A stretch of DNA of 64,000 nucleotides from Pyxidicoccus trucidator (lineage in GTDB: Bacteria > Myxococcota > Myxococcia > Myxococcales > Myxococcaceae). The stretch spans positions 248,001 through 312,000 of the forward strand of contig NZ_JAAIXZ010000002.1 in the NCBI RefSeq assembly GCF_010894435.1, read 5' to 3'. Positions 1-64,000 of this stretch are shown piece after piece. The notes under the pieces were generated by a model. That model did not search any database. It saw only the letters and a program-made list of their open reading frames with translations, and was not told where the DNA came from. How positions within the stretch are numbered: the first letter of the stretch is position 1; each line of letters opens with the position of its first letter. A program made the translations under genes and the position numbers.

Positions 1-949
1 CCATGTTGCCGTCGGCGTCACGGTCCGCGGTGAGCAGCGTGGCCACCTGGCAGTCCGCCGTCCCCGGCGCGAGCTCCACCGGCCGGTTGAAGGTGACCAC
101 CAGCTTGCCGTCACGCCCCAGCAGCGCGTCCGGGTCGTCCACGTTGGAGAACACGGCGTAGAAGTTCTGGTCCGTCGTGCCAGGGCTGGTGACGGACATG
201 GCCTGCTCCGACTGGCTCATGCCCGCGACGATGTCCGACTGGCCCGACAGCACGCGGCCGTCGACCGCGCCGTTGAGCACCGCCTCGCAGTGGTACGAGG
301 CGCCGTTGACGAGCTGCGCGCCCGGGATGACCGCGACGCCGTTGGCGTCCGTGGTCGCGCTCACCGTGGTGCTGCCCGTGGCCTCCGGCGGCAGGAAGTT
401 GCCCGCCGTCTGCAGCGCGTTGCCCTGCTCCAGCCGGTACTGGCAGTTCACCTTCACGTCCGGCACCGCGCGGCCGTTCAGGTTCACCAGGAAGCGGTAG
501 TCCACCGCGAAGCCCGTGGGGAACACGCGGAGGTTGACCACCTCCTGCGCGCTCTCCTGCTCGATTTCCTCGTGCCAGGTCTGCATGGTGTACCGGCCCA
601 TGAACCGCTCGTAGCCCGGCGTCTGCACGAAGATGGGGAACTCCTCACCCAGGGGAATTCCTTCAATCTGGTAGCAACCGTCCGCCTCGATGCTGTTCTC
701 CTGCGACAGGTCGCCCTCGCCACAGGGCTTCGCCCGGCGGAACTCGCCCTGGATGACGGCGTACACCTGGGACTTCGACTCGTCGTCGTCGTCGATGTTG
801 TTCTTGGCGTCGTCGGCCTTGAAGAAGTTCAGGCGCTGGCCGCTCTGGCCGTCCACCACGAACCCGACAATGCGACCCTCACCGCTGTTGCTGCATCCCG
901 TGATTGCCGCGAGCGAAAGCACCGCGAACGCCGTCTTCAGCTTCTGCAT
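1..949 (-). CDS. Secreted lipoprotein, C-terminus beyond window edge
   Basis: This is the first 316 codons of a lipoprotein that runs off the left edge with no stop. The ATG (949-947) follows a GAGGGGGG Shine-Dalgarno sequence by about 8 nt. The product begins MQKLKTAFAVLSLAAITGC, a signal peptide with lipobox ITG/C19, so it should be lipid-anchored in the envelope. After the Cys comes a GRIVGFVVDGQSG stretch like the first strand of a carboxypeptidase-regulatory/Ig-like domain, then an Asp-rich patch (NNIDDDDES). A later stretch (KVNCQYRLEQG) looks like another beta-sandwich domain. Function is unknown; surface or envelope structural lipoproteins of this build are common in myxobacteria. It is absent from simple ORF lists because its stop is outside the window. 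Confidence 0.85.
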   Translation of the reverse strand, partial: MQKLKTAFAVLSLAAITGCSNSGEGRIVGFVVDGQSGQRLNFFKADDAKNNIDDDDESKSQVYAVIQGEFRRAKPCGEGDLSQENSIEADGCYQIEGIPLGEEFPIFVQTPGYERFMGRYTMQTWHEEIEQESAQEVVNLRVFPTGFAVDYRFLVNLNGRAVPDVKVNCQYRLEQGNALQTAGNFLPPEATGSTTVSATTDANGVAVIPGAQLVNGASYHCEAVLNGAVDGRVLSGQSDIVAGMSQSEQAMSVTSPGTTDQNFYAVFSNVDDPDALLGRDGKLVVTFNRPVELAPGTADCQVATLLTADRDADGNM

Positions 950-1088
950 GGATTTGACCCCCCTCAGGTTGGTTGAGGCGGGCCGCTGAATAGTCGAAGT
1001 CGCGGTGGCTGAACAGTGGGCTGTCGGACGGGGCGCGAGCACCCCAGGGCCGTTGCCACCCACCAAGGCGCTCAGCGCGTGCCGGCGC

Positions 1089-2570
1089 TCACTTCACGTC
1101 CGTCACCTTCAGGGTGCCGATGAGGGGGGTGATTTCCGCGTTCCCCTCCTCGCCGAAGGCGAAGTGCGTGGCGTCCGCCACCGGCTGGTTGAAGGTGGGG
1201 TCCAGCTGGGTCCACTCGCCCACGAAGGCCTCCACCCACTCGTGCCAGTAGAGGGCGGGCACTCCGTCCTGGTTCACCATGTAGATGACGCCGTCCACGC
1301 GCCGCGCGGGAATGCCCGCCGCGCGCAGCAGCGCCACCGACAGCAGCGAGTGCTCCGTGCAGTCCCCGCGCCGCTGGCTCAGCACGTCCGTGGCCCGGTC
1401 CGCGCTGGCGCCGTAGTCCTTCTCCAGATTCGTGGCCACCCAGGTGTTCACCTTCTGCGCCGCGACGTAGGCGTCCTTCTCTTCACCGACAATCTTCTTC
1501 GCCAGCTCGCGGATGGCCGGGGCATCGCTCTCCACGATGAGGGTGGCCTTGAGGTTCTCCCCCCCGTCCGGGTCCGCCAGCGGCCGGGGCTTGCGGGCCT
1601 TCTGCGCGGGCGCCGCCGCTGACAGCGTCACCTCCACCCGCCCGTCGGGGAGCGGCTTGTACTTCTGCCGGTACGTCTCCTCGCGGAACTTCTCCGGCAG
1701 CCCCTGCACCACCAGGGTGACGCTGCCGGGCACCGCGCGCGCGGACTCGGGCAGCGGCCTGGGAAGCACCACGCGGGTGAGGCCGAAGACCTCCACCAGG
1801 TCCAGCCGCTTCGCGACGGCCTCCGTCTCCTTGCGCGCCTGCATCGTCTGGCCGAACTCCACCAGCACCATCTCCCCGCGCCCGGTGACGTAGGACGTCA
1901 CCGGCACCTTCTCCTTCTCCGACAGCGTGCTCGCCCGGCTCAGCTTCACCTTCACCCCGTTCAGCACCCGCTGCTCCGAGGGCTCCAGGGTGGTGGCCAT
2001 GCCGTAGGTCTCCAAATCCATCCCGTCCAGCGAGAAGCCCTTCACGTTGGCCTTGCGCTGCAGGGCCACGCGCACCGAGTCCGCGTCCTCCACGCGCTCC
2101 TGAGCGGGGGGAAGCTGCTTCAGCAGCTCGTCCGGGCGGCCCGGGCGCTTGCGCACCACGCGCACGCCCTCGGGCGTGGCGGTGCCCTCCAGCGTCTGGT
2201 CTCCACCGTCGCCCTTCTGCGTCACCGTGAAGGACAGCAGGCGTCCGCCGGGCTTCGCCTCGTAGAAGCGCTCCTCGCGGTGCATGCGCTCGGACACGCG
2301 CGTGGCCACCATGGCCTTGAAGACGAGCTGGTTGGTGACCTTCACCCGCGCGGGCTCGCCGGGGAGCAGCTCCAGGTCCGTGAAGAGCCAGCCCACCTTC
2401 TTGTCCATGAGGTAGAGGCCGAAGTACTCGCCCCCCTTGGGACGGGGGGCCTTCACCGCGTCCGACACCTCGGCCTTCGCCGGGGTTGCCTTGGACGCGG
2501 GAGCAGCGCCCGCCAGCAGGGCGCACAGGGACACGAGGGCCAGGGACATCAGTCGGGGCGGACGGGTCAT
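1089..2570 (-). CDS. Secreted transglutaminase-like domain protein
   Basis: A 493-residue protein from ATG 2570 (MTRPPRLMSLALVSL...), chosen over an ATG 39 nt upstream because it starts directly on a signal peptide ending near AGAAPASKA. The last 95 residues carry a transglutaminase-like cysteine peptidase core: RRGDCTEHS with the nucleophile Cys near 404, WHEWVEAF with the His near 443, and QLDPTF with the Asp near 457. The first about 370 residues form a beta-rich region of the type often preceding bacterial transglutaminase-like domains. Such proteins are periplasmic or envelope-associated proteases or amidases; the substrate cannot be read from sequence. It lies downstream of the GNAT gene on the same strand, about 60 bp away, and may share its transcript. 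Confidence 0.88.
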   Translation of the reverse strand: MTRPPRLMSLALVSLCALLAGAAPASKATPAKAEVSDAVKAPRPKGGEYFGLYLMDKKVGWLFTDLELLPGEPARVKVTNQLVFKAMVATRVSERMHREERFYEAKPGGRLLSFTVTQKGDGGDQTLEGTATPEGVRVVRKRPGRPDELLKQLPPAQERVEDADSVRVALQRKANVKGFSLDGMDLETYGMATTLEPSEQRVLNGVKVKLSRASTLSEKEKVPVTSYVTGRGEMVLVEFGQTMQARKETEAVAKRLDLVEVFGLTRVVLPRPLPESARAVPGSVTLVVQGLPEKFREETYRQKYKPLPDGRVEVTLSAAAPAQKARKPRPLADPDGGENLKATLIVESDAPAIRELAKKIVGEEKDAYVAAQKVNTWVATNLEKDYGASADRATDVLSQRRGDCTEHSLLSVALLRAAGIPARRVDGVIYMVNQDGVPALYWHEWVEAFVGEWTQLDPTFNQPVADATHFAFGEEGNAEITPLIGTLKVTDVK

Positions 2571-2633
2571 CACGCCCCTTCTAACGAGGGAAGGGGCCGT
2601 TGTCTTCAACCGCCCCTCAACGCGTCCGTCCGG

Positions 2634-3101
2634 CTACATCCGCTTGGTGAGGATGATGAGGTCGTCCCCCACCTTGTAGAAGTCGCGGATGCGCGCTTCC
2701 TCGCCGTACTTCATGGAGGCGTAGAAGCCGCGGGTGGGGCCGTAGGCCTCCGTGGCGCTCGTCTCCACGCGGATGAGGCGCCCGTTGCGGCGGCGGATGT
2801 CCCCCTCCATGGCGGACACCAGCGCGGCGCCCACTCCCTGGCCCCGCACCTCCGGCGCGGAGGCAATCCAGTACAAATCGTACGTGTCCTCCGTCATCGG
2901 CGTGGGGCCGTAGCAGACGTAGCCCACGAGCTGCCCGCCCCGGTCCGCGACCATGACGGAGTAGTCCGTGTTGCCCGGCGTGAGCGCGATGCCGACCAGC
3001 TCGATGGCGACCTCAACCTCCTGCGGCGAGAAGGTTTCGATCTTTCGAATCAGAGCGGCGAGGGGCTCCTTGTCCTTTGCGACGAGTGGCCGGATATCCA
3101 T
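2634..3101 (-). CDS. GNAT-family N-acetyltransferase
   Basis: A 155-residue protein starting MDIRPLVAKDKEPL. A longer reading frame upstream exists but overlaps the ligase gene and encodes Arg/Pro-rich shadow sequence, so ATG 3101 is preferred. The GNAT acetyl-CoA site is visible as VRGQGVGAALV near residue 80, followed by an alpha helix and a FYASMKYGEEARIRDFY stretch typical of motif B. The gene begins 89 nt inside the 3' end of the ATP-grasp ligase gene (3013-4092), so translation of the two is probably coupled. The acyl acceptor is unknown; pairing with an ATP-grasp ligase suggests a shared amino-acid or peptide substrate, which is inference. Confidence 0.85.
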   Translation of the reverse strand: MDIRPLVAKDKEPLAALIRKIETFSPQEVEVAIELVGIALTPGNTDYSVMVADRGGQLVGYVCYGPTPMTEDTYDLYWIASAPEVRGQGVGAALVSAMEGDIRRRNGRLIRVETSATEAYGPTRGFYASMKYGEEARIRDFYKVGDDLIILTKRM

Positions 3102-4092
3102 GTGCTCTCTCGAGAGCGACCTCCACGATACGGGCGGCCAGGGTCGGGTAGTCCATGCCCGCGGCCTTGGCGGCCTTGGCGAACCCTGCGCTCGGATGGA
3201 GGTCACAGTTGGGGTTGATGTCGATGACGTACGGCACGCCCTCCGGGGACACCCGGAGATCGACCCGTCCATAGTCCTGACAGTCCAGTGCTGCAAAGGC
3301 TTCTAGCGCAACCTGCACGCAGCGGGCTTCCAGTGTTGCATCCACCTGGCACGGGCCGCTGGTCGTATCCTGGTACTCGGCCGACTCCGGCTCCCACTTC
3401 GCCGTGTAGGAGACGATGTTGGGCCGCTCCTCGAAGGTACGGCCGAAGTGAATCTCCGTCAGCGGCAGCGGCTGGCGCGGCTGGTTGCCCAGCAGCGGGA
3501 CATAGATTTCCCGCCCGGGAATGAACTGCTCCACGAGGGCCGGCTGGTGGAAGTTGCGGAGCACCGCGTCACAGGCGCGCACCAGCGCCGAGCGCTCGTG
3601 CACGACGGAGTCGCCCGTCACGCCCACGCTGGCGTCCTCGCGCGCGGGCTTGACGATGAGGGGCCAGGGCAGGTCCACGGCGAGCGCGTCCTCCAGGCGC
3701 TGCACCACCCGGAAGGCGGGGGTGGGCACGCCGCGCGCGCTCATCACCTCTTTTGCCTTCGGCTTGTGCAGGGCCAGCCCGAGCGAGAGGGCGGACGAGC
3801 CGGTGTAGGCCAGCCCGAGCGCGTCCAGGAGGCAGGGGACGGCCATCTCCCCGCGGCTGTCGGCGGCGAGGGACTCGCAGAGGTTGACGACGAGGTCCGG
3901 CTGGCGCCGACGCAGCGTGTCCACGAAGTCCAGCCGGTCGCCTTCGATGGCGAGCGGCTCGGCCAGGGTGTCACCCCGGGTAAGGGCCTCGGCCAGCGCC
4001 GAAGCGACGCGCACGACATCCTCGCGGGCCTCCCGTCCGGGGTCGTCCTCGAGGAGGTCGTGGTCGCGGTTGTGCAACAGGATGATGTGCAT
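3013..4092 (-). CDS. ATP-grasp ligase, D-alanine--D-alanine ligase-like
   Basis: A 359-residue protein beginning MHIILLHNRDHDLLEDDPGR. The N-terminal Rossmann-like part contains LVVNLCESLAADSRGEMAVP, as in D-Ala-D-Ala ligase relatives. ATP-grasp hallmarks follow: the lid or loop region (LPWPLIVKPAREDASVG, about 140-157), EQFIPGREIYVPLLG, and the metal-binding strand DYGRVDLRVSPEGVPYVIDINPNCDLHP (about 280-310). Members join a carboxylate to an amine at the cost of ATP. The usual Ddl signatures are only partly kept, so a true peptidoglycan Ddl role is doubtful; a dedicated amino-acid or peptide ligase is more likely. It overlaps the downstream GNAT gene and diverges from the HD-domain gene across a palindrome-rich promoter region. 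Confidence 0.85.
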   Translation of the reverse strand: MHIILLHNRDHDLLEDDPGREAREDVVRVASALAEALTRGDTLAEPLAIEGDRLDFVDTLRRRQPDLVVNLCESLAADSRGEMAVPCLLDALGLAYTGSSALSLGLALHKPKAKEVMSARGVPTPAFRVVQRLEDALAVDLPWPLIVKPAREDASVGVTGDSVVHERSALVRACDAVLRNFHQPALVEQFIPGREIYVPLLGNQPRQPLPLTEIHFGRTFEERPNIVSYTAKWEPESAEYQDTTSGPCQVDATLEARCVQVALEAFAALDCQDYGRVDLRVSPEGVPYVIDINPNCDLHPSAGFAKAAKAAGMDYPTLAARIVEVALERAHGYPATRRKGQGAPRRSDSKDRNLLAAGG

Positions 4093-4142
4093 TCGGAAGT
4101 GCCCGAAGGGTTAGCACGTCCCCCGGATTGATCCCAGTCCGC

Positions 4143-4217
4143 AGCCGACGGTCGGCTACCTCCTGGGCTACCTCCCGGAAGGGTATGAAGTACGGTTGGC
4201 TACCTCCCGGAGAGGTA
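4143..4217. promoter_or_regulatory. Palindrome array in divergent promoter region
   Basis: Three dyads fill 75 bp of the gap between the ATP-grasp (minus) and HD (plus) genes. AGCCGAC-G-GTCGGCT (4143-4157) is a perfect 7-1-7 palindrome. TACCTC-CCGGA-GAGGTA (4201-4217) is a perfect 6-5-6 palindrome. A degenerate copy with right half AGGGTA lies at 4169-4185; its centre is 32 bp, or three helical turns, from the second. A further half-site TACCTCC sits at 4157-4163. The last dyad ends 23 bp before the HD start codon, where a repressor would block transcription. The binding protein is unknown. Confidence 0.55.
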
Positions 4218-4240
4218 TCCAGGAGTATGGAAAGAGAACC

Positions 4241-5536
4241 ATGCGCATCCGTGACCCCATCCACGGCACCATTCCGGTCAGCGACCCGGAGAAGGCCGTC
4301 ATCGACAGCCGCCACTACCAGCGGCTTCGCTACGTGCGCCAGCTGGGCTTCGGGGACCTCGCCTTCCCGGGGGCGACGCACACCCGCCACGTCCACTCCC
4401 TGGGCGCCATGCATGTCGCCTCGCGCGTCTTCGGCGCGGTGGCCGCCCGCTCCTCGCTGCCCGACGACGTTCGGGAGCGCTTCTGCGCCGCGGTGCGGCT
4501 GGCGGTGCTCTGCCACGACCTGGGGCACATGCCGCTGTCCCACGCCTCCGAGCGGATTGCCCCGAAGCGCTCGCTGCTGCGCCTGCCCTCCTGGCTGGAC
4601 TCCACGGCGGAGGGCGAGCTGGCCACCCACGAGGACTACACCGCGAAAATCCTCCTCGACAGCTCGCTGACGCCCATCATCGAGCGGCACTTCGGCTCGC
4701 TGGGCATCACCCCCATGGCGTCCGTGGCGCTGATTACCGGCGCGAAGCCGCCCAAGGACCCGGGCTTCACCCACCAGGGCGTGGACTGGGCGCCGCTGTT
4801 GCGCGCGATTGTCTCCGGCGAGTTGGACGCGGACCGGATGGACTACCTGCTGCGGGACTCGTTCTACACGGGGGTGAACTACGGCCGGTACGACATGGAC
4901 TGGATCATCAGCAACCTCAACCCGGCGATGAAGGACGGGCGGGCGTACCTCGCGCTGAGCCGGGCGGCGGCCTTCGCCTTCGAGGACTTCCTCCTCAGCC
5001 GGTACCACATGTTCGTGTCGGTGTACCTGCACCACACGTCGGTGAACTTCGACTACATGCTGCGGCGCTACTACGAGGAGTCGCCCGGCGAGTTCGAGAT
5101 TCCGTCGGACCCGGAGGACTTCCTCCTCTGTGACGACGCGGCGCTCTGGTACACGCTGCGCCGCTCGAAGAACCGGTGGGCCGAGCGCATCAGCCGGCGG
5201 CAGGGCTTCAAGCTGCTGGCCCAGTTCACCGAGCGCGACACGGGGTACGACCTGGACGTGCTGAGAAGCGCACTGGTTTCTCACAACTTCGAGCACTACG
5301 TCGTCGAGTCCATGAACGTCCTCAGCAAGTACGCCTCCGGTCCGGGGGGCAAGGGGCCGAGCCTGTTCATCATCGACGCTTCCACCGGGCGGCTGACGGA
5401 AGTGGCGCGCTACACCCCCCTGTACCAGCGCTACAGTGGCGCGGTGCGTCTCAGCCGGCTGTACGTACGGCCGGACCAGGCAGAGAAGGCACACGAGCTG
5501 ATGGGCCAGCTCCTTGGCCAGACGGTGCAACCATGA
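4241..5536 (+). CDS. HD-domain phosphohydrolase
   Basis: A 431-residue protein beginning MRIRDPIHGTIPVSDPEKAVID, the usual opening of the deoxynucleotide triphosphohydrolase/SAMHD1-like HD family. ATG 4241 follows GGAAAGAG. Metal ligands are visible: RHVHS (H52 region), CHDLGH (H92-D93) and a later Asp in LDADRMDYLLRD. Family members hydrolyse (d)NTPs or other phosphoesters; many in this branch are only distantly dGTPase-like, so the substrate is open. The stop codon overlaps the start of the NUDIX-MBL gene (ATGA, 5533-5536), which indicates translational coupling. The upstream palindrome array is its likely control region. Confidence 0.9.
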   Translation: MRIRDPIHGTIPVSDPEKAVIDSRHYQRLRYVRQLGFGDLAFPGATHTRHVHSLGAMHVASRVFGAVAARSSLPDDVRERFCAAVRLAVLCHDLGHMPLSHASERIAPKRSLLRLPSWLDSTAEGELATHEDYTAKILLDSSLTPIIERHFGSLGITPMASVALITGAKPPKDPGFTHQGVDWAPLLRAIVSGELDADRMDYLLRDSFYTGVNYGRYDMDWIISNLNPAMKDGRAYLALSRAAAFAFEDFLLSRYHMFVSVYLHHTSVNFDYMLRRYYEESPGEFEIPSDPEDFLLCDDAALWYTLRRSKNRWAERISRRQGFKLLAQFTERDTGYDLDVLRSALVSHNFEHYVVESMNVLSKYASGPGGKGPSLFIIDASTGRLTEVARYTPLYQRYSGAVRLSRLYVRPDQAEKAHELMGQLLGQTVQP

Positions 5537-7059
5537 GTGAGCGTCTCCCCGGTCTGGGCCTCGGCCTGGACTCAAGTCACATCCCCCCCGAGCCCCGAGC
5601 GTCCTCGGTGGCCGTCCTGTACCGGCGCGCGGCCACGGGCGTGGAGGTGTACTGGGTGAAGCGTGGCAAGGCGCTCGCCTTCGCGGGCGGCTTCTACGCC
5701 TTCCCCGGGGGGAAGCTGGACGCGGCGGACGCCGACGTCCCGATGCGGGGAGCGACGGGGGAGGAGGCGGCGCTGCGCTCGGCGGCCGCGCGCGAGCTGT
5801 TCGAGGAGGCCGGAGTTCTGGTGGCGGAGGGCGCGGAGGCGCTCGCGCCCGGGCGGGTGACGGAGCTGCGCAAGGCGCTGCTGGCGGGGGAGCGGGGCTG
5901 GGGAGACCTCCTGAAGGCGGAGGGGCTCGCGCTGCGGGCCGACGACTTCCGGGCGGCGGGCCGCTGGGTGACGCCGCCGTCCTTGCCGGTGCGCTTCGAC
6001 ACGCGCTTCTACCTGGTGGAGATGCCGGCGCACGCGCGGGCCGAGTGGTGGCCCGGGGAGCTGGCGGAGGGCTCCTGGGTGACGCCGGCCGACGCGCTAG
6101 CGCGGTGGGGAGACGGCACGGCGCTGCTGCACCCGCCCGCGCTGCATGCCTTCCAGGTGCTGGGCGCCTTCACGGACGAGGCGGACGCGCGGGCGCGGAT
6201 GACGACGCCGCCGTACTGCCCGGGCTACGTGGCCCAGCGCATCGAGTTCCAGCAGGGCGTGCGCGTCATCGCGCTGGAGACCCCCACGCTGCCGCCGGCC
6301 ACGCACACGAATGCGTACGTGCTGGGCAATGGCGAGCTGCTGGTGGTGGACCCGGGCTCCTCGGACGTGAAGCAGTACGCGAAGCTCCTGTCGCTGCTGG
6401 CGGGGCTGAAGTCGGAGGGCCTCCGGCCGGTGGCGGTGGTGCTCACCCACCACCATGGGGACCACGTCGGCGGGGCGCGCGCGGTGAAGGAGCGGCTGGG
6501 CGTGCCGCTGTGGTGCCATGCGCGCACCGCGGACCGGCTGGACTTCCCGGTGGAGCGGCTGCTGGAGGACGGTGAGGTGCTGGAATTGGCCGGCGACGTG
6601 CCGCAGCGCTGGCGCGTGTTGCACACGCCGGGACATGCGCAGGGCCACGTGTGTCTGGTGGACGAGAAGAGCCGCGCGGCGGTGGTGGGCGACATGGTGG
6701 CGGGCGTGGGCTCCATCGTCATCGACCCGCCCGAGGGCAACATGCGCGACTACCTCGCGCAGTTGGCGCGGCTGCGGGACTGGCCCGTCACCACGTTGTA
6801 CCCGGCGCACGGCCCGCCGCTGCCGGAGGGGCCCGCGAAGCTGCAGGAGTACCTGAACCACCGCGCCCTGCGCGAGTCGCTCATCCTCCAGGCGGTGCCG
6901 CCGGAGGGCGTCACGCTGGCGCAGGTGGTGGCCACGGCCTACGCGGACACGCCGCCGCTGCTGCACCCGGTGGCCGAGCGCAGCGCGCTGGCCACGCTGG
7001 AGAAGCTGATGGAGGAAGGGCGCGTGCGCGAGGAGTCGCTGCAGTACTTCCGCGTGTAG
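5533..7059 (+). CDS. NUDIX hydrolase fused to metallo-beta-lactamase-fold hydrolase
   Basis: A 508-residue two-domain protein starting MSERLPGLGLGLDSS at the ATGA overlap with the HD gene. Residues about 24-215 form a NUDIX domain. The box is stretched, with FPGGKLD near 57-63 and the catalytic helix AARELFEEAGVLV (about 85-97), resembling the RNA-decapping/CoA-pyrophosphatase type with an insertion between the Gly and Glu parts. From about 230 onward is an MBL-fold domain with LTHHHGDHVGG (about 303-313), a later HTPGHAQGH and GDMVAG, and a C-terminal extension as in LACTB2-like hydrolases. Both halves keep their metal-binding residues and should be active. Fusion plus coupling to an HD phosphohydrolase suggests nucleotide or acyl-nucleotide clean-up, but substrates are unknown. 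Confidence 0.9.
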   Translation: MSERLPGLGLGLDSSHIPPEPRASSVAVLYRRAATGVEVYWVKRGKALAFAGGFYAFPGGKLDAADADVPMRGATGEEAALRSAAARELFEEAGVLVAEGAEALAPGRVTELRKALLAGERGWGDLLKAEGLALRADDFRAAGRWVTPPSLPVRFDTRFYLVEMPAHARAEWWPGELAEGSWVTPADALARWGDGTALLHPPALHAFQVLGAFTDEADARARMTTPPYCPGYVAQRIEFQQGVRVIALETPTLPPATHTNAYVLGNGELLVVDPGSSDVKQYAKLLSLLAGLKSEGLRPVAVVLTHHHGDHVGGARAVKERLGVPLWCHARTADRLDFPVERLLEDGEVLELAGDVPQRWRVLHTPGHAQGHVCLVDEKSRAAVVGDMVAGVGSIVIDPPEGNMRDYLAQLARLRDWPVTTLYPAHGPPLPEGPAKLQEYLNHRALRESLILQAVPPEGVTLAQVVATAYADTPPLLHPVAERSALATLEKLMEEGRVREESLQYFRV

Positions 7060-7069
7060 TCGCGGCCCT

Positions 7070-7822
7070 TCAGAAGCGGCCCATCAGCCCCAGGCGGGGG
7101 CCGCGCTCGGTCATCCCCGCCACGGGCAGCACCCGGACGCGCTCCGAGGCCCGGGGCACGGCAGGGGGACGTTCGGACGGGTTGGACAGCTCATAGCCCG
7201 CCGTGGCGCCGGCAATGGGCATCACCAGCAGGGCGAGCGCGAGGGCATCACTGTCCGCCGCGTCTGACAGCAGCAGCGAGCCCAGCAGCGCGCCGCCCCA
7301 GCCCACCAGGCTACCGCCCGCGGTGGCGAGGAACTGGCCCTTGCCGCCCATGAGCCGACCGCCCAGCCACGTGCCCGCGGGGATGCCCATCAGCACCCCC
7401 GTGAAGCCACCCACGAGGGCGACGACACGGCACTCGTCGCAGCCCACCGTGGGCAGCGCGAGGACGTAGCCCGCCGCCAGCCCCACCGTGCCCGCGATGA
7501 GCCCGCCCGCGGTGCCACCCACCACCTCCATGGCCACCCGGGGCACCGGGTCCTTCGGAGGCACGGCGGCGCGGCCCGGCAGGGCCTGCTCGCTCACGGA
7601 CGGGGTGGGCGCGTCCTCGCCACCCGACTCCGCGCCCTCCGGCGCGGGCTTCGCGTCCGCCGTGCCCGGAGGGGGGATGGGGACGAGCGGCGGGGGCGTC
7701 AGCTCGGAAGCCGGGGCCTGGCCGGGCTCTTCCTGGGGGGCCTGCTGTCCCCAGGAGGCTCCGGGGCCCGAGAGGACCAGGACGGCCAGCCATGGGGAGA
7801 GCGCGCGAGGAAGCTTCACCAT
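7070..7822 (-). CDS. Hypothetical membrane protein, Gly-rich
   Basis: A 250-residue protein from ATG 7822 (MVKLPRALSPWLAVLVLSGP), which opens on a signal peptide or first membrane segment; a longer upstream start is possible but adds low-quality sequence. After a Pro/Ala-rich linker (residues about 30-90) come several Gly/Ala/Leu-rich hydrophobic segments (GGTAGGLIAGTVGLAAGYVLAL, VALVGGFTGVLMGIPAGTWLGG, SLVGWGGALLGSLLL), then a short Arg-rich tail. This layout resembles outer-membrane or glycine-zipper proteins. No function is recognised. It follows the FTR1 gene on the same strand by 34 bp and may be cotranscribed. It converges on the NUDIX-MBL gene with a 10-bp gap. Confidence 0.7.
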   Translation of the reverse strand: MVKLPRALSPWLAVLVLSGPGASWGQQAPQEEPGQAPASELTPPPLVPIPPPGTADAKPAPEGAESGGEDAPTPSVSEQALPGRAAVPPKDPVPRVAMEVVGGTAGGLIAGTVGLAAGYVLALPTVGCDECRVVALVGGFTGVLMGIPAGTWLGGRLMGGKGQFLATAGGSLVGWGGALLGSLLLSDAADSDALALALLVMPIAGATAGYELSNPSERPPAVPRASERVRVLPVAGMTERGPRLGLMGRF

Positions 7823-7856
7823 CGCCACGCTACCGCAAGGCGCGGCCGCCGTCGCG

Positions 7857-9707
7857 TCAGCCGGCGGACACTTCGGACACGCGCTGCGCACGGCCCCGGC
7901 GGCGCAGCAGCAGCAGGGCCAGGGGCGCCACGGCCAGCAGGACTTGCGGTGCGAGCGACACCACGTCCGGGTAGATGCCCAGCAGGTCCACGGTGATGAA
8001 GCGCAGCGGCATCAGCGGCAGCGCGCCGACCTCCTGGAGCGAGTGCAGCCCCTTGCCCAGCAGCATGACGGCGGTGACGACGAGGATGACGGTGGACGCG
8101 TTGAAGAGCGTCTTCATGGGCAGGCGGTAGCCCACGCGGTTGATGAAGAGGACCAGGACCAGGATGGCCACCACGCCGAGCAGTGCGCCCCAGGCCACGC
8201 CCGCGGGCGAGTCCAGCGCGAGCCCCTGGAGGAAGATGGCCGTCTCGAAGCTCTCGCGCAGCACGGCGGTGAAGGAGATGAAGAACAGGCCCGCGAGGCT
8301 GCCGCGTCCCAGCGCGCCCTGCATCTTCTGGCGCAGCTCGCCCATGAACTGGCTCATGTTGGAGCGCGCGTTGAGCCACAGCGCCGCGTACAGCAGCATG
8401 CCCACCGCCAGCAGCGCGGCCACGGCCTCCATCCACTCGCGCTGGGCCCCGGCCAGCAGGTGCCGGCCCAGCACGTAGGCGATGGCGCCCACCACCAGCG
8501 CGGATATCCAGCCGGCGTGCACCACGCGCACGTGCTCGGTGGCCTTCATCTTCTTCAGCGCCGCCAGCAGCGCCGCGACGATGATGGTGGCCTCGAAGCC
8601 CTCGCGCAGCATGATGAGCAGCGTCAGCCACATCGTGGACACCAGGTCCGCCGCGCTGCCGGTGCTCCGGCGCGCCTGGTCCAGCAGCGTCACCAGCTCC
8701 CGCCCCTCGTCCCGCAGGTGGGGGCTGCCGCTCTCCGCCGCGAGCCGCGCCCGGAGGAAGCCCTCCTCCAGCTTGCGCACCAGCGCCGGGTCCCTGGAGC
8801 TCAGCTTGGGCTCCACCGGCTCCAGTCCGTTGAGGTACGCGTCCAGCACGGCCGCCTTCGCGCCCGCGATGTCGCCCGCGGCGCCCTTGCGCATGGCGTC
8901 TTCGATTCCCTCGCGGGCCACCAGCAGCGAGCGCTCCTCGTCCGCGTCCGGGAGCTTGCGGCGCAGACACGCGAGGTGCTCCTGGCCGTACTCCTTCACC
9001 AGCGCGTCATCGGTGGTGTTGGCCAGCCGCTCCAGCGAGGCGCTCGGCGGGGTGCCCTCGCACGGGGGCAGGCGCATGGTGAAGACGAAGAAGGCGAGCG
9101 ACCAGCGCTCCTCCTCGGAGAGGGTGGGGTAGGCCGGCATCGCCGTGCCCGGCACGCCGAAGCTGGTGGTGTTGAAGGCCTTGTAGGGGGTGAGGCCGCC
9201 CATCAGCTCCGCGTCCTGGAAGTTGGCGGGGGCGGGCTCCATGTTGGCGGCGATGGGCACGTCCGCGCGGCCGTCGGCGCCGTGGCAGGCCGCGCAGTTG
9301 GTGCGGAAGAGCGCCTCGCCGAGCTTCAGGTCCGGCGGCCGACGCGGGCTGCGTGCGAGGCCGCCCGCGACCACCAGGTCCTCCACCAGCGTGCCGCAGT
9401 CCCGGCTGACGCCCGGCGCGTCCTGCGCCTGGTCCACGCGGGCCTGGATGGCCTTCACGCGCGGAAGGAAGGCCGCGGCGGAGGGGCCCAGTCCACTCGC
9501 TGCATCCACCGCCTCGGCCGCGAAGCTCTTCTGCTCCGCCAGCTCGAACTCTGACTGCGACTCGATGGCGAGGGGGTAGTCCGCCTCCAGGTACTGGAGG
9601 ATGCCGATGAGCCGGTGCCAGGTGCGCTCCTCGGATGCTCCCTCCGCGCGGGCGGACAGGGGCAGCGCGAGCAGCAGGCACACCAAGGGCAGGGCAGCGC
9701 GATTCAT
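7857..9707 (-). CDS. Cytochrome c/FTR1-family iron permease
   Basis: A 616-residue fusion protein from ATG 9707 (MNRAALPLVCLLLALPLSARA), a clear signal peptide. Residues about 125-215 form a c-type cytochrome with the haem site NCAACHG (C138, C141, H142) and a distal Met in PGTAMPAYP. The C-terminal about 265 residues are a seven-helix FTR1-type permease carrying both REXXE motifs, REGFE (about 366) and RESFE (about 480), which bind iron in yeast Ftr1 and EfeU. The predicted role is oxidation-coupled ferrous iron uptake, with the fused haem domain as electron acceptor. An AT-rich, Fur-like dyad sits 31 bp upstream of the start. This fusion is a known annotation class and not novel in itself. 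Confidence 0.93.
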   Translation of the reverse strand: MNRAALPLVCLLLALPLSARAEGASEERTWHRLIGILQYLEADYPLAIESQSEFELAEQKSFAAEAVDAASGLGPSAAAFLPRVKAIQARVDQAQDAPGVSRDCGTLVEDLVVAGGLARSPRRPPDLKLGEALFRTNCAACHGADGRADVPIAANMEPAPANFQDAELMGGLTPYKAFNTTSFGVPGTAMPAYPTLSEEERWSLAFFVFTMRLPPCEGTPPSASLERLANTTDDALVKEYGQEHLACLRRKLPDADEERSLLVAREGIEDAMRKGAAGDIAGAKAAVLDAYLNGLEPVEPKLSSRDPALVRKLEEGFLRARLAAESGSPHLRDEGRELVTLLDQARRSTGSAADLVSTMWLTLLIMLREGFEATIIVAALLAALKKMKATEHVRVVHAGWISALVVGAIAYVLGRHLLAGAQREWMEAVAALLAVGMLLYAALWLNARSNMSQFMGELRQKMQGALGRGSLAGLFFISFTAVLRESFETAIFLQGLALDSPAGVAWGALLGVVAILVLVLFINRVGYRLPMKTLFNASTVILVVTAVMLLGKGLHSLQEVGALPLMPLRFITVDLLGIYPDVVSLAPQVLLAVAPLALLLLRRRGRAQRVSEVSAG

Positions 9708-9737
9708 GGCCCCCGGTCTACCAGCCGAGGGACTGTA

Positions 9738-9764
9738 TTTCAATCTTGAGACTCAATATCAAAA
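9738..9764. promoter_or_regulatory. Fur-like AT-rich operator upstream of iron permease
   Basis: A 27-bp imperfect palindrome with 10 of 13 half-site positions matching, centred on A9751. Its perfect core is TTGAGACTCAA (9746-9756). It is strikingly AT-rich in a GC-rich genome, and lies 31-57 bp before the ATG of the cytochrome c/FTR1 gene. Size, symmetry and position suit a Fur-family site, which would repress iron uptake when iron is plentiful. Assignment to Fur is inference from gene context. Confidence 0.5.
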
Positions 9765-9769
9765 TTCCG

Positions 9770-10129
9770 TCAGACGGCTGTCAGGGTAGGGGTCCCCGGG
9801 CCGGTCCAGTGCCCCACCTGGAGGGAACGGATGCGCAGGCTGTCCACCCTCCAGTCCCCACCTTGGAGCCGGCCGATGGCCAGGGCGCCAATGGCGAGCG
9901 CGCCGATGCTGAGCGCCCCCACGGTGAGGGCACCCAGGGCGGTGGCCCCCGTGGCGAGCGCGGCGAAGGCGCGGGGACGGAACGCCCGGCGTCGGGGCCG
10001 GAGCGAAGAGGCCAGCCGCAGGGAGACGCTGAGCGCCGCGGTGTTGGCGACGGTGAGCGCGGCGGCACTGGCCAGGGCCGCGGTGCGCCAGGGGAGGTCG
10101 GCGGGACGGGTGGTGATGGCGGTATGCAT
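9770..10129 (-). CDS. Small LxIG-repeat (pentapeptide-like) protein
   Basis: A 119-residue protein from ATG 10129 (MHTAITTRPADLPWR). A hydrophobic Ala-rich segment (TAALASAAALTVANTAALSV) is followed by an Arg-rich stretch, then regular five-residue repeats of the form G-A-L-x-[IV] (ALTVGALSIGALAIGALAI). The repeats run on into RLQGGDWRVDSLRIRSLQVGHW, where hydrophobic residues keep the same period. The pattern is like the right-handed beta-helix repeats of pentapeptide proteins and like uncharacterised LAIGRLAIG-type proteins in other bacteria. No biochemical role is known to me. An alternative is that the frame is an antisense shadow, but the regular repeat ending in a conserved-looking polar tail argues for a real gene. 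Confidence 0.6.
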   Translation of the reverse strand: MHTAITTRPADLPWRTAALASAAALTVANTAALSVSLRLASSLRPRRRAFRPRAFAALATGATALGALTVGALSIGALAIGALAIGRLQGGDWRVDSLRIRSLQVGHWTGPGTPTLTAV

Positions 10130-10272
10130 CCCGTGGAGGTGGACACGCACACGCGGTGCGCCAGCAGGCGACACGGGTGGCCCCCGCTCGCATGTGCGCT
10201 CCCAGGGGCGGGGGTGTGCGTGTCAGTGGCTCCGGGCCCGGGGCGTCCATGTTGGCTCTGGGAGGGTTGCCC

Positions 10273-10614
10273 ATGGACAGGGATGTCCCCGCGCCGAAGC
10301 CCGCCGCGCCGCTGAAGATGTACATCCTCATCCGCGAGTCGGTGCCCACCGGGCACGCGGTGCTGGCAGCGGCGCACGCGTCGCTCGCGGCGTACCTGAA
10401 GTTCAAGGACACGCCCGAGGTGGCCGAGTGGCTCTCCGGTCCGTTCTACAAGGCCGTGTGCCGGGTGACGGACGCGCAGTTCGAGCAGGGTCGCGAGTGC
10501 GAGGACCACGTGGTGCTCACCGAGTCCTCGCTGGGCGGGCAGGAGGTGTCCATCGCCTTCAAGCCCCGGCGCGAGTGGCCGAAGGCGTTCCGCTTCTTCA
10601 GCCTCTACCGGTGA
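10273..10614 (+). CDS. Pth2-like small protein
   Basis: A 113-residue protein. ATG 10273 follows GGAGGG (10261-10266), so the longer upstream frame is rejected. The sequence (MYILIRESVPTGHAVLAAAH, then SLAAYLKFKDTPEVAEWL) matches the shape of the Pth2/bacterial Pth2-like fold: first strand, Gly-rich turn, then a helix with Ala-x-x-x-His-Ala. It continues with a KAVCRVTDAQF strand-helix and a final VSIAFKPR strand. True Pth2 enzymes hydrolyse peptidyl-tRNA; bacterial relatives often have unknown roles, and some catalytic-loop residues here do not match. The 3' end overlaps the 3' end of folA by 10 bp (convergent). Confidence 0.65.
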   Translation: MDRDVPAPKPAAPLKMYILIRESVPTGHAVLAAAHASLAAYLKFKDTPEVAEWLSGPFYKAVCRVTDAQFEQGRECEDHVVLTESSLGGQEVSIAFKPRREWPKAFRFFSLYR

Positions 10615-11090
10615 CCTACGCGTTCATAGGTCAAGAATGCGAATGGCAACTCGCCCTCAGGATGGTGCTCCTGCTCGACAAGTCGCCAGCGCGCGCAGTC
10701 CATCTCGGGAAAGTACGCGTCGCCGGGAAACTCTCGTGAGATGCGCGTGAGATAGAGCCGGTCTACACGTTCCATCAGTTGCGTATAGATGTCTGTCCCA
10801 CCAGCGATGAAAACTTCTCCGCCATTGGCGAGCGCAAGCGCTTCGTCCAATGAGTGAGCCACCTTGACGCCCTCTGGCGCGTAGTCCTGTCGACGTGTCA
10901 GCACGACGATGGTGCGGCCTGGAAGAGGGCGGCCGATGGATTCATACGTCTTGCGCCCCATGATGAGCGTGTGCCCCATCGTGAGCTTCTTGAACCGGGC
11001 GAGGTCCGCAGGCAAACGCCATGGAAGCTGATTGTTGGCGCCGATGACTCGGTTCGACGCCATGGCCACAATCGCGGATAGCCTCTTCAT
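10605..11090 (-). CDS. folA: Dihydrofolate reductase
   Basis: A 161-residue DHFR, the usual bacterial length, starting [20 protein letters not shown] at the ATGA overlap with thyA (11087-11090). Hallmarks are [15 protein letters not shown] (substrate loop and active-site acidic position), [13 protein letters not shown] (NADPH binding) and [12 protein letters not shown]. It reduces dihydrofolate to tetrahydrofolate, regenerating the cofactor oxidised by ThyA, so the thyA-folA order is functionally sensible. The longer frame upstream of this ATG is an out-of-frame shadow of thyA. Confidence 0.97.
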
Positions 11091-11881
11091 ACCGCCACCG
11101 CGGCCTTGATGGCGGGGTGCGGGTCGTAGGCCTCGAGCGTGAAGTCCTCGTACTTGAAGGCGAAGAGGTCCTTCACGTCCGGGTTGATGCGCATCCGGGG
11201 CAGGGGCCTGGGCGCGCGCGTGAGCTGCTCCTTCGCCTGCTCCACGTGGTTGATGTACAGGTGCGCGTCGCCGATGGTGTGGATGAACTCGTGTGCTTTC
11301 AGGCCCGTCACCTGCGCCACCATCATCGTCAGCAGTGAGTACGAGGCGATGTTGAATGGCAGCCCGAGGAAGAGGTCCGCGCTGCGCTGGTAGAGCTGGC
11401 AGGACAGGCGCCCGTCGGCCACATAGAACTGGAAGAGCGCGTGGCAGGGCGGCAGCTTCATGGAGGGCAGGTCCGCCACGTTCCACGCGCTGACGATGTG
11501 CCGGCGCGAGTCGGGGTTCTTCTTCAGCCCCTCCACCAGCCCCTTCATCTGATCGATGTGTTCACCGTTGGGCGCCGTCCATGAGCGCCACTGGTGGCCG
11601 TAGACGGGGCCCAGGCCGCCGTCCGCGTTGGCCCACTCGTCCCAGATGGTGACGTTGTTGGCCTGGAGCGAGCGCACGTTGGTGTCCCCCGCGAGCATCC
11701 ACAGCAACTCGTGGAGGATGGACTTCACGTGCAGCTTCTTCGTGGTGACGAGCGGGAAGCCCTGCGTGAGGTCGAACCGGAGCTGGTGGCCGAAGACGCT
11801 GAGCGTGCCCGTGCCGGTCCGGTCGCCCTTCTTCGTGCCGTGGGTGAGGACGTGCTCGAGGAGGGACAAATAGGCCTGCAT
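11087..11881 (-). CDS. thyA: Thymidylate synthase
   Basis: A 264-residue enzyme, exactly the length of E. coli ThyA. The second of two nearby ATGs (11881) is chosen because [15 protein letters not shown] aligns with the E. coli start; an ATG three codons upstream (11890) is possible. Conserved blocks are [30 protein letters not shown], the nucleophile in [10 protein letters not shown] (Cys about 146), [17 protein letters not shown] and YDPHPAIKA at the C-terminus. It converts dUMP to dTMP using methylene-tetrahydrofolate. It is followed at once by folA, and diverges from the corrinoid adenosyltransferase across a 153-bp dyad-rich gap. Confidence 0.98.
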
Positions 11882-11914
11882 TGCGCCCATGTACGATCGC
11901 CCCACCCGGCTACA

Positions 11915-11982
11915 CAAGTTCTGGGTGCGTACGTTCAACTTTGGTGAACTTGGCACATCCCCGTACAGGCCTGTACTACTAG
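11915..11982. promoter_or_regulatory. Divergent promoter region with two dyads (thyA / adenosyltransferase)
   Basis: Contains an inverted pair CAAGTTC (11915-11921) and GAACTTG (11946-11952), and a perfect 14-bp palindrome GTACAGGCCTGTAC (11963-11976). A plus-strand promoter candidate has -35 TTGGCA (11950-11955), an 18-bp spacer and -10 TACTAC (11974-11979). This would place the 14-bp palindrome between -35 and -10, the position used by MerR-family activators. The regulator is unknown. Confidence 0.4.
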
Positions 11983-12034
11983 CTCGCCTTCCCGTAGACG
12001 CAATGCACGGGGTGCCGTTAGAAGCGCGGCAACC

Positions 12035-12601
12035 ATGAAGATCTACACGAAGAGCGGTGATGCTGGAGAGACGGGTCTGTTCGGTGGCGGACGCGTCCCG
12101 AAGGACGACGAGCGGGTGGACGCGTACGGCGAGGTGGACGAGCTGAACGCGACGCTCGGCCTCGCGCGCGGCTTCACGATGCCCACGGACATGGACGCGC
12201 TCCTGCTGCGCCTGCAGGACCAGCTCTTCACGCTGGGCGCGGTGCTGGCCACGCCCGCGGACACCAAGGCGTCTTCGTACATTCCGGAGCTGAGGGCGGA
12301 GTGGGCGGAGGACATGGAGCGCGCCATCGACAGCTTCGAGAGTGAGCTGCCGAAGATGACCCACTTCGTCCTGCCCGGAGGCACCCAGGCCGCCGCCGCG
12401 CTGCACTTGGCGCGCACCGTGTGCCGCCGCGCGGAGCGCCGCACCGTGCCGCTGCTGCGCGAGGGGAAGATTCCGCAGTCGGTGGTGGTCTACCTGAACC
12501 GGCTCTCCGATTTGCTCTTCGTCATGGCGCGGCTGGCCAACCATCGTGCGGGCGTGCCGGACGTGAAGTGGATACCGGCGAAGCCCACGAAGTCGACGTA
12601 G
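12035..12601 (+). CDS. Cob(I)yrinic acid a,c-diamide adenosyltransferase (PduO type)
   Basis: A 188-residue protein with the PduO/MMAB signature at its N-terminus: [30 protein letters not shown], where TKSGDxGxTGLFGG binds ATP and the Asp/Arg pair follows. A later stretch [14 protein letters not shown] and [13 protein letters not shown] complete the five-helix ATP:corrinoid adenosyltransferase. It makes adenosylcobalamin from cob(I)alamin and ATP in the cytoplasm, serving AdoB12-dependent enzymes and light/B12 sensors of the CarH type that are known in myxobacteria. queG follows 7 bp downstream; QueG also uses cobalamin. Confidence 0.93.
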
Positions 12602-12608
12602 ACGTGTC

Positions 12609-13628
12609 ATGAGCGTGCTGCCCACCTCCCAGCTCCGTGAGCTCGCCAGCCTGGTCGGCTTCGACCTGGTGGGCTTCTCTCGCGCGGAGCCGATTCCGCC
12701 CGCCTTCCTGATGGAGTGGCTGGAGTCCGGCTACGCGGCGGACATGGACTGGATGGGAGAGCGGGCCGCCGAGCGACTGGATGTGCAGAAGCTGCTCCCG
12801 GGCGCGAAGACGGTCATCTCGTTCGCGAACAACTACTGGCGGGACGACACGGAGTCGGTGGGCTCGCCCATTGCCCGCTATGCGCGGGGTCGCGACTACC
12901 ACTCCACGCTGCGGGACAGGATGAAGGCCTTCCGCAAGACGGTGGTCGCCAGGTTCCCGGGCCTGGGCACCTACGGGAGCGTGGACAGCGGCCCGCTGAT
13001 GGAGAAGGTGTGGGCGGCGCGCGCGGGGCTGGGCTACGTGGGGAAGAACGGCTGCTTCATCACCGAGCCCTATGGCTCGTGGGTGCTGCTGGCCACGCTC
13101 ATCCTGGACGCGGAGGTGGACGCGTACGGGGAGGGGCCGGCGGCGGACCGGTGTGGCTCGTGTCGCCGCTGTCTCATGTCCTGCCCCACGGGCGCGCTGG
13201 TGGGGAATGGCCGTGTGGATGCGCGGGCGTGCCTGTCCTACCAGACGATTGAGAACCGCGAGCGCGAGGTGCCCGAGGCGTTCCGGCTCAAGTTCGACAA
13301 CCTCATCTTCGGGTGCGACATCTGCCAGCAGGTGTGTCCGCTGAACCGCCGTCCGGTGTTCGCGGAGAATCCGCGCTTCGCACCGCGTGCGGTGGCGGAG
13401 CTGGGGACGCTGGAGCTGGCGGGGCTGACACCGGAACAGTATGAGCACCTCGTACCCGGTACAGCGTTGGCACGCGCACGCTATGACGGGCTGCGCCGCA
13501 ACGCCGTGTACGCGCTGGGCGTCGCGAAGCAGGCGGATGCGCGGCGGTTGCTCGAAAAGCTCTGCGGCGACACGAGTGAATTGGTACGTACCGCGGCGCA
13601 ATGGGCGCTCAGCCAGCTCGACTCCTGA
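12609..13628 (+). CDS. queG: Epoxyqueuosine reductase
   Basis: A 339-residue QueG. The N-terminal cobalamin-binding part includes [24 protein letters not shown] and [20 protein letters not shown]. Two 4Fe-4S cluster motifs follow, [16 protein letters not shown] (about 180-195) and [11 protein letters not shown] (about 238-248). The C-terminal about 40 residues are a HEAT-like repeat ([23 protein letters not shown]). It performs the last step of queuosine synthesis on tRNA, reducing epoxyqueuosine. The adjacent corrinoid adenosyltransferase shares its link to B12. The stop lies 28 bp inside the annotated start of the next gene. Confidence 0.97.
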
Positions 13629-14569
13629 ATCCCACCTCCGCGTCTTCCCTGGGCCTGGTGTACGCCGCGATGGGCGTGCAGGTCCTCATCAGCGCCGGGA
13701 CGTACCTCGCCGGCAAGCGGGCGATGGCGGAGCTGCCGCCGCTCACGGTGGTGCTGTGGCGCTTCATCCTGAGCGGCTCGGTGTTCGTGCTGCTGCTGGC
13801 GCTGACGCCGGGGCCGAAGCTGCCGCCGCGCAGTGAGTGGAAGCGGGTGCTGGTGCTGGGGCTGCTGGCGGGGCCGGTGAACCAGGTGTTCTTCTTCTAT
13901 GGCCTGTCGCAGTCCACGGCGGCGCACGCGGCGCTGCTGTACGCGCTGACGCCCCTGGGCGTGTACCTGTTGAGCCTGGCGCGTGGCCACGAGCGGGCGT
14001 CGCTGCGCGCGGTGGGCGGCATCGCCACGGCCTTCACGGGGGTGGTGGTGTTGCTGCTGGGGCGGGGGCTGGCGGACGCGAGCGGCTCGCTGCTGGGGGA
14101 CGTGCTCATCCTCGGCGCGGTGGCGGCGTGGGTGGTGTACACGACGGAGGGCAAGCCCTTCGTCGCGGTGCACGGTCCGGTGCGGGCCACGGCGTGGAGC
14201 ATGGTGGCGTCCACGCTGATGATGCTGGTCCTGGCGCCCTTCGTGGCGAAGCCCGACGCGGTGATGGCGGCGAGCGACGCGGCGAAGGGCTCCATCGTGT
14301 ACCTGGGGCTGCTCACCTCGGTGGTGGCATACCTCATCTGGTACTACGCGCTGTCGAAGGTGCCGGCGTCGAAGGTGGCCATCTTCTCCAACCTGCAGCC
14401 CGCGGCGACCGCGCTGGCCGCGTGGGCGCTGCTGGACGAGGCGCTGCACTGGGAGATTGCGGTGGGCGGGGTGCTGGTGCTGCTGGGCGTGCGGTTGACG
14501 CAGACGGCGCACGTGCGGCCTCCGCCCGAGACGCCGCTTCGTCCGGAGACGGAGCGGCAGGCGGCGTAG
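13601..14569 (+). CDS. EamA/DMT-family transporter
   Basis: A 322-residue membrane protein with ten predicted hydrophobic segments in two EamA repeats. Examples are LVYAAMGVQVLISAGTYLAG near the start and LIWYYALSKVPASKVAIFSN plus LQPAATALAAWALLDEALHW in the second half. DMT exporters move amino acids, nucleobases or other small metabolites; the substrate is not readable. ATG 13601 overlaps queG by 28 bp; a later ATG (13670) would cut into the first membrane segment. The extra Cys-free, Arg-poor loop composition is ordinary. Confidence 0.85.
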   Translation: MGAQPARLLNPTSASSLGLVYAAMGVQVLISAGTYLAGKRAMAELPPLTVVLWRFILSGSVFVLLLALTPGPKLPPRSEWKRVLVLGLLAGPVNQVFFFYGLSQSTAAHAALLYALTPLGVYLLSLARGHERASLRAVGGIATAFTGVVVLLLGRGLADASGSLLGDVLILGAVAAWVVYTTEGKPFVAVHGPVRATAWSMVASTLMMLVLAPFVAKPDAVMAASDAAKGSIVYLGLLTSVVAYLIWYYALSKVPASKVAIFSNLQPAATALAAWALLDEALHWEIAVGGVLVLLGVRLTQTAHVRPPPETPLRPETERQAA

Positions 14570-14578
14570 ACTCGCCGG

Positions 14579-15430
14579 ATGCTCCGTTCCGGCGAAGACC
14601 TGCTGCATGTGGAAGAGCGGCTGTGGGTGCTGACGGCGCCGACGGGCAAGGGCATCTACGACTTCGCCTTTGACAGGTTCTTCGCCTGCCGCCGTCCGTA
14701 CGCCCTGCCGGAGTCCATGGAGGTCCTTGCCCGCGTGGGCGTGTGGAATGACTACGCGGAGCGGTATCGCGAGCTGGAAGGGGAGGGTGTGCGGCTGGTG
14801 CACTCTCCCGAGCAGCACCTGCTGGCCACGGAGCTACCGCACTGGTACCCGCGGCTCACGGACCTGACGCCGCGCAGTGTCTGGTTCGACGAGCGGCCGG
14901 ATGCGGAGACCGTGGAGCGGCTGCTCGGGTGGCCCGTCTTCGTGAAGGGCGAGCGGCAGACGAGCCGTCATCGCAAGTCCTTGTCCATCATCGAAGGGCC
15001 GGAGCAGTGGCGCCAGGCGATGGACGCGTATGCGAAGGACTCCATCCTGCACTGGCAGCGCGTGGTGTGCCGCGAGCTGCGGCCCCTGCGCCGGGTGGAG
15101 GAGGGCGCGCCGGACCGCATCCCCAGCTCCTTCGAGTTCCGCACCTTCTGGTGGCGGGGCGAGCTGGTGGGGTGGGGGCCCTACTGGTGGCAGGGCTCGC
15201 CATACACGATGACGGCGGACGAGCAACGCGAGGCGCTCGGGCTGGGCCGCGAGGTGGCGCGCCGGCTGGACGTGCCCTTCCTCGTGGTGGACGTGGCGCA
15301 GGAGGTCTCCGGCCGGTGGATTGTCATCGAGTGCAATGACGGTCAGGAGAGTGGCTACGCGGGCGCCTCTCCCTTCGCGCTCTGGCAGAACATCCTGGAC
15401 GTCGAGCGGGCACGTAGCGCTCCGCCGTGA
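14579..15430 (+). CDS. ATP-grasp domain protein (R2K-like)
   Basis: A 283-residue protein beginning MLRSGEDLLHVEERLWVL. The region PVFVKGERQTSRHRKSLSII (about 120-140) resembles the ATP-binding lysine strand of ATP-grasp enzymes. FEFRTFWWRGELVGWGPYWW and FLVVDVAQEVSGRWIVIECN are the later strands with metal-binding acidic and Asn residues. The compact form lacks an obvious substrate-binding N-domain, as in R2K-type ATP-grasp proteins linked to peptide or toxin tagging. Function is unknown. It begins 9 bp after the DMT transporter and its stop is 1 bp from the stop of the convergent Cys-motif gene. Confidence 0.75.
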   Translation: MLRSGEDLLHVEERLWVLTAPTGKGIYDFAFDRFFACRRPYALPESMEVLARVGVWNDYAERYRELEGEGVRLVHSPEQHLLATELPHWYPRLTDLTPRSVWFDERPDAETVERLLGWPVFVKGERQTSRHRKSLSIIEGPEQWRQAMDAYAKDSILHWQRVVCRELRPLRRVEEGAPDRIPSSFEFRTFWWRGELVGWGPYWWQGSPYTMTADEQREALGLGREVARRLDVPFLVVDVAQEVSGRWIVIECNDGQESGYAGASPFALWQNILDVERARSAPP

Positions 15431-15431
15431 A

Positions 15432-16343
15432 TCAGTCCCCGTTCGGGTCCCACTCGGAGATGTCCTTCTTGGGCTCCGGGGGCGGCGTCGGGCGGGGCGC
15501 GGCCTTCGTGGTCGTCGTCGCGGGCTGCCGCGTGGGCGGCGGCGCCGGCAGCACGGCCGGTTCGTCATCCAGCAGCGGGTCCTTCTCCTCGCTGCTCGCG
15601 GCCACGGTGGGCGGGGGCTTCACCGGCTCGGGCTTCACGGGCGCCGCGGCCGGCTTCACCGGCGCGGCCTTCGTCCCCGACTTCGCCACGGGCGCGGGCG
15701 CCGGCTCGGGCTTCGCGTCCATCGGCTCCAGGTCGTCCCCCCCGGACTTCGCCTCCGGCTCCGGCGCCACGTCCGAGGCCCGGTACCCGCTGCGCTTCGG
15801 ACCCTCCGCCGAGCTCCCCAGCACGGCCTCCTCCGCGTTCGCCCGGCTCGAAGTCCCTCGTCGAGGGATGTTCACAGGCGGCTCGGACGGTGCCGGCGGC
15901 ACCTCCTCACGGCTCGACTGGTACGACTCCTTCCGGTTCGTCCCGCCCTTCGCGTCGTCAGGCGGCAGGTCAGCGTACGGGTCGCCCCCGCGAGGCTTGC
16001 GCGGTGCCGGCTCGTCGTCGTCCCCGAACGGGTCCTCTTCGCGGTCCTTCTTCTTCGCCTTCTTCCGTGACGGCTCCGACCTGCTGCGCGTCGGGCGCAC
16101 CTCGTCGGCGACCACGCCGGGCGGCAGGTCCTTCAGCGACGAGTGGCGGTTGGCGCACAGGTCCACGTTCTCCTGGCAGTCGGCGAGGCACTGGGTGAGC
16201 TGCTTGATGGCGCGCCCGCTGCCTCCGAACTCGATGGAGCAGTCCTCCTTGCACGTGGAGTAGTCCTCCTGGCAGCCGGAGGGAATCGCGGCGGCGGCGG
16301 AGCCGGCGGAGAGGAACAGGACGAGGAGCAGGTGGGCACGCAT
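15432..16343 (-). CDS. Secreted twin-CX3C protein with Pro/Lys-rich tail
   Basis: A 303-residue protein from ATG 16343 (MRAHLLLVLFLSAGSAAAA), a signal peptide. Just after cleavage is a mirror-symmetric cysteine set: C24-x6-C31-x3-C35-x16-C52-x3-C56-x6-C63. This is a helical-hairpin layout like twin-CX3C/CHCH proteins and would form three stacked disulfides in the periplasm. The remaining about 240 residues are low complexity: an acidic/basic segment, then Pro/Ala/Lys-rich sequence without predicted fold. The partner is unknown. The long upstream extension of this frame crosses the opposite-strand nucleosidase gene and is rejected. It may tether or crosslink envelope proteins, but that is only a guess. 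Confidence 0.75.
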   Translation of the reverse strand: MRAHLLLVLFLSAGSAAAAIPSGCQEDYSTCKEDCSIEFGGSGRAIKQLTQCLADCQENVDLCANRHSSLKDLPPGVVADEVRPTRSRSEPSRKKAKKKDREEDPFGDDDEPAPRKPRGGDPYADLPPDDAKGGTNRKESYQSSREEVPPAPSEPPVNIPRRGTSSRANAEEAVLGSSAEGPKRSGYRASDVAPEPEAKSGGDDLEPMDAKPEPAPAPVAKSGTKAAPVKPAAAPVKPEPVKPPPTVAASSEEKDPLLDDEPAVLPAPPPTRQPATTTTKAAPRPTPPPEPKKDISEWDPNGD

Positions 16344-16439
16344 GACGAATGCGAAAACTACCAGTCTTCTCGCCTTCCGGCTCCAGGGGCCCGCGCTATG
16401 GTTCGCCCCTTGGGAACAATCACGCCCAGAGGAGGCACA

Positions 16440-17333
16440 TTGGCTGTCGTCAGGGTGGGCATCATCGGGAGCCACGGACTCGGGCAGCAGCTCGGAGTCG
16501 TGGGTCGGGGAGAATCCCACATCCTGGAGACCCCCTTCGGCCCCCACGCCGGCCCCATCGTCACCACCGAGCTGGACGGCGTGCCCGTGGCCTACGTGTC
16601 CCGCCATGGCCCCGGTCACCTCTACAACGCCACCCGCGCCCCGTACCGCGCCAACCTCTTCGCCCTGAAGCTGCTCGGCGTCACCCACGTGCTCGCCACC
16701 GGCATCGTGGGCAGCCTTCGCGAGCACCTCCACCCGCTCCAGCTCGTCCTGCCGGACCAGGTCATCGACCGCACCTACCGCCGGCCCTGCACCTTCTACG
16801 ACGACGTCGCCGTCCACGTGGAGCTGGGCAATCCGTTCTGTGCCTCGCTCCGGCAGGTTCTCATCGAAGCCGCGAACCCCCAGGGAACCACCGTCCACCC
16901 CGCGGCCACCTATGTCTGCGTCGAGGGCCCCGCGCTCAGCACTCGTGCGGAGAGTCTTCTCTACCGGACGTGGGGTGCGGACCTCGTCGGCATGACGGTC
17001 ATGCCCGAGGCCCGCCTCGCGCGGGAGGCGGAGATGCACTACGCGATGGTGGCCCTGACCACCGATTACGACTCGTGGCGGACTCCACCCCCGGGCCAGG
17101 AGCCCGAGGAATTGCTCACGCAGGTCTCCCACAACGTCCAGGTCGTCACGAGCAGCGCCGCCGCCCTCATCCGCTGTGCGGTGCCTCGCATCGCGGAGGC
17201 CCACGGCCAGGGCTGCCGCTGTGACACCGCACTGGCCATGGCCATCGCCACGGATAGGGCCCGCATTCCCAACGAGGTCCGCTCCCGGCTTCGTCCACTG
17301 CTGGGCAGATACCTTCCGCCCAACGTCGCCTAG
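16440..17333 (+). CDS. MTA phosphorylase-like purine nucleoside phosphorylase
   Basis: A 297-residue protein. The start is taken as TTG 16440 because AGAGGAGG (16428-16435) lies just upstream; an in-frame ATG at 16398 is the alternative. The sequence follows the MTAP/PNP family: VGIIGSHGLGQQLG (phosphate loop), TPFGPHAGPIV, VSRHGPGHLYNATRAPYRANLFALKLLG, then YVCVEGPALSTRAES and LVGMTVMPEARLAREAEM (nucleoside ribose and base contacts). It should cleave 5'-methylthioadenosine or a purine nucleoside with phosphate. The usual GGP-E-F-T-R strand is altered to EGPALSTRAE, so specificity is uncertain. Confidence 0.88.
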   Translation: MAVVRVGIIGSHGLGQQLGVVGRGESHILETPFGPHAGPIVTTELDGVPVAYVSRHGPGHLYNATRAPYRANLFALKLLGVTHVLATGIVGSLREHLHPLQLVLPDQVIDRTYRRPCTFYDDVAVHVELGNPFCASLRQVLIEAANPQGTTVHPAATYVCVEGPALSTRAESLLYRTWGADLVGMTVMPEARLAREAEMHYAMVALTTDYDSWRTPPPGQEPEELLTQVSHNVQVVTSSAAALIRCAVPRIAEAHGQGCRCDTALAMAIATDRARIPNEVRSRLRPLLGRYLPPNVA

Positions 17334-17428
17334 TCACCCGGCGGGCGCCTGCCTGCCCGCCTGCTGCCATCCGCCAGCGCCGTACCCACCTTGCTTCCCC
17401 CGGGGGGACTTCGAGCGAGGAGGGGTGC

Positions 17429-18478
17429 ATGCGGTTGCCCAGGCTCAAATACCTGACGTGGCGTGAGTTCGGCCGGCGCTTCGTGAAGGAGTTCCAGGAA
17501 GACACCGTCACGGACATCGCCGCCCAGCTCTCCTACTACCTCCTCTTCTCGCTCTTCCCGTTCCTCTTCACCCTCTTCACGCTCGTCGCCTACATGCCCT
17601 TCGCTCCGGGCGCGGTGGACGCGATGCTGGACCGCATCCGCCCGCTGGTGCCCGGAGACGCGCTGGACCTGGTGACGGGCCACCTGCAGTCGTTGGTCAA
17701 CCAGCCGAGGCCGAAGCTCCTGACGTTGGGTCTCGTCATCGCCCTGTGGACGGCCTCGCGTGGCGTGGACGCCCTGCGCAAGGCGCTCAACCTGGCCTAC
17801 GACGTGCCGGAGTCCCGCCCCATCTGGAAGACGCAGGGGCTGGCCATGCTGGTGACGCTCATCGGCACGCTGCTCATCCCGCTGTCCTTCACCGTGTTCC
17901 TGCTCGGCGGGCGGCTGGGTGCGTGGCTCGCGGACAAGCTCCAACTCGTCGACCAGTTCTACGTCCTCTGGTCCTGGCTGCGCTGGCCCTTCACCGCGGG
18001 GCTGGTGATGCTGGCGCTCGCGCTCTGCTACTACCTGCTCCCCGACGTGAAGCAGAAGTTCAAGTACATCACCCCCGGCTCCATGCTGGGCACGGGCATC
18101 TGGCTGCTGAGCACGTGGGGCTTCACGCAGTATGTGGAGCACTTCGGCAAGTACAACGTCACCTACGGCTCCATCGGCGGTGTCGTGGTGCTGATGCTGT
18201 GGCTCTACATCTCCGGGCTCGTCTTCATCCTCGGCGGCGAAATCAACGCCATCCTCGAGCATGCCTCCGCGGAGGGGAAGGAGAAGGGCGCCCGCGACTT
18301 CAACGAGGCCGCACCGCTGGAGCCACCCATCAAGACGCCCGGCGCCGCGAAGAGCGCCAGCAGCGCGAAGAAGTCGCGGCTGGCGCGCTTCCGGTGGAGG
18401 CGGCGCGTGGCCCGGGGGCAGTCCCCCGAGCCCACCGCGGCGGAGCTGGAGCGCGAGCCCCCGTCCCACCTGCACTGA
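17429..18478 (+). CDS. YihY/BrkB-family inner-membrane protein
   Basis: A 349-residue polytopic protein; the start follows GAGGAGGGG. About six hydrophobic segments and the family motifs are visible: AAQLSYYLLFSLFPFLFTLF near residue 30, SRGVDALRKALNLAYDVPE, CYYLLPDVKQKFKYITPGSM and YGSIGGVVVLMLWLYISGLVFILGGEINA. The YihY/BrkB (formerly ribonuclease BN) family has no settled function. The last about 60 residues are a Lys/Arg/Ala-rich cytoplasmic tail. It converges on the M48 protease gene 12 bp away. Confidence 0.93.
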   Translation: MRLPRLKYLTWREFGRRFVKEFQEDTVTDIAAQLSYYLLFSLFPFLFTLFTLVAYMPFAPGAVDAMLDRIRPLVPGDALDLVTGHLQSLVNQPRPKLLTLGLVIALWTASRGVDALRKALNLAYDVPESRPIWKTQGLAMLVTLIGTLLIPLSFTVFLLGGRLGAWLADKLQLVDQFYVLWSWLRWPFTAGLVMLALALCYYLLPDVKQKFKYITPGSMLGTGIWLLSTWGFTQYVEHFGKYNVTYGSIGGVVVLMLWLYISGLVFILGGEINAILEHASAEGKEKGARDFNEAAPLEPPIKTPGAAKSASSAKKSRLARFRWRRRVARGQSPEPTAAELEREPPSHLH

Positions 18479-18490
18479 GCGGCGAGTCGC

Positions 18491-19318
18491 CTACTTCGCG
18501 CCCAGCTTCTGCTTGATGGCCGGCAGCCCGCCCGGGCTGTTGTTGCTGCCGCGCAGGTTGTTCTGCGAGATGATCTTCTGGATGTTCGCGATGCGGTCCT
18601 TGTTGGGCGGGTGCGTGCTCAGCCACTTCATGAAGCCCGGCCCTTCGCCGCCCTGCTGCGCCTGGAGCTTCTGGAAGAAGGTGATGAGCCCGCGCGGGTC
18701 ATACCCGGCGCCGGACGCGTAGCGGGCGCCGTACTCGTCCGCCTCGATTTCCTCGCCGCGGCCGTGGGCCAGCATCGTCCCGCCACCCACCAGCTGCGCG
18801 GCGATGGTCCCCACCGCGCTGGGGTTCTTCCCGAGCGCCGCCTGGGTGACTGCCTGAAGGCCGAGCGTGTTCACCATGGCGCGCGCCGAGTGACGGCCCA
18901 CCACATGGCCCGCCTCGTGCGCCATGACGCCGGCCAGCTCCGCCTCCGTGTCCGAGGCCAGGATGAGGCCCGTGTACACGTAGAGGTAGCCGCCCGGCGT
19001 GGCGAACGCGTTCACCGTCTTCGGGTCGTCGATGACGTTGATCTTCCACTTCACGCCAGGCCGGTCCTTGGTGGCCTGCCGGAGGATGGGCGAAGAGAGG
19101 CTGCGCACGTAGTCGACGACGGCGGCGTCCTGGACGTACTTGACCTTCTCCTTCGTCTCCAGCTCCTGCTTCACCTGCTTGCCCAGGTCCTCCTCCTGCT
19201 CGTCGGAGATGAGGGTGGCCGCGATGGCCTTCTCCGCCTGGATGCGCTGCTTGGTACAGCCTGCCGTCAGGCCCATCGCCAGGGTGAGGCCCAGTAACAT
19301 CGAGAGGATTCGCTGCAT
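18491..19318 (-). CDS. M48-family metalloprotease lipoprotein
   Basis: A 275-residue protein from ATG 19318 (MQRILSMLLGLTLAMGLTAGC), with lipobox TAG/C. The zinc site HEAGH (about 134-138) sits in GVMAHEAGHVVGRHSAR, with the third ligand in EEIEADEYGARY and the downstream STHPPNKDR typical of periplasmic M48 proteases such as LoiP/BepA. It probably degrades or trims misfolded envelope proteins on the periplasmic face. A helical N-terminal section (KAIAATLISDEQEEDLGKQV) is the usual BepA/LoiP pre-domain. It diverges from ku across 237 bp. Confidence 0.93.
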   Translation of the reverse strand: MQRILSMLLGLTLAMGLTAGCTKQRIQAEKAIAATLISDEQEEDLGKQVKQELETKEKVKYVQDAAVVDYVRSLSSPILRQATKDRPGVKWKINVIDDPKTVNAFATPGGYLYVYTGLILASDTEAELAGVMAHEAGHVVGRHSARAMVNTLGLQAVTQAALGKNPSAVGTIAAQLVGGGTMLAHGRGEEIEADEYGARYASGAGYDPRGLITFFQKLQAQQGGEGPGFMKWLSTHPPNKDRIANIQKIISQNNLRGSNNSPGGLPAIKQKLGAK

Positions 19319-19555
19319 GACCAGGAGTGCCTTCCTTTCCAGGGGTTGAACGGAGCCGGCCGACTCTTCGTCAGCCCTGCCCTCGCGGCAAGCGCCGTGT
19401 GCTGCTTCGAAGGCGTCAATCCAAAGGGCCTTCACCTTTCCTGCTCCCCGCCCGCGCACCGGCCAGGGGGCCCGGCGAGCCTTGCGAGACGGGAAGGGGA
19501 TACGGACCTTTCAGGATGGCCGGTGCCCGGGGCCCGGGCACCGTGGGAGGCCCCG

Positions 19556-20509
19556 ATGTCACGTCCCGTATGGGTAGGCTCGCTGAGCTTCGGGCTGGTG
19601 AGTGTCCCGGTGAGGCTCTACAGCGCAGTCAGCCCCCGGCAGGTCCAATTCCACCTCCTGCATGACGCCGACGGCGCCCGCATCCAGAACAAGCGGGTGT
19701 GCTCGGCGGACGGTGAGGAGGTGGCCTACGAGCACGTGGTGAAGGGGTACGAGCTGGGCGACGGCGGCTACGTGGAGGTGACGCGCGGGGAGCTGGAGGC
19801 CTTCGACCCGGGTGCCAGCCGCGTCATCGAGCTGGAGGACTTCGTCGAGGCCGGGGAGATAGACCCGCTCTACTACGACTCGCCCTACCACCTGGTCCCC
19901 GCGGAGGGAGCGGAGCACGCGTACTCGCTGCTGGTGGCCACGCTGCGCGAGGCGGGCCGGGTGGGCATCGGCCGCTTCGTCCTGTACCACAAGGGGCACC
20001 TGTGCGCGGTTCGGCCCCATGGACGGGGGTTGCTCCTGTCCACGCTCCACTACGCGGAAGAGGTGGTGTCCCAGGAGAGCTTCTCCGAGCTGGCGCTCGC
20101 GGGCCAGCGTCCCCGGGAGCGGGAGCTGGCGGCGGCGATGAGCCTCGTCGAGGCCCGCGCCACGCGCTTCGAGCCCCGGCGCTACCACGACGTCCACCGC
20201 GAGCGGCTGCTGGCCTTCATCGAGCGCCGCGCCGCGAAGACGCGCCCGAAGGCGGAGAAGCGGCCCGCGCATGCCGGGGCCACCGCGGGGCCCGCCGAGG
20301 CCGGCGACCTGCTGACGGCACTGGAGCAGAGCGTGGCCGCGCTCCGGGCCGGCCAGCCGCTACCGCCGCCCGCTCAGGGGGCGCTGCGACTGCGCCCGCA
20401 GGCCTCGGCGCGCGAGGTCCGGGAGCGGAGCGGCGGAGGCGAGAGCTCCGGTTCCAGCACCCCGGTCACCCGGCGGAAGAAGGACGAGGGCGGAGAGCCC
20501 TCGGCCTGA
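19556..20509 (+). CDS. ku: Non-homologous end-joining protein Ku
   Basis: A 317-residue prokaryotic Ku starting MSRPVWVGSLSFGLVSVPVRLY, the canonical opening; upstream in-frame sequence is not Ku-like. The bridge/beta-barrel core follows (FHLLHDADGARIQNKRVCSADGEEV, LEDFVEAGEIDPLYYDSPYHLVP, RFVLYHKGHLCAVRPHGRGLLLSTLHYAEEV). The C-terminus is a Lys/Arg-rich flexible tail beyond about residue 235, which in other bacteria contacts LigD or DNA. It binds double-strand break ends. No LigD gene lies in the window. Confidence 0.96.
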   Translation: MSRPVWVGSLSFGLVSVPVRLYSAVSPRQVQFHLLHDADGARIQNKRVCSADGEEVAYEHVVKGYELGDGGYVEVTRGELEAFDPGASRVIELEDFVEAGEIDPLYYDSPYHLVPAEGAEHAYSLLVATLREAGRVGIGRFVLYHKGHLCAVRPHGRGLLLSTLHYAEEVVSQESFSELALAGQRPRERELAAAMSLVEARATRFEPRRYHDVHRERLLAFIERRAAKTRPKAEKRPAHAGATAGPAEAGDLLTALEQSVAALRAGQPLPPPAQGALRLRPQASAREVRERSGGGESSGSSTPVTRRKKDEGGEPSA

Positions 20510-20539
20510 GTCCTCCCGCCGGGAGCGGGCAAGGCGTGA

Positions 20540-21148
20540 CTACTTCAGCCGGCCTTCGCAGGCGTCGTAGTCGATGTTGGAGAAGTACGCGTCCACGTAC
20601 TTGCCGCGCTCGTTCGCCTTGTAGTCCGGCGTGAAGGCGTGCTCCCACGCGTCCATGATGATGATGGGCCTGAAGCCGGCGATGTTGTTGGTCTCGTGCA
20701 GGGTGATCCAGTGGTTGGACAGCCACCCGGTGCGCGGGTCCTGGAACGTCACGGCCCAGCCGATGCCCGGCATGGTGGCCACGGCCTTGAAGTCCGCGAA
20801 CCAGTTCTCGAAGGAGCCGAAGCTCTCCTCCATGGCCTTCTTCAGCTTCGCCGGCGGCGTGGCGCCCGAGCCACCCGGCTTCATGTTGCCGAAGTAGTAC
20901 TCGTGGAGGACCATGCCGTTGTACTCGAAGCCCAGCCGGCGGGTCATCTCCGCGTACGCCGGGTTGGTGCCAGCGGCCTCGCCCTTGAGCTGCAGGCCCG
21001 AGAGGGACTCGGTCAGCTTGTTGGTGCGGTTGACATAGCCCTCGTACAGCTTGAAGTGGGTCTCCAGCACCGCGTCGCTGAGGCCCTTGAGGCCCTTGAG
21101 CTGCGGGAACGTCATCGGCGCGTACTTCTTCTGCGGCATATCCGCCAT
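20540..21148 (-). CDS. Fe/Mn superoxide dismutase family protein
   Basis: A 202-residue SOD-family protein from ATG 21148 (MADMPQKKYAPMTF). The four metal ligands can be placed: a His in LETHFKLYEGYVNRTN (about 31), H in MVLHEYYFGNM (about 82), and D and H in IMDAWEHAFTPDY. The region FGSFENWFADFKAVATMPGIGWAV matches the family. Some second-sphere residues differ from standard SodA/SodB (LHEYYF where NHxFYW is usual), so it may be a divergent or altered-metal SOD. It converges on ku and diverges from mutM; all three would limit or repair oxidative damage. Confidence 0.9.
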   Translation of the reverse strand: MADMPQKKYAPMTFPQLKGLKGLSDAVLETHFKLYEGYVNRTNKLTESLSGLQLKGEAAGTNPAYAEMTRRLGFEYNGMVLHEYYFGNMKPGGSGATPPAKLKKAMEESFGSFENWFADFKAVATMPGIGWAVTFQDPRTGWLSNHWITLHETNNIAGFRPIIIMDAWEHAFTPDYKANERGKYVDAYFSNIDYDACEGRLK

Positions 21149-21300
21149 GCTGCCTCCAGAGAATGGATGTTGCTGATGGGTCGGAAGCCGCCTCATAACG
21201 GAGGCGGAGCCTCACGGCGTGGAGAACTTCACGCCGGTGTGCGCGGCACGACAAGTAAGAAATGCGTGGGGCCCGTACAGGGTGCTATGTGCCCTGGCGG

Positions 21301-22146
21301 ATGCCTGAGCTTCCGGAAGTGGAGATCGCCCGGCGCAACCTCGTGCGCTGGTTCGGCGGCAGGCGCCTCGTGCGCGCCGAGGCCGACGACACCCGCATCT
21401 TCCGGGGCGCGGAGCTCCATCAGTTCTCCGAGCTGTCCGGCCGGCTGGAGTCCCTGGTCCGCCGGGGCAAGTACCTCCTCTTCGCCTTCGAGGGGGGACG
21501 GGGCCTGCTGGGCCACCTGGGGATGACGGGCAAGTTCGTCCGCCGCACCGAGGGGCTGGTGGAGCCCTACAGCCGCGCCCGCTTCCACCTGGACGACGGG
21601 CATGTCCTCCACTTCGCCGACGCGAGGATGTTCGGCCGCCTGGAGCCCGCGCCCGCCCCGCTCCTGCGCGAGCTGGACGTGGTGAAGGCCCTGGGACGAG
21701 ACCCTCTGGCGGACGGCCTCACCGCGGGCCAGCTGGAGAAGGCCGTGGCCTCCTCCCGGCAGGCCCTCAAGGTGGCGCTGATGGACCAGGGGCGGATCAC
21801 CGGCCTGGGCAACATCCACGCCGCCGAGGCCCTCTTCCGTGCCGGAATCCACCCCTCCCGGGAGCCCGCCTCCCTCACCCCGGACGAGTGGAAGCGCCTG
21901 GTGGGGGCCATCCGGGCCACCATCGACTTCGGCCTGAAGGAGCAGGAGGGCGAGGAACCCGTGTACCTGGAGGAGGGCCTCACGGAGAACCCGTTCCTCG
22001 TCTATGGCCGTGCCGGAGGCCCATGCTCCCGGTGCGGGAGCCCCGTGGAGTCCTTCCCCCAGGGCGGCCGAACCACCCACTTCTGCCCGAAATGCCAGCC
22101 CCGCTCAGGCGTTCACGCGTCGAAGCCTCGGGCCGGTAAGCGTTGA
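21301..22146 (+). CDS. mutM: DNA-formamidopyrimidine glycosylase
   Basis: A 281-residue Fpg/MutM. The start is fixed by the catalytic N-terminus MPELPEVEIARRN (Pro2 is the nucleophile, Glu3 follows). Further marks are RRGKYLLFAFEGG with the catalytic Lys, LGHLGMTGKF, QGRITGLGNIHAAEALFRAGIHP (helix-two-turn-helix) and the C-terminal zinc finger CSRCGSPVESFPQGGRTTHFCPKCQ. It removes 8-oxoguanine and other oxidised purines and nicks the AP site. The longer upstream frame is rejected. Confidence 0.96.
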   Translation: MPELPEVEIARRNLVRWFGGRRLVRAEADDTRIFRGAELHQFSELSGRLESLVRRGKYLLFAFEGGRGLLGHLGMTGKFVRRTEGLVEPYSRARFHLDDGHVLHFADARMFGRLEPAPAPLLRELDVVKALGRDPLADGLTAGQLEKAVASSRQALKVALMDQGRITGLGNIHAAEALFRAGIHPSREPASLTPDEWKRLVGAIRATIDFGLKEQEGEEPVYLEEGLTENPFLVYGRAGGPCSRCGSPVESFPQGGRTTHFCPKCQPRSGVHASKPRAGKR

Positions 22147-22222
22147 CACCCCCATGTCCCGTGGCTTGAATCGCCCGCCTTTCAGACCCGGCCGCCCCGC
22201 GCGGCCCTGGAGAATGTTGCCC

Positions 22223-24022
22223 ATGTCTCACGCCCTGCTGGCGGCGCTGCTCGTCGCTTCATCCACGGCCACCGCCCAGACGCCGGTGCCCGAAGGTGGC
22301 ACGTCCGCGCCCGCGCCCGCCGCCACCGAGGCCGCGCCCGCCGCGCCCGCCACTCCTTCCTCCGCTGGCTCCGCTCAGGGCGACTCCGTCAGCCGCGAGG
22401 ACCTGGACGCCGCCAAGCAGGAGCTGCGCGAGGAGATCCGCGCCGAGGCCGCGAAGCAGTCGGTCGACTCCGGCGAGTGGAACGAGGAGTTCCCCGAGGA
22501 GAAGCGCAAGCTGGAGGTCTTCACGCTCGACGGCTACTTCCGCCTGCGCCCCACGCTCTTCTACAAGTTCGACCTGGGCAAGCAGCCCGGCCAGGAGCTC
22601 TTCCCGCGCTCGCCGCGCAGCGCCGCGGAGAACACCCAGTCCTTCGCCACCATGCGGCTGCGGATGGAGCCCACCTTCAACGTCTCCGAGCAGGTGAGCC
22701 TGAAGCTGGAGCTGCTCGGCCTGGACAACGTGGTGCTGGGCTCGCAGCCGGACATCCTCTACCCGGGTGACCAGCGCAACCTCTTCGGCATCTTCTCGGA
22801 GAGCCAGGACTCCGCCGTCGACATGCTGGAGGACTCCCTCAAGCTGCGCCGCGCCTACGGCGAGGTGAAGACGCCGGTGGGCATCCTGCGCTTCGGCCGC
22901 ATGGGCAGCCAGTGGGGCCTGGGCATGCTGCGCAACGACGGCACCTGCTTCGACTGCGACTACGGCGACACCGTGGACCGCGTGCAGTTCGTCACCAACC
23001 CCTTCGAGGGCTGGTACGTGACGCCGATGCTCGACTTCAACGGCGAGGGCGTCGTCGACGGGCGCGGCTCGGCGGGCGAGCCGGTGGACCTGTCCCAGTC
23101 GGACGACAGCCACGGCTGGGTCATCGTGATTGCCCGCCGGGACACCGACCCGGTCATCCGCTCCAAGCTGGACAACAACCAGGGCGTGCTCCAGTACGGC
23201 CTGCACTTCACCTACCGCACGCAGAACTGGGAGTACGACGCCAGCACCACGAACGGCACGGCCACCGGCTTCATCCCCCGCTCCGCCAAGCTCTACATCC
23301 CGGACCTCTGGCTGAAGTACGAGGAGAAGACCTGGCGGCTGGAGTTCGAGCTGGCCGGCATGTTCGGCGACATCGGCAACCGCGCGGTGGACGCGGGCGG
23401 CGCGAACGACCCCACGCTCAACCAGAGCCTGCGCGTGGCCCAGTTCGGCGGCGTGGCCCAGGGCGAGCTGAAGCTGCTGAACAACAAGCTGTCGCTCGGC
23501 CTGGAGCTGGGCTTCGCCTCGGGCGACAAGGCGCCCGGCTTCGGCAACCAGCCCGGGCGCCCCGGCTCCGGCACGCGCGGCGAGACGCTGCCGGGCGACT
23601 CCGAGGGCCCCCAGTACCGCTGTGACGCGGGCGGCTGCGGCGACAACGCCATCCGCAACTTCCGCTTCAACCGCGACTACCGCGTGGACCTCATCCTGTG
23701 GCGGGAGATCATCGGCGGCATCACCGACGCGTTCTATGTGCGGCCGTCGGTGAAGTACACCCTCACGGACGGGTTCGACCTGTACGGCCGGCTCATCTAC
23801 TCGCAGACGCTCTACGCGGAGTCGACGCCGTCCTTCACGAGCAGCTCGCTGGGCGTGGAGGCCAACGTGGGCGTGGACTACAAGACGGAGGACGGGTTCG
23901 TGGCGGGCGCCGCCTACGGCATCCTGTTCCCCATGAGCGGCCTGCAGGAGTTCGACCCGCTGCTGCGCGCGGAGTTCGAGACGCCGCAGACCATCCGCGG
24001 CTGGCTGGGCATCAACTTCTAG
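22223..24022 (+). CDS. TIGR04551-like outer-membrane protein
   Basis: A 599-residue secreted protein from ATG 22223 (MSHALLAALLVASSTATAQ), chosen over ATG 22214 because GGAG (22209-22212) is better spaced. A Pro/Ala linker and an acidic coiled segment (SREDLDAAKQELREEIRAEA) precede a long region of amphipathic strands rich in aromatic residues: GYFRLRPTLFYKF, RMEPTFNVSEQVSLKLELLG, YGLHFTYRTQNWEYD and FYVRPSVKYTLTDGFDLYGRL. This is an outer-membrane beta-barrel of the type found in myxobacterial TIGR04551 proteins. A pair of Cys motifs (GTCFDCDYG, RCDAGGCGD) may form loop disulfides. The cargo is unknown. It leads the lysine-biosynthesis operon. Confidence 0.85.
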   Translation: MSHALLAALLVASSTATAQTPVPEGGTSAPAPAATEAAPAAPATPSSAGSAQGDSVSREDLDAAKQELREEIRAEAAKQSVDSGEWNEEFPEEKRKLEVFTLDGYFRLRPTLFYKFDLGKQPGQELFPRSPRSAAENTQSFATMRLRMEPTFNVSEQVSLKLELLGLDNVVLGSQPDILYPGDQRNLFGIFSESQDSAVDMLEDSLKLRRAYGEVKTPVGILRFGRMGSQWGLGMLRNDGTCFDCDYGDTVDRVQFVTNPFEGWYVTPMLDFNGEGVVDGRGSAGEPVDLSQSDDSHGWVIVIARRDTDPVIRSKLDNNQGVLQYGLHFTYRTQNWEYDASTTNGTATGFIPRSAKLYIPDLWLKYEEKTWRLEFELAGMFGDIGNRAVDAGGANDPTLNQSLRVAQFGGVAQGELKLLNNKLSLGLELGFASGDKAPGFGNQPGRPGSGTRGETLPGDSEGPQYRCDAGGCGDNAIRNFRFNRDYRVDLILWREIIGGITDAFYVRPSVKYTLTDGFDLYGRLIYSQTLYAESTPSFTSSSLGVEANVGVDYKTEDGFVAGAAYGILFPMSGLQEFDPLLRAEFETPQTIRGWLGINF

Positions 24023-24024
24023 CC

Positions 24025-24279
24025 ATGCGCCACGTGCTCAAGTCCCTGGGCGTCGCCGCCGGCCTCGTGCTGGTGGTGGCGGCGTGTGGCATCAAGGGCT
24101 CGCCCAAGCCGCCTTTGCCGGCGCCCACTCCGTCCACGGAGACGCAGTCTCCCTCGGAGGAGCGCGCTCCCATCGAGCCCTCGGGGCCCATCATCTCCCC
24201 TGGCCAGGACGCGGGGACCGGCGTCCCGGACACCGTCGTTCCGGACACCGTCGTCCCCCCAGACACCGAGACACCGTGA
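24025..24279 (+). CDS. LptM-like small lipoprotein
   Basis: An 84-residue lipoprotein: MRHVLKSLGVAAGLVLVVAAC then GIKGSPKPPLPAP. The CGxKG-PxxxP motif right after the lipobox is the signature of LptM (YifL), which stabilises the LPS-assembly protein LptD in E. coli and lies next to lysA/dapF in many proteobacteria. The gene starts 2 bp after the outer-membrane protein stop and its TGA overlaps the GTG of lysA. The tail is disordered with the repeat PDTVV-PDTVV-PPDTETP. Calling it LptM rests on the motif plus lysA linkage and is inference. Confidence 0.75.
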   Translation: MRHVLKSLGVAAGLVLVVAACGIKGSPKPPLPAPTPSTETQSPSEERAPIEPSGPIISPGQDAGTGVPDTVVPDTVVPPDTETP

Positions 24280-25517
24280 ACCACTTCACCTGGCGGAAGG
24301 GCGTGCTGCACGCGGAGGGCGTGCCGCTGACGGCCATCGCCGACGCGGCGGGGACGCCCACCTACGTGTACTCCTCCGCCACACTCACCCGGCACTTCCG
24401 GGTGGTGTCGGAGGCCTTCGGCGCCACGCCGCACCTCATCTGCTACTCGGTGAAGGCGAACTCGAACCTGTCCATCCTCCGGCTCTTCTCCGGGCTGGGT
24501 GGCGGCTTCGACATCGTCTCCGGCGGCGAGCTGGCCCGGGTGAAGCAGGCCGGCGGCGACGTGAGCAAGACGGTGTTCGCCGGCGTGGGCAAGACGCAGG
24601 AGGAGATGGAGGCGGCCCTGGCCGCGGGCATCCTCCTCTTCAACGTGGAGAGCGCGGAGGAGCTGGACGCGCTGGACGCAGTGGGCCGTCGCCTCGGAAA
24701 GCGCGCGCCCTTCGCGCTGCGCGTGAATCCGGACGTGGACGCGCGCACGCACCGCTACATCTCCACCGGGCTCAAGACGTCGAAGTTCGGCGTGCCCTTC
24801 GAGGAGGCGGTGGCCCTCTACACGCGCGCGAAGAAGCTGAAGGGCGTGCGGGCGGCCGGGCTGGACTGCCACATCGGCTCGCAGCTCACCCAGGCCTCGC
24901 CCATGCGCGCCGCCCTCACCAAGGTGGCGGGCCTGTACTCGGAGCTCAAGGCGAAGGGGCACCCGCTGGAGTACCTGGACGTGGGCGGCGGCCTGGGCAT
25001 CACCTATACGGACGAGACGCCGCCGTCCCCCGAGGAGTACGCCCGCACGGTGCTGGCCGCGACGAAGGGCACCGGCGCGCACCTGCTGCTGGAGCCGGGC
25101 CGGGCGCTGGTGGGCAACGCCGGCGTGCTGCTCACCCGGGTGCTGTACCGGAAGAAGACGCCCGCGAAGCACTTCGTCGTGGTGGACGCGGGGATGAACG
25201 ACCTCCTCCGCCCCGCCCTCTACGAGGCGCACCACGGCCTCCAGCCCCTGGTGAAGCGCCGGGGGAAGGCGGTGGAGGTGGATGTCGTGGGGCCGGTGTG
25301 TGAGTCCACGGACGTGCTGGCGAAGGCCCGCCCCCTGGTCCTCCCCCAGGCGGGCGAGCTGTACGCCTTCATGAGCGCCGGGGCCTACGGGATGAGCATG
25401 GCCTCGAACTACAACTCCCGGCCCCGCCCGGCGGAAGTCATGGTGGACGGGGATGCGTGGAGGGTTGTCCGCGAACGGGAGCGGATTGAGGATCTCTGGC
25501 GCGGCGAGCGGGCCTGA
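24276..25517 (+). CDS. lysA: Diaminopimelate decarboxylase
   Basis: A 413-residue PLP enzyme starting at GTG 24276, which overlaps the LptM-like stop (GTGA). Visible marks are the PLP lysine in CYSVKANSNLSILR (K60), FDIVSGGEL, DCHIGSQLTQ, VGGGLGITYTDE, LLEPGRALVGNAG and VGPVCESTDVLA with the catalytic Cys. It decarboxylates meso-DAP to lysine. The reading frame is open further upstream, but only within sequence overlapping the lipoprotein gene. Confidence 0.97.
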   Translation: MNHFTWRKGVLHAEGVPLTAIADAAGTPTYVYSSATLTRHFRVVSEAFGATPHLICYSVKANSNLSILRLFSGLGGGFDIVSGGELARVKQAGGDVSKTVFAGVGKTQEEMEAALAAGILLFNVESAEELDALDAVGRRLGKRAPFALRVNPDVDARTHRYISTGLKTSKFGVPFEEAVALYTRAKKLKGVRAAGLDCHIGSQLTQASPMRAALTKVAGLYSELKAKGHPLEYLDVGGGLGITYTDETPPSPEEYARTVLAATKGTGAHLLLEPGRALVGNAGVLLTRVLYRKKTPAKHFVVVDAGMNDLLRPALYEAHHGLQPLVKRRGKAVEVDVVGPVCESTDVLAKARPLVLPQAGELYAFMSAGAYGMSMASNYNSRPRPAEVMVDGDAWRVVRERERIEDLWRGERA

Positions 25518-25533
25518 ACATATAAGCGCCGAC

Positions 25534-26421
25534 ATGAAGACCTTCGAAGGCTCCATGACGGCGCTCGCCACCCCGTTTCGCGACGGGGCGTTCGACGAGC
25601 AGGCCTACCGGGCCCTGGTGCGCTACCAGATTGAGGGTGGCACCAGCGTCCTGATTCCCATGGGCACCACCGGTGAGTCGGTGACCATGACGTCCGACGA
25701 GCGCGCCCGCGCGGTGAAGGTCGCGGTGGAGGAGGCGAAAGGTCGCGTCGCGGTGGTGGGCGGTGGCGGCTCCAACAGCACCGCGGAGTCCATCGACAAC
25801 GTGAAGCGCGTGCGCGAGGCGGGCGCGGACGGCACGCTCATCGTCACGCCGTACTACAACAAGCCCACGCAGGCGGGGCTGGTGGAGCACTTCCGCGCCA
25901 TTGCCCGCGCGCACCCGGGCTTCCCGATTGTCGCCTACAACGTCCCGGGCCGCACCGGCGTGGACATGCTGCCGGAGACGGTGCAGCGCCTGTGTGACAT
26001 CCCGGAGGTGGTGGCCATCAAGGAGGCCACCGGGAACATGTTCCGGGCGCTCGAAATCCTGGAGAAGTGCGGCGAGCGGATGACGCTCTTGTCCGGCGAC
26101 GACTTCACCGTGCTGCCCTTCATGGCCTGCGGCGGCAAGGGCGTCATCTCCGTGTCCTCCAACGTGGCGCCGCGGATGATGGCGGACATCGTCGCCCTGG
26201 CTCGCGCGGGGGAGTTCGCGAAGGCGCGTGACGTCCAGGTGCGGATGAACGACCTGCACCGGCTGCTCTTCGTGGAGGCCAACCCCATTCCGGTGAAGTG
26301 GGCGCTCCACGTCATGGGCCTGTTCGGCCCGGAGCTGCGCCTGCCGCTGGTGCCGATGAGCGAGCCCGGCGCTTCCAAGCTGCGCGACGAGCTGCGCACG
26401 CTGGGGCTGCTCAAGGGTTAG
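25534..26421 (+). CDS. dapA: 4-hydroxy-tetrahydrodipicolinate synthase
   Basis: A 295-residue TIM-barrel enzyme beginning [20 protein letters not shown] at ATG 25534. Active-site residues are visible: [10 protein letters not shown] (substrate carboxylate binding), [12 protein letters not shown]135 and R140 in [12 protein letters not shown], and Schiff-base K163 in [10 protein letters not shown]. It condenses pyruvate with aspartate semialdehyde, the first step toward DAP and lysine. It lies 16 bp after lysA. Confidence 0.97.
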
Positions 26422-26438
26422 ACTGGAGCGCGGTACAC

Positions 26439-27254
26439 ATGATTCGCACCGTCATCACCGGCGTCACAGGTCGCATGGGCAGCACGCTGCTGCGCCTGGC
26501 GCGCGACGCGGAAGATTTGAAGGTGGTGGGCGCCACGGAGCGGCCGGGCAGCGCCGCCGTGGGGCTGGACGCGGGGCTCGCCGCGCGGCTGGGCGCGCTG
26601 GAGGTCCAGGTGGTGGACGACCTGGGCCGGGCGCTGGACGCGGCGAAGGCGGACGTCGTCGTCGACTTCACCAGCGCCGAGGTGAGCGTGGCCCACGCGA
26701 AGGCGTGCGCGGCGCGCGGCGTGGCGATGGTGGTGGGCTCCACCGGCTTCACGCCTGAGTCCACCGCGGCGCTGGCGGAGTGCGCGAAGGTCATCCCCGT
26801 GGTGGCCGCGCCCAACATGTCCGTGGGCGTCAACGTGGTGTTCCGCATGGCGGCGGAGCTGGCGCGGGTGCTGGGGCCGTCCTTCGACGTGGAGGTGCTG
26901 GAGGCGCACCACCGCATGAAGAAGGACGCGCCCAGCGGCACCGCGCTGCGGCTGGCGGAGGTGGTGGCCGGGGCGCTGGGGCGCTCGAAGGAGGACCTCA
27001 CCTTCGCCCGCGAGGGCATGGTGGGCGCCCGTCCGGCCGGCGAGATTGGCGTGCAGACGCTGCGGGGCGGGGACGTGGTGGGCGAGCACACGGTGTACTT
27101 CTTCGGCGAGGGCGAGCGCGTCGAGCTCACCCACCGGGCCACCAGTCGGGATCAGTTCGGCCTGGGCGCGCTGCGGGCCGCGCGCTGGGTGGTGGGACGG
27201 GCGCCAGGGCTCTACGACATGGCCGACGTGCTCGGCTTCCAGAGGAACACATGA
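26439..27254 (+). CDS. dapB: 4-hydroxy-tetrahydrodipicolinate reductase
   Basis: A 271-residue DapB beginning [19 protein letters not shown], the NAD(P)H-binding GxxGRMG. Further marks are [11 protein letters not shown], the GTTGxxxxx equivalent [42 protein letters not shown] (catalytic His pair and Lys) and [21 protein letters not shown]. It reduces the dapA product to tetrahydrodipicolinate. The stop overlaps the next start as ATGA (27251-27254). Confidence 0.97.
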
Positions 27255-28021
27255 CGACCGCGCGCTACTGCCGCTTCCTGCACGAGGGCCGTGCGCACCA
27301 TGGCCGCGTGGAGGGCACCGAGGTGGTGGTGCTGTCCGCGGCGCCCTGGGCCGGCGGGAAGGACACGGGCCTGCGCCGCTCGCTGTCGTCCCTCACGCTG
27401 CTGGTGCCCTCGGACGCGTCCAAGGTGGTCTGCATCGGCCAGAACTACCGCAAGCACGCGGAGGAGATGGGCAAGCCCGTCCCGGCCGAGCCGCTCATCT
27501 TCATCAAGCCCTCCACCGCCCTCAACGGCATGGGCTCGCCCATCCGGATTCCGAAGGCGAGCCAGGAGGTGCACTACGAGGCGGAGCTGGCGCTCGTGAT
27601 TGGCGAGCGCGTGCGCAACGCCGACGAGGCGACGGCCGCGCGTGCCATCTGGGGCCTCACCTGCTTCAACGACGTGACGGCGCGTGACATCCAGAAGCGC
27701 GAGATTCAGCACACCCGCGCCAAGGGCTACGACACCTTCGCCTGTGCGGGGCCCTGGGCGGTGACGGGCCTGTCCGCGGCGGACCTGCGGATTGTCTGCC
27801 GGGTGAACGGGCAGGTGCGCCAGGACAGCAGGACGTCCGACATGGTGTTCAGCCCCGCCCGCCTGGTGTCCTTCATCTCCCAGGGAATGACGCTGCTGCC
27901 CGGCGACATGGTGAGCACGGGGACGCCGTCCGGGGTGGGGAAGCTGGAGGCCGGGGATACGGTGGAGGTGGAGCTCGAGGGAATCGGGACCCTGGTCAAC
28001 CCGGTTGAGATGGAGCCGTGA
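27251..28021 (+). CDS. FAH-family hydrolase
   Basis: A 256-residue fumarylacetoacetate-hydrolase-fold protein from ATG 27251. The characteristic run [34 protein letters not shown] and [15 protein letters not shown] gives the metal-binding Glu pair; [32 protein letters not shown] and [17 protein letters not shown] complete it. Family members are acylpyruvases, oxaloacetate tautomerases/decarboxylases or fumarylacetoacetases, and the substrate is uncertain. It is coupled to dapB (ATGA) and folK (GTGA). Confidence 0.9.
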
Positions 28022-28542
28022 GCGACACCGTCTACGTGGGTTTGGGTTCCAATGAGGGAGACCGCGAGGCCCATCTCGTCGCGGCCCTGACCGCGCTGTC
28101 CCGCATCGATGCGGTGGCGGTGCTGAGCTGTTCCTCCCTCTTCGACAGCGCCCCCGTGGGCCCGCCGCAGCCGCGCTTCCTCAACGCCGTGGTGGCGCTG
28201 GAGTGCGGCCTGCCGCCCCAGCGGTTGCTGTGCATCATCCAGCAGATAGAGAAGGACCTGGGGCGCCGCCGCGAGGAGCGCTGGGGCCCGCGCACCATCG
28301 ACCTGGACATCCTCTTCTGGGAGGGCCAGTTGGTGGCCGACCCGCACCTCCAGGTGCCGCATCTGGAGATGCACAAGCGCCGCTTCGTGCTCGAGCCGCT
28401 GGCCGAGCTGGCTCCGGACCTGAAGCACCCCGTTCTTGGCGTCACCGTGAAGGAGCTCCTCGGGAAACTCGCCCCGCAGGATGTCCGCAGGAGCGAGGCC
28501 ACCTGGTGGCCCGAAGCGAGCTACTCGAGCACCGACACATGA
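28018..28542 (+). CDS. folK: 2-amino-4-hydroxy-6-hydroxymethyldihydropteridine pyrophosphokinase
   Basis: A 174-residue HPPK starting at GTG 28018, inside the GTGA overlap with the FAH gene. Marks are VYVGLGSNEGDREAHL, PQPRFLNAVVALE, IEKDLGRRREERWGPRTIDLDILFW (the HPPK signature with catalytic Asp pair) and VPHLEMHKRRFVLEPLAEL. It transfers pyrophosphate from ATP to the pterin in folate synthesis. It ends in ATGA overlap with the TPR gene. Confidence 0.96.
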   Translation: MSDTVYVGLGSNEGDREAHLVAALTALSRIDAVAVLSCSSLFDSAPVGPPQPRFLNAVVALECGLPPQRLLCIIQQIEKDLGRRREERWGPRTIDLDILFWEGQLVADPHLQVPHLEMHKRRFVLEPLAELAPDLKHPVLGVTVKELLGKLAPQDVRRSEATWWPEASYSSTDT

Positions 28543-29900
28543 ACCTGTCCCTTGCCCTGGCCACCGCGGCGCTGCTGGCCGCCGAGCCCTCCAACCTCCC
28601 GCCCGGCCACCCGACGGTTCCTCCGGGGACCACGGCCTCGCCCGCCCGCCCGCCCGCCGGACAGGGGGCCGGCCAGCTGCCCGAGGGGCATCCCCCCATG
28701 GAGGCCGCGCCGACCGGGGCCGCTCCCACGGGTGAGCTGCCCGCGGGGCACCCGCCCATGTCCGGCACGGGCCGGGCGCCTCCTTCCGCGGATGAGCTGC
28801 TGAAGCAGCTCGACTCCACGGAGGGGCTGCGGGGCAAGGAGAAGACCTTCGAAATCGCCTCGTCGCTGGGGCGGCTCTACTACGTGAACGGCCGCAACGC
28901 GGACGCCGTCATCTACCTGCTGCAGGCGGAGGCGCGGGCGAAGCCGGCGCGCGAGCTGTTCCTGGCGCAGCGAAAGAAGCTGGGCAAGACGCCGGTGCCC
29001 TCGCCGGAGGCCGCGGGCTGTGGCTTCAAGCCGGGCATGGCGGTGGAGGACATGGCCACGGCGGCGCAGGAGCGCGCGAAGAAGGGCGACACCGCGGGCG
29101 CGGCGGCCTGCGCGCGCGTGGCGCTGACGCCAGTGCTGGACGTGGAGATGATGCGGGCCCACGCGCTCTTCCTCTCGGGCGACGCGGAGGGCGCGCTGGC
29201 CGCGTACGCCGGCGTGCTGGAGGTGGAGCCCACGCACGAGGAGGCCCTGTACTCGCGCTCGGCGCTGCTGTTCGAGACGAAGGGCGAGGACGTCGCGGCG
29301 CTGAAGCAGGCGCGCGCGGGCTTCGACGCGCTGGTGGCCGCGCATCCGGACACGGCGCGGGCGCAGATGGCGAAGCGGCTGAGCACCCTGGCGGAGGAGA
29401 CGGTGAAGGCGGGCGGCCGGAAGAAGCTGCTCGCCTCGCGCGCGGAGGACCGGCGCATCCGGCTGTCCCAGGCCGCCAAGGCGCCGGCCGACGCGCCGCG
29501 CCCGCTGTCGCAGGAGGCCATCGACGCCGTGCAGAACACCGAGCGCACGCCGGAGCTGGAGCAGGGCCTGGCGAAGCTGGTGGACGAGGGCGAGGAGCAC
29601 CTGGCGAAGGGCCGCTACCAGGAGGCGCTGGCCAACTACACGCGCGTGGTGCCCTTCCAGCCGGAGAATGGCCGCGCGAAGGCGGGCATGGCGTGGGCGC
29701 TGGTGGGCCTGGGCCGTCCCATGGCCGCGCGCGTGTGGAGCGTGGCCGTGCAGTCCGACCCGGCGGCGGTGGAGAAGCTGGGCGACACCCTGAAGACCAA
29801 GGGCGACGCGAAGGGCGCCAAGGCGCTCTGGGAGAGGCTCGCCGCGGACGCTCCGGAGTACCCCAACAAGGCGGCCCTGCAGGCCAAGCTGGGGCAGTAG
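28539..29900 (+). CDS. TPR protein with GHP-repeat N-terminus
   Basis: A 453-residue protein, coupled by ATGA to folK. The short N-terminal MNLSLALATAALLAAEP is a weak signal peptide. Residues about 17-90 are Pro/Gly-rich and hold three LPxGHPxM-type repeats (LPPGHPTVPPG, LPEGHPPM, LPAGHPPM). From about residue 95 come helical tetratricopeptide-like repeats: ASSLGRLYYVNGRNADAVIYLLQAEA, AHALFLSGDAEGALAAYAGVLEVEPTHEEALY and GEEHLAKGRYQEALANYTRVVPFQPENGRAKAGMAWALVGLG. It is probably an extracytoplasmic scaffold; partners are unknown. It is the last gene of the run and is followed by a terminator-like hairpin. Confidence 0.8.
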   Translation: MNLSLALATAALLAAEPSNLPPGHPTVPPGTTASPARPPAGQGAGQLPEGHPPMEAAPTGAAPTGELPAGHPPMSGTGRAPPSADELLKQLDSTEGLRGKEKTFEIASSLGRLYYVNGRNADAVIYLLQAEARAKPARELFLAQRKKLGKTPVPSPEAAGCGFKPGMAVEDMATAAQERAKKGDTAGAAACARVALTPVLDVEMMRAHALFLSGDAEGALAAYAGVLEVEPTHEEALYSRSALLFETKGEDVAALKQARAGFDALVAAHPDTARAQMAKRLSTLAEETVKAGGRKKLLASRAEDRRIRLSQAAKAPADAPRPLSQEAIDAVQNTERTPELEQGLAKLVDEGEEHLAKGRYQEALANYTRVVPFQPENGRAKAGMAWALVGLGRPMAARVWSVAVQSDPAAVEKLGDTLKTKGDAKGAKALWERLAADAPEYPNKAALQAKLGQ

Positions 29901-29912
29901 GCTCCTGAGCGA

Positions 29913-29940
29913 GAGGGGCGGCGCTGGCCGTCGGCCCCTC
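29913..29940. terminator. Convergent terminator hairpin (TPR gene / kdsD)
   Basis: GAGGGGC (29913-29919) pairs with GCCCCTC (29934-29940) in the 50-bp gap between two stop codons pointing at each other, with GGCC/GGCC further in. There is no T-run, as is usual in this GC-rich DNA. Confidence 0.5.
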
Positions 29941-29950
29941 CGCGCTGCCG

Positions 29951-31009
29951 TCAGACGAACTTCGCGGCCAGCAGGTCCTGCACGTCGAGCAGGCCCACGG
30001 CGTGGCCCTCGGCGTCCACCACGGGGAGCTGGTCCACCCGCAGCTCGCGCATCTGCGCGGTGGCGGTGAGCACCAGCGTCTCCGGCGTCACGCAGCGCGG
30101 GTGCTTCCCCATGACGTCGCGCACCGGCACCGTGAAGTCGGTGAGGCCGTCCTCCACGCGGCGGCGCAAATCGCCGTCGGTGAAGATGCCCACCAGCAGT
30201 CCGGCCTTGTCCACCACGCACGCGGCGCCCGGCCGGCCCGGCGTCTTCGTCATCACCCGCACCACCTGGGACAGGGGCGCGGTGTCCAGCACCAGCGGGT
30301 TGGCGGGGCCGCTGCGCATCAGCTCGAAGACGCGCTGCACGGAGCGCCCCAGCTTCCCGCCCGGGTGCAGGAGCGCGTAGTCCTCCGTGCCGAAGGGCCG
30401 CGAGCGCAGCACCGCCATGGCCAGCGCGTCCCCCAGCGCATGGAGCGCCGCGGTGGAGGCGGTGGGCACCAGCCCCATGGGGCACGCCTCTTCAATCGGG
30501 CCGATGTCCAGCACCAGCTCCGCGCCCCGCGCCAGCGGGCTCTCCGTGTCACCCGTGAGGGCGATGACGGGCGTGGCCATGCGCTTGAACGCGGGCAGCA
30601 GGCGCACCAGCTCCTCGGTGGAGCCGCTGTTCGACAGCGCGAGGATGACGTCCCCGCGCGCCACGCGGCCCAAATCCCCGTGCACGGCCTCGGCCGGGTG
30701 CAGGTACACGGAGCGGATGCCCGTGGAGGCCAGCGTGGCGGACAGCTTCTGGCCGATGTGGCCCGCCTTGCCCATGCCGGTGACGACCACCTGCCCGGTG
30801 CACTCGCGCACCAGGCGCACGGCGCTCAGGAAGGACTCCCCCAGGCGCTCCGTGACGTTGAGGATGGCGCGGGCCTCGGCCTCCAGCACGCCTCGCGCGT
30901 AGGCAAGCGTGGCCTCGGCGTCGGGAGCGGACGCGGGGGGCTGGGCAGGGCGGCCGGGGAGGGCGCGCAGGCGGGGCTTCTTGGCGGCGGAGCGAGGGGC
31001 GCGGGCCAT
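29951..31009 (-). CDS. kdsD: D-arabinose-5-phosphate isomerase (KpsF/GutQ family)
   Basis: A 352-residue protein from ATG 31009 (MARAPRSAAKKPRLRALP); an Ala/Pro/Arg-rich N-terminal extension of about 30 residues precedes the SIS domain. SIS marks are VVTGMGKAGHIGQKLSATLASTG and LALSNSGSTEELVRLLP with the catalytic His nearby. Two CBS domains follow (LVLDTAPLSQVVRVMTKTPGRPGAACVVDKAGLLVGIFTDGDLRR and DVMGKHPRCVTPETLVLTATAQMRELRVDQLPVVDAEG). It isomerises ribulose-5-phosphate for Kdo, an LPS sugar. A longer upstream start is possible. Confidence 0.93.
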   Translation of the reverse strand: MARAPRSAAKKPRLRALPGRPAQPPASAPDAEATLAYARGVLEAEARAILNVTERLGESFLSAVRLVRECTGQVVVTGMGKAGHIGQKLSATLASTGIRSVYLHPAEAVHGDLGRVARGDVILALSNSGSTEELVRLLPAFKRMATPVIALTGDTESPLARGAELVLDIGPIEEACPMGLVPTASTAALHALGDALAMAVLRSRPFGTEDYALLHPGGKLGRSVQRVFELMRSGPANPLVLDTAPLSQVVRVMTKTPGRPGAACVVDKAGLLVGIFTDGDLRRRVEDGLTDFTVPVRDVMGKHPRCVTPETLVLTATAQMRELRVDQLPVVDAEGHAVGLLDVQDLLAAKFV

Positions 31010-31165
31010 GGTGTTGGCCAGAGCTTCTACCCTCCACCCCCCCACGGTGGCCACCCTTGACGCGTGGGGGGCCATCGGTTACGCGCCTGCTCGCCTGGGC
31101 TCTTCGAGCCCCGGGTACATCCACCTTCATTCAATCGCAGGTTCTTTCCCAGGAGAGGGGACGAG

Positions 31166-31834
31166 ATGAAGTTCTTCATCGACACCGCTGACGTCGAGGA
31201 GATCCGCAAGGCCCACGCGATGGGCTGCGTGGACGGCGTGACTACCAACCCGTCGCTCCTGGCCAAGGTGGGGCGGCCCCTGGAGGAGACCATCCGGGAG
31301 ATCTGCACCATCGTCGACGGCCCCATCAGCGCCGAGTGCGTCTCGCTGGAGGCGGACGAGCTGGTGAAGGAGGGCCGCACCCTGGCCAAGATTCACGACA
31401 ACGTCGTCGTGAAGATTCCCATGGGCGTGGAGGGCATGAAGGCCGTCAAGGCGCTCACCGCCGAGGGCATCCGCACCAACGTCACCCTCTGCTTCTCCGC
31501 CAACCAGGCCCTGCTGTGCGCCAAGGCGGGGGCCACCTACGTGTCGCCCTTCGTCGGTCGCCTGGATGACATCTCGCAGGATGGCATGGAGCTCATCTCC
31601 ACCATCATCGAGATCTACCAGAACTACGACTTCAACACGCAGGTGCTGGTCGCCAGCGTCCGCAACCCGGTGCACGTCCTCCAGGCCGCGCGCATGGGCG
31701 CGGATGTGGCCACGCTGCCCTACAGCGTCATCGCCCAGTTGGCCAACCACCCGCTGACCGATGCCGGCATCAAGAAGTTCCTGGCCGACTGGGAGAAGGT
31801 CCCCAAGGCGGCCAGGCCCCCGGCGGCGAAGTAG
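31166..31834 (+). CDS. Transaldolase/fructose-6-phosphate aldolase family protein
   Basis: A 222-residue small transaldolase-fold enzyme with an excellent AGGAGAGGGG site before ATG 31166. Marks are [40 protein letters not shown] with Schiff-base K83, and [19 protein letters not shown]. These small enzymes act either as transaldolase (TalC) or as fructose-6-phosphate aldolase (FSA); sequence alone does not separate them. It diverges from kdsD and is followed by a long, stable hairpin. Confidence 0.9.
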
Positions 31835-31840
31835 CCCGCC

Positions 31841-31895
31841 CGGCTCCCGGCCCGCCTCCGGCCTTCCCGTCCGGAGGCCGTCTCGCCGGGAGCCG
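31841..31895 (+). terminator. Two-part stem terminator after transaldolase gene
   Basis: An 11-bp outer stem CGGCTCCCGGC/GCCGGGAGCCG (31841-31851 with 31885-31895) encloses a 7-bp inner stem CCTCCGG/CCGGAGG (31855-31861 with 31871-31877). It begins 7 bp after the stop. No U-tract is present. Confidence 0.7.
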
Positions 31896-32037
31896 TGTCT
31901 CCCCCCTGGCCCCAGGCCCCCGGCCCCCGGTAGGAAGGGGGCTGGAGCGGGCCCCCGGCCGACGGGGCTGTGGGAGCGACTCCTCCCTGCCCGGGCAAGC
32001 GCGTAGGACTGGCGATTCCGCGACGCGTCATGTATGC

Positions 32038-32055
32038 GTTGACTCCCGAGTCAAC
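32038..32055. promoter_or_regulatory. Perfect 8-2-8 operator upstream of acyl-CoA dehydrogenase
   Basis: GTTGACTCCCGAGTCAAC is fully palindromic with a 2-bp centre. It embeds a -35-like TTGACT, lies 27-44 bp before the ATG, and is followed by another half-site GAGTCAC (32065-32071). The size fits a TetR- or similar family regulator of acyl-CoA metabolism, which is inference. Confidence 0.55.
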
Positions 32056-32081
32056 AAGCAGTCCGAGTCACGAGGAATCAC

Positions 32082-33218
<1,137 letters not shown>

Positions 33219-33251
33219 AAAAGCAGAACTGTGTCCGGCGGCCGTTTCCCA

Positions 33252-33281
33252 TTGCCGCCGCGACACCCGGATGCCTATTAA
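33252..33281 (+). promoter_or_regulatory. Candidate sigma-70 promoter of etfBA
   Basis: TTGCCG (33252-33257), an 18-bp spacer and TATTAA (33276-33281) sit 88 bp before the etfB GTG, in a locally AT-richer stretch. This suggests etfBA can be transcribed separately from the dehydrogenase gene. No mapped start supports it. Confidence 0.4.
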
Positions 33282-33368
33282 CCCAGACCGTTCGCGCGCC
33301 GCGTCAACCGGGCCCGCACGGACTGTTTTCCAGACCTCAGTCGTCTCCCCGTAAGGAGAAGCAACGCC

Positions 33369-34166
33369 GTGAAGATCCTCGTCACCGCCAAGCGCGTGGA
33401 AGACCCCGAGTCCAAGATCAAGGTCAAGCCGGATGGCTCGGGCATCGTTCAGGAGGGGCTCAAGTACAAGATCAACCCCTTTGACGAGATCGGCGTCGAA
33501 GAGGGCCTGCGCCTCGTCGCGAAGCACCAGGGCGAAGTCGTGGTGGTGTCCATCGGCGGCAAGGAGGTGCAGGAGCAGCTCCGGCACGCCCTGGCCATGG
33601 GCGCCCACCGCGCGGTGTGGGTGAACCACACCGGCCCGCTGGACCAGCTCGGCATCGCCGGCCTGCTCCAGAAGGTCGCGGAGAAGGAGAAGCCGGACAT
33701 GGTCATCCTCGGCAAGCAGTCCATCGACGACGACCAGAACCAGGTGGGCCAGTACCTCGCCGAGTTCCTCGGCTGGGGCCAGGCGACCTTCGCCTCCAAG
33801 GTGGAGTCGCTGGAGAGCGAGCAGGAGAAGAACAAGGTGCCCGCGCTCGTCATCGGCGCCGACGGCAAGACGGTGCGCGTGATTCGCGAGGTCGACAACG
33901 GGCTGGCCACGCTGGAGTGCCAGCTGCCCGCCATCGTCACCACGGACCTGCGCCTCAACCAGCCGCGCTACGCCAGCCTCCCCGGCATCATGAAGGCCAA
34001 GAGCAAGCCCATCGAGGAGCTGACCCCGGACAAGCTGGGCGTGAATGTCACCCCGGCCATCCAGGTGCTGAAGATGTCGTCGCCCCCCGCGCGCAAGGCG
34101 GGCATCAAGGTCGCCGACGTGCCGGCCCTGGTGGAGAAGCTCCACAACGAGGCCAAGGTCGTCTGA
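33369..34166 (+). CDS. etfB: Electron transfer flavoprotein subunit beta
   Basis: A 265-residue EtfB starting at GTG 33369 after TAAGGAGAAG. Marks are MKILVTAKRVEDPESKIKV, KINPFDEIGVEEGLRL, DDDQNQVGQYLAEFLGW with the AMP-binding region, and the recognition loop VDNGLATLECQLPAIVTTDLRLNQPRYASLPGIMKAK. It accepts electrons from acyl-CoA dehydrogenases as part of EtfAB. Confidence 0.97.
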   Translation: MKILVTAKRVEDPESKIKVKPDGSGIVQEGLKYKINPFDEIGVEEGLRLVAKHQGEVVVVSIGGKEVQEQLRHALAMGAHRAVWVNHTGPLDQLGIAGLLQKVAEKEKPDMVILGKQSIDDDQNQVGQYLAEFLGWGQATFASKVESLESEQEKNKVPALVIGADGKTVRVIREVDNGLATLECQLPAIVTTDLRLNQPRYASLPGIMKAKSKPIEELTPDKLGVNVTPAIQVLKMSSPPARKAGIKVADVPALVEKLHNEAKVV

Positions 34167-34224
34167 GCGGCCCGTCCGCTCCCTCCCTTCGGAACGAACC
34201 TTTTAGAGACACGGAGTCACTCAG

Positions 34225-35190
<966 letters not shown>

Positions 35191-35216
35191 CACCCGGGAT
35201 TCCGTTGCAGGCCCGA

Positions 35217-35249
35217 GGGGCGACGTGGGGACACTCCCCGCGCCGCCCC
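35217..35249. terminator. Convergent terminator hairpin (etfA / Coa1-family gene)
   Basis: GGGGCG (35217-35222) pairs with CGCCCC (35244-35249), with a GGGG/CCCC inner pairing. It sits between two converging stop codons 90 bp apart. Confidence 0.45.
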
Positions 35250-35280
35250 TTCGCCGTTCCAGGGGCCGGTGCGAGGTGGA

Positions 35281-35886
35281 CTACAGCTCGATGTCGCTCT
35301 CGCCCTCGCGCTCGTCCCCGTCGGCGGGCTCCGCCGTGTCGCGGCCGGGGGGCTCGGCCCCGAAGGGCGGCTCCGGAGGGACGGGGGGCTTGGGCGAGGG
35401 TAGCGGCGCCCGGTCCTCGTCGTCGGGCTCCTCCAGCTCCGGCTCGGGGGCGTCCTCCCGCAGGTCGATGAGGGAGCCGTCCTCCAGCTCCACGGTGAGG
35501 GTGCGGTACTTCCACTCGGCGCCGTCCTCCTGCTGTGACGCGTCCACGCGCAGGAGTGCGTCCGCCTCGGGCCCGTCGAGCGGAATGGTGAAGCGGGCGT
35601 CGGTGCGGCCGTTGTTCGAGCTCACCGAGGACTGCTTGGGCAGGCCGGTGTCGATGGGGGTGCCCAGCGCACGTCGCACCTCCGCGTCCGACGTGGCGAT
35701 GGCCACCGCCTCCGTATAGGCGCCCAGCTTGCTGAGGGAGGAGAAGCCCACGCCCACGAGGATTGCGCCCAGGCAGCCACACGAGGCCACGAGGCCCAGG
35801 CAGCCTCCCACCGGCACGAACCACTTCCAGTTCCGACTCCACCAGCCCCGCTGAGGCACCAGGTTACCCTCGGGCACCGTGTCCAT
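35281..35886 (-). CDS. Coa1-family membrane-anchored protein
   Basis: A 201-residue protein from ATG 35886 ([27 protein letters not shown]). A single membrane helix (about 26-48, containing Gly and Cys) is followed by a small alpha/beta domain, [29 protein letters not shown] and then [12 protein letters not shown], like the Coa1/Tim21-type cytochrome c oxidase assembly-factor family. It ends in an acidic, Pro-rich tail. The role is unproven; there is no oxidase gene nearby. Upstream in-frame sequence to 36072 is not used. Confidence 0.75.
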
Positions 35887-36028
35887 GGATGTGTCCTTCC
35901 TCCGCGCCCCCGTGGCAGGCGGGCACGGCCCACTCATACCGGGACCCAGCGGGGCGCGATAGAACCCGGACGGGCTGGCGGACAGAGTGGCGTCCCGGTG
36001 ACTTTCGGCGGGCGGGGCGGGGTTTGGT

Positions 36029-37030
36029 ATGTCGTGGGCAGGTGCCATGCCGCCGCGGAAGACTCCCTCCACCCAGGTACTGCTGGACGTGCTGGACGCG
36101 CTGCCTCCCGGGCAGCGGCTGTGGGTCCATGGCGCGGGGCACGGCCTCTACCCCCTGCTGGGGCGCGGCGACGCGGTGCAGGTGCTGCGCTGCGGGCCCG
36201 GAGCGCTGGGACGGGGGGACGTGGCGCTGATGCGGCAGGGCCGCAAGCTGGTGGCGCACGTGGTGGTGTCCACGCGGCCGTGGTTGACGGCCTCGCTGCT
36301 GGGGGGCACGGACCCGCCGGGCGGAGTGACGCTGGGGCGGGTGGTGGCGGTGCGGCGGGGGCCGTGGGTGATTCCGCTGCCCCGGCCCTTCCGGCCGGCG
36401 CTGTGGGTGGCGCGCCAGGCGATGGCGGCGGCGTGGGCCCGGCCCGAGAGCCGGTTAGTCTACCGGGGCGTGCGGGACTTCTTCTTCTCCGGCTGGTCCA
36501 GACCCTTGCGGCAGCGGCTCGTGGGGCCGCTGGAGGTGCGGCTGCTGCGGGCCGATGACCTGGACGCGCTGCTCGTCTTCGCGGGGGAGCGGCTGGTGGT
36601 GTCCCCCGGCTTCCTGCGCCGCCAGCTCCGGGAGCGGTGGGGCCTGGACGCATCCTCCCGCCGAGGTGCCGCCGCGGGCGCCTTCGACGGGCAGGGCCGT
36701 CTGCAGGGCTTCGCCTGGGTGGACTCGTACCGGCAGGAGGCGCTCCCGCTGGACGGCGTCTGGGTGCGCTCGCTGGTGGTGGCGCCGCAGGCCCGGCGGA
36801 TGAAGGTGGCCACCCGGCTGCTGGGCTGCCTGGTGGACGAGGCGCGGAGCCAGGGCGAGGCGCGCGTCTACGCCGACATCGACGACGACAACGCCGCCTC
36901 GCTGCGCACCTTCGGCGGGGCGGGCTTCCGGCGCGCTGCTCCGGAGCTGACCCGGCGCACCAACGAGGCGTGGGACGCGGCGGGCCGGACCAAGGCGCTG
37001 GTCGTCCTGGAGCGCGACCTGGAGCCCTGA
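36029..37030 (+). CDS. Inactive S24/S26 peptidase-like domain fused to GNAT acetyltransferase
   Basis: A 333-residue two-domain protein; ATG 36029 or ATG 36047 may be the start. Residues about 15-120 look like a signal-peptidase/LexA-type (S24/S26) beta domain: VHGAGHGLYPLLGRGDAVQVLRC where peptidases have GxSMxPTLxxGDxV, then LGRGDVALMRQGRKLVAHVVV. The catalytic Ser position is Gly39, so proteolysis is not expected, although a Lys remains. Residues about 165-330 are GNAT-like (VWVRSLVVAPQARRMKVATRLLGCLVDEARS, YADIDDDNAASLRTFGGAGFRR). The acceptor is unknown. Its gene is divergent from the Coa1-family gene. Confidence 0.75.
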   Translation: MSWAGAMPPRKTPSTQVLLDVLDALPPGQRLWVHGAGHGLYPLLGRGDAVQVLRCGPGALGRGDVALMRQGRKLVAHVVVSTRPWLTASLLGGTDPPGGVTLGRVVAVRRGPWVIPLPRPFRPALWVARQAMAAAWARPESRLVYRGVRDFFFSGWSRPLRQRLVGPLEVRLLRADDLDALLVFAGERLVVSPGFLRRQLRERWGLDASSRRGAAAGAFDGQGRLQGFAWVDSYRQEALPLDGVWVRSLVVAPQARRMKVATRLLGCLVDEARSQGEARVYADIDDDNAASLRTFGGAGFRRAAPELTRRTNEAWDAAGRTKALVVLERDLEP

Positions 37031-37081
37031 CCCGGGGTGCGGTTGCGTTGCGCGCCGACCTGAGACAGAAGCACGGGCCTC

Positions 37082-38017
37082 GTGAGCACCTCGACCCCCG
37101 ACATCCTCAGTGGTGGCCCGCCCCGTGCGGAGCGCGTGCAGCGGCTCCAGGCGGATGGTGCGCTGGCGCTCATCACCCTCTTCTGGGGCGTCACCTTCGT
37201 GGTGGTGAAGGGCGCGCTGGGGCACGCGGACCCGTTCTCGTTCCTCACGCTGCGCTTCACCTTGGGCGCGGTGGTGCTGAGCGTGCTGGCGGGGCGGCAG
37301 GTGCTGAGCCCCGTGAATCTGCGGCGTGGCGGGGTGCTGGCCTGCTTCCTCTTCGTGGGCTTCGCACTGCAGACGGTGGGGCTCACGGACACCACGCCCT
37401 CGCGCTCGGCGTTCATCACCGGGATGAGCGTGGTGTTCGTCCCGTTGCTGTCGCTGGTGCTCTTCAAGCGGGTGCCCAGGCCCACGTCGCTGCTGGGCGT
37501 GGTGCTGGCGGCGGTGGGGCTCTACTTCCTCACTCGGCCGGACGCGGGCGGGGAGGGCGGAGGGCTGGCGCAGGGGGACGTGCTGACGCTGGGCTGCGCG
37601 GTGGCCTATGCGTTCCACATCACCTTCACGGAGCGGTACGCGCCGAAGGAGGGAGTGATGGGGCTGGTGGCCGTGCAGCTCTGGGGCGTGGCGCTGATGT
37701 CGGCGGTGTGTCTGCCCTTCGTGACGCGGCGGGTGGAGTGGAATCCGTCCCTCCTGGGAGCGGTGCTCGTCTGTGGCGTGCTCGCCAGCGCGGTGGCCAT
37801 CAGCGTGCAGACGTGGGGGCAGGCGCGCACGACGGCGGTGCGGGCGGCGGTCATCTACTCCATGGAGCCGGTGTTCGCCGCGGCCTACTCGGTGGCGCTG
37901 GGCTACGAGGTGCTGGGCGCGCGGGAGTGGATGGGGGGCGGCCTCATCCTCCTGGGCGTGCTGGTGTCCGACGTGGGCGCCGCGGCCTGGGGCTGGTGGC
38001 GGGCGCGGACCGCGTAG
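37082..38017 (+). CDS. EamA/DMT-family transporter
   Basis: A 311-residue transporter starting at GTG 37082. Ten hydrophobic segments in two EamA halves are visible, for example ALITLFWGVTFVVVKGAL at the first helix and RAAVIYSMEPVFAAAYSVALGYEVLG in the second repeat, the latter typical of RhaT/YdcZ-type metabolite exporters. It is distinct in sequence from the DMT protein at 13.6 kb. The substrate is unknown. Confidence 0.92.
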   Translation: MSTSTPDILSGGPPRAERVQRLQADGALALITLFWGVTFVVVKGALGHADPFSFLTLRFTLGAVVLSVLAGRQVLSPVNLRRGGVLACFLFVGFALQTVGLTDTTPSRSAFITGMSVVFVPLLSLVLFKRVPRPTSLLGVVLAAVGLYFLTRPDAGGEGGGLAQGDVLTLGCAVAYAFHITFTERYAPKEGVMGLVAVQLWGVALMSAVCLPFVTRRVEWNPSLLGAVLVCGVLASAVAISVQTWGQARTTAVRAAVIYSMEPVFAAAYSVALGYEVLGAREWMGGGLILLGVLVSDVGAAAWGWWRARTA

Positions 38018-38115
38018 CGGTAGGCGCGGGTGGGCCTGCCCAGCGACCGGGCGGACGGAGCGGAGAAGTGGGGAGGGCCACTGGCACCGGGACGCGCTAT
38101 ATCCGGGCCCTTCCC

Positions 38116-39093
38116 ATGAGTGTGGAGCTGCGGCGAAACGGGATGCACCTGACGGGCACCCCCCTGTCCCTGGATGCGAAGCGGAAGTCTCCGCTGTGCT
38201 TCGTCAGCCATGGCCACTCGGACCACATCGCCCGGCATGAGCGCACCATCGCCACGGCGGCCACGCTGCGCTTCATGACGCACCGGCTGGGGCCCGTGAA
38301 TGCGCCGCTCTCGGTGCCCTATGGGCAGCCCTTCGACCTGGGGCCGCTGGTGCTGGAGCTGCTGCCGGCGGGCCACATCCTGGGCAGCGCGCAGCTCCGC
38401 GTCATCCGCGCGGATGGGAAGCGCATCGTCTACACCGGCGACCTGAACGTGGCGCCGTCGCTCACCGCCGAGGCGACGGTGGTGGCCGAGTGCGACACGC
38501 TCGTCATCGAGTCCACCTTCGGCCACCCGCGCTACCGCTTCCCGCCCCGCGCGGAGGTGCTGGGACAGGTGGAGGCGTGGGTGCGCAAGCAGCTCGAGCG
38601 CGGCGCGGTGCCGGTGCTGCTCGGCTACCCGCTGGGAAAGAGCCAGGAGGCGATGAAGTTCCTCGCTGGCCGTGGCTTCCCGCTGGTGGCGCACGCCTCC
38701 ATCCACGAGGTGGCGCAGCTCTACGCGGAGCTGGGCGTGCCGATTGAGAACCTGCGCCGCTACGACGGCAAGGTGGAGCCGGGCGAGGTGCTCTTCATCC
38801 CGCCACACCAGGCGCGGGGTGGGGCGCTGGCGCCACTGTGGCCGAGGGCCACGGCGGTGCTGACGGGCTGGGCGGTGGACCCGGGGGCGGCGCGGCGCTA
38901 CGGCGCGGACGTGGCCTTCCCGCTGTCGGACCACGCGGACTTCCCCTCGCTGGTGTCCTACGCGAAGTCCACGGGCGCGAGAGAGGTGATTACCTGCCAC
39001 GGCTTCGCGGAAGAGCTGGCGCAGGCCCTGCGCGACGCCGGCCTGGACGCGCGGCCGCTGGGCGGGAAGCCGCAGCAGCTCACCCTGCTCTGA
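38116..39093 (+). CDS. MBL-fold exonuclease-like hydrolase
   Basis: A 325-residue metallo-beta-lactamase/beta-CASP-type hydrolase beginning MSVELRRNGMHLTGTPLSLD. Metal residues are in FVSHGHSDHIARHERT, LPAGHILGSAQL, VYTGDLNVAPSLTAEATVV and SDHADFPSLVSYAKSTGAREVITCHGF. The layout matches the ligase-associated exonuclease (LhrC/YwqG-neighbour) or CPSF-like subgroup and would cleave nucleic acid. No ATP-dependent ligase or helicase gene is adjacent here. The MOSC gene follows 32 bp downstream. Confidence 0.88.
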   Translation: MSVELRRNGMHLTGTPLSLDAKRKSPLCFVSHGHSDHIARHERTIATAATLRFMTHRLGPVNAPLSVPYGQPFDLGPLVLELLPAGHILGSAQLRVIRADGKRIVYTGDLNVAPSLTAEATVVAECDTLVIESTFGHPRYRFPPRAEVLGQVEAWVRKQLERGAVPVLLGYPLGKSQEAMKFLAGRGFPLVAHASIHEVAQLYAELGVPIENLRRYDGKVEPGEVLFIPPHQARGGALAPLWPRATAVLTGWAVDPGAARRYGADVAFPLSDHADFPSLVSYAKSTGAREVITCHGFAEELAQALRDAGLDARPLGGKPQQLTLL

Positions 39094-39125
39094 CAGGGGC
39101 GGCGCGGCGGGTTAGAAGGAGGGCC

Positions 39126-39707
39126 ATGGCCCGTACTCCGCAGCTCGCCGGCCGCGCCGTGCGCGTCCTCGTGTGTACCGAGCGCAAGTCCTTCGTCACC
39201 CGGGAGCTGCCCGAGGCGAAGGTGTCCTTCGAGGGACTCGAAGGGGACCGGCACGCGGGGCTGACGCGGCCGGCGGACGTGCGCACGCCGTGGTTCCCCA
39301 AGGGCACGCCCATCCGCAACACGCGGCAGCTGTCGCTGGTGTCGAGCGAGGAGCTGGCCCAGGTGGCGGATGCGCTGGGCGTTCCAAAGGTGCTGGCGGC
39401 GTGGCTGGGCGCCAACCTGGAGCTCGCCGGAGTGCCGAAGCTGACGCACCTGCCGCCGGGGACGCGGCTGTTCTTCCCCGGGGACGCGGTGCTTGCGGTG
39501 GAAGGGGAGAACGAGCCCTGCACCGGCCCGGGGCGCGTCATCGAGGCGCACCACCCGGACAGGGAGAAGCTGGCGAGCCGCTTCGTGAAGGCTGCGTGGC
39601 AGCGACGCGGCCTGGTGGCCTGGGTGGAGCGGCCGGGAGTCCTCCGCGCCGGGGACGAGGTGCGGGTGATGCTGCCGAAGCCGGTGACGTACGTGCTGCC
39701 GACGTAG
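39126..39707 (+). CDS. MOSC-domain protein
   Basis: A 193-residue protein beginning MARTPQLAGRAVRVLVCTERK. MOSC marks are FEGLEGDRHAG near the start, RNTRQLSLVSSEELAQVADALG, LGANLELAGVPKLTHLPPGTRLFF and ENEPCTGPGRVIEAHHPD with the Cys thought to bind sulfur or molybdenum cofactor. Small MOSC proteins transfer or carry sulfur; the substrate is unknown. Confidence 0.9.
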   Translation: MARTPQLAGRAVRVLVCTERKSFVTRELPEAKVSFEGLEGDRHAGLTRPADVRTPWFPKGTPIRNTRQLSLVSSEELAQVADALGVPKVLAAWLGANLELAGVPKLTHLPPGTRLFFPGDAVLAVEGENEPCTGPGRVIEAHHPDREKLASRFVKAAWQRRGLVAWVERPGVLRAGDEVRVMLPKPVTYVLPT

Positions 39708-39819
39708 CCCGCGCGCGGGAAGGCGAAGGCGTGCTGGCGGCGGTACTCCAGGCGAGGTGGGCGCTCCCCTCCTCGCGGTTCAACGCGGCACGTACTCCAC
39801 CTGGAAGGGGGCGGAACTC

Positions 39820-41472
39820 ATGACGCGAATTCTCGTGGCAACGGTCCTCCTTTCCCTGTCGGTGGTGTGGGCCGGCTGCGCGACGACGCATGACGGCTCG
39901 GGCGGCACGGTGTGGGTGGGCAAAGGCCTGCCCGCTGGCATGGACGAGTCCGCGCTGGAGCAGGCCGCGAGTGCGGAGGCGGCGCGAGCGGCGGCCCAGG
40001 TATGGGCCGTGGCCGGTGACGTGCACGAGGTGGGCGCGCGCCTGGCGTTTACGTTCTGGGTGGAGCGTGGTGCGCTGACGTTGGTGGCGTACGAGGCCTC
40101 CGGACGGGAAGGCCCAGCGGGCCGGCCGGTGGACTCGGACACCGCCTTCGATTCGCTGCGGACCGTCTTCGAGGCGTATGCGAAGCAGCGCACGGGCGAG
40201 GTGCGGCTGGCGCTGCGGCGGCAGGAGTCGGGCTGGGCCGTGGACTATGAATCGGGCTCCCACGCCCAGCGCCCGCTGGAAGCGAAGAGCCTCCCGGTGC
40301 GCTGGGAGGGCACACTGGCTCCCACCCGCGAGGCGCAGACGGAGGGGCTGGCCAGGCTGCTGCGCGCGGTGTCCGTCCCCGCCGGTGGCGCGGCCCGGGT
40401 GGAGGTGGAGGCGAGGCTGGAAGATGGGCGTGTGGAGGGCTGGGAGCTGAAGGGCTACCAGGTGACGCGGCCGGGGGCCAGAGACGAGCCCCGGGCGGTG
40501 TCGGAGACGGTGCATGCCGAGGCGGTGAAGGTGCTGCTGCCCTTCATGGAGGGCCTGGGGCCGCGCGCGGTGCGACTGGAGCTGGTGCTGGTGCACCGCG
40601 AGGACGCGGTGCGGGCAGGCGGGTGGGTCGAGGGAGCGCGAGTGGTCCGCGCCTCTCCGCCGGACGGACTCGACGCCGATGCCGTCGCTGAGTACCGGGC
40701 GCTGCACGAGGACATCCTGCGGCGCTGGCGCGAGGGCGTGCACGAGGGCTTCGCGTGGTTGGCACAGCGGGGCGTGGAGGAACTGGCCCTCTGGTACGTG
40801 GGAGGCGTGCTCGCGAAGGGGGCGGGGTTCCTCGCGGTGCGAGGCGGCGGCATCGTCCTGAAGGCGCTGCGTCAGGGCAAGGAGGCCGCGGCGGGCTGGC
40901 TGCGCACGATGCTGACGCGGCTGTCGGGCGGGGAGAAGCGGACCTTCGAGCGGCTGTGGGCGAAGGCGCAGCTCGAAGGGGAGAAGGCCCTGAGCGGGGG
41001 GGAGCGGCAGGAACTACGAGCGCTGATGGCGCGCATCGAGGGCCTCGCCAGTACGCCGTTGACCACGGACGAAAAGAACGTGCTCCGGGGGCAGGCACGC
41101 CAGTTCTACAAGTCGCAGAATCGTCACCTCATCTCCGTCATGGATTCCCGTCCGGAAGATTGGCCGGTCCACCATCGACGCCCCCTGCAGTACGCCCACC
41201 TCTTCCCGGCCGAGGACATCAACGCGGCAAAGAATCTGGCGATGGTCGAGGTGTCAGTCCACCGGCGTATCAGCAGCCTCTGGGACCGGTTCCGGCAGGC
41301 TCGCCCCCAGGCAACGGCCGATGATGTGCTCAGGACCGCCGACATCATTGATGGTCGATTCCAGCCTTGGTACCACCAGGTCGTTCCAGCACCGCCGTCG
41401 GCCAAGGCAGTTGAAGCCGCGGAGAAAGCTGCGCTCGACGCCCTGAAAAGACTCTTTCCGGGCATCGAGTAG
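39820..41472 (+). CDS. Lipoprotein polymorphic toxin candidate with C-terminal HNH-like nuclease (SitA-like)
   Basis: A 550-residue protein from ATG 39820 (MTRILVATVLLSLSVVWAGC), a lipoprotein signal with lipobox WAG/C. The N-terminal about 250 residues form an alpha/beta region without recognised family. A hydrophobic stretch (about 325-355, WYVGGVLAKGAGFLAVRGGGIVL) precedes a charged helical linker. The last about 110 residues carry an HNH-like core: WPVHHRRPLQYAHLFP (H451-H452), INAAKNLAM (N472) and VEVSVHRRISSLWDRF (H481). A lipid-anchored N-part plus a nuclease tip, followed 14 bp later by a SUKH-like gene, matches myxobacterial SitA toxins delivered by outer-membrane exchange. The link to SitA is inference; nuclease activity is untested. 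Confidence 0.75.
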   Translation: MTRILVATVLLSLSVVWAGCATTHDGSGGTVWVGKGLPAGMDESALEQAASAEAARAAAQVWAVAGDVHEVGARLAFTFWVERGALTLVAYEASGREGPAGRPVDSDTAFDSLRTVFEAYAKQRTGEVRLALRRQESGWAVDYESGSHAQRPLEAKSLPVRWEGTLAPTREAQTEGLARLLRAVSVPAGGAARVEVEARLEDGRVEGWELKGYQVTRPGARDEPRAVSETVHAEAVKVLLPFMEGLGPRAVRLELVLVHREDAVRAGGWVEGARVVRASPPDGLDADAVAEYRALHEDILRRWREGVHEGFAWLAQRGVEELALWYVGGVLAKGAGFLAVRGGGIVLKALRQGKEAAAGWLRTMLTRLSGGEKRTFERLWAKAQLEGEKALSGGERQELRALMARIEGLASTPLTTDEKNVLRGQARQFYKSQNRHLISVMDSRPEDWPVHHRRPLQYAHLFPAEDINAAKNLAMVEVSVHRRISSLWDRFRQARPQATADDVLRTADIIDGRFQPWYHQVVPAPPSAKAVEAAEKAALDALKRLFPGIE

Positions 41473-41486
41473 CGGAGGCCGAACTC

Positions 41487-42152
41487 ATGGATGAAGTGGG
41501 CCTGCCTGGCCTTGATCGACTGCTCGACGTGTGCGGAAGACTCGGGCTTCGAGTGGTCACCCAACCCCCGGGGCGCCATCCGCCGGAGCCATTCACTCGA
41601 ATCGCGGGTACCTCTTTGGACCCCCTTCTCGCCAGCTTCTATTCCAGGGTGGGGAGGGGAGTTTTTGCCGCGGATGTCGATGGACTCGTCATCTTCGACA
41701 TGAACGACGAGGTCAATGCGCTGGAAGAGCAGAACAGGGCCATGAGGGAGAGCTGGCAGAAAGCCTTGTTCTCGTCGTTTTTCGTCTTCGGGGGCGAGCC
41801 GTTCCTGGCCCACTACTACGCCACCGTTCCAGAACTGGCGGATGACCAGGGCCGACAGCCCGTCGTGTGGGTCGACACCTACGAGCAGGGCTACGCGCTG
41901 CCGGTCGCCTCCACCGTGGACCGCCTCTTCGACACCTACTCGCGCTACCTGGAAGAACTGGTGGCCCACGAGGACTTCAAGGCGGACGGGGCGGCGGCGC
42001 TGCGGTTCCAGTGGCGCATGCCCCACCTGCTGGCCCGCGACGAACGCCTCGTCCAGCTCATCCGCGAGGGGCGCTTCGACACCTGGCTCCCAGGGCAAGA
42101 GGGCCGGGACTGGGCCGCGAAGGTCATCGCCGCCCGCGAACGCCTCGTCTGA
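41487..42152 (+). CDS. SUKH-like (SMI1/KNR4) immunity protein candidate
   Basis: A 221-residue cytoplasmic protein (no signal peptide), starting after GGAGG, 14 bp behind the toxin gene. Its sequence LASFYSRVGRGVFAADVDGLVIFDMNDEVNALEEQN and PVVWVDTYEQGYALPVASTVDRLFDTYSRYLEELV has the SMI1/KNR4-like alpha/beta order, in which the conserved aromatic and acidic residues shape the fold. SUKH proteins neutralise nuclease toxins. The tight pairing, small gap and lack of secretion signal support an immunity role. It converges on the pentapeptide gene behind a hairpin. Confidence 0.7.
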   Translation: MDEVGLPGLDRLLDVCGRLGLRVVTQPPGRHPPEPFTRIAGTSLDPLLASFYSRVGRGVFAADVDGLVIFDMNDEVNALEEQNRAMRESWQKALFSSFFVFGGEPFLAHYYATVPELADDQGRQPVVWVDTYEQGYALPVASTVDRLFDTYSRYLEELVAHEDFKADGAAALRFQWRMPHLLARDERLVQLIREGRFDTWLPGQEGRDWAAKVIAARERLV

Positions 42153-42167
42153 CCTCCAGAAACACCT

Positions 42168-42212
42168 CGGGGCCGCCAGGCCCGGGAAGACTCCCGGACC
42201 CGAGCGGCCCCG
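42168..42212. terminator. Strong convergent terminator hairpin
   Basis: A 9-bp stem CGGGGCCGC/GCGGCCCCG (42168-42176 with 42204-42212) contains a further CCGGGA/TCCCGG stem inside. It lies between the immunity candidate (plus) and the pentapeptide gene (minus). Confidence 0.65.
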
Positions 42213-42236
42213 CGGGCCTGCACCGTCACCGGGACT

Positions 42237-43703
42237 TCAGACGTCCGGCGACTGGACGATGAGCTTCTCCTTGCCGCACACGTCGCAGCGCACGTGGACG
42301 AAGAGGTCGTCGTCGCTGTCCTCGGGCACCTCGCCCTCGGGAACGCCGAGCTCCGCCTTCGCCAGCGCCGGCACCTTCGCGGGGATGTCCTGCGCCTTCA
42401 GCGCCTGGACGTACGTCATCTCCCGCTCATGGCACTCGCGCGTCTCCGGGCCGTTCAGCCACCCCGGCTCCATGCCCTCCGGCAGCCGGCTGATGAGCTC
42501 CAGGTTGGACATGGACTCGGCCAGGTACGCCAGCCGGCGCAGCCGCGCCTCTTCCGGCAGCGCGGCGAACACCTGGAAGCCCTCGAACAGGGCGTTGCGG
42601 TCCTCGCCCGTGGCCGCCTGCGCCAGCTCCATCGCCGCGTCGCTCGACTCCAGCGCCTCGTCCCAGTTGTTCTCCGGGTTGAAGCCCGCCTCCAGCAGCG
42701 ACGTGTAGAGCTGCGTGGCCGCCAGCCGGCGCCGCGCCTCCTGCAGGTGCTCCACCACGTCGTGCGTCAGCCGCAGCTCCAGCAGCGCGCCCGTGGTGCG
42801 GGGGTCGATGGAGCCCGTCAGGTCATCCACCTGCACCTCCTCCTGGAGGGCGGCCTTCAGCACCTGCGCCGCGGAGAAGCGCGCCAGCGGCACCACGCCC
42901 ACCTCGCGCAGGTACATGGCGGCCACGGCGGCGTCCTTCGCCCCCATGCGCAGCGCCTTCTGCGCCCGCTCCACCACGGACGGGTCCGCCGACGGCTTCT
43001 TGTTCTCCAGCCGCGTCTTCACCGCCTCGCGGTACAGCGTCTCCAGCTGGCTGCCCGGAGGCAGCCGCTGCGGGAGCAGCGGGCGCAGGCCCGGCACGTC
43101 CAGCACCCACACCGGAGGCATGGCCAGGCGCTTCAGCGCCCGGAAGAAGAGCGAGCCCGGCGGGTCCTGCGGGCGGAACGGCGGCAGTTCCTCGCCCGCC
43201 GGCTCCCCCTGCATGACCGCCGCGGCCTGGGCGCCCAGCGCCTTCTCGCGCTGCTCACGGGTGAACGCGGTGATGCCCTGGGCCGGGGGCGGGGGGGGCG
43301 GAGGGGCCTCCTCGCCGTCCAGACCGACGACCCGGTCCATGTCCACGTCGTCCATCTCGACGTCGTCCAGCCCCTTGGCGCCCGTGAAGTCGCAGCGCAG
43401 GAGCTTCAGCTTCTCGAATGTCGCTCCTTCGAGGTTGGCCCCCCGGAAGTCGCAGTCCTGGAGCCGGCCGCCATGGAAGTAGGCGTTGGACAGGTCCGCG
43501 TCCCGGAAGTTGACCTTGGAGAGGTCACACCGCTCCCACTCGGAGCCGATGAGGCCGAGGCCTGACAGGTCCGTGTTGGCGGAGAAAAGTTGGGTAAAGG
43601 TAGCGCCGGTATGGTCGGTTGAGACCTGACCGGACTTGCGCATCCGGTTCCATTCCGCCGAACCACTCTGAAGAAGCTTCTCGATACTCGGGGCTTTCGC
43701 CAT
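42237..43703 (-). CDS. Pentapeptide-repeat protein
   Basis: A 488-residue protein from ATG 43703 (MAKAPSIEKLLQSGSAEWN). Residues about 40-125 form pentapeptide repeats A(D/N)LXX: TDLSGLGLIG, CDLSKVNFRDADLSNAYF, CDFRGANLEGATF and CDFTGAKGL, predicted to fold as a right-handed beta-helix. After a Pro linker, the C-terminal about 340 residues are helical (ARFSAAQVLKAALQEEV, LAYLAESMSNLELISRLPEG), and the end has CDVCGKEKL, a single CxxC. It may be a scaffold or nucleic-acid-mimic protein; function is unknown. It diverges from the RluA gene. Confidence 0.85.
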   Translation of the reverse strand: MAKAPSIEKLLQSGSAEWNRMRKSGQVSTDHTGATFTQLFSANTDLSGLGLIGSEWERCDLSKVNFRDADLSNAYFHGGRLQDCDFRGANLEGATFEKLKLLRCDFTGAKGLDDVEMDDVDMDRVVGLDGEEAPPPPPPPAQGITAFTREQREKALGAQAAAVMQGEPAGEELPPFRPQDPPGSLFFRALKRLAMPPVWVLDVPGLRPLLPQRLPPGSQLETLYREAVKTRLENKKPSADPSVVERAQKALRMGAKDAAVAAMYLREVGVVPLARFSAAQVLKAALQEEVQVDDLTGSIDPRTTGALLELRLTHDVVEHLQEARRRLAATQLYTSLLEAGFNPENNWDEALESSDAAMELAQAATGEDRNALFEGFQVFAALPEEARLRRLAYLAESMSNLELISRLPEGMEPGWLNGPETRECHEREMTYVQALKAQDIPAKVPALAKAELGVPEGEVPEDSDDDLFVHVRCDVCGKEKLIVQSPDV

Positions 43704-43747
43704 GGACCGGGGATTATTCGTATGGTCTGGTCCGCACGCCAGCACAA

Positions 43748-44713
43748 ATGATCGAGTACCGAATCGAAGCCGACACCGCCGGGATGCGGCTGGACAAGCA
43801 CCTGCGCAAACGGCTCCCCAATGTCCCGGTGAGCCACCTCTTCAAGATGATTCGCACCAAGAAGGTGCGGGTGAACGGAAAGCGTGCTCAGCCCGAGCAG
43901 TTGCTAGCCGAGGGAGACGTGCTCACCATCCGCGGCGACGAGCAGCAGCTCACGGCCGACGACCGTCCGAAATCGGACCGTCCGACGCCCCCGCCCCCGC
44001 CGGTGGACCCCAGCCGGCTGGTCATTCTGAGGGAGGACGACTGGCTCATGGCCGTGGACAAGCCCAGTGGCATGGCCGTCCATACCGGCAGCGGCATCAC
44101 CGGCGGCACGCTGGTGGACTATGTGCGCGCCTACCTGGGCCCCAAGGCCGTCCGCAACGACTTCGCCGCCTCCCCCGCCCACCGGTTGGACCGGGAGACC
44201 TCGGGCGTCATCCTGGTGGCCAAGCGCCGCCCGGCGATGGTGCACTTCACCGACGTCTTCACCAACGGCCTCTCCAAGAAGCGCTACCTCACCCTGGTGA
44301 AGGGGAAGATGCCCAAGGATTCCGGGGTCATCGACCTGCCCCTGTCGGAGCACCAGCAGACGGCCGAGTCCAAGGCCCGTCGTGGGGTGAACATGCAGGA
44401 GGCCCTCACCCGGTGGAAGGTCGTCAAGCAGTCGGGCGACGCAGCGCTCCTGTCCTGCTCCATCGAGACCGGGCGCACCCATCAGATAAGAAGGCATCTG
44501 GCCGCCATCGGACACCCGGTGGCGGGTGACAAGAAGTACGGAGATTTCGCCTTCAACCGCGACGTGCGGGCGCGCTGGGGGCTGAAACGTCTGTTCCTGC
44601 ACGCCGAGCGCATTGAATTTCCGCATCCCGAAGGCGGTGTGAAGGTGGCCGTGGAGGCCCCCCTCGCACCCGAGCTCCGGGACGTGCTCAAGCGGGCTGC
44701 ATTGGTGCCCTGA
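43748..44713 (+). CDS. RluA-family rRNA/tRNA pseudouridine synthase
   Basis: A 321-residue enzyme. An N-terminal S4 RNA-binding domain (MRLDKHLRKRLPNVPVSHLFK, then KVRVNGKRAQPEQLLAEGDVLTI) is joined to a pseudouridine-synthase core with the signature PAHRLDRETSGVILVAK (catalytic Asp in RLD) and the C-terminal ETGRTHQIRRHLAAIGHPVAGDKKYG. It isomerises specific uridines in rRNA or tRNA; the target (RluC/RluD-type or other) cannot be fixed from sequence. ATG 43748 is preferred to the longer frame upstream. Confidence 0.94.
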   Translation: MIEYRIEADTAGMRLDKHLRKRLPNVPVSHLFKMIRTKKVRVNGKRAQPEQLLAEGDVLTIRGDEQQLTADDRPKSDRPTPPPPPVDPSRLVILREDDWLMAVDKPSGMAVHTGSGITGGTLVDYVRAYLGPKAVRNDFAASPAHRLDRETSGVILVAKRRPAMVHFTDVFTNGLSKKRYLTLVKGKMPKDSGVIDLPLSEHQQTAESKARRGVNMQEALTRWKVVKQSGDAALLSCSIETGRTHQIRRHLAAIGHPVAGDKKYGDFAFNRDVRARWGLKRLFLHAERIEFPHPEGGVKVAVEAPLAPELRDVLKRAALVP

Positions 44714-44737
44714 AGCCCGCAAGGTTCCGAAACGCGT

Positions 44738-47311
44738 ATGGCCGACCCCAAGACGACTGACCGCAGCCGCTCGAAGCTGGTGCTCGACGGCGTTCCCCCC
44801 GGGCGCTGGTGGAAGTTCCTCCTCAAGGCCGCCGGGTGGCTGACGCTGACCGGCGCCACCGCCGCCGTGGTGGCCGTGGTGGCCGTGTACTACGTGTACT
44901 CGGACGGGCTGCCCGCCATCCCCAAGGTGGACGAGTACTGGCCGCCCATCGTCACCGAGGTCTACACCGACGACGCGGTGCTGGCCGGCGAGTTCTACAA
45001 CGAGCGCCGCAAGGTGGTGCCCTACGAGCGGATTCCGAAGCGGCTCGTCCAGGCCTTCATCGCCAGCGAGGACTCCAGCTTCTTCGACCACTTCGGCGTG
45101 GACGTGCTGGGCACCGCGCGCGCCGGCTTCAAGACGGTGGGCTCCAAGCTGGGCCTGCGCTCCGGCGGCATCCAGGGCGGCTCCACCCTCACGCAGCAGA
45201 CGGCGAAGGCCGTCCTCATCTCCGCGGAGGGCTACAAGTCCGCCACCGCCAAGACGCTCACCCGCAAGATTCGCGAGGCCATCCTCGCCCTGCGGCTGGA
45301 GCAGTCGCTGACCAAGGAGGAGATTCTCTACCTCTACCTCAACAACGTCTTCCTCGGGCACCACAGCTACGGCGTGCAGAGCGCGGCGGAGAACTACTAC
45401 CGCAAGGACGTCCGTGACTTGACGCTGGGGGAGATGACGCTCGTCGCCGGCCTGCCCCAGGCGCCCAGCCGCTACTCGCCCTTCCTGCGTCCGGAGGCCG
45501 CGCGCAAGCGCCGCTCCTACGTGCTGCGCCGCATGCTGGACGAGGGCATGATTTCGCAGGCGGAGCACGACACCGCCAACGCCGAGCCGGTGAAGGTGTA
45601 CCCGGTGGAGGACGTCTTCCACGAGTTCGCGCCGTACTTCGTGGAGCAGGTCCGCAAGGACATGGTGGACCGGTACAGCAACCCCGTGCTGCTGAAGGAG
45701 GGCCTCAAGGTCTTCACCACCATGGACAGCGAGCGCCAGCGCGCCGCGCAGGACGCGGTGCTGGACGGCCTCTTGTCATTGGACAAGCGCCAGGGCTGGC
45801 GCGGGCCGGTGCAGCAGCTCGCCTCGCCGGAGGCCATCAAGACCTTCCTGGAGCGCGCGAAGAAGTCCATGGGCAAGCAGGAGCTGGTGGACAACCGGCT
45901 CTACGTCGCCGTCGTCACGGCGATTGACGCGGACGGCAAGGGCGCGGACGTGCAGGTGGGCCCGCACGCCGGCCGGCTGCCGCTGCTGGGCATGCGCTGG
46001 GCGCGCAAGGTGAATCCCGTGGCCTACTACCCGGCGATGATGATCTCGTCGGTGAAGAAGGCCATCGCCGTGGGCGACGTCGTCGTGGTGCGCCACGTGA
46101 CGAAGAAGGAGCTCACCGACGACAAGGAGCAGTGGGAGAAGAAGCTGGCCGAGGAGATTCCGGAGGAGGGCGTGACGCTCTTCCGCCTGGAGCAGACGCC
46201 CGAGGCGCAGAGCGCGCTCGTCTCCATCGACCCCCACCGCCAGTACCTCACCGCGATGGTGGGTGGGTACGACTTCGACGACAACGAGTTCAACCGCGCG
46301 TTCCAGGCCTGCCGCCAGCCGGGCAGCTCCTTCAAGCCCTTCGTCTACTCGGCGGCGCTGGAGCAGCTCGACTGGACGGAAGCCAGCGTCATCGTCGACT
46401 CGCCGATTGTGGAGCACGACCCGGACAACAAGGTGTCGTGGAAGCCGGAGAACTTCAAGCAGGAGTTCGTGGGCGACGTGCTGCTGCGCACCGCGATGAT
46501 CAACTCCCTGAACATCCCCGCGGTGAAGACCTTCGGCGCGGTGGGTGTGAAGAACATGGCCGCGTGGAGCCAGAAGCTCGGCATCACCACGCCCATGAAC
46601 ATGGACTTCTCCGCCGCGCTGGGCTCCTCGTGCGTGTACCCGGTGGACCTGGCCAACGCCTACGCCACCTTCAACCGCTACGGCCGCAAGAAGCCCACGT
46701 ACTTCATCCGCAAGATTGAGGACCGCTGGGGCCGCACGCTGGAGGACCACACCGCCTATGACGACGCGTGGGCCCCGCTGCAGGACCGCGTCGCCGCCGG
46801 CTACGCGCGCCTCTTCGAGCCGGGCGAGCAGGTGATGAGCCCGGAGACGGGCTTCATCCTCACGCACCTGCTGCGCGGCGTGGTGCTCCAGGGCACCGGC
46901 GGCCCGGCCAGCCGGCTGGGCAAGCCCACCGCGGGCAAGACGGGCACCACCAACGACGCCTTCGACGCGTGGTTCGCCGCCTACACCCGGGACCTCGTCA
47001 CGGTGGCGTGGGTGGGGTACGACCTGAATCAGCACCCGCTGGGCCACTACGAGACGGGCGGTCGCGCCGCGCTGCCCATCTGGCTCAACTACATGAAGCG
47101 CGCCCTGGAGGGCCGGCCCCAGTCCGAGTTCTTCCCGTGGCAGTCGATGGACCTGGTGAAGCTCTACATCGACAAGAAGACGGGGAAGGTTGCGTCGCCG
47201 GGCGCGAAGGGCTCCGAGCTGATGTTCTTCAAGAAGGGCACCGAGCCCAAGGACGCCGTGCCCGACAAGAACCAGGTCGACGTGGACCAGTTCATGATGG
47301 GCGCGCAGTAG
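44738..47311 (+). CDS. Class A penicillin-binding protein
   Basis: An 857-residue bifunctional murein synthase. A membrane helix (about 29-55, LLKAAGWLTLTGATAAVVAVVAVYYVY) precedes the GT51 glycosyltransferase with FIASEDSSFFDHFGVD, GGSTLTQQTAKAVL and YLNNVFLGHHSYGVQSAAENYY. The transpeptidase has SxxK in CRQPGSSFKPFVYSAAL, the SxN equivalent, and KTG in KPTAGKTGTTNDAFDAW. It polymerises and crosslinks peptidoglycan. The 3' end overlaps the convergent pyrF by 20 bp. Confidence 0.96.
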   Translation: MADPKTTDRSRSKLVLDGVPPGRWWKFLLKAAGWLTLTGATAAVVAVVAVYYVYSDGLPAIPKVDEYWPPIVTEVYTDDAVLAGEFYNERRKVVPYERIPKRLVQAFIASEDSSFFDHFGVDVLGTARAGFKTVGSKLGLRSGGIQGGSTLTQQTAKAVLISAEGYKSATAKTLTRKIREAILALRLEQSLTKEEILYLYLNNVFLGHHSYGVQSAAENYYRKDVRDLTLGEMTLVAGLPQAPSRYSPFLRPEAARKRRSYVLRRMLDEGMISQAEHDTANAEPVKVYPVEDVFHEFAPYFVEQVRKDMVDRYSNPVLLKEGLKVFTTMDSERQRAAQDAVLDGLLSLDKRQGWRGPVQQLASPEAIKTFLERAKKSMGKQELVDNRLYVAVVTAIDADGKGADVQVGPHAGRLPLLGMRWARKVNPVAYYPAMMISSVKKAIAVGDVVVVRHVTKKELTDDKEQWEKKLAEEIPEEGVTLFRLEQTPEAQSALVSIDPHRQYLTAMVGGYDFDDNEFNRAFQACRQPGSSFKPFVYSAALEQLDWTEASVIVDSPIVEHDPDNKVSWKPENFKQEFVGDVLLRTAMINSLNIPAVKTFGAVGVKNMAAWSQKLGITTPMNMDFSAALGSSCVYPVDLANAYATFNRYGRKKPTYFIRKIEDRWGRTLEDHTAYDDAWAPLQDRVAAGYARLFEPGEQVMSPETGFILTHLLRGVVLQGTGGPASRLGKPTAGKTGTTNDAFDAWFAAYTRDLVTVAWVGYDLNQHPLGHYETGGRAALPIWLNYMKRALEGRPQSEFFPWQSMDLVKLYIDKKTGKVASPGAKGSELMFFKKGTEPKDAVPDKNQVDVDQFMMGAQ

Positions 47312-48170
47312 ACGCGTTGGCGCGGAAGCGGCGCGCGGGCTCCAGGTGGCGCTCCAGCGCCTCGCGCAGGGACGCGGTGTCCGGGCCCGCCTCCAGCACG
47401 GAGCGCGTGGCGGTGGGGACCACCTGGGCCTCGCGCCCGTCGAACAGGCGCTTCAGGTCATCGAAGCCGGCGCCCTGCGCGCCGATGCCGGGCGTGAGCA
47501 TCAGCGCCCCGCCGAGCCGCTCGACGACGCCCCTGTCGCTGTCGGGGAGGGTGGCGCCCATGACGGCGCCCACCACCGGCGGCGCTCCCGGGCCGGGCTT
47601 CTCGTTCAGCTCGCGGATGCCGTCCGCCAGGGCCTCGGCCACGGTGCGGCCGTCGGTGCCGGTGGACGTCTGGAGGGACGTGCCCTCCGGGTTGGACGAG
47701 CGCACCACGATGAAGGCGAAGGCGCTGGCCGCGCGCGCCAATTCAATCGTCTTCACCAGGGCGCCGAGCCCAAGATACGCGGAGAACGTGGCGGCGTCCG
47801 CCTGGTAGGCGCTGTTCGGGCCGAAGAGGCTCTGCGCATACGCGTCCATGGTGGAGCCGATGTCCCCGCGCTTCACGTCCAGCAGCGTCAGGGCGCCGGC
47901 CTGCTTGAAGCGCTTCATCACGTGCTGGAGCACCTTCAGTCCGTCCGGGCCGTGGCGCTCGAAGAAGGCGCTCTGCGGCTTCACCAGCGCCACCCTGTCA
48001 CCGGCGGCGTCGGCCAGGCGGTCGCAGAAGTCTCGCAGGCCCTGGGCGGTGTCAGGCAGCCCCCAGCGGGTGAGCAGGTCCTTCGACGGGTCGATGCCGA
48101 GGCAGAACGGCGAGCGCTGGTCCGCGAGGGCGTGGAAGTTGTGGGAGAAGGACGGGGGGAGTGAAGTCAC
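47292..48170 (-). CDS. pyrF: Orotidine 5'-phosphate decarboxylase (type 2)
   Basis: A 292-residue type 2 OMPDC. Marks are FCLGIDPSKDLLTRWGLP, VALVKPQSAFFERHGPDGLKVL, LTLLDVKRGDIGSTMDAYAQSLF (catalytic Asp-x-Lys-x-x-Asp) and VVGAVMGATLPDSD. It makes UMP from OMP. It converges on the PBP gene with a 20-bp 3' overlap. Confidence 0.96.
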   Translation of the reverse strand: MTSLPPSFSHNFHALADQRSPFCLGIDPSKDLLTRWGLPDTAQGLRDFCDRLADAAGDRVALVKPQSAFFERHGPDGLKVLQHVMKRFKQAGALTLLDVKRGDIGSTMDAYAQSLFGPNSAYQADAATFSAYLGLGALVKTIELARAASAFAFIVVRSSNPEGTSLQTSTGTDGRTVAEALADGIRELNEKPGPGAPPVVGAVMGATLPDSDRGVVERLGGALMLTPGIGAQGAGFDDLKRLFDGREAQVVPTATRSVLEAGPDTASLREALERHLEPARRFRANASTARPS

Positions 48171-48200
48171 CGGGCGGTCTCCTGAAAGAGGTGGAACGCG

Positions 48201-48962
48201 TCAGCGCAGCCGGCGCGCGGCGGCGTCGAAGAGGGGATTGGGCAGCACCTTCACCAGTCGCGTGGGAAGGGCGAGCTGCCAGGGGAAGGTCAGCTCCGTG
48301 TCGCCACGGAGGATGCCCTTGCCCATCAGCTCCACGGCCGCGTCCGTCTCCATGAGAAAGGGCATGGGGAAGTCGTTCTTCGCCGTCATCTCGCTCTTCA
48401 CGAAGCCGGGGTAGACGCAGGTGACGCGCACGCCGGTGCCGCCCAGGTCCACGCGCAGGCTCTCCATGAAGGTGGCCAGGAAGGCCTTGGAGGCGGAGTA
48501 GGCCGCGTGGCCCGCCAGCCCCCGGTACGCCGCGAGGCTGGAGATGCCCACCAGGTGGCCGCGCCGCCGCTCCACCATCTGCGGTAGCACGGCGCTCAGC
48601 GTGGCGACGGCGCCGGTGACGTTGGTGTCGATGATGCCGCGCACCTTCTCCCATTGCAGGCGCTTGGCGTGGGTGACGCCGCCCACGCCGGCGTTGGCCA
48701 CGACCAGGTCCAGCCCCCCACACTCGGCGTCGAGCTCGCGGATGCGCTCCAGGGTCGCGTCCGCCTGGGTGACGTCCAGCTCCAGCGGCTCCACGGTGGC
48801 GCCGGCGGCCTGGGCCTCGGCGGCCAGGGCCTGGAGCTGGGGAAGCCGCCGCCCCGAGGCGAACACGCGCAGGCCCCGCTTGGCCAGCCACAGCGCCAGC
48901 CCGCGGCCCAGGCCGCTCGAGGCGCCCGTCACCAGGGCCGTCCGGTAGCTCATCTCCGCCAT
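48201..48962 (-). CDS. Short-chain dehydrogenase/reductase
   Basis: A 253-residue SDR from ATG 48962 (MAEMSYRTALVTGASSGLGRGLALWLAKRGL), with the Rossmann TGASSGLG, NAG motif in VVANAGVGG, catalytic SSLAAYRG and YSASKAF (Tyr/Lys) and VTCVYPGFVKSEM. The substrate is unknown. A second SDR, partly in the window at its right edge, is similar in shape. Confidence 0.94.
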   Translation of the reverse strand: MAEMSYRTALVTGASSGLGRGLALWLAKRGLRVFASGRRLPQLQALAAEAQAAGATVEPLELDVTQADATLERIRELDAECGGLDLVVANAGVGGVTHAKRLQWEKVRGIIDTNVTGAVATLSAVLPQMVERRRGHLVGISSLAAYRGLAGHAAYSASKAFLATFMESLRVDLGGTGVRVTCVYPGFVKSEMTAKNDFPMPFLMETDAAVELMGKGILRGDTELTFPWQLALPTRLVKVLPNPLFDAAARRLR

Positions 48963-49224
48963 GCAGTCCTCCTGAGTGCGAGAGGCTTCTCGCACGGTTG
49001 GGAGCAGGGTGGGACACAAATCCGTGCCACGGCGGGTGCTCGCGGCTTCCGCTCAACCGCTCCCCTGGCGCAGCACCCCACCCCGAAGGTGGAGGGCCTG
49101 TTGGCTGACGGGCGCGCGCCCGGCCCCGCCCGCACCCAGCCCGGTCCCAGGGGCTGCGTCGCCAGGGCCATGGCGCGGGGGCTCGCCCGTCCGCACCTTA
49201 TGGTCTCGGGGGAGGCGCGCGAGC

Positions 49225-49620
49225 ATGACGTTATGGAACAGCGTGATGGCGGTCGACGACGACCCCGACATCCTGCTCGCCTTCAAGGACGTGCTGGAGC
49301 TGGAGGGGTACACGGTGCTGCTGGCCCGGGGCGGCCGTGAGGCGCTGGAGCTGCTGCGGCGGGGCGCGCGTCCGGCCGTCATCCTGCTCGACCTGATGAT
49401 GCCGGACATCAGCGGCTGGGACTTCCGCGAGCGGCAGCTCGCCGACGCCTCGATTGCCTCCCTCCCCGTGGTGGTTGTCTCCGGCCAGGGCGTGAGCGCG
49501 CGGGACGTGGCGGCGCTCGGTGTGGCCGGCTACCTGAAGAAGCCGGTGGACCTGGAGCAGCTCCTGGGCACCGTCGAGCGCTACGTGCGCCGGCCGCAGC
49601 CCCAGCCGCAGCACGCGTGA
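49225..49620 (+). CDS. Single-domain response regulator (CheY-like receiver)
   Basis: A 131-residue receiver domain from ATG 49225, behind GGGGGAGG. Marks are MAVDDDPDILLAFKDVLE with the acidic pocket, VILLDLMMPDISGWDF (phospho-acceptor Asp), the Ser/Thr strand VVVVSGQG and KKPVDLEQLL with the conserved Lys. There is no output domain, so it would act by protein contact. The partner kinase is not in the window. Its C-terminus is Pro/Gln-rich. Confidence 0.9.
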   Translation: MTLWNSVMAVDDDPDILLAFKDVLELEGYTVLLARGGREALELLRRGARPAVILLDLMMPDISGWDFRERQLADASIASLPVVVVSGQGVSARDVAALGVAGYLKKPVDLEQLLGTVERYVRRPQPQPQHA

Positions 49621-49636
49621 CGTCGCGCGCTCCACC

Positions 49637-50662
49637 TCACAGCATGGACCAGTACGGCCGCAGCGCGTCGCGGCTCGCCTCGAGCGCGCGCTTCGCGTCC
49701 GCGTTCGTCGTGCCGGTGGGGAAGCCGTCCGCGCGCCCGGCCAGCACCTCCGCGCAGGCGTGCACGGACTGGGACAGCCCCTCCAGGGAGTAGCCACCCT
49801 CCAGCATCAGCACGAGCTTGCCGTCGCAGACGCGCTCGGCGAGGGACTTCATGGACGCGCACATGGCGGCGAAGCCTCGCTCGGTGACGTCCATGCCGCC
49901 GATGGGGTCGTGCTGGTGCGGGTCGAACCCCGCGGACACCAGGATGAGCTGGGGCCGGTACGCCTCCGCCACCGGGAGGAACAGCTCCTCGAAGAGCATC
50001 CCGTAGTCCGCGTCCGAGTTGCCGCCGGGCAGGCCGACATTGACGGTGTAGCCCTCTCCCTCGCCCACGCCCACCTCGTGGGCCGCGCCGGTGCCCGGGT
50101 AGTAGGGGTACTGGTGCACGGACTGGTACATGACGTCGCGCCGCCCGTAGAAGGCCGCCTGGGTGCCGTTGCCGTGGTGCACGTCCCAGTCGAGGACGAG
50201 GACGCGCTCCGCGCCCAGCCTGCGCCCGGCCTCCGCGGCGATGGCCACGTTGTTGAAGAGGCAGAAGCCCATGGCGCGGCCCGGCTCGGCGTGGTGCCCC
50301 GGTGGCCGCACCAGCGCGAAGGCGTTGCGCGCGCGGCCCTTCATGACCTCCTCCACCGCCTGCACCGATGCCCCGGCCGCCAGCCGCGCCGCGTCCACGC
50401 TGTCCGGCGACACCTGCGTGTCCGGGTCGATTTGCGCCTGGTGGCCGCTCAGGCGCTCCAGGTAGGCAAGCAGCTCCGGGGTGTGCACGGCGGCCAGCTC
50501 CTCGCCCGTGGCCGAGCGGGGCGAGGCCATCACCGTGCCCCGCACCGGGGTGCTGGCCAGCACGCCCAGGACGCGCTTGAGCCGGGCGGGCGACTCCGGG
50601 TGGCCCTGGCCGGGGTCGTGCTGGAGGAAGAGCGGGTCGGTCAGCAGCAGTGTGGCGGTCAT
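49637..50662 (-). CDS. Histone deacetylase-family protein (AcuC/HDAC-like)
   Basis: A 341-residue zinc-dependent deacetylase from ATG 50662, one codon inside an alternative GTG. Marks are HDPGQGHPESPARL, VRPPGHHAEPGRAMGFCLFNNVAIAA (the double-His and loop), VLDWDVHHGNGTQAAF (zinc-binding Asp-His) and LVSAGFDPHQHDPIGGMDVTERGF, plus MLEGGYSLEGLSQSV. Bacterial members deacetylate polyamines, acetoin-related substrates or proteins. Substrate unknown. Neighbours (response regulator, chemoreceptor) give no clear clue. Confidence 0.92.
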   Translation of the reverse strand: MTATLLLTDPLFLQHDPGQGHPESPARLKRVLGVLASTPVRGTVMASPRSATGEELAAVHTPELLAYLERLSGHQAQIDPDTQVSPDSVDAARLAAGASVQAVEEVMKGRARNAFALVRPPGHHAEPGRAMGFCLFNNVAIAAEAGRRLGAERVLVLDWDVHHGNGTQAAFYGRRDVMYQSVHQYPYYPGTGAAHEVGVGEGEGYTVNVGLPGGNSDADYGMLFEELFLPVAEAYRPQLILVSAGFDPHQHDPIGGMDVTERGFAAMCASMKSLAERVCDGKLVLMLEGGYSLEGLSQSVHACAEVLAGRADGFPTGTTNADAKRALEASRDALRPYWSML

Positions 50663-50720
50663 CACCTGAGACCTTACGCATCCGCGCGGGGGGAGTCAGG
50701 CCCCGGCGGCGGGTGGGCGG

Positions 50721-52832
50721 ATGGGGCAGGGGGCGCCGGTTCTTGCCCTGCCGGTGATTCAGTCCCTACAGTGCCCGGGCTTGACTCCCCGCCTCAAGAA
50801 ACCCGGCCTGCGAAGCCTGCTGCTCGGCTCCTTCGCCCTGGTGCTCGCCCTCATCCTCGGGACGCTCTATTTCGTCGTCCCGTCGCGGGTGGAGGCCTAC
50901 CTTGAGACCCGCCTGCTGAAGCATGGCGAGGACAAGGCGGAGCAGGTCGCCACCGTGCTGGCCACCCAGCCCGACGCGGGCCTGACGGCCAGCCTGGAGC
51001 GCCTGCACGCCGGGGACGACGACTTCCCCGTCATCGCCGTCCTGGCCGGGGACGGCCGGGTGGTCGCCACCCACCCGGAGGCGCCTCCCGCGTGGTTCCA
51101 GGACGAGCTCCGCGCCCGTCCGGAGGTGACGGCGCTCGACGGCTTCGGCTTCGCCAATGGCGACAAGGCCGTGGCCCACCCGCTGTCCCTGCGCGAGAGC
51201 GGCAGCGGGCAGGTGCTGGTGGTGGTGGACTTCTCCGGCATCGAGGAGGTCGTCACCTCGCTGCGCCACGTCGTGCTGCTGGCGTTCGGCATCGGCCTGG
51301 CGCTCTTCCTCGCGGTGGCCTTCTTCATCTCCCGCGCGTTCATCCTCGTGCCGCTGGACGCGATGATGAGCATGGCGCGCCGGCTGGCGGAGGCGGACCT
51401 CACCGGGCGCGTGGACGTGGGCACCCGGGACGAATTGGGACAGCTTGCCGAGGCGCTCAACCGCATCGCCCAGAGCTGGCGCGACACGCTGGGCCGGGTG
51501 CGCGGCGTGTCCGACGTGGTGGCGGGCGTCGTCGAGCAGATCCACCGCACCGGCACCACCGTGTCCTCCGGCGCGGGCACCGTGCAGGCTCGCGTGGAGG
51601 AGACGTCCTCGTCCATGGTGGAGATGATGGCCTCGCTGCGCGGCATCGCGGAGAACGTCGAGGTCCTCTACCAGAGCGCCGAGGAGAGCAGCTCCTCCAT
51701 CATGGAGATGGCCGCCACCAACGACGAGGTGGCGGAGAACGTCCAGGCCATGGCCGCCAGCGTGGAGGAGACCACCAGCGCGATTGAGGAGATGACGTTC
51801 TCCATCAAGGAGGTGGCCAAGAACATCCATGAGCTGTCCGCCTCCACGGAGGAGACGTCCTCGGCCATCAACCAGATGGACGCGGCCATCGGCCAGGTGG
51901 AGGCCAACGCCAAGGAGACGGCCCGGCTGTCCGAGCAGGTCTTCGAGGATGCGCAGACGGGCGTGGAGGCCCTGCGCAAGACGCTCACCGGCATCGACCG
52001 CATCAAGGACACCAGCCGCTCGGCGGCCGGCGTCATCGACAGCCTGGGGCGCCGCATCTCCGAGATTGGCAACATCCTCAACGTCATCGACGACGTGGCG
52101 GAGCAGACCAACCTCCTGGCGCTCAACGCCGCCATCATCGCCGCGCAGGCGGGCGAGCACGGCAAGGGCTTCGCGGTGGTGGCGGAGGAAATCAAGGACC
52201 TGGCCGAGCGCACCGGCGCGTCCACGAAGGAAATCGCCGAGCTCATCCGCAGCATCCAGGAGGAGAGCCGCAACGCCGTGGTGGTGATGAACCAGGGCGT
52301 GCGCAACGTGGAGGAGGGCGTGCAGCTGGGCCGCGAGGCGGAAGGGGCGCTGCGCAAAATCAACGACAGCACCCAGAAGTCCACGCAGATGGTGAAGGCC
52401 ATTGCCCGCGCCACCGTGGAGCAGGCGCGCGGCAGCAAGCAGGTGACGGCCTCCATCCACCGCATCAGCGAGACGGTGTCGCAGATTTCCAAGGCCTCCA
52501 ACGAGCAGGCCAAGGGCGGCGAGCAGATCATGAAGAGCGCGGAGAAGATGAAGGCGCTCACCGCCCACGTGCAGCGCAGCAGCCAGGAGCAGGCGCACGG
52601 CAGCAAGCAGATTACGCGCTCGATTGAGAGCATCAACGAGATGGTCACCCACCTGAACCGCGCCCAGAAGGAGCAGACCAAGGGCAGCGAGCAGGTGCTC
52701 AAGGCAGTGGAGACCATCAAGGGCGTGTCCGAGCACCAGACACGCTCGGTGCGCCAACTGGAGGAGGCCATCGACAACCTCCAGCGGCAGGCGGAAATCC
52801 TCCGTGCCGAGGTGCGTCGCTTCCGCGTGTAG
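50721..52832 (+). CDS. Methyl-accepting chemotaxis protein with 28-residue coiled-coil repeats
   Basis: A 703-residue chemoreceptor; the exact start is uncertain because no strong Shine-Dalgarno is seen (ATG 50721 used; TTG 50781 possible). A membrane helix near 31-52 ([24 protein letters not shown]), a periplasmic sensor of about 130 residues, a second membrane helix near 185-212 and a HAMP domain ([28 protein letters not shown]) follow. Two blocks of four 28-residue repeats (residues 293-404 and 567-678) flank the signalling hairpin tip, [26 protein letters not shown] (tip Glu near 479). The tip has I-I and Q where E-A-R is common. It couples to CheA/CheW; the ligand is unknown. Confidence 0.88.
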
Positions 52833-52872
52833 GCGTGCAACGCGGACGTGAATCGCTTAGGTAGAAGGCCGC

Positions 52873-54156
52873 ATGCCCTCAGAACGACAGGTGTCCGAGC
52901 GCGCCGTGGTGTTCCTCATCGGCGCGGTCCAGTTCGTCAACATCCTGGACTTCGTGATGGTCATGCCGCTGGGCCCGGACTTCGCGAGGGGGCTGGGCAT
53001 CGCCCCGTCGCACATCGGCACCATTGGCGGCGCCTACACGGCGGCGGCGAGCGTGGCGGGGCTGGTGGGCGGGTACTTCCTGGACCGGTTCGACCGGCGC
53101 AAGGCGCTGGCGGTGTCCATGCTGGGGCTGGTGCTGGCCACCGCGGCGGGCGGCTTCGCCACCGGGCTCACCACGCTGCTGCTGACGCGCGTGGCGGCCG
53201 GCATCTTCGGCGGGCCGGCCACGTCGCTGTCCCTGTCCATCATCGCGGACCTGGTGCCGGTGGAGCGGCGCGGGCGGGCGCTGGGGGCGGTGATGGGGGC
53301 CTTCTCCGTGGCGTCCATCCTCGGCGTGCCCCTGGCGCTGGCCATGGCGGAGTGGGGCGGCTGGCGGGTGCCCTTCTTCGTGGTGGCGGGGCTGGGGCTG
53401 CTGGTCGCCGCGGGCGCCATCTTCTACCTGCCGCCCGTGCGCGGGCACCTGACGGCCGAGCGGCGGGCGCAGCCCGTGGGCGTGCTGGAGCTGCTGTCCC
53501 GCGGGGACGTGCAGCTGTCCTACCTCATGACGGCGCTGGTGATGATGGCCAGCTTCGTCATCGTCCCCAACATCGCCGCCTACGTGCAGCAGAACCTGGG
53601 CTACCCGCGCGAGAGCCTGAAGCTGGCGTACTTCGTGGGCGGCCTGGTGAGCTTCGCCACGCTGCGGGTGGCGGGCCCGCAGGTGGACCGGCATGGGGCC
53701 TTCATCGTGGGCACGGTGGGCTCGGTGCTGGCGGTGGTGTCCACCTACGTGGGCTTCGTGGACTACCCGCGCTGGCTGCCGGTGCCGGTGCTCTTCATGG
53801 GCTTCATGCTGTCCATGGGGATGCGCAACGTCGCCTACAACACGCTCACCTCGCGGGTGCCGGAGAATCCGGTGCGGGCGCGCTTCATGTCCCTGCAGTC
53901 CGCCATCCAGCACATGGCCGCGGCCCTGGGCGCCTTCCTCAGCGTGCAGCTGTTGACGGACCGGCCGGATGGCACCTTGGGCGGCATGGAGACGGTGGCC
54001 GGGGTCTCCATCGCCCTGACGCTGCTGGTGCCCCCCATGCTCCGCGTGGTGGAGCGGCGGGTGCGCTCCCGGGAGCAGGCCCGGGCCCTGGCGGTGCCTC
54101 CGGCCCAGGGCCTGGCCGTCCCCCTGTCCCCCGGAGCCACCCCCCACCAGTCTTGA
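52873..54156 (+). CDS. MFS transporter
   Basis: A 427-residue major-facilitator protein with about twelve hydrophobic segments. Motif A-like GGYFLDRFDRRKAL follows helix 2, and helix 5 holds GAFSVASILGVPLALAMAEWGGWRVPFFVVAG (PxxLG-type turn), as in the DHA1 drug-efflux group. The C-terminal tail is Pro/Arg-rich. Substrate unknown. It lies in the same direction as, and 132 bp before, tatB. Confidence 0.92.
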   Translation: MPSERQVSERAVVFLIGAVQFVNILDFVMVMPLGPDFARGLGIAPSHIGTIGGAYTAAASVAGLVGGYFLDRFDRRKALAVSMLGLVLATAAGGFATGLTTLLLTRVAAGIFGGPATSLSLSIIADLVPVERRGRALGAVMGAFSVASILGVPLALAMAEWGGWRVPFFVVAGLGLLVAAGAIFYLPPVRGHLTAERRAQPVGVLELLSRGDVQLSYLMTALVMMASFVIVPNIAAYVQQNLGYPRESLKLAYFVGGLVSFATLRVAGPQVDRHGAFIVGTVGSVLAVVSTYVGFVDYPRWLPVPVLFMGFMLSMGMRNVAYNTLTSRVPENPVRARFMSLQSAIQHMAAALGAFLSVQLLTDRPDGTLGGMETVAGVSIALTLLVPPMLRVVERRVRSREQARALAVPPAQGLAVPLSPGATPHQS

Positions 54157-54288
54157 GTCTCGAGATGCGCCTGGCCGCCTGCCGCCCTCCCACGGTGACG
54201 GGCGGACGCCCGGATGAGACGAGCGGTTGCACCGGCCGTCCCATGGCGCGATAACCCAGGCTGCCTTTTCGGGGAGCGCGTCAGGACC

Positions 54289-54837
54289 ATGTTCAACATC
54301 GGCGCAGGCGAAATGGTGCTCATCTGTGTGGCCGCGCTGCTCATTCTCGGGCCGACGCGGCTGCCCGAGCTGGCGCGGGGCATCGGCAAGTTCATGCGCG
54401 AGTTCCGCCGCCAGACGGACGAGGTCCGCAACGTCGTGGAGCGCGAGTTCTACACGATGGACCAGGAAATCTCCCGGGACCCCACCCCGCCCATCCGCCC
54501 CGGTACGCCGTTCGCCCACTCGCAGCCCTCCCCGGTGGCCCTGCCCGAGCCGCCCCAGTTCCCCACGCCCGAAGCGGGCGTCGCCGCCCCGGTGGAGCAG
54601 TCCCCCGAGGCTGGCGAGCCGGGCGCCGGGCAGGCCCCTGGCCACGGGACGCAGGTGCTGGAGCTGGATGCGACGGGGCCCCGGCAGCTGGAGCCCTCGT
54701 TCCTTCGCGAGCCCGAGCCTTCCGCGCCGGGCACGCCCCTGGAGTCTTCGGCCCCGGCGGAGCCGGCGCCGTTCACCCCTGATGCACCGGTGCCCGTTCC
54801 GGGCACGGTCGCACGCAACGCGCCGAAACGGAGCTGA
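54289..54837 (+). CDS. tatB: Sec-independent translocase protein TatA/TatB
   Basis: A 182-residue protein starting MFNIGAGEMVLICVAALLILGPTRLPELARGIGKFMREFRRQ. A single N-terminal helix, the GPxxLP hinge and a following amphipathic helix define the TatA/B family; the longer charged second half and position just before tatC suggest TatB rather than TatA. The C-terminal about 120 residues are Pro/Glu-rich and disordered. TatB binds twin-arginine signal peptides with TatC in the inner membrane. No separate tatA is seen here. Confidence 0.92.
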   Translation: MFNIGAGEMVLICVAALLILGPTRLPELARGIGKFMREFRRQTDEVRNVVEREFYTMDQEISRDPTPPIRPGTPFAHSQPSPVALPEPPQFPTPEAGVAAPVEQSPEAGEPGAGQAPGHGTQVLELDATGPRQLEPSFLREPEPSAPGTPLESSAPAEPAPFTPDAPVPVPGTVARNAPKRS

Positions 54838-54879
54838 GTCCTGAGTCCCCCGCCCGTCTCTCCCGAGCCCGAGGTCCGT

Positions 54880-56082
54880 ATGAGCCTCGCGGACCACCTC
54901 ACCGAACTCCGCTCGCGCCTGCTCCGGTGCACCATCGCGGTCGCCGTGCTGGGCACCATCTCGCTGCTCTTCGCCAAGCCCATCTTCGGCCTGTTGATGC
55001 GGCCGGTGCTGGAAGCGCTCCCCGAGGGCAGCCGCGCCCTCATCTACACGTCCGGCATCGAGGAGATAAACGTCCTCATGAAGGTGGGCGTGTACTGCGG
55101 CATCTTCCTCACCACGCCCGTCATCCTGCTGCAGATCTGGGGCTTCGTGTCCCCGGGCCTGTACCCGGAGGAGCGCCGCTTCGCCGCGCCCTTCGTCGCG
55201 TTCGGCTCCATCGCCTTCATCCTGGGCGCGTGCTTCTGCTACTTCGCGGTGCTGCCCTCCATGTTCAAGTTCCTCCTCAACGAGGAGGAGACGCTGGCGC
55301 TGGAGCAGCGGCTGGACACGGCCCGGCTGCGCGCGGACGACGCCCTGCGCTTCCTGCGCGTGGGCGACGCCGAGCGGGCGGGAGTGCTCGCGAAGGAGAC
55401 GAGCACCAGCCTCCGGACGGACGGCGAGGGCAAGGTGTCGGAGCCGCAGCAGGCCCCTGCGGTCAGCGTGGAGCTGAAGGCGCGGCTGGACGGCCTGGGC
55501 TCCCTGCTGGACGCGGCGTCGACCGGCTACTCCACGGAGCGGGGCGTGCTGCGCCAGGCGGTGGAGAAGCGGGTGGAGGCGGTGACGGCGTACGGGCGCC
55601 AGGACTACGTGGCGGCGGCGGCGGCCATGGACCAGTCGGCCAGCCTGCTGGCGGGCGTGGCGTCCACGCGCTCGGAGGAGCTGGCCGGACTGTGGAAGCT
55701 GGAGAAGGAGCTGGCCGCCGGGTACGCGCAGCATGACGCCGCGCGCTGGACGCGGCCCATGCTGTCCATGCACGAGCAGCTCTCCCTGGTGCTGCTGCTC
55801 ATCCTCGCCTTCGGCATCATCTTCGAGCTGCCGCTGGTGATGGCGCTGCTGGGCGTGGTGGGCGTGGTGCAGTCGAAGTGGCTCTTCCGCTACCAGCGCC
55901 ATGCCTTCGTGGTGTGCCTCATCGCCGCGGCCGTCATCACCCCCACCGGCGACGTGGTGAACCTGTCGCTGATGGCGGGCCCCATGCTGCTCTGCTACGA
56001 GCTGGGCGTGCTGCTGGTGTGGCTGGTGGAGCGGCGGCGCGCGCGCAACGAGGCGGAGACCGGTATCACCCCGGCGTCCTAG
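54880..56082 (+). CDS. tatC: TatC with enlarged TM3-TM4 loop
   Basis: A 400-residue TatC (about 250 is usual). The standard parts are present: MSLADHLTELRSRLLRC, MKVGVYCGIFLTTPVILLQIWGFVSPGLYPEERRF (the signal-peptide-binding cytoplasmic loop with the conserved Glu) and SMHEQLSLVLLLILAFGIIFELPLVMALLG, then AAVITPTGDVVNLSLMAGPM and CYELGVLLVWLVERR. Between TM3 (ending about 133) and TM4 (from about 294) lies a 160-residue insert, mostly helical and charged, with no Cys. By TatC topology it projects into the periplasm. The insert is unusual and may recruit a partner or help TatB/TatA assembly. Confidence 0.95.
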   Translation: MSLADHLTELRSRLLRCTIAVAVLGTISLLFAKPIFGLLMRPVLEALPEGSRALIYTSGIEEINVLMKVGVYCGIFLTTPVILLQIWGFVSPGLYPEERRFAAPFVAFGSIAFILGACFCYFAVLPSMFKFLLNEEETLALEQRLDTARLRADDALRFLRVGDAERAGVLAKETSTSLRTDGEGKVSEPQQAPAVSVELKARLDGLGSLLDAASTGYSTERGVLRQAVEKRVEAVTAYGRQDYVAAAAAMDQSASLLAGVASTRSEELAGLWKLEKELAAGYAQHDAARWTRPMLSMHEQLSLVLLLILAFGIIFELPLVMALLGVVGVVQSKWLFRYQRHAFVVCLIAAAVITPTGDVVNLSLMAGPMLLCYELGVLLVWLVERRRARNEAETGITPAS

Positions 56083-56098
56083 GTCGAGGAGACGTCCC

Positions 56099-57193
56099 AT
56101 GGTGGCGGTGTCTCGTCGGAACCTCCAGGCCAACCTGCGCTACCTGCGGGCGCTCACCCGGCGCTTCCGCACGACGCTGGTGCTGTCGGCGGCGCTGTTC
56201 CTGATTGGGCCGCTGCTGTTCTGCTGGCGCTACGTGCGGCAGGACGGCACGTCCCTCACCTTTGGCGAGGCGCTCCACCACGTCTACTTCCTGCTCTACG
56301 GCCAGCCCTCGCTGCCGTACGTGCACGACTGGCTCATCGAGCTGCTCAACCTGGTGATTCCGCCGGTGGGCATCGCCCTGGTGGTGGATGGCGTGGTGCG
56401 CTTCGCCTACCTCTTCTTCGCCCGGCACAAGAACGACAAGGAGTGGATAGAGGTGGTCACCGAGACGATGAAGGGACACGTCGTGGTGTGCGGGGCGGGG
56501 CGGGTGGGCTACCGCGTCGTCGCGCAGCTGCGGGAGATGGGCCGGGACGTGGTGGTGGTGGAGAAGCGCGAGGACGCCGCCTTCGTCTCCGCGCTGCGCG
56601 ACGAGCAGGTGCCCCTGCTCATCGACGACACGCGCAGCCCGCTGTGCCTGCCGCGCACCAACGTGAAGAATGCCTCCGCCATCGTCTGCGCCACGGACGA
56701 TGACCTGGCCAACCTGAACATCGCCCTGGACGCGCGCCGGCTCAACCCGGACATCCGCGTGGTCATCCGCCTGTTCGACGACGACCTGAGCGGCAAGGTG
56801 CGGGACACCTTCAAGGCGGAGGCGCTCTCCAGCTCGTCGCTGGCGGCCCCGGCCATGGCGCTGGCGGCCATGGACCCGCGCATCATCCACTCGTTCCACC
56901 TGGGCAAGCACCTGATGGTGGTCTCCCTCTTCGAGGCACGCGAGGGCCTGCCCGGACTGACGATTTCCAGCGTGCGCGACAGGTTCGGCGCGCTGTCGCT
57001 GTCGCTGGTGCGGGGGGCCACCGAGACGCTGCACCCCAGCGGTGACGAGGTCATCAAGGCCGGGGACGTGCTGTCGCTCCAGGCGTCGTACCCGGACTAC
57101 CGCCGGCTGCGGGCCTTCACGTGCGAGGCCGAGCCGCCGACGTGGTCCCACCACGAGCCGCCGGTGGTGCCGGGGCAGCGCAAGGTGGGGTGA
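56099..57193 (+). CDS. TrkA-N/TrkA-C protein with ion-channel-like helices lacking a K+ filter
   Basis: A 364-residue protein starting after GAGGAG. Two hydrophobic helices (about 22-42 and 78-104) flank a short segment EALHHVYFLLYGQPSLPYVHD that occupies the pore-loop place but lacks the TxGYG filter of potassium channels. A TrkA-N NAD-binding domain follows (VVVCGAGRVGYRVVAQLREMGRDVVVVEKRED, DDLANLNIALDARRLNPDIRVVIRL), then a TrkA-C domain (LTISSVRDRFGALSLSLVRGATETLHPSGDEVIKAGDVLSLQ). It is probably a nucleotide-gated membrane sensor or transporter-regulatory unit rather than a K+ channel. It converges on metX. Confidence 0.87.
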   Translation: MVAVSRRNLQANLRYLRALTRRFRTTLVLSAALFLIGPLLFCWRYVRQDGTSLTFGEALHHVYFLLYGQPSLPYVHDWLIELLNLVIPPVGIALVVDGVVRFAYLFFARHKNDKEWIEVVTETMKGHVVVCGAGRVGYRVVAQLREMGRDVVVVEKREDAAFVSALRDEQVPLLIDDTRSPLCLPRTNVKNASAIVCATDDDLANLNIALDARRLNPDIRVVIRLFDDDLSGKVRDTFKAEALSSSSLAAPAMALAAMDPRIIHSFHLGKHLMVVSLFEAREGLPGLTISSVRDRFGALSLSLVRGATETLHPSGDEVIKAGDVLSLQASYPDYRRLRAFTCEAEPPTWSHHEPPVVPGQRKVG

Positions 57194-57197
57194 GCCG

Positions 57198-57212
57198 CCA
57201 CGCGGCGCGTGG
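57198..57212. terminator. Convergent hairpin (TrkA-type gene / metX)
   Basis: CCACGC-GGC-GCGTGG is a perfect 6-3-6 inverted repeat in the 30-bp gap between the two stops. Confidence 0.45.
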
Positions 57213-57223
57213 AGGGCGCGGTG

Positions 57224-58504
57224 CTACGCCACCTGGACCCTGGCGCCTGAGGCCACGGGGAGCGTGAGCGCGCGGGTGAGCAGCGCGGCCATGGGCTCCC
57301 ACTCCACGAGGAATCCGTCATGCCCGTACGGGCTGGACAGCACGGCGTGCTCGGCATGGCGGCCGTGCTCGCGCAGGCGCCGGGTCAGGGCCTCCATGTG
57401 GTGCGGGAGGAAGAGCTGGTCTCGGTCGATGCCCACGCACAGCGCGCTCGCGCGGATGCGGGGCAGTCCTCCGTCCGGGCAGCGCGCGAGGTCATGGTGG
57501 TCCATGGCGCCCAGCTGCGCCAGGTAGGCGCGTGCGTCGAAGCGTGCCTCCAGCTTGCGGCCCTGGTGCTCCAGGTAGCTCTGCACGGGGTAGAGGGCTC
57601 GTGAGGACCACTCGGGAGGACGTGCCTGGTGCGTCTGCAGTGCCGCCTCCGCGCGGTAGGTGAGCATGGCGAGCTGCCGGGCCAGCTCCAGCCCCCGGTG
57701 TGGCGCCTCGGGAAAGCCCGGGTCCAATAGCAGCGCCTGCCGGGCCACGTGGTTGAAGCCCACCACCCAGGCGGTGGCGGACTCGGCGGTGGCGATGGGG
57801 GCCATGCGCGCGAAGCGCTCCGGTGCCAGCGCCGCGAGGCAGAGGACCACCATGCCTCCCAGCGAGCCTCCCGTCACGAGCGCCACCTCGTCCACGTCCA
57901 GCGCGTCCAGCGCCAGGAGGATGCTGCGTGCCTGGTCCCACGGCGTGACGGTGGCGGGAAGCTGCTGCTCGTCCTGCCGCAGGTCTCCCTTCTCCACCGG
58001 AGGCGGTGGTCCGAAGCGCGCGTCGTCCAGCCTCCCCGGAAAGCCCTCGTCGGCGGGACCGGTGGTGCCGTAGCAGGAGCCCAGGTTGTTGAAGCACAGC
58101 AACCGCACGCGCGTAGGGTCCAGCGCGCGCCCCGGGCCGATGAGCGGCTCCCACCAGCCGCCCTCTCCCCCCGCGCGCATGTCGCCGGTGAGCGCGTGCA
58201 CCACCAGCACGGTGGGCACCGGAGGCGGCGTGCGGGCCGGGCCACGGGGGCGGGCGCGCTCGGCGGCTTCGCGCTGCTCGGTGGTGGTGCGGCGGATGAC
58301 GCGCAGGGTGATGTCGCGGGCCTCCTCGTCGGAGAGGACGCGGGCGCGCGAGTGCAGCCAGGGGAGGTCCTCCTCGGGGCCCCACCACCAGCCGCGCACC
58401 AGGTGAAGCGGGAGGCGCGCTCCGGCCTCCAGCTTCAGGCCGGGGAGCGACAGGTCGAAGAGGCGCGGGGCCGACGTGGGGAAGGGGACGATGGACGTGG
58501 ACAT
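57224..58504 (-). CDS. metX: Homoserine O-acyltransferase-like protein (MetX family)
   Basis: A 426-residue alpha/beta-hydrolase-fold protein (MetX is about 380). Hallmarks are VLVVHALTGDMRA, LCFNNLGSCYGTTGP, the nucleophile in VTGGSLGGMVVL, and DRDQLF and YGHDGFLVEWEPM with the Asp and His of the triad. An inserted Arg/Thr-rich segment (about 60-100) accounts for the extra length. It O-acylates homoserine (acetyl- or succinyl-) at the entry to methionine synthesis, which fits the Met/Cys-type leader upstream. Acyl-donor preference is not decidable from sequence. Confidence 0.88.
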   Translation of the reverse strand: MSTSIVPFPTSAPRLFDLSLPGLKLEAGARLPLHLVRGWWWGPEEDLPWLHSRARVLSDEEARDITLRVIRRTTTEQREAAERARPRGPARTPPPVPTVLVVHALTGDMRAGGEGGWWEPLIGPGRALDPTRVRLLCFNNLGSCYGTTGPADEGFPGRLDDARFGPPPPVEKGDLRQDEQQLPATVTPWDQARSILLALDALDVDEVALVTGGSLGGMVVLCLAALAPERFARMAPIATAESATAWVVGFNHVARQALLLDPGFPEAPHRGLELARQLAMLTYRAEAALQTHQARPPEWSSRALYPVQSYLEHQGRKLEARFDARAYLAQLGAMDHHDLARCPDGGLPRIRASALCVGIDRDQLFLPHHMEALTRRLREHGRHAEHAVLSSPYGHDGFLVEWEPMAALLTRALTLPVASGARVQVA

Positions 58505-58560
58505 GGGACGCGGTTCCTCGGCGGAAGGGGGCGAGGGGAGAGCGCGCGTCCAGGAACGAC

Positions 58561-58693
58561 GAAGCCCACCAACCCTCGCGGGTGGGTGGGCTCCAGTGGC
58601 TCGTCAGTGTCGGAGTGACGGACGTCAGCCGACGCTGGCGGGCTGGAGCCCACCTGGCTTCGACATTCGACACATGGAGCGGAAGTTCGTCAT
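58561..58693 (-). ncRNA. Structured leader with alternative hairpins upstream of metX
   Basis: In the transcript read on the minus strand, region 1 (GGTGGGCTCCAG, from 58643-58654) can pair perfectly over 12 bp with region 2 (CTGGAGCCCACC, from 58585-58596). Region 2 can instead pair over 10 bp with region 3 (GGTGGGCTTC, from 58561-58570), closing a hairpin whose inner ACCC/GGGT stem is capped by a GCGA tetraloop. The two folds exclude each other, the hallmark of attenuation or a switch. A short reading frame with Met and Cys codons covers region 1. No known SAM riboswitch consensus is seen. It ends 57 nt before the metX ATG. Confidence 0.5.
58625..58693 (-). CDS. Candidate Met/Cys leader peptide
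   Basis: A 22-codon frame beginning MTNFRSMCRMSK, or from the second ATG (58675) MCRMSK, and ending at a TGA (58627-58625). It contains three Met and one Cys codon clustered in its first ten residues and overlaps attenuator region 1. No clear Shine-Dalgarno precedes either ATG, so translation is uncertain. Confidence 0.25.
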   Translation of the reverse strand: MTNFRSMCRMSKPGGLQPASVG

Positions 58694-58987
58694 TCGCCAG
58701 TACGGATAGCCCCGTGCCCGGCATGAGTCAAGCCGCGCGTCCGTGACGAGCGTTGGGTGGCGCGCACTGGCCGCTTCATTCCGGAGGTGGGGTGGTTTCG
58801 CGCACGGTCAGCTTCTTGAAGCGCTGCTCACGGACCTTGTCGTTGCGCGCGATGCGGAGGGACGGGAGCGTGGTGTGGGTGAGGTTGGGCTGTTCGTCGT
58901 GCCGAATCCGTCTATTCCCGGGATGTCAGGGCCTGCGGAAAGGCTTCGTCCTCCCTGCCGCAGTCCCTACTCACCCCTGGAGGTCTC

Positions 58988-60229
58988 ATGAAGCATCTGC
59001 TGTTTTTCGCGGCGCTCGCCGTCACGGCGACGGCATCCGCCAAGCCCAACGCCCCGCTGTACGCCACCGGTGCCGGCCCCGGCGGAGGCCCGGCGGTGAA
59101 GACGTTCGACCCGAATACCAATCACAACTGGGTCTCCTTCTATGCCTACGAGTCCACGATGAGCGTGGGCGTGGAGATGGCCACCGGCCGCGTCACCACG
59201 AACTGGCGCTCGGACATCGTCACCGGCACCAGCGACGGGGGTGGCCCGCTGGTGAAGGTGCTGGACCCCAACAACGGCGCGGTGCTCAGCCAGTTCTTCG
59301 CCTACGACTCGAACTTCCGTGGCGGTGTCTTCGTGGCCACGGGCGACGTGGACGGAGACGGCTACGACGAGGTCATCACCGCGCTAGGTCGTGGCCATGG
59401 TCCCCTGGTGCGCGTGTGGAAGATCAACGGCGGCCCCTGGCTCATGCATGAGTTCTGGGCCTACGACCCGGGCTTCACCGGCGGCGTGCGGCTGGGCGCG
59501 GGTGACGTCACGCGGGATGGTGTCTCGGAGATTGTCACCGTCCCCGGCCCGGGTGGCGGCCCGCACGTGCGGGTGTTCAACCGCTGGGGCGGCGAGCTGC
59601 ATGGCTACCTCGCGCAGGTGCCGAGGAAGCCCTGGGACAACAGCTTCTATACGAATGGCTACCGCGTGGCGGTGGGCAGCGACCCGTGGGGGAACCCGGA
59701 GCTCTACGTCTCCGGCAGCCAGTGGCGGTTCTTCACGCACTTCCAGCGGAGCGATGACTGCCAGATTCCCATCATCATCGTGGCGCCCAACTTCGTCCGG
59801 AAGGCGTACTGGGTGCTGACTCCGTACGTCCACGTGCTGCGCATCCCGGACGGCGCGAAGCTGGCCGAGTTCTCCACCGAGGCCCTCAACACGGGCTTCC
59901 TGGGGCAGGAGGTCTCGTACGCGGAATACAAGAGCCTCTGCGAGCCCGGCTACATCGCTTGCAACATCTTCTCCTACCCACTGGCGAACAATGGTGAGCC
60001 GGACTACTCCGCCCCGGTGGCCACGCTGCAACAGCCCGGCGTCGGGCCGCGCGTGCTCGCTGGCAGTCCGGAGGTGAAGCTCGGGACGGGCGTCGCCGCG
60101 TGCTACTACGACACGATGTTCGCGCCCGGCACGCTCAAGCTCTACGAGCGGTGGGGCGCGGCGCTCTGGTCCTTCCAGCCGTATGGCCACTTCTACGGTG
60201 GCGTGCGGCCGGCGACGAACAACGACTGA
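58988..60229 (+). CDS. Secreted FG-GAP/VCBS-repeat protein
   Basis: A 413-residue protein with signal peptide MKHLLFFAALAVTATASA. Three to four FG-GAP-type repeats follow, each of the form GGGPxVxVxD...FxAYDxxFxGGVxxATGDVDGDGxDE (for example SFYAYESTMSVGVEM, FFAYDSNFRGGVFVATGDVDGDGYDEVI, FWAYDPGFTGGVRLGAGDVTRDGVSEIVTVPGPGGGPHVRV), predicted to form part of a beta-propeller, with DxDxDG calcium loops. The second half (about 215-413) is a Cys-containing, aromatic-rich domain not recognised. It is exported; partner unknown. Confidence 0.85.
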   Translation: MKHLLFFAALAVTATASAKPNAPLYATGAGPGGGPAVKTFDPNTNHNWVSFYAYESTMSVGVEMATGRVTTNWRSDIVTGTSDGGGPLVKVLDPNNGAVLSQFFAYDSNFRGGVFVATGDVDGDGYDEVITALGRGHGPLVRVWKINGGPWLMHEFWAYDPGFTGGVRLGAGDVTRDGVSEIVTVPGPGGGPHVRVFNRWGGELHGYLAQVPRKPWDNSFYTNGYRVAVGSDPWGNPELYVSGSQWRFFTHFQRSDDCQIPIIIVAPNFVRKAYWVLTPYVHVLRIPDGAKLAEFSTEALNTGFLGQEVSYAEYKSLCEPGYIACNIFSYPLANNGEPDYSAPVATLQQPGVGPRVLAGSPEVKLGTGVAACYYDTMFAPGTLKLYERWGAALWSFQPYGHFYGGVRPATNND

Positions 60230-60581
60230 TGCGCAGCGTGTAGCGGTGTCGAGGCCAGGGGGATGTCGGGCGCGACGTGCATTCCCTCTGCCTCACGCGC
60301 TTCCCGGTCGCTCACCCGGTCGCGGCCCGACCCGAGCCGGGCCTGAAGGCTTCCTGTTCAGTTCGCCTCACCCGCCTCCGGAACGACTCGCCGTAAGGAC
60401 GGCCCGAGCCGGCCGGGGGCGAGTCCGGAGGCGTCCTGTTCGGGAATGTCGGGACATTTCGCCGCGCAAATCCCCCGACATTTCCGAACAGCACGGTCCA
60501 GGAGTGCTCCCGGGAGGGCCCGCGTGCGCGCGAAGGTCGGCGAGGCCGGTCATGTGGTGCCCCTGCCGGGTGCCGGAGTCG
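60230..60581. other. Intergenic region with large inverted repeats
   Basis: 352 bp between converging genes. No gene-like frame stands out. It holds two inverted repeats described in the next entry. Confidence 0.6.
60374..60490. repeat. Two tandem inverted repeats, GACATTTC half-sites
   Basis: Hairpin A: GCCTCCGGAACGACTCGCC (60374-60392) faces GGCGAGTCCGGAGGC (60418-60432), with a 3-nt bulge. Hairpin B: TGTTCGGGAATGTCGGG (60437-60453) faces CCCGACATTTCCGAACA (60474-60490), 17 bp with one G-T mismatch, loop 20 nt. Inside B is a 6-2-6 palindrome AATGTC-GG-GACATT (60445-60458). This could be a bidirectional terminator, an RNA structure, or a decayed element. It is not repeated elsewhere that I could see in the window. 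Confidence 0.6.
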
Positions 60582-61223
60582 TCAGGCCGTCAGCGCGGCG
60601 ACGACGTGCGCGTTGGCGGTGTACGGCGCCAGCGCGCCGATGTGGCCGGGCCGGGCCTTCACCCGCTCCAGCCAGGCCGACACCGTGGGGTACCGCTCCA
60701 GGTCGAAGCCACCCTCGGGCGCCACGTGTGCGTACGCATATAGCGCGAGGTCCGCCACGGTGGGGTGCTCGCCCACGAGGAACTCGCGCTCGCGCAGGTG
60801 GCGCTCCAGCGCGGCGAGCGCCTCATGGCCCCGCTCCACGCGCAGGCGGAAGGCCTCGGGGTAGCGGCTGGCGCGGCCCGTCAGGTGCCAGAAGCGCACG
60901 GTGCCCACATTGGGCTCCAGGCTGTTCTGCTCGAAGAAGAGCCACTGGTTCACCTGGGCGCGAGCGAAGGCGTCGTCCGGCAGCAGCGGCGTGCCCTGCG
61001 CGAGGTAGAGGAGGATGGCATTGGACTCCGCGAGGAAGCGGCCCGGCTCGGGCTCGAGCACGGGGATGCGTCCATCGGGGTTCTTGTTCCGGAGGAAGTC
61101 CTCGGTGCGGCTCTCGCCCGAGAAGATGTCCACCGGCACCAGCTCGTACGGCCTGCCGAGCCAGGAGAGCAGGAGGCGGACCTTGTAGCCGTTGGCGGAA
61201 GGAGGATAGTCGTAGAGGCGCAT
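60582..61223 (-). CDS. Glutathione S-transferase family protein
   Basis: A 213-residue GST from ATG 61223 (MRLYDYPPSANGYKVRLLLSWLGRPYELVPVDI). The thioredoxin-like N-domain has GRIPVLEPEPGRFLAESNAILLYLAQ (the cis-Pro and Glu-Ser glutathione motif), followed by the helical C-domain (VERGHEALAALERHLREREFLVGEHPTVADLALYAYAHV, with the N-capping box). It conjugates glutathione or acts as a thiol chaperone; substrate unknown. Divergent from the Ada-like gene by 167 bp. Confidence 0.95.
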   Translation of the reverse strand: MRLYDYPPSANGYKVRLLLSWLGRPYELVPVDIFSGESRTEDFLRNKNPDGRIPVLEPEPGRFLAESNAILLYLAQGTPLLPDDAFARAQVNQWLFFEQNSLEPNVGTVRFWHLTGRASRYPEAFRLRVERGHEALAALERHLREREFLVGEHPTVADLALYAYAHVAPEGGFDLERYPTVSAWLERVKARPGHIGALAPYTANAHVVAALTA

Positions 61224-61390
61224 CGGTGCTCCGGGAGAGGGTGGACGCGAGACAGGGTAGGGAGCACGCCCCGGGCGGACGACCCGCTCCTTGCTGCGTC
61301 CGGCGGGGCGAGGGGGCGCAAGAACCGGGTTGTTCCCGCGCGCCCCGGCGGCCATATCGGTGTGGAAGCGCCCTTCCCAGGAGCCGTGGC

Positions 61391-62275
61391 ATGGCGACCA
61401 GCGACTACGCCCGAATCGAGCAGGCCATCCTCTACCTCGACGTCCATGCACGCGAGCAGCCGTCGCTCGACGACGTCGCGGCGCACGTGGGCCTGAGCCC
61501 GTTCCACTTCCAGCGGCTCTTCACGCGCTGGGCAGGCATCAGCCCCAAGCGCTTCCTCCAGGTGCACACGTTCAGCTCGGCCCGGCGCCTGCTCGCCGAG
61601 CGGCGCAGCGTGCTCGACACGTCCTACACGGTGGGCCTGTCCGGCGGAGGCCGGCTGCACGAGCTCTTCGTCACCCTCACCGCGATGACGCCGGGCGAGT
61701 TCAAGCAGGGGGGCGAGGGGCTCACCGTGCGGTACGGCATCCATCCGTCCCCGTTCGGCGACTGCCTCATCGCCGCCTGTGAGCGCGGCATCTGCGGCCT
61801 CCACTTCCTCACCGGCGAGTCGGCGGAAGAGGCCCTGGCCTCGCTGCGCGCGCAGTGGCCCCGGGCCGCCTTCGTGGAGTCTCGGGACGGCACAGCGTCC
61901 TGGGCGGAGCGCATCTTCCCCGAGCAGCCGCCGCGTGAGCCCACGCCGCTATCGGTGCTGGTGAAGGGTACGCCCTTCCAGGTGCAGGTGTGGCAGGCGT
62001 TGCTGCGCATCTCCCCCGGCCAGGTCGCGACGTACGAGGACCTTGCCCGGGCCATCGGCAATCCGAAGGCGGTGCGCGCGGTGGGCTCGGCGGTGGGGGA
62101 CAACCCCGTGGCGCTGCTCATCCCCTGCCACCGGGTGCTGCGGAAGACGGGCGTCTTCGGGGACTACCGCTGGGGGCCGGCGCGCAAGCAGGTCATGCTC
62201 GCGTGGGAGTCGCTGCGGTACGGCGCGGAGAACGAGGCGGGGATGGTCAGTGAGGCGGGAGTGGGAAGCGCCTGA
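61391..62275 (+). CDS. Ada-like AraC-HTH/O6-methylguanine-DNA methyltransferase fusion
   Basis: A 294-residue protein from ATG 61391 (MATSDYARIEQAILYLDVH). An AraC-type HTH (residues about 10-110, LDDVAAHVGLSPFHFQRLFTRWAGISPKRFLQ) is followed by a methyltransferase domain with SPGQVATYEDLARAIGNPKAVRAVGSAVGDNPVALLIPCHRVLRKTG (catalytic Cys in PCHRV). It lacks the N-terminal Cys4 zinc domain of E. coli Ada, like the split or reduced AdaA-AdaB forms. It removes alkyl groups from guanine and may regulate genes, possibly including itself or the divergent GST. Confidence 0.93.
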   Translation: MATSDYARIEQAILYLDVHAREQPSLDDVAAHVGLSPFHFQRLFTRWAGISPKRFLQVHTFSSARRLLAERRSVLDTSYTVGLSGGGRLHELFVTLTAMTPGEFKQGGEGLTVRYGIHPSPFGDCLIAACERGICGLHFLTGESAEEALASLRAQWPRAAFVESRDGTASWAERIFPEQPPREPTPLSVLVKGTPFQVQVWQALLRISPGQVATYEDLARAIGNPKAVRAVGSAVGDNPVALLIPCHRVLRKTGVFGDYRWGPARKQVMLAWESLRYGAENEAGMVSEAGVGSA

Positions 62276-62283
62276 GGCGCGGC

Positions 62284-63576
62284 TCACGGCCCCCGCAGCT
62301 TGCGGAATGCTTCAAGGGCTTCATCGAGCCCGACTCCGAGGAACAGCAGCAGCGTGGCGACGAGCGCGGCGTTGATGAGCCAGTTGCTCCGCAGCCCGCC
62401 CACCCAGTCACGCCGGTTGTTCATCCACAGCAGCGTGGCGGCGAGCAGCGGCATGAAGAGGGAGCCCACCACCGCGTAGGCGAGCTGCGCGCGCTGGAGC
62501 GGCGCCCACAGCATGGGCAGGGGCACCAGGGCGAGCGCCACTAGGTACAGGCGCCACGCCCGGGTGGTCCTCAGGTCGACCTGATGCGCGGGCTGCTTCC
62601 GGTGGATGCGGAGGAAGTCCGCGAAGAGGTAGGGGACCCCCTCCCAGACCCCCAGCAGACTGGAGAAGACGGCGCCCCAGAAGCCCCAGAGGAAGAGCCA
62701 GTAGCCCGCGGGGCCGATGACTTCCCCCAGCCGCTGCGCCAGCAGGTTCGCCACCTTCAGCCCACTGCCTTGCAGCTCCAGCGTGGAGCCGATGAGCACC
62801 ATGGCCATGCCGAACAGCGCCGTCAGCGAATAGCCCACGGCGAGGTCCGCCTGACAGGTCCGCAGCCACTGCGCGCCCTCGCGGCCCTTCTGGCGAATCC
62901 AGTAGCCGTAGGAGAGCATCGTCACGGTGCCGCCCACGCCGCCCAGCAGCCCCAGCACCCAGCCCGCGCCTCCCGGGGGGATGGAGGGGATGACGACTCC
63001 TCGCGCGGCGGCGCCCCAGTCCGGGCCCGAGCCCACGGCGGTGAAGAGGACGGCGACGAACATCAGGCCGGTGCAGGCGGCCATCAGCTTCTCGAACAGG
63101 CGGAAGCCGCCGAACCAGACCAGCCCCAGGCCGACGAGCGAGTGCAGCACGCCCCAGATGCGCCGGGACGTCTCCGGCTCACTGCTCAGGGGCCACAGAG
63201 CATCTCCCGCGGCGCCACACGCGGAGATGAGTGCCCCGCCGGTGAAGAAGCTCCAGCCCAGCAGGTAGATGAGGAAGAGGTAGCGCAGCCAGGCGCCGAA
63301 CCGGGCCCAGCCCTCCAGCACCGTGGTGCCGGTGGCGAGCTGCCAGCGGGCGATGCCCTCGTTGAGGAAGCCCTTCAGCAAGGCGCCCAGCACGGCGGCC
63401 CAGAGGATGGACACGCCCACCGTCGAGCCGCCCAGGCTGGCGGTGAGCAGGTCTCCCGCGCCAACGCCGGTGGCCGCGACGAGCATTCCTGGACCGAAGC
63501 GTGCCATCAGCCCGAGCCGGGCTGGAGGGGCTACGGTGGTGGTGGGCTGCGCGGGTGGGGACTCGGTGTCTGGCAT
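62284..63576 (-). CDS. Nramp-related transporter lacking DPGN and MPH motifs
   Basis: A 430-residue membrane protein with about eleven hydrophobic segments, of the Nramp fold. In TM1, GPGMLVAATGVGAGDLLTASLGGS has GAGD where manganese/iron Nramps have DPGN. In TM6, GGVGGTVTMLSYGYWIRQKG lacks the A-x-x-MPH metal-binding Met/His. This fits the Nramp-related subgroup that may handle magnesium, protons or an organic substrate rather than transition metals. It ends 8 bp from the Ada-like gene (convergent). Confidence 0.88.
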   Translation of the reverse strand: MPDTESPPAQPTTTVAPPARLGLMARFGPGMLVAATGVGAGDLLTASLGGSTVGVSILWAAVLGALLKGFLNEGIARWQLATGTTVLEGWARFGAWLRYLFLIYLLGWSFFTGGALISACGAAGDALWPLSSEPETSRRIWGVLHSLVGLGLVWFGGFRLFEKLMAACTGLMFVAVLFTAVGSGPDWGAAARGVVIPSIPPGGAGWVLGLLGGVGGTVTMLSYGYWIRQKGREGAQWLRTCQADLAVGYSLTALFGMAMVLIGSTLELQGSGLKVANLLAQRLGEVIGPAGYWLFLWGFWGAVFSSLLGVWEGVPYLFADFLRIHRKQPAHQVDLRTTRAWRLYLVALALVPLPMLWAPLQRAQLAYAVVGSLFMPLLAATLLWMNNRRDWVGGLRSNWLINAALVATLLLFLGVGLDEALEAFRKLRGP

Positions 63577-63641
63577 GGGGAGGCCGCCCCGAGGTGGGCT
63601 CGAAGCGGCCGGGCCGCGTCAGGATACAGGCCCGCGCACCC

Positions 63642-64000
63642 TCACGACATGCGCGCGACGAGCTTGAGCGGCAGGTTCCGCAGGAAGAAGCCCACGGCCG
63701 CCCAAGGCCAGCCGGGCACGTAGGCCTTCACGGGCTCGCGCTCAATCGCCTTCACCAGGGCGCGCGAGCCCTTCTCGGAGTCCACGGCGAAGGGCAGGTT
63801 CTTCGCCCCCGCGTTCAGCTCCGTGTGGATGTAGCCGGGGTAGATGGTGGTGACCTTGATGCGCGTCCCCAGCAGCTCGGCGCGGATGCCCTCCGTCAGG
63901 GTGGCGAGGCCGGCCTTCGTCGCCGCGTAGGCCGTCAGGTGCCGGGGCAGCCCGCGCATGGCGCTCATCGACGAAATCGTCACCAGGTGTCCCTGGCCCT
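63642..64000 (-). CDS. Short-chain dehydrogenase/reductase, N-terminus beyond window edge
   Basis: The last 119 codons of an SDR whose start lies past 64000. In-frame residues GQGHL precede VTISSMSAMRG (catalytic Ser strand), then TAYAATKAGLATL (Tyr/Lys), TTIYPGYIHTELN and a hydrophobic C-terminal helix (WPWAAVGFFLRNLPLKLVARM) suggesting membrane association. It resembles the SDR at 48.2 kb in family only. Confidence 0.88.
   Translation of the reverse strand, partial: GQGHLVTISSMSAMRGLPRHLTAYAATKAGLATLTEGIRAELLGTRIKVTTIYPGYIHTELNAGAKNLPFAVDSEKGSRALVKAIEREPVKAYVPGWPWAAVGFFLRNLPLKLVARMS

Follow-up and report, generated by a model that had tools for sequence, protein, structure and literature searches.

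The window, i.e., the whole 64,000-nt stretch of Pyxidicoccus trucidator DNA that was analysed, carries a metX-like gene on its minus strand, and the features discussed here lie in the leader before that gene. A preliminary description had reported two mutually exclusive pairings and a 22-codon frame in this leader, and these were confirmed on the minus-strand sequence: GGTGGGCTCCAG (region 1, 58643–58654) is fully complementary to CTGGAGCCCACC (region 2, 58585–58596) at 12/12 positions, and region 2 is also able to pair with GGTGGGCT (region 3, 58563–58570), around CCC-GCGA-GGG. To this we add that region 1 can form a local hairpin with GCCCGCC (58637–58643). The CCC-GCGA-GGG stem is part of the region 2/region 3 hairpin, so the local hairpin brings the number of competing pairings to three, not two. 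Regions 1, 2 and 3 are arms A, C and D below, and GCCCGCC is arm B. From promoter to gene, the features are:

58726–58731, minus strand: −35 box TTGACT, from the sequence and the leader comparison
58703–58708, minus strand: −10 box TATCCG, after a 17-nt spacer (fixed in the search), ending 9 nt before the leader ATG
58625–58693, minus strand: leader peptide frame coding MTNFRSMCRMSKPGGLQPASVG (ATG at 58693, stop TGA at 58625–58627; 22 codons with three Met, the start included, and one Cys); ATG...TGA in 54/54 leaders
58664–58675, minus strand: candidate regulatory codons Met7 (58673–58675), Cys8 (58670–58672) and Met10 (58664–58666)
58643–58654, minus strand: region 1, arm A, with core GGTGGGC at 58648–58654
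58637–58643, minus strand: arm B, GCCCGCC, pairing with A in the local hairpin or, in the long fold, with the bases immediately ahead of C
58609–58633, minus strand: small hairpin GTCGG/CCGAC whose loop holds the stop codon, absent from some sequences
58585–58596, minus strand: region 2, arm C, from the sequence and the leader comparison
58563–58592, minus strand: C:D hairpin with GCGA loop, terminator-like; arm D at 58563–58570
58552–58562, minus strand: tail TCGTCGTTCCT after the C:D hairpin; CGT invariant and its neighbours nearly so among 35 leaders
57224–58504, minus strand: metX-like gene of the homoserine O-acetyltransferase family; MetX models lead the NCBIfam matches but fall short of their curated cut-offs (235.8 of 331 and 234.6 of 500 bits)

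The transcript is predicted to start near 58694–58697, and judging from the sequence it is probably leaderless. A consensus scan at the window's leader found neither a terminator nor a promoter, and the tail of the C:D hairpin is poor in U. Elsewhere in the window (54880–56082, plus strand), a 400-aa TatC frame is matched by TatC models in two stretches, suggesting a long insertion.

A perfect helix of at least 12 bp appeared in 2/500 dinucleotide shuffles of the 143-nt leader, and the 236-nt leader has a folding z of −2.69, with 1/200 shuffles folding as well. The shuffled 12-bp helices and the GC-rich DNA are what can be said for chance inverted repeats or a repeat element, a reading we find scarcely credible given that placement before metY/metX is conserved in 54/54 leaders. 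The repeat element was rejected because DNA comparison within the window's own genome found no second copy of the leader, only the element's own other strand. For the leader, conservation across sequences is stronger evidence than shuffle statistics.

Conservation of the leader in Myxococcaceae

When 61 genomes were searched with the leader DNA, matches were found in 27/27 genomes of the window's genus (its own included) and in one genome of another genus. Matches in these 28 genomes span 118 to 256 of 256 bases; two further genomes matched in short pieces only. With the MetX protein as query, named genomes yielded 26 loci, and blastn found the leader in 18 of them. The other eight are L076, where the contig starts too near metX, L082, which has a hairpin-less leader, and six distant loci (L083–L088). 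Alignment A1 and covariance model R1 comprise 35 leaders, i.e., the 28 from whole genomes and seven of the 18 from named loci, the other 11 being excluded as apparent duplicates of genomes already in the set.

R1 matched 61/96 genomes of the family at E below 0.001, with E 5.3e-11 or better in 57/96, and 39/96 were without a strong match. Of the remaining four among the 61, G091 has a Cys leader and G035 a leader-like element; the match in G093 lies beside a tRNA-like stretch, and that in G102 is short and partial. Across the class, 65/147 genomes matched, and the four outside the family were weak: three hairpins (L158, L165 and L166) and an ilv-like leader (L163). By eye, L158 is a hairpin behind an open frame, and L163 (2383–2493, minus strand), from another family of the order, has an ilv-like leader peptide (SISLIGLILVVL) and a hairpin before an acetolactate-synthase-like frame. 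Also by eye, the weak R1 match at L164 lies beside a tRNA-like stretch. With L155, there are six such weak R1 matches, none of them a Met leader.

A similar tail follows hairpins behind open frames in three related loci, where the frames are one of 628 codons (L155), an HU-like one (L165) and a cold-shock-like one (L166), the latter two names being read from C-terminal residues. The exact tail GGGCTTCGTCGTT, with one mismatch allowed in the window, has a single site in the own genome and in the window, and was dropped as a common genome-wide terminator signature. Support for the tail comes from the three related loci.

In total 54 leaders were examined, 35 plus 19 further ones, some being the same genome twice (a named and an unnamed record). 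They comprise 47 distinct sequences, and the 46 with the hairpin kept enter the folding counts. CTTGAC[TA] lies within 200 nt of the hairpin in 35/35 leaders, as the search pattern required, and TTGAC is present in 19/19 of the further ones. Every leader (54/54) has an ATG...TGA frame of 22–25 codons with 2–5 internal Met, and its ATG lies 8–10 nt past the −10 box; L042, L060 and L078 have an earlier ATG too, and the one at this distance was chosen, as elsewhere. Such spacing is too short to hold a Shine-Dalgarno site and so suggests that the transcript is leaderless.

Arm A keeps its place in the frame: the distance from ATG is 39 nt (19 leaders), 42 nt (3), 45 nt (31) or 48 nt (1), and A is in frame in 54/54. 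The TGA comes seven codons after Gly-Gly in 40 leaders and six codons after it in 14, and the stop-to-loop distance takes every value from 39 to 46 nt (34/35 leaders; L042 was parsed from another ATG). The competing arms are kept in 53/54 Met leaders, and the core GGTGGGC is identical in these 53 and also present in the other, L133, which is without C and D. The loss of the entire C:D region from L133 (2103–2210) could be a true deletion or an artefact of assembly; the metagenome-assembled genome L082 apparently represents the same contig.

Cys is absent from 7/54 Met leaders and internal Met from none. The number of Cys codons is 0–3 (53 leaders), scattered in those inspected and without a Cys run. 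Before arm A, peptides within the genus are alike (MCRMSMPGG and near forms), as would be expected if the Met-rich peptide itself stalled the ribosome with SAM or Met as co-factor. However, peptides diverge between genera (e.g., MCMCSMPVPGG and CRRMQMPSGG), with Met density as their common trait, and the Cys leaders described below have an unrelated peptide with the same RNA arms, so we regard such nascent-peptide arrest as very improbable.

By tblastn, the gene directly downstream is metY (31 leaders) or metX (23) in all 54, with 45–190 nt to the first matched residue. The 23 metX-first leaders are all in the window's genus, where 4/27 genomes have metY between leader and metX. The metY protein of L064 (the one tested) is above the TIGR01326 cut-off, and the window's own genome has only distant metY homologues (34–47% identical). 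The simplest history would be an ancestral leader-metY-metX order, whose metY then dropped out of the operon in most members of the window's genus. A Myxococcus-like leader-metY-metX locus also occurs in a record titled Comamonas sp. KCTC 72670 (L071), which is probably mislabelled.

The preliminary description had proposed an attenuator with a Met leader peptide, and this is supported by the frame (54/54), by Met codons kept where Cys is lost, by metY or metX downstream (54/54) and by the arms (53/54).

A sister leader with Cys codons and the pairing of shared arms

Secondary R1 matches revealed a sister set of leaders, and model R2 was built from 14 of them. Each has TTGACA, an ATG 10–12 nt after the −10 box and a frame with 2–6 Cys (often CCCC), followed by arms A, C and D, whose core letters are mostly as in the Met leaders; the peptide is unrelated. 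This combination of the same arms with Cys codons is new here. At E below 0.001, R2 had matches in 58/96 genomes of the family, and many of them were to Met leaders. A Cys leader at E 3.5e-14 or better is present in 40/96 family genomes, including the window's own, and in 0/16 genomes of genus g31. Since R2 matches Met leaders at 33–58 bits, the two types are likely related, with the caveat that the hairpin may give much of the score.

The window's own genome has a poly-Cys sister leader, MSTPLSTACCCCHAPAVGACPPVA (L182; G000:C20:141900–142040), before a sulfate-binding protein whose gene starts 54 nt after the match. Downstream of the 40 Cys leaders, the nearest match is to a sulfate-binding protein in 21 cases, to a porin in 16 and, at ~300 nt, to a Peripla_BP_2 protein in 3; this context comes from three query proteins only, so a smaller intervening gene is possible. 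In 11/16 porin-first cases, a sulfate-binding protein follows within the DNA compared. Three sulfate-binding proteins are above TIGR00971, and Pfam was used to check one porin and one Peripla_BP_2 protein. The preliminary description had suggested methionine or cysteine status as the signal at metX: the codons here point to methionine, whereas Cys codons mark the separate sister leader, mostly before sulfate-uptake genes.

Further leaders of this kind were noticed. Archangium-like genomes have a third one (L199:2117–2263, L200:2486–2632 and a partial match in L201), with CSCRC or CCCRC in the peptide as read by eye; a TATATT box directly precedes its ATG. The frame after this leader looked porin-like, but tblastn with the L150 porin gave no match there. 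At L212:4560–4708 (minus strand), by eye, a short membrane-protein-like frame is preceded by a leader-like element that has CC codons but lacks a clear ATG.

Pairs were counted from motif-anchored arms in Met and Cys leaders together. A:C and C:D share C, and the seven core positions of each are paired in 91–93 of 93 leaders. For A:C, the paired fraction is 1.00 (rounded) in register versus 0.42–0.50 when slid. Arm A is in frame 0 in 53 Met leaders, and in Cys leaders it is in frame 2 (35) or frame 1 (5). As A is read in three frames between the leader types, it is the RNA of A that is conserved.

Within the C:D hairpin of Cys leaders, U-A replaces C-G at outer pair 1 (18 leaders) and at an inner pair (11 leaders), and A-U replaces G-C at outer pair 7 (1 leader). 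These changes are mostly common to whole clades and so represent few events. Because A hardly varies, A:C itself shows next to no covariation, with C-G changed to U-A once, and RNAalifold on the 35 Met leaders of A1 found both-sided changes in 1/27 pairs. Covariation, which the preliminary description had proposed as a check, was thus found to some extent at C:D and almost not at all at A:C. The case for A:C rests on the constancy of A across three frames more than on covariation.

The sister leader also bears on whether the element is a ligand-binding riboswitch (for SAM, SAH or homocysteine) in which the frame is incidental. The C:D sequence and GCGA loop are very highly conserved (35 aligned Met leaders) and the downstream genes belong to methionine synthesis, both as a riboswitch would have it. 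However, the frame, the Met codons and the in-frame position of A are all conserved as well, and the sister leader swaps Met codons for Cys together with other downstream genes. An Rfam search gave no matches up to E = 5 in window positions 56000–62000 and none at the gathering threshold for six related loci, so an Rfam riboswitch (SAM or other) or T-box was rejected. A riboswitch would not be expected to conserve a translated frame, and we therefore depart from the preliminary description's suggestion of a riboswitch or SAM sensing, giving it very little weight.

Ribosome position and the proposed attenuator

We consider the metX leader likely to be a methionine-responsive, ribosome-mediated transcription attenuator. 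A sigma-70-like promoter would start the RNA at or just before the ATG of the short Met-rich frame. When methionine is short, a stalled ribosome would leave A free for C, and B for the bases preceding C, in a single long hairpin; C would then be unable to pair with D, and RNA polymerase would continue into metX (or metY-metX). When methionine is plentiful, the ribosome would cross A and B to the UGA, C:D would pair and transcription would stop.

The effect of ribosome position was computed with a thermodynamic footprint model, which ignores ribosome bulk and keeps unpaired the stretch that reaches 15 nt upstream and 12 nt downstream of the first base of the A-site codon. With the RNA ended at C, A:C forms in 46/46 distinct Met leaders when the ribosome is at the first internal Met and in 0/46 when it is on A; it still forms in 32/46 with the ribosome at the stop and in 35/46 without a ribosome. 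Once D is complete, C:D averages 0.79 under a stall, 0.98 with the ribosome at the stop and 0.86 free. C:D is weaker stalled than at the stop in 40/46 (no weakening in 6/46) and above 0.8 at the stop in 46/46. At equilibrium, a stall brings C:D below 0.5 in only 6/46, so most leaders would need kinetics, i.e., A:C forming before D emerges. In this model, ribosome position shifts the balance as expected (40/46); equilibrium alone is not decisive, and the order of synthesis would have to matter. For the window's own leader, C:D is 0.90 free, 0.09 stalled at Met7 and 0.95 at the stop.

The 46 distinct leaders have 91 Met in 465 codons in the open window and 39 Met in 543 codons beyond it, and in 36/46 one or more of the Met codons that precede A fall beyond this window. 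Among the 40 Cys leaders, the model has A:C in 32 with a stalled ribosome, in 0 with the ribosome on A, in 6 with it at the stop and in 16 without one. Their C:D is 0.84 stalled, 0.89 at the stop and 0.97 free, and 31/40 shift as expected; the first Cys codon is outside the open window in 4/40.

Against the attenuator stand the U-poor tail, the negative consensus scan, the ribosome at the stop (which in the model fails to prevent A:C pairing), the small effect of a stall on C:D at equilibrium, the scarce covariation at A:C, the Met codons beyond the open window, the 39/96 family genomes without a strong match and the fact that initiation itself needs methionine. The U-poor tail and the lack of a consensus terminator would suit control of translation, or Rho-dependent termination, by the same leader peptide and stalling, instead of intrinsic termination at C:D, and mycobacterial poly-Cys leaderless ORFs are described as translation attenuators in PMC13236596 and PMC9031893. 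We judge this unlikely: C:D pairing survives C-G to U-A changes, a similar hairpin and tail occur behind open frames in the three related loci, and the distance to the next gene (metY 31, metX 23) ranges over 45–190 nt, which leaves a sequestering arm no conserved, fixed mRNA start region to act on.

Transcription attenuation at C:D is the reading we prefer. It draws on the conserved frame, Met codons, arms, placement and gene context as observed, and on the computed effect of ribosome position on pairing; the leaderless start, termination at C:D and the methionine response are the parts we infer. An extension of this reading, to which we give even chances, is that one attenuator chassis (promoter, leaderless frame, A/C/D and mostly a GCGA loop) was duplicated in Myxococcaceae and re-addressed by codon swap: Met before metY/metX, Cys runs before sulfate uptake, and further Cys-type copies in Archangium-like genomes and one other. 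If so, a paralogous leader family would control sulfur amino-acid supply, and initiation on a leaderless AUG would add a second methionine dependence in the Met copy.

Comparison with known systems

Methionine genes are usually said to be under SAM riboswitches, T-boxes or repressors. In the classical trp, his and ilv attenuators, the leader peptide carries codons for the pathway's own amino acid, and stalling decides between antiterminator and terminator. The metX leader is like these in its pathway amino-acid codons and in the predicted stall-dependent choice between an antiterminator and a terminator-like hairpin. It is unlike them in having Met as the residue, 8–10 nt from −10 box to ATG, a U-poor tail, and region 1 inside the peptide frame, after the first regulatory codons. 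As a case of classical attenuation, PMC13236596 gives ilvB1.

The leader and its RNA switch look able to raise methionine production when methionine is short, in predatory soil bacteria, and together with its Cys twin the conserved Met leader would give myxobacteria a translation-read sulfur amino-acid circuit. It also raises the question of how methionine can be sensed through codons when initiation itself needs it. In alphaproteobacteria, a SAM-II riboswitch is reported before metA/metZ (PMC9373788, PMC1273637); methionine-synthesis genes are common to both systems, and the metX leader differs in its conserved translated frame and in having no Rfam match.

We found no Met or Cys attenuator of myxobacteria in the open-access literature searched. 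The preliminary description had called the element possibly new, and this is tempered by the Streptomyces lividans metL leader peptide before metNIQ, a Met leader already predicted to be an attenuator, with termination reported as unclear (PMC8079986). As described there, metL is leaderless, as the metX leader probably is, and has several Met with Cys and Arg among them; methionine uptake genes lie downstream of it instead, and the likeness is one of description.

The mycobacterial cys operons have poly-Cys leaderless ORFs (Canestrari 2020, as cited in PMC9031893 and PMC13236596), whose leaderless start and Cys runs are, as described there, close in design to the sister Cys leader. Cys leaders of Actinobacteria are reported to have no conserved terminator hairpins (Seliverstov 2005, PMC1262725). 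By that account the mycobacterial leaders differ from the myxobacterial sister leaders, whose hairpins are conserved and which stand before sulfate-binding, porin and other binding-protein genes. The window's leader differs further from the mycobacterial type, as it has Met codons and no Cys run, whereas most sister leaders do have such a run.
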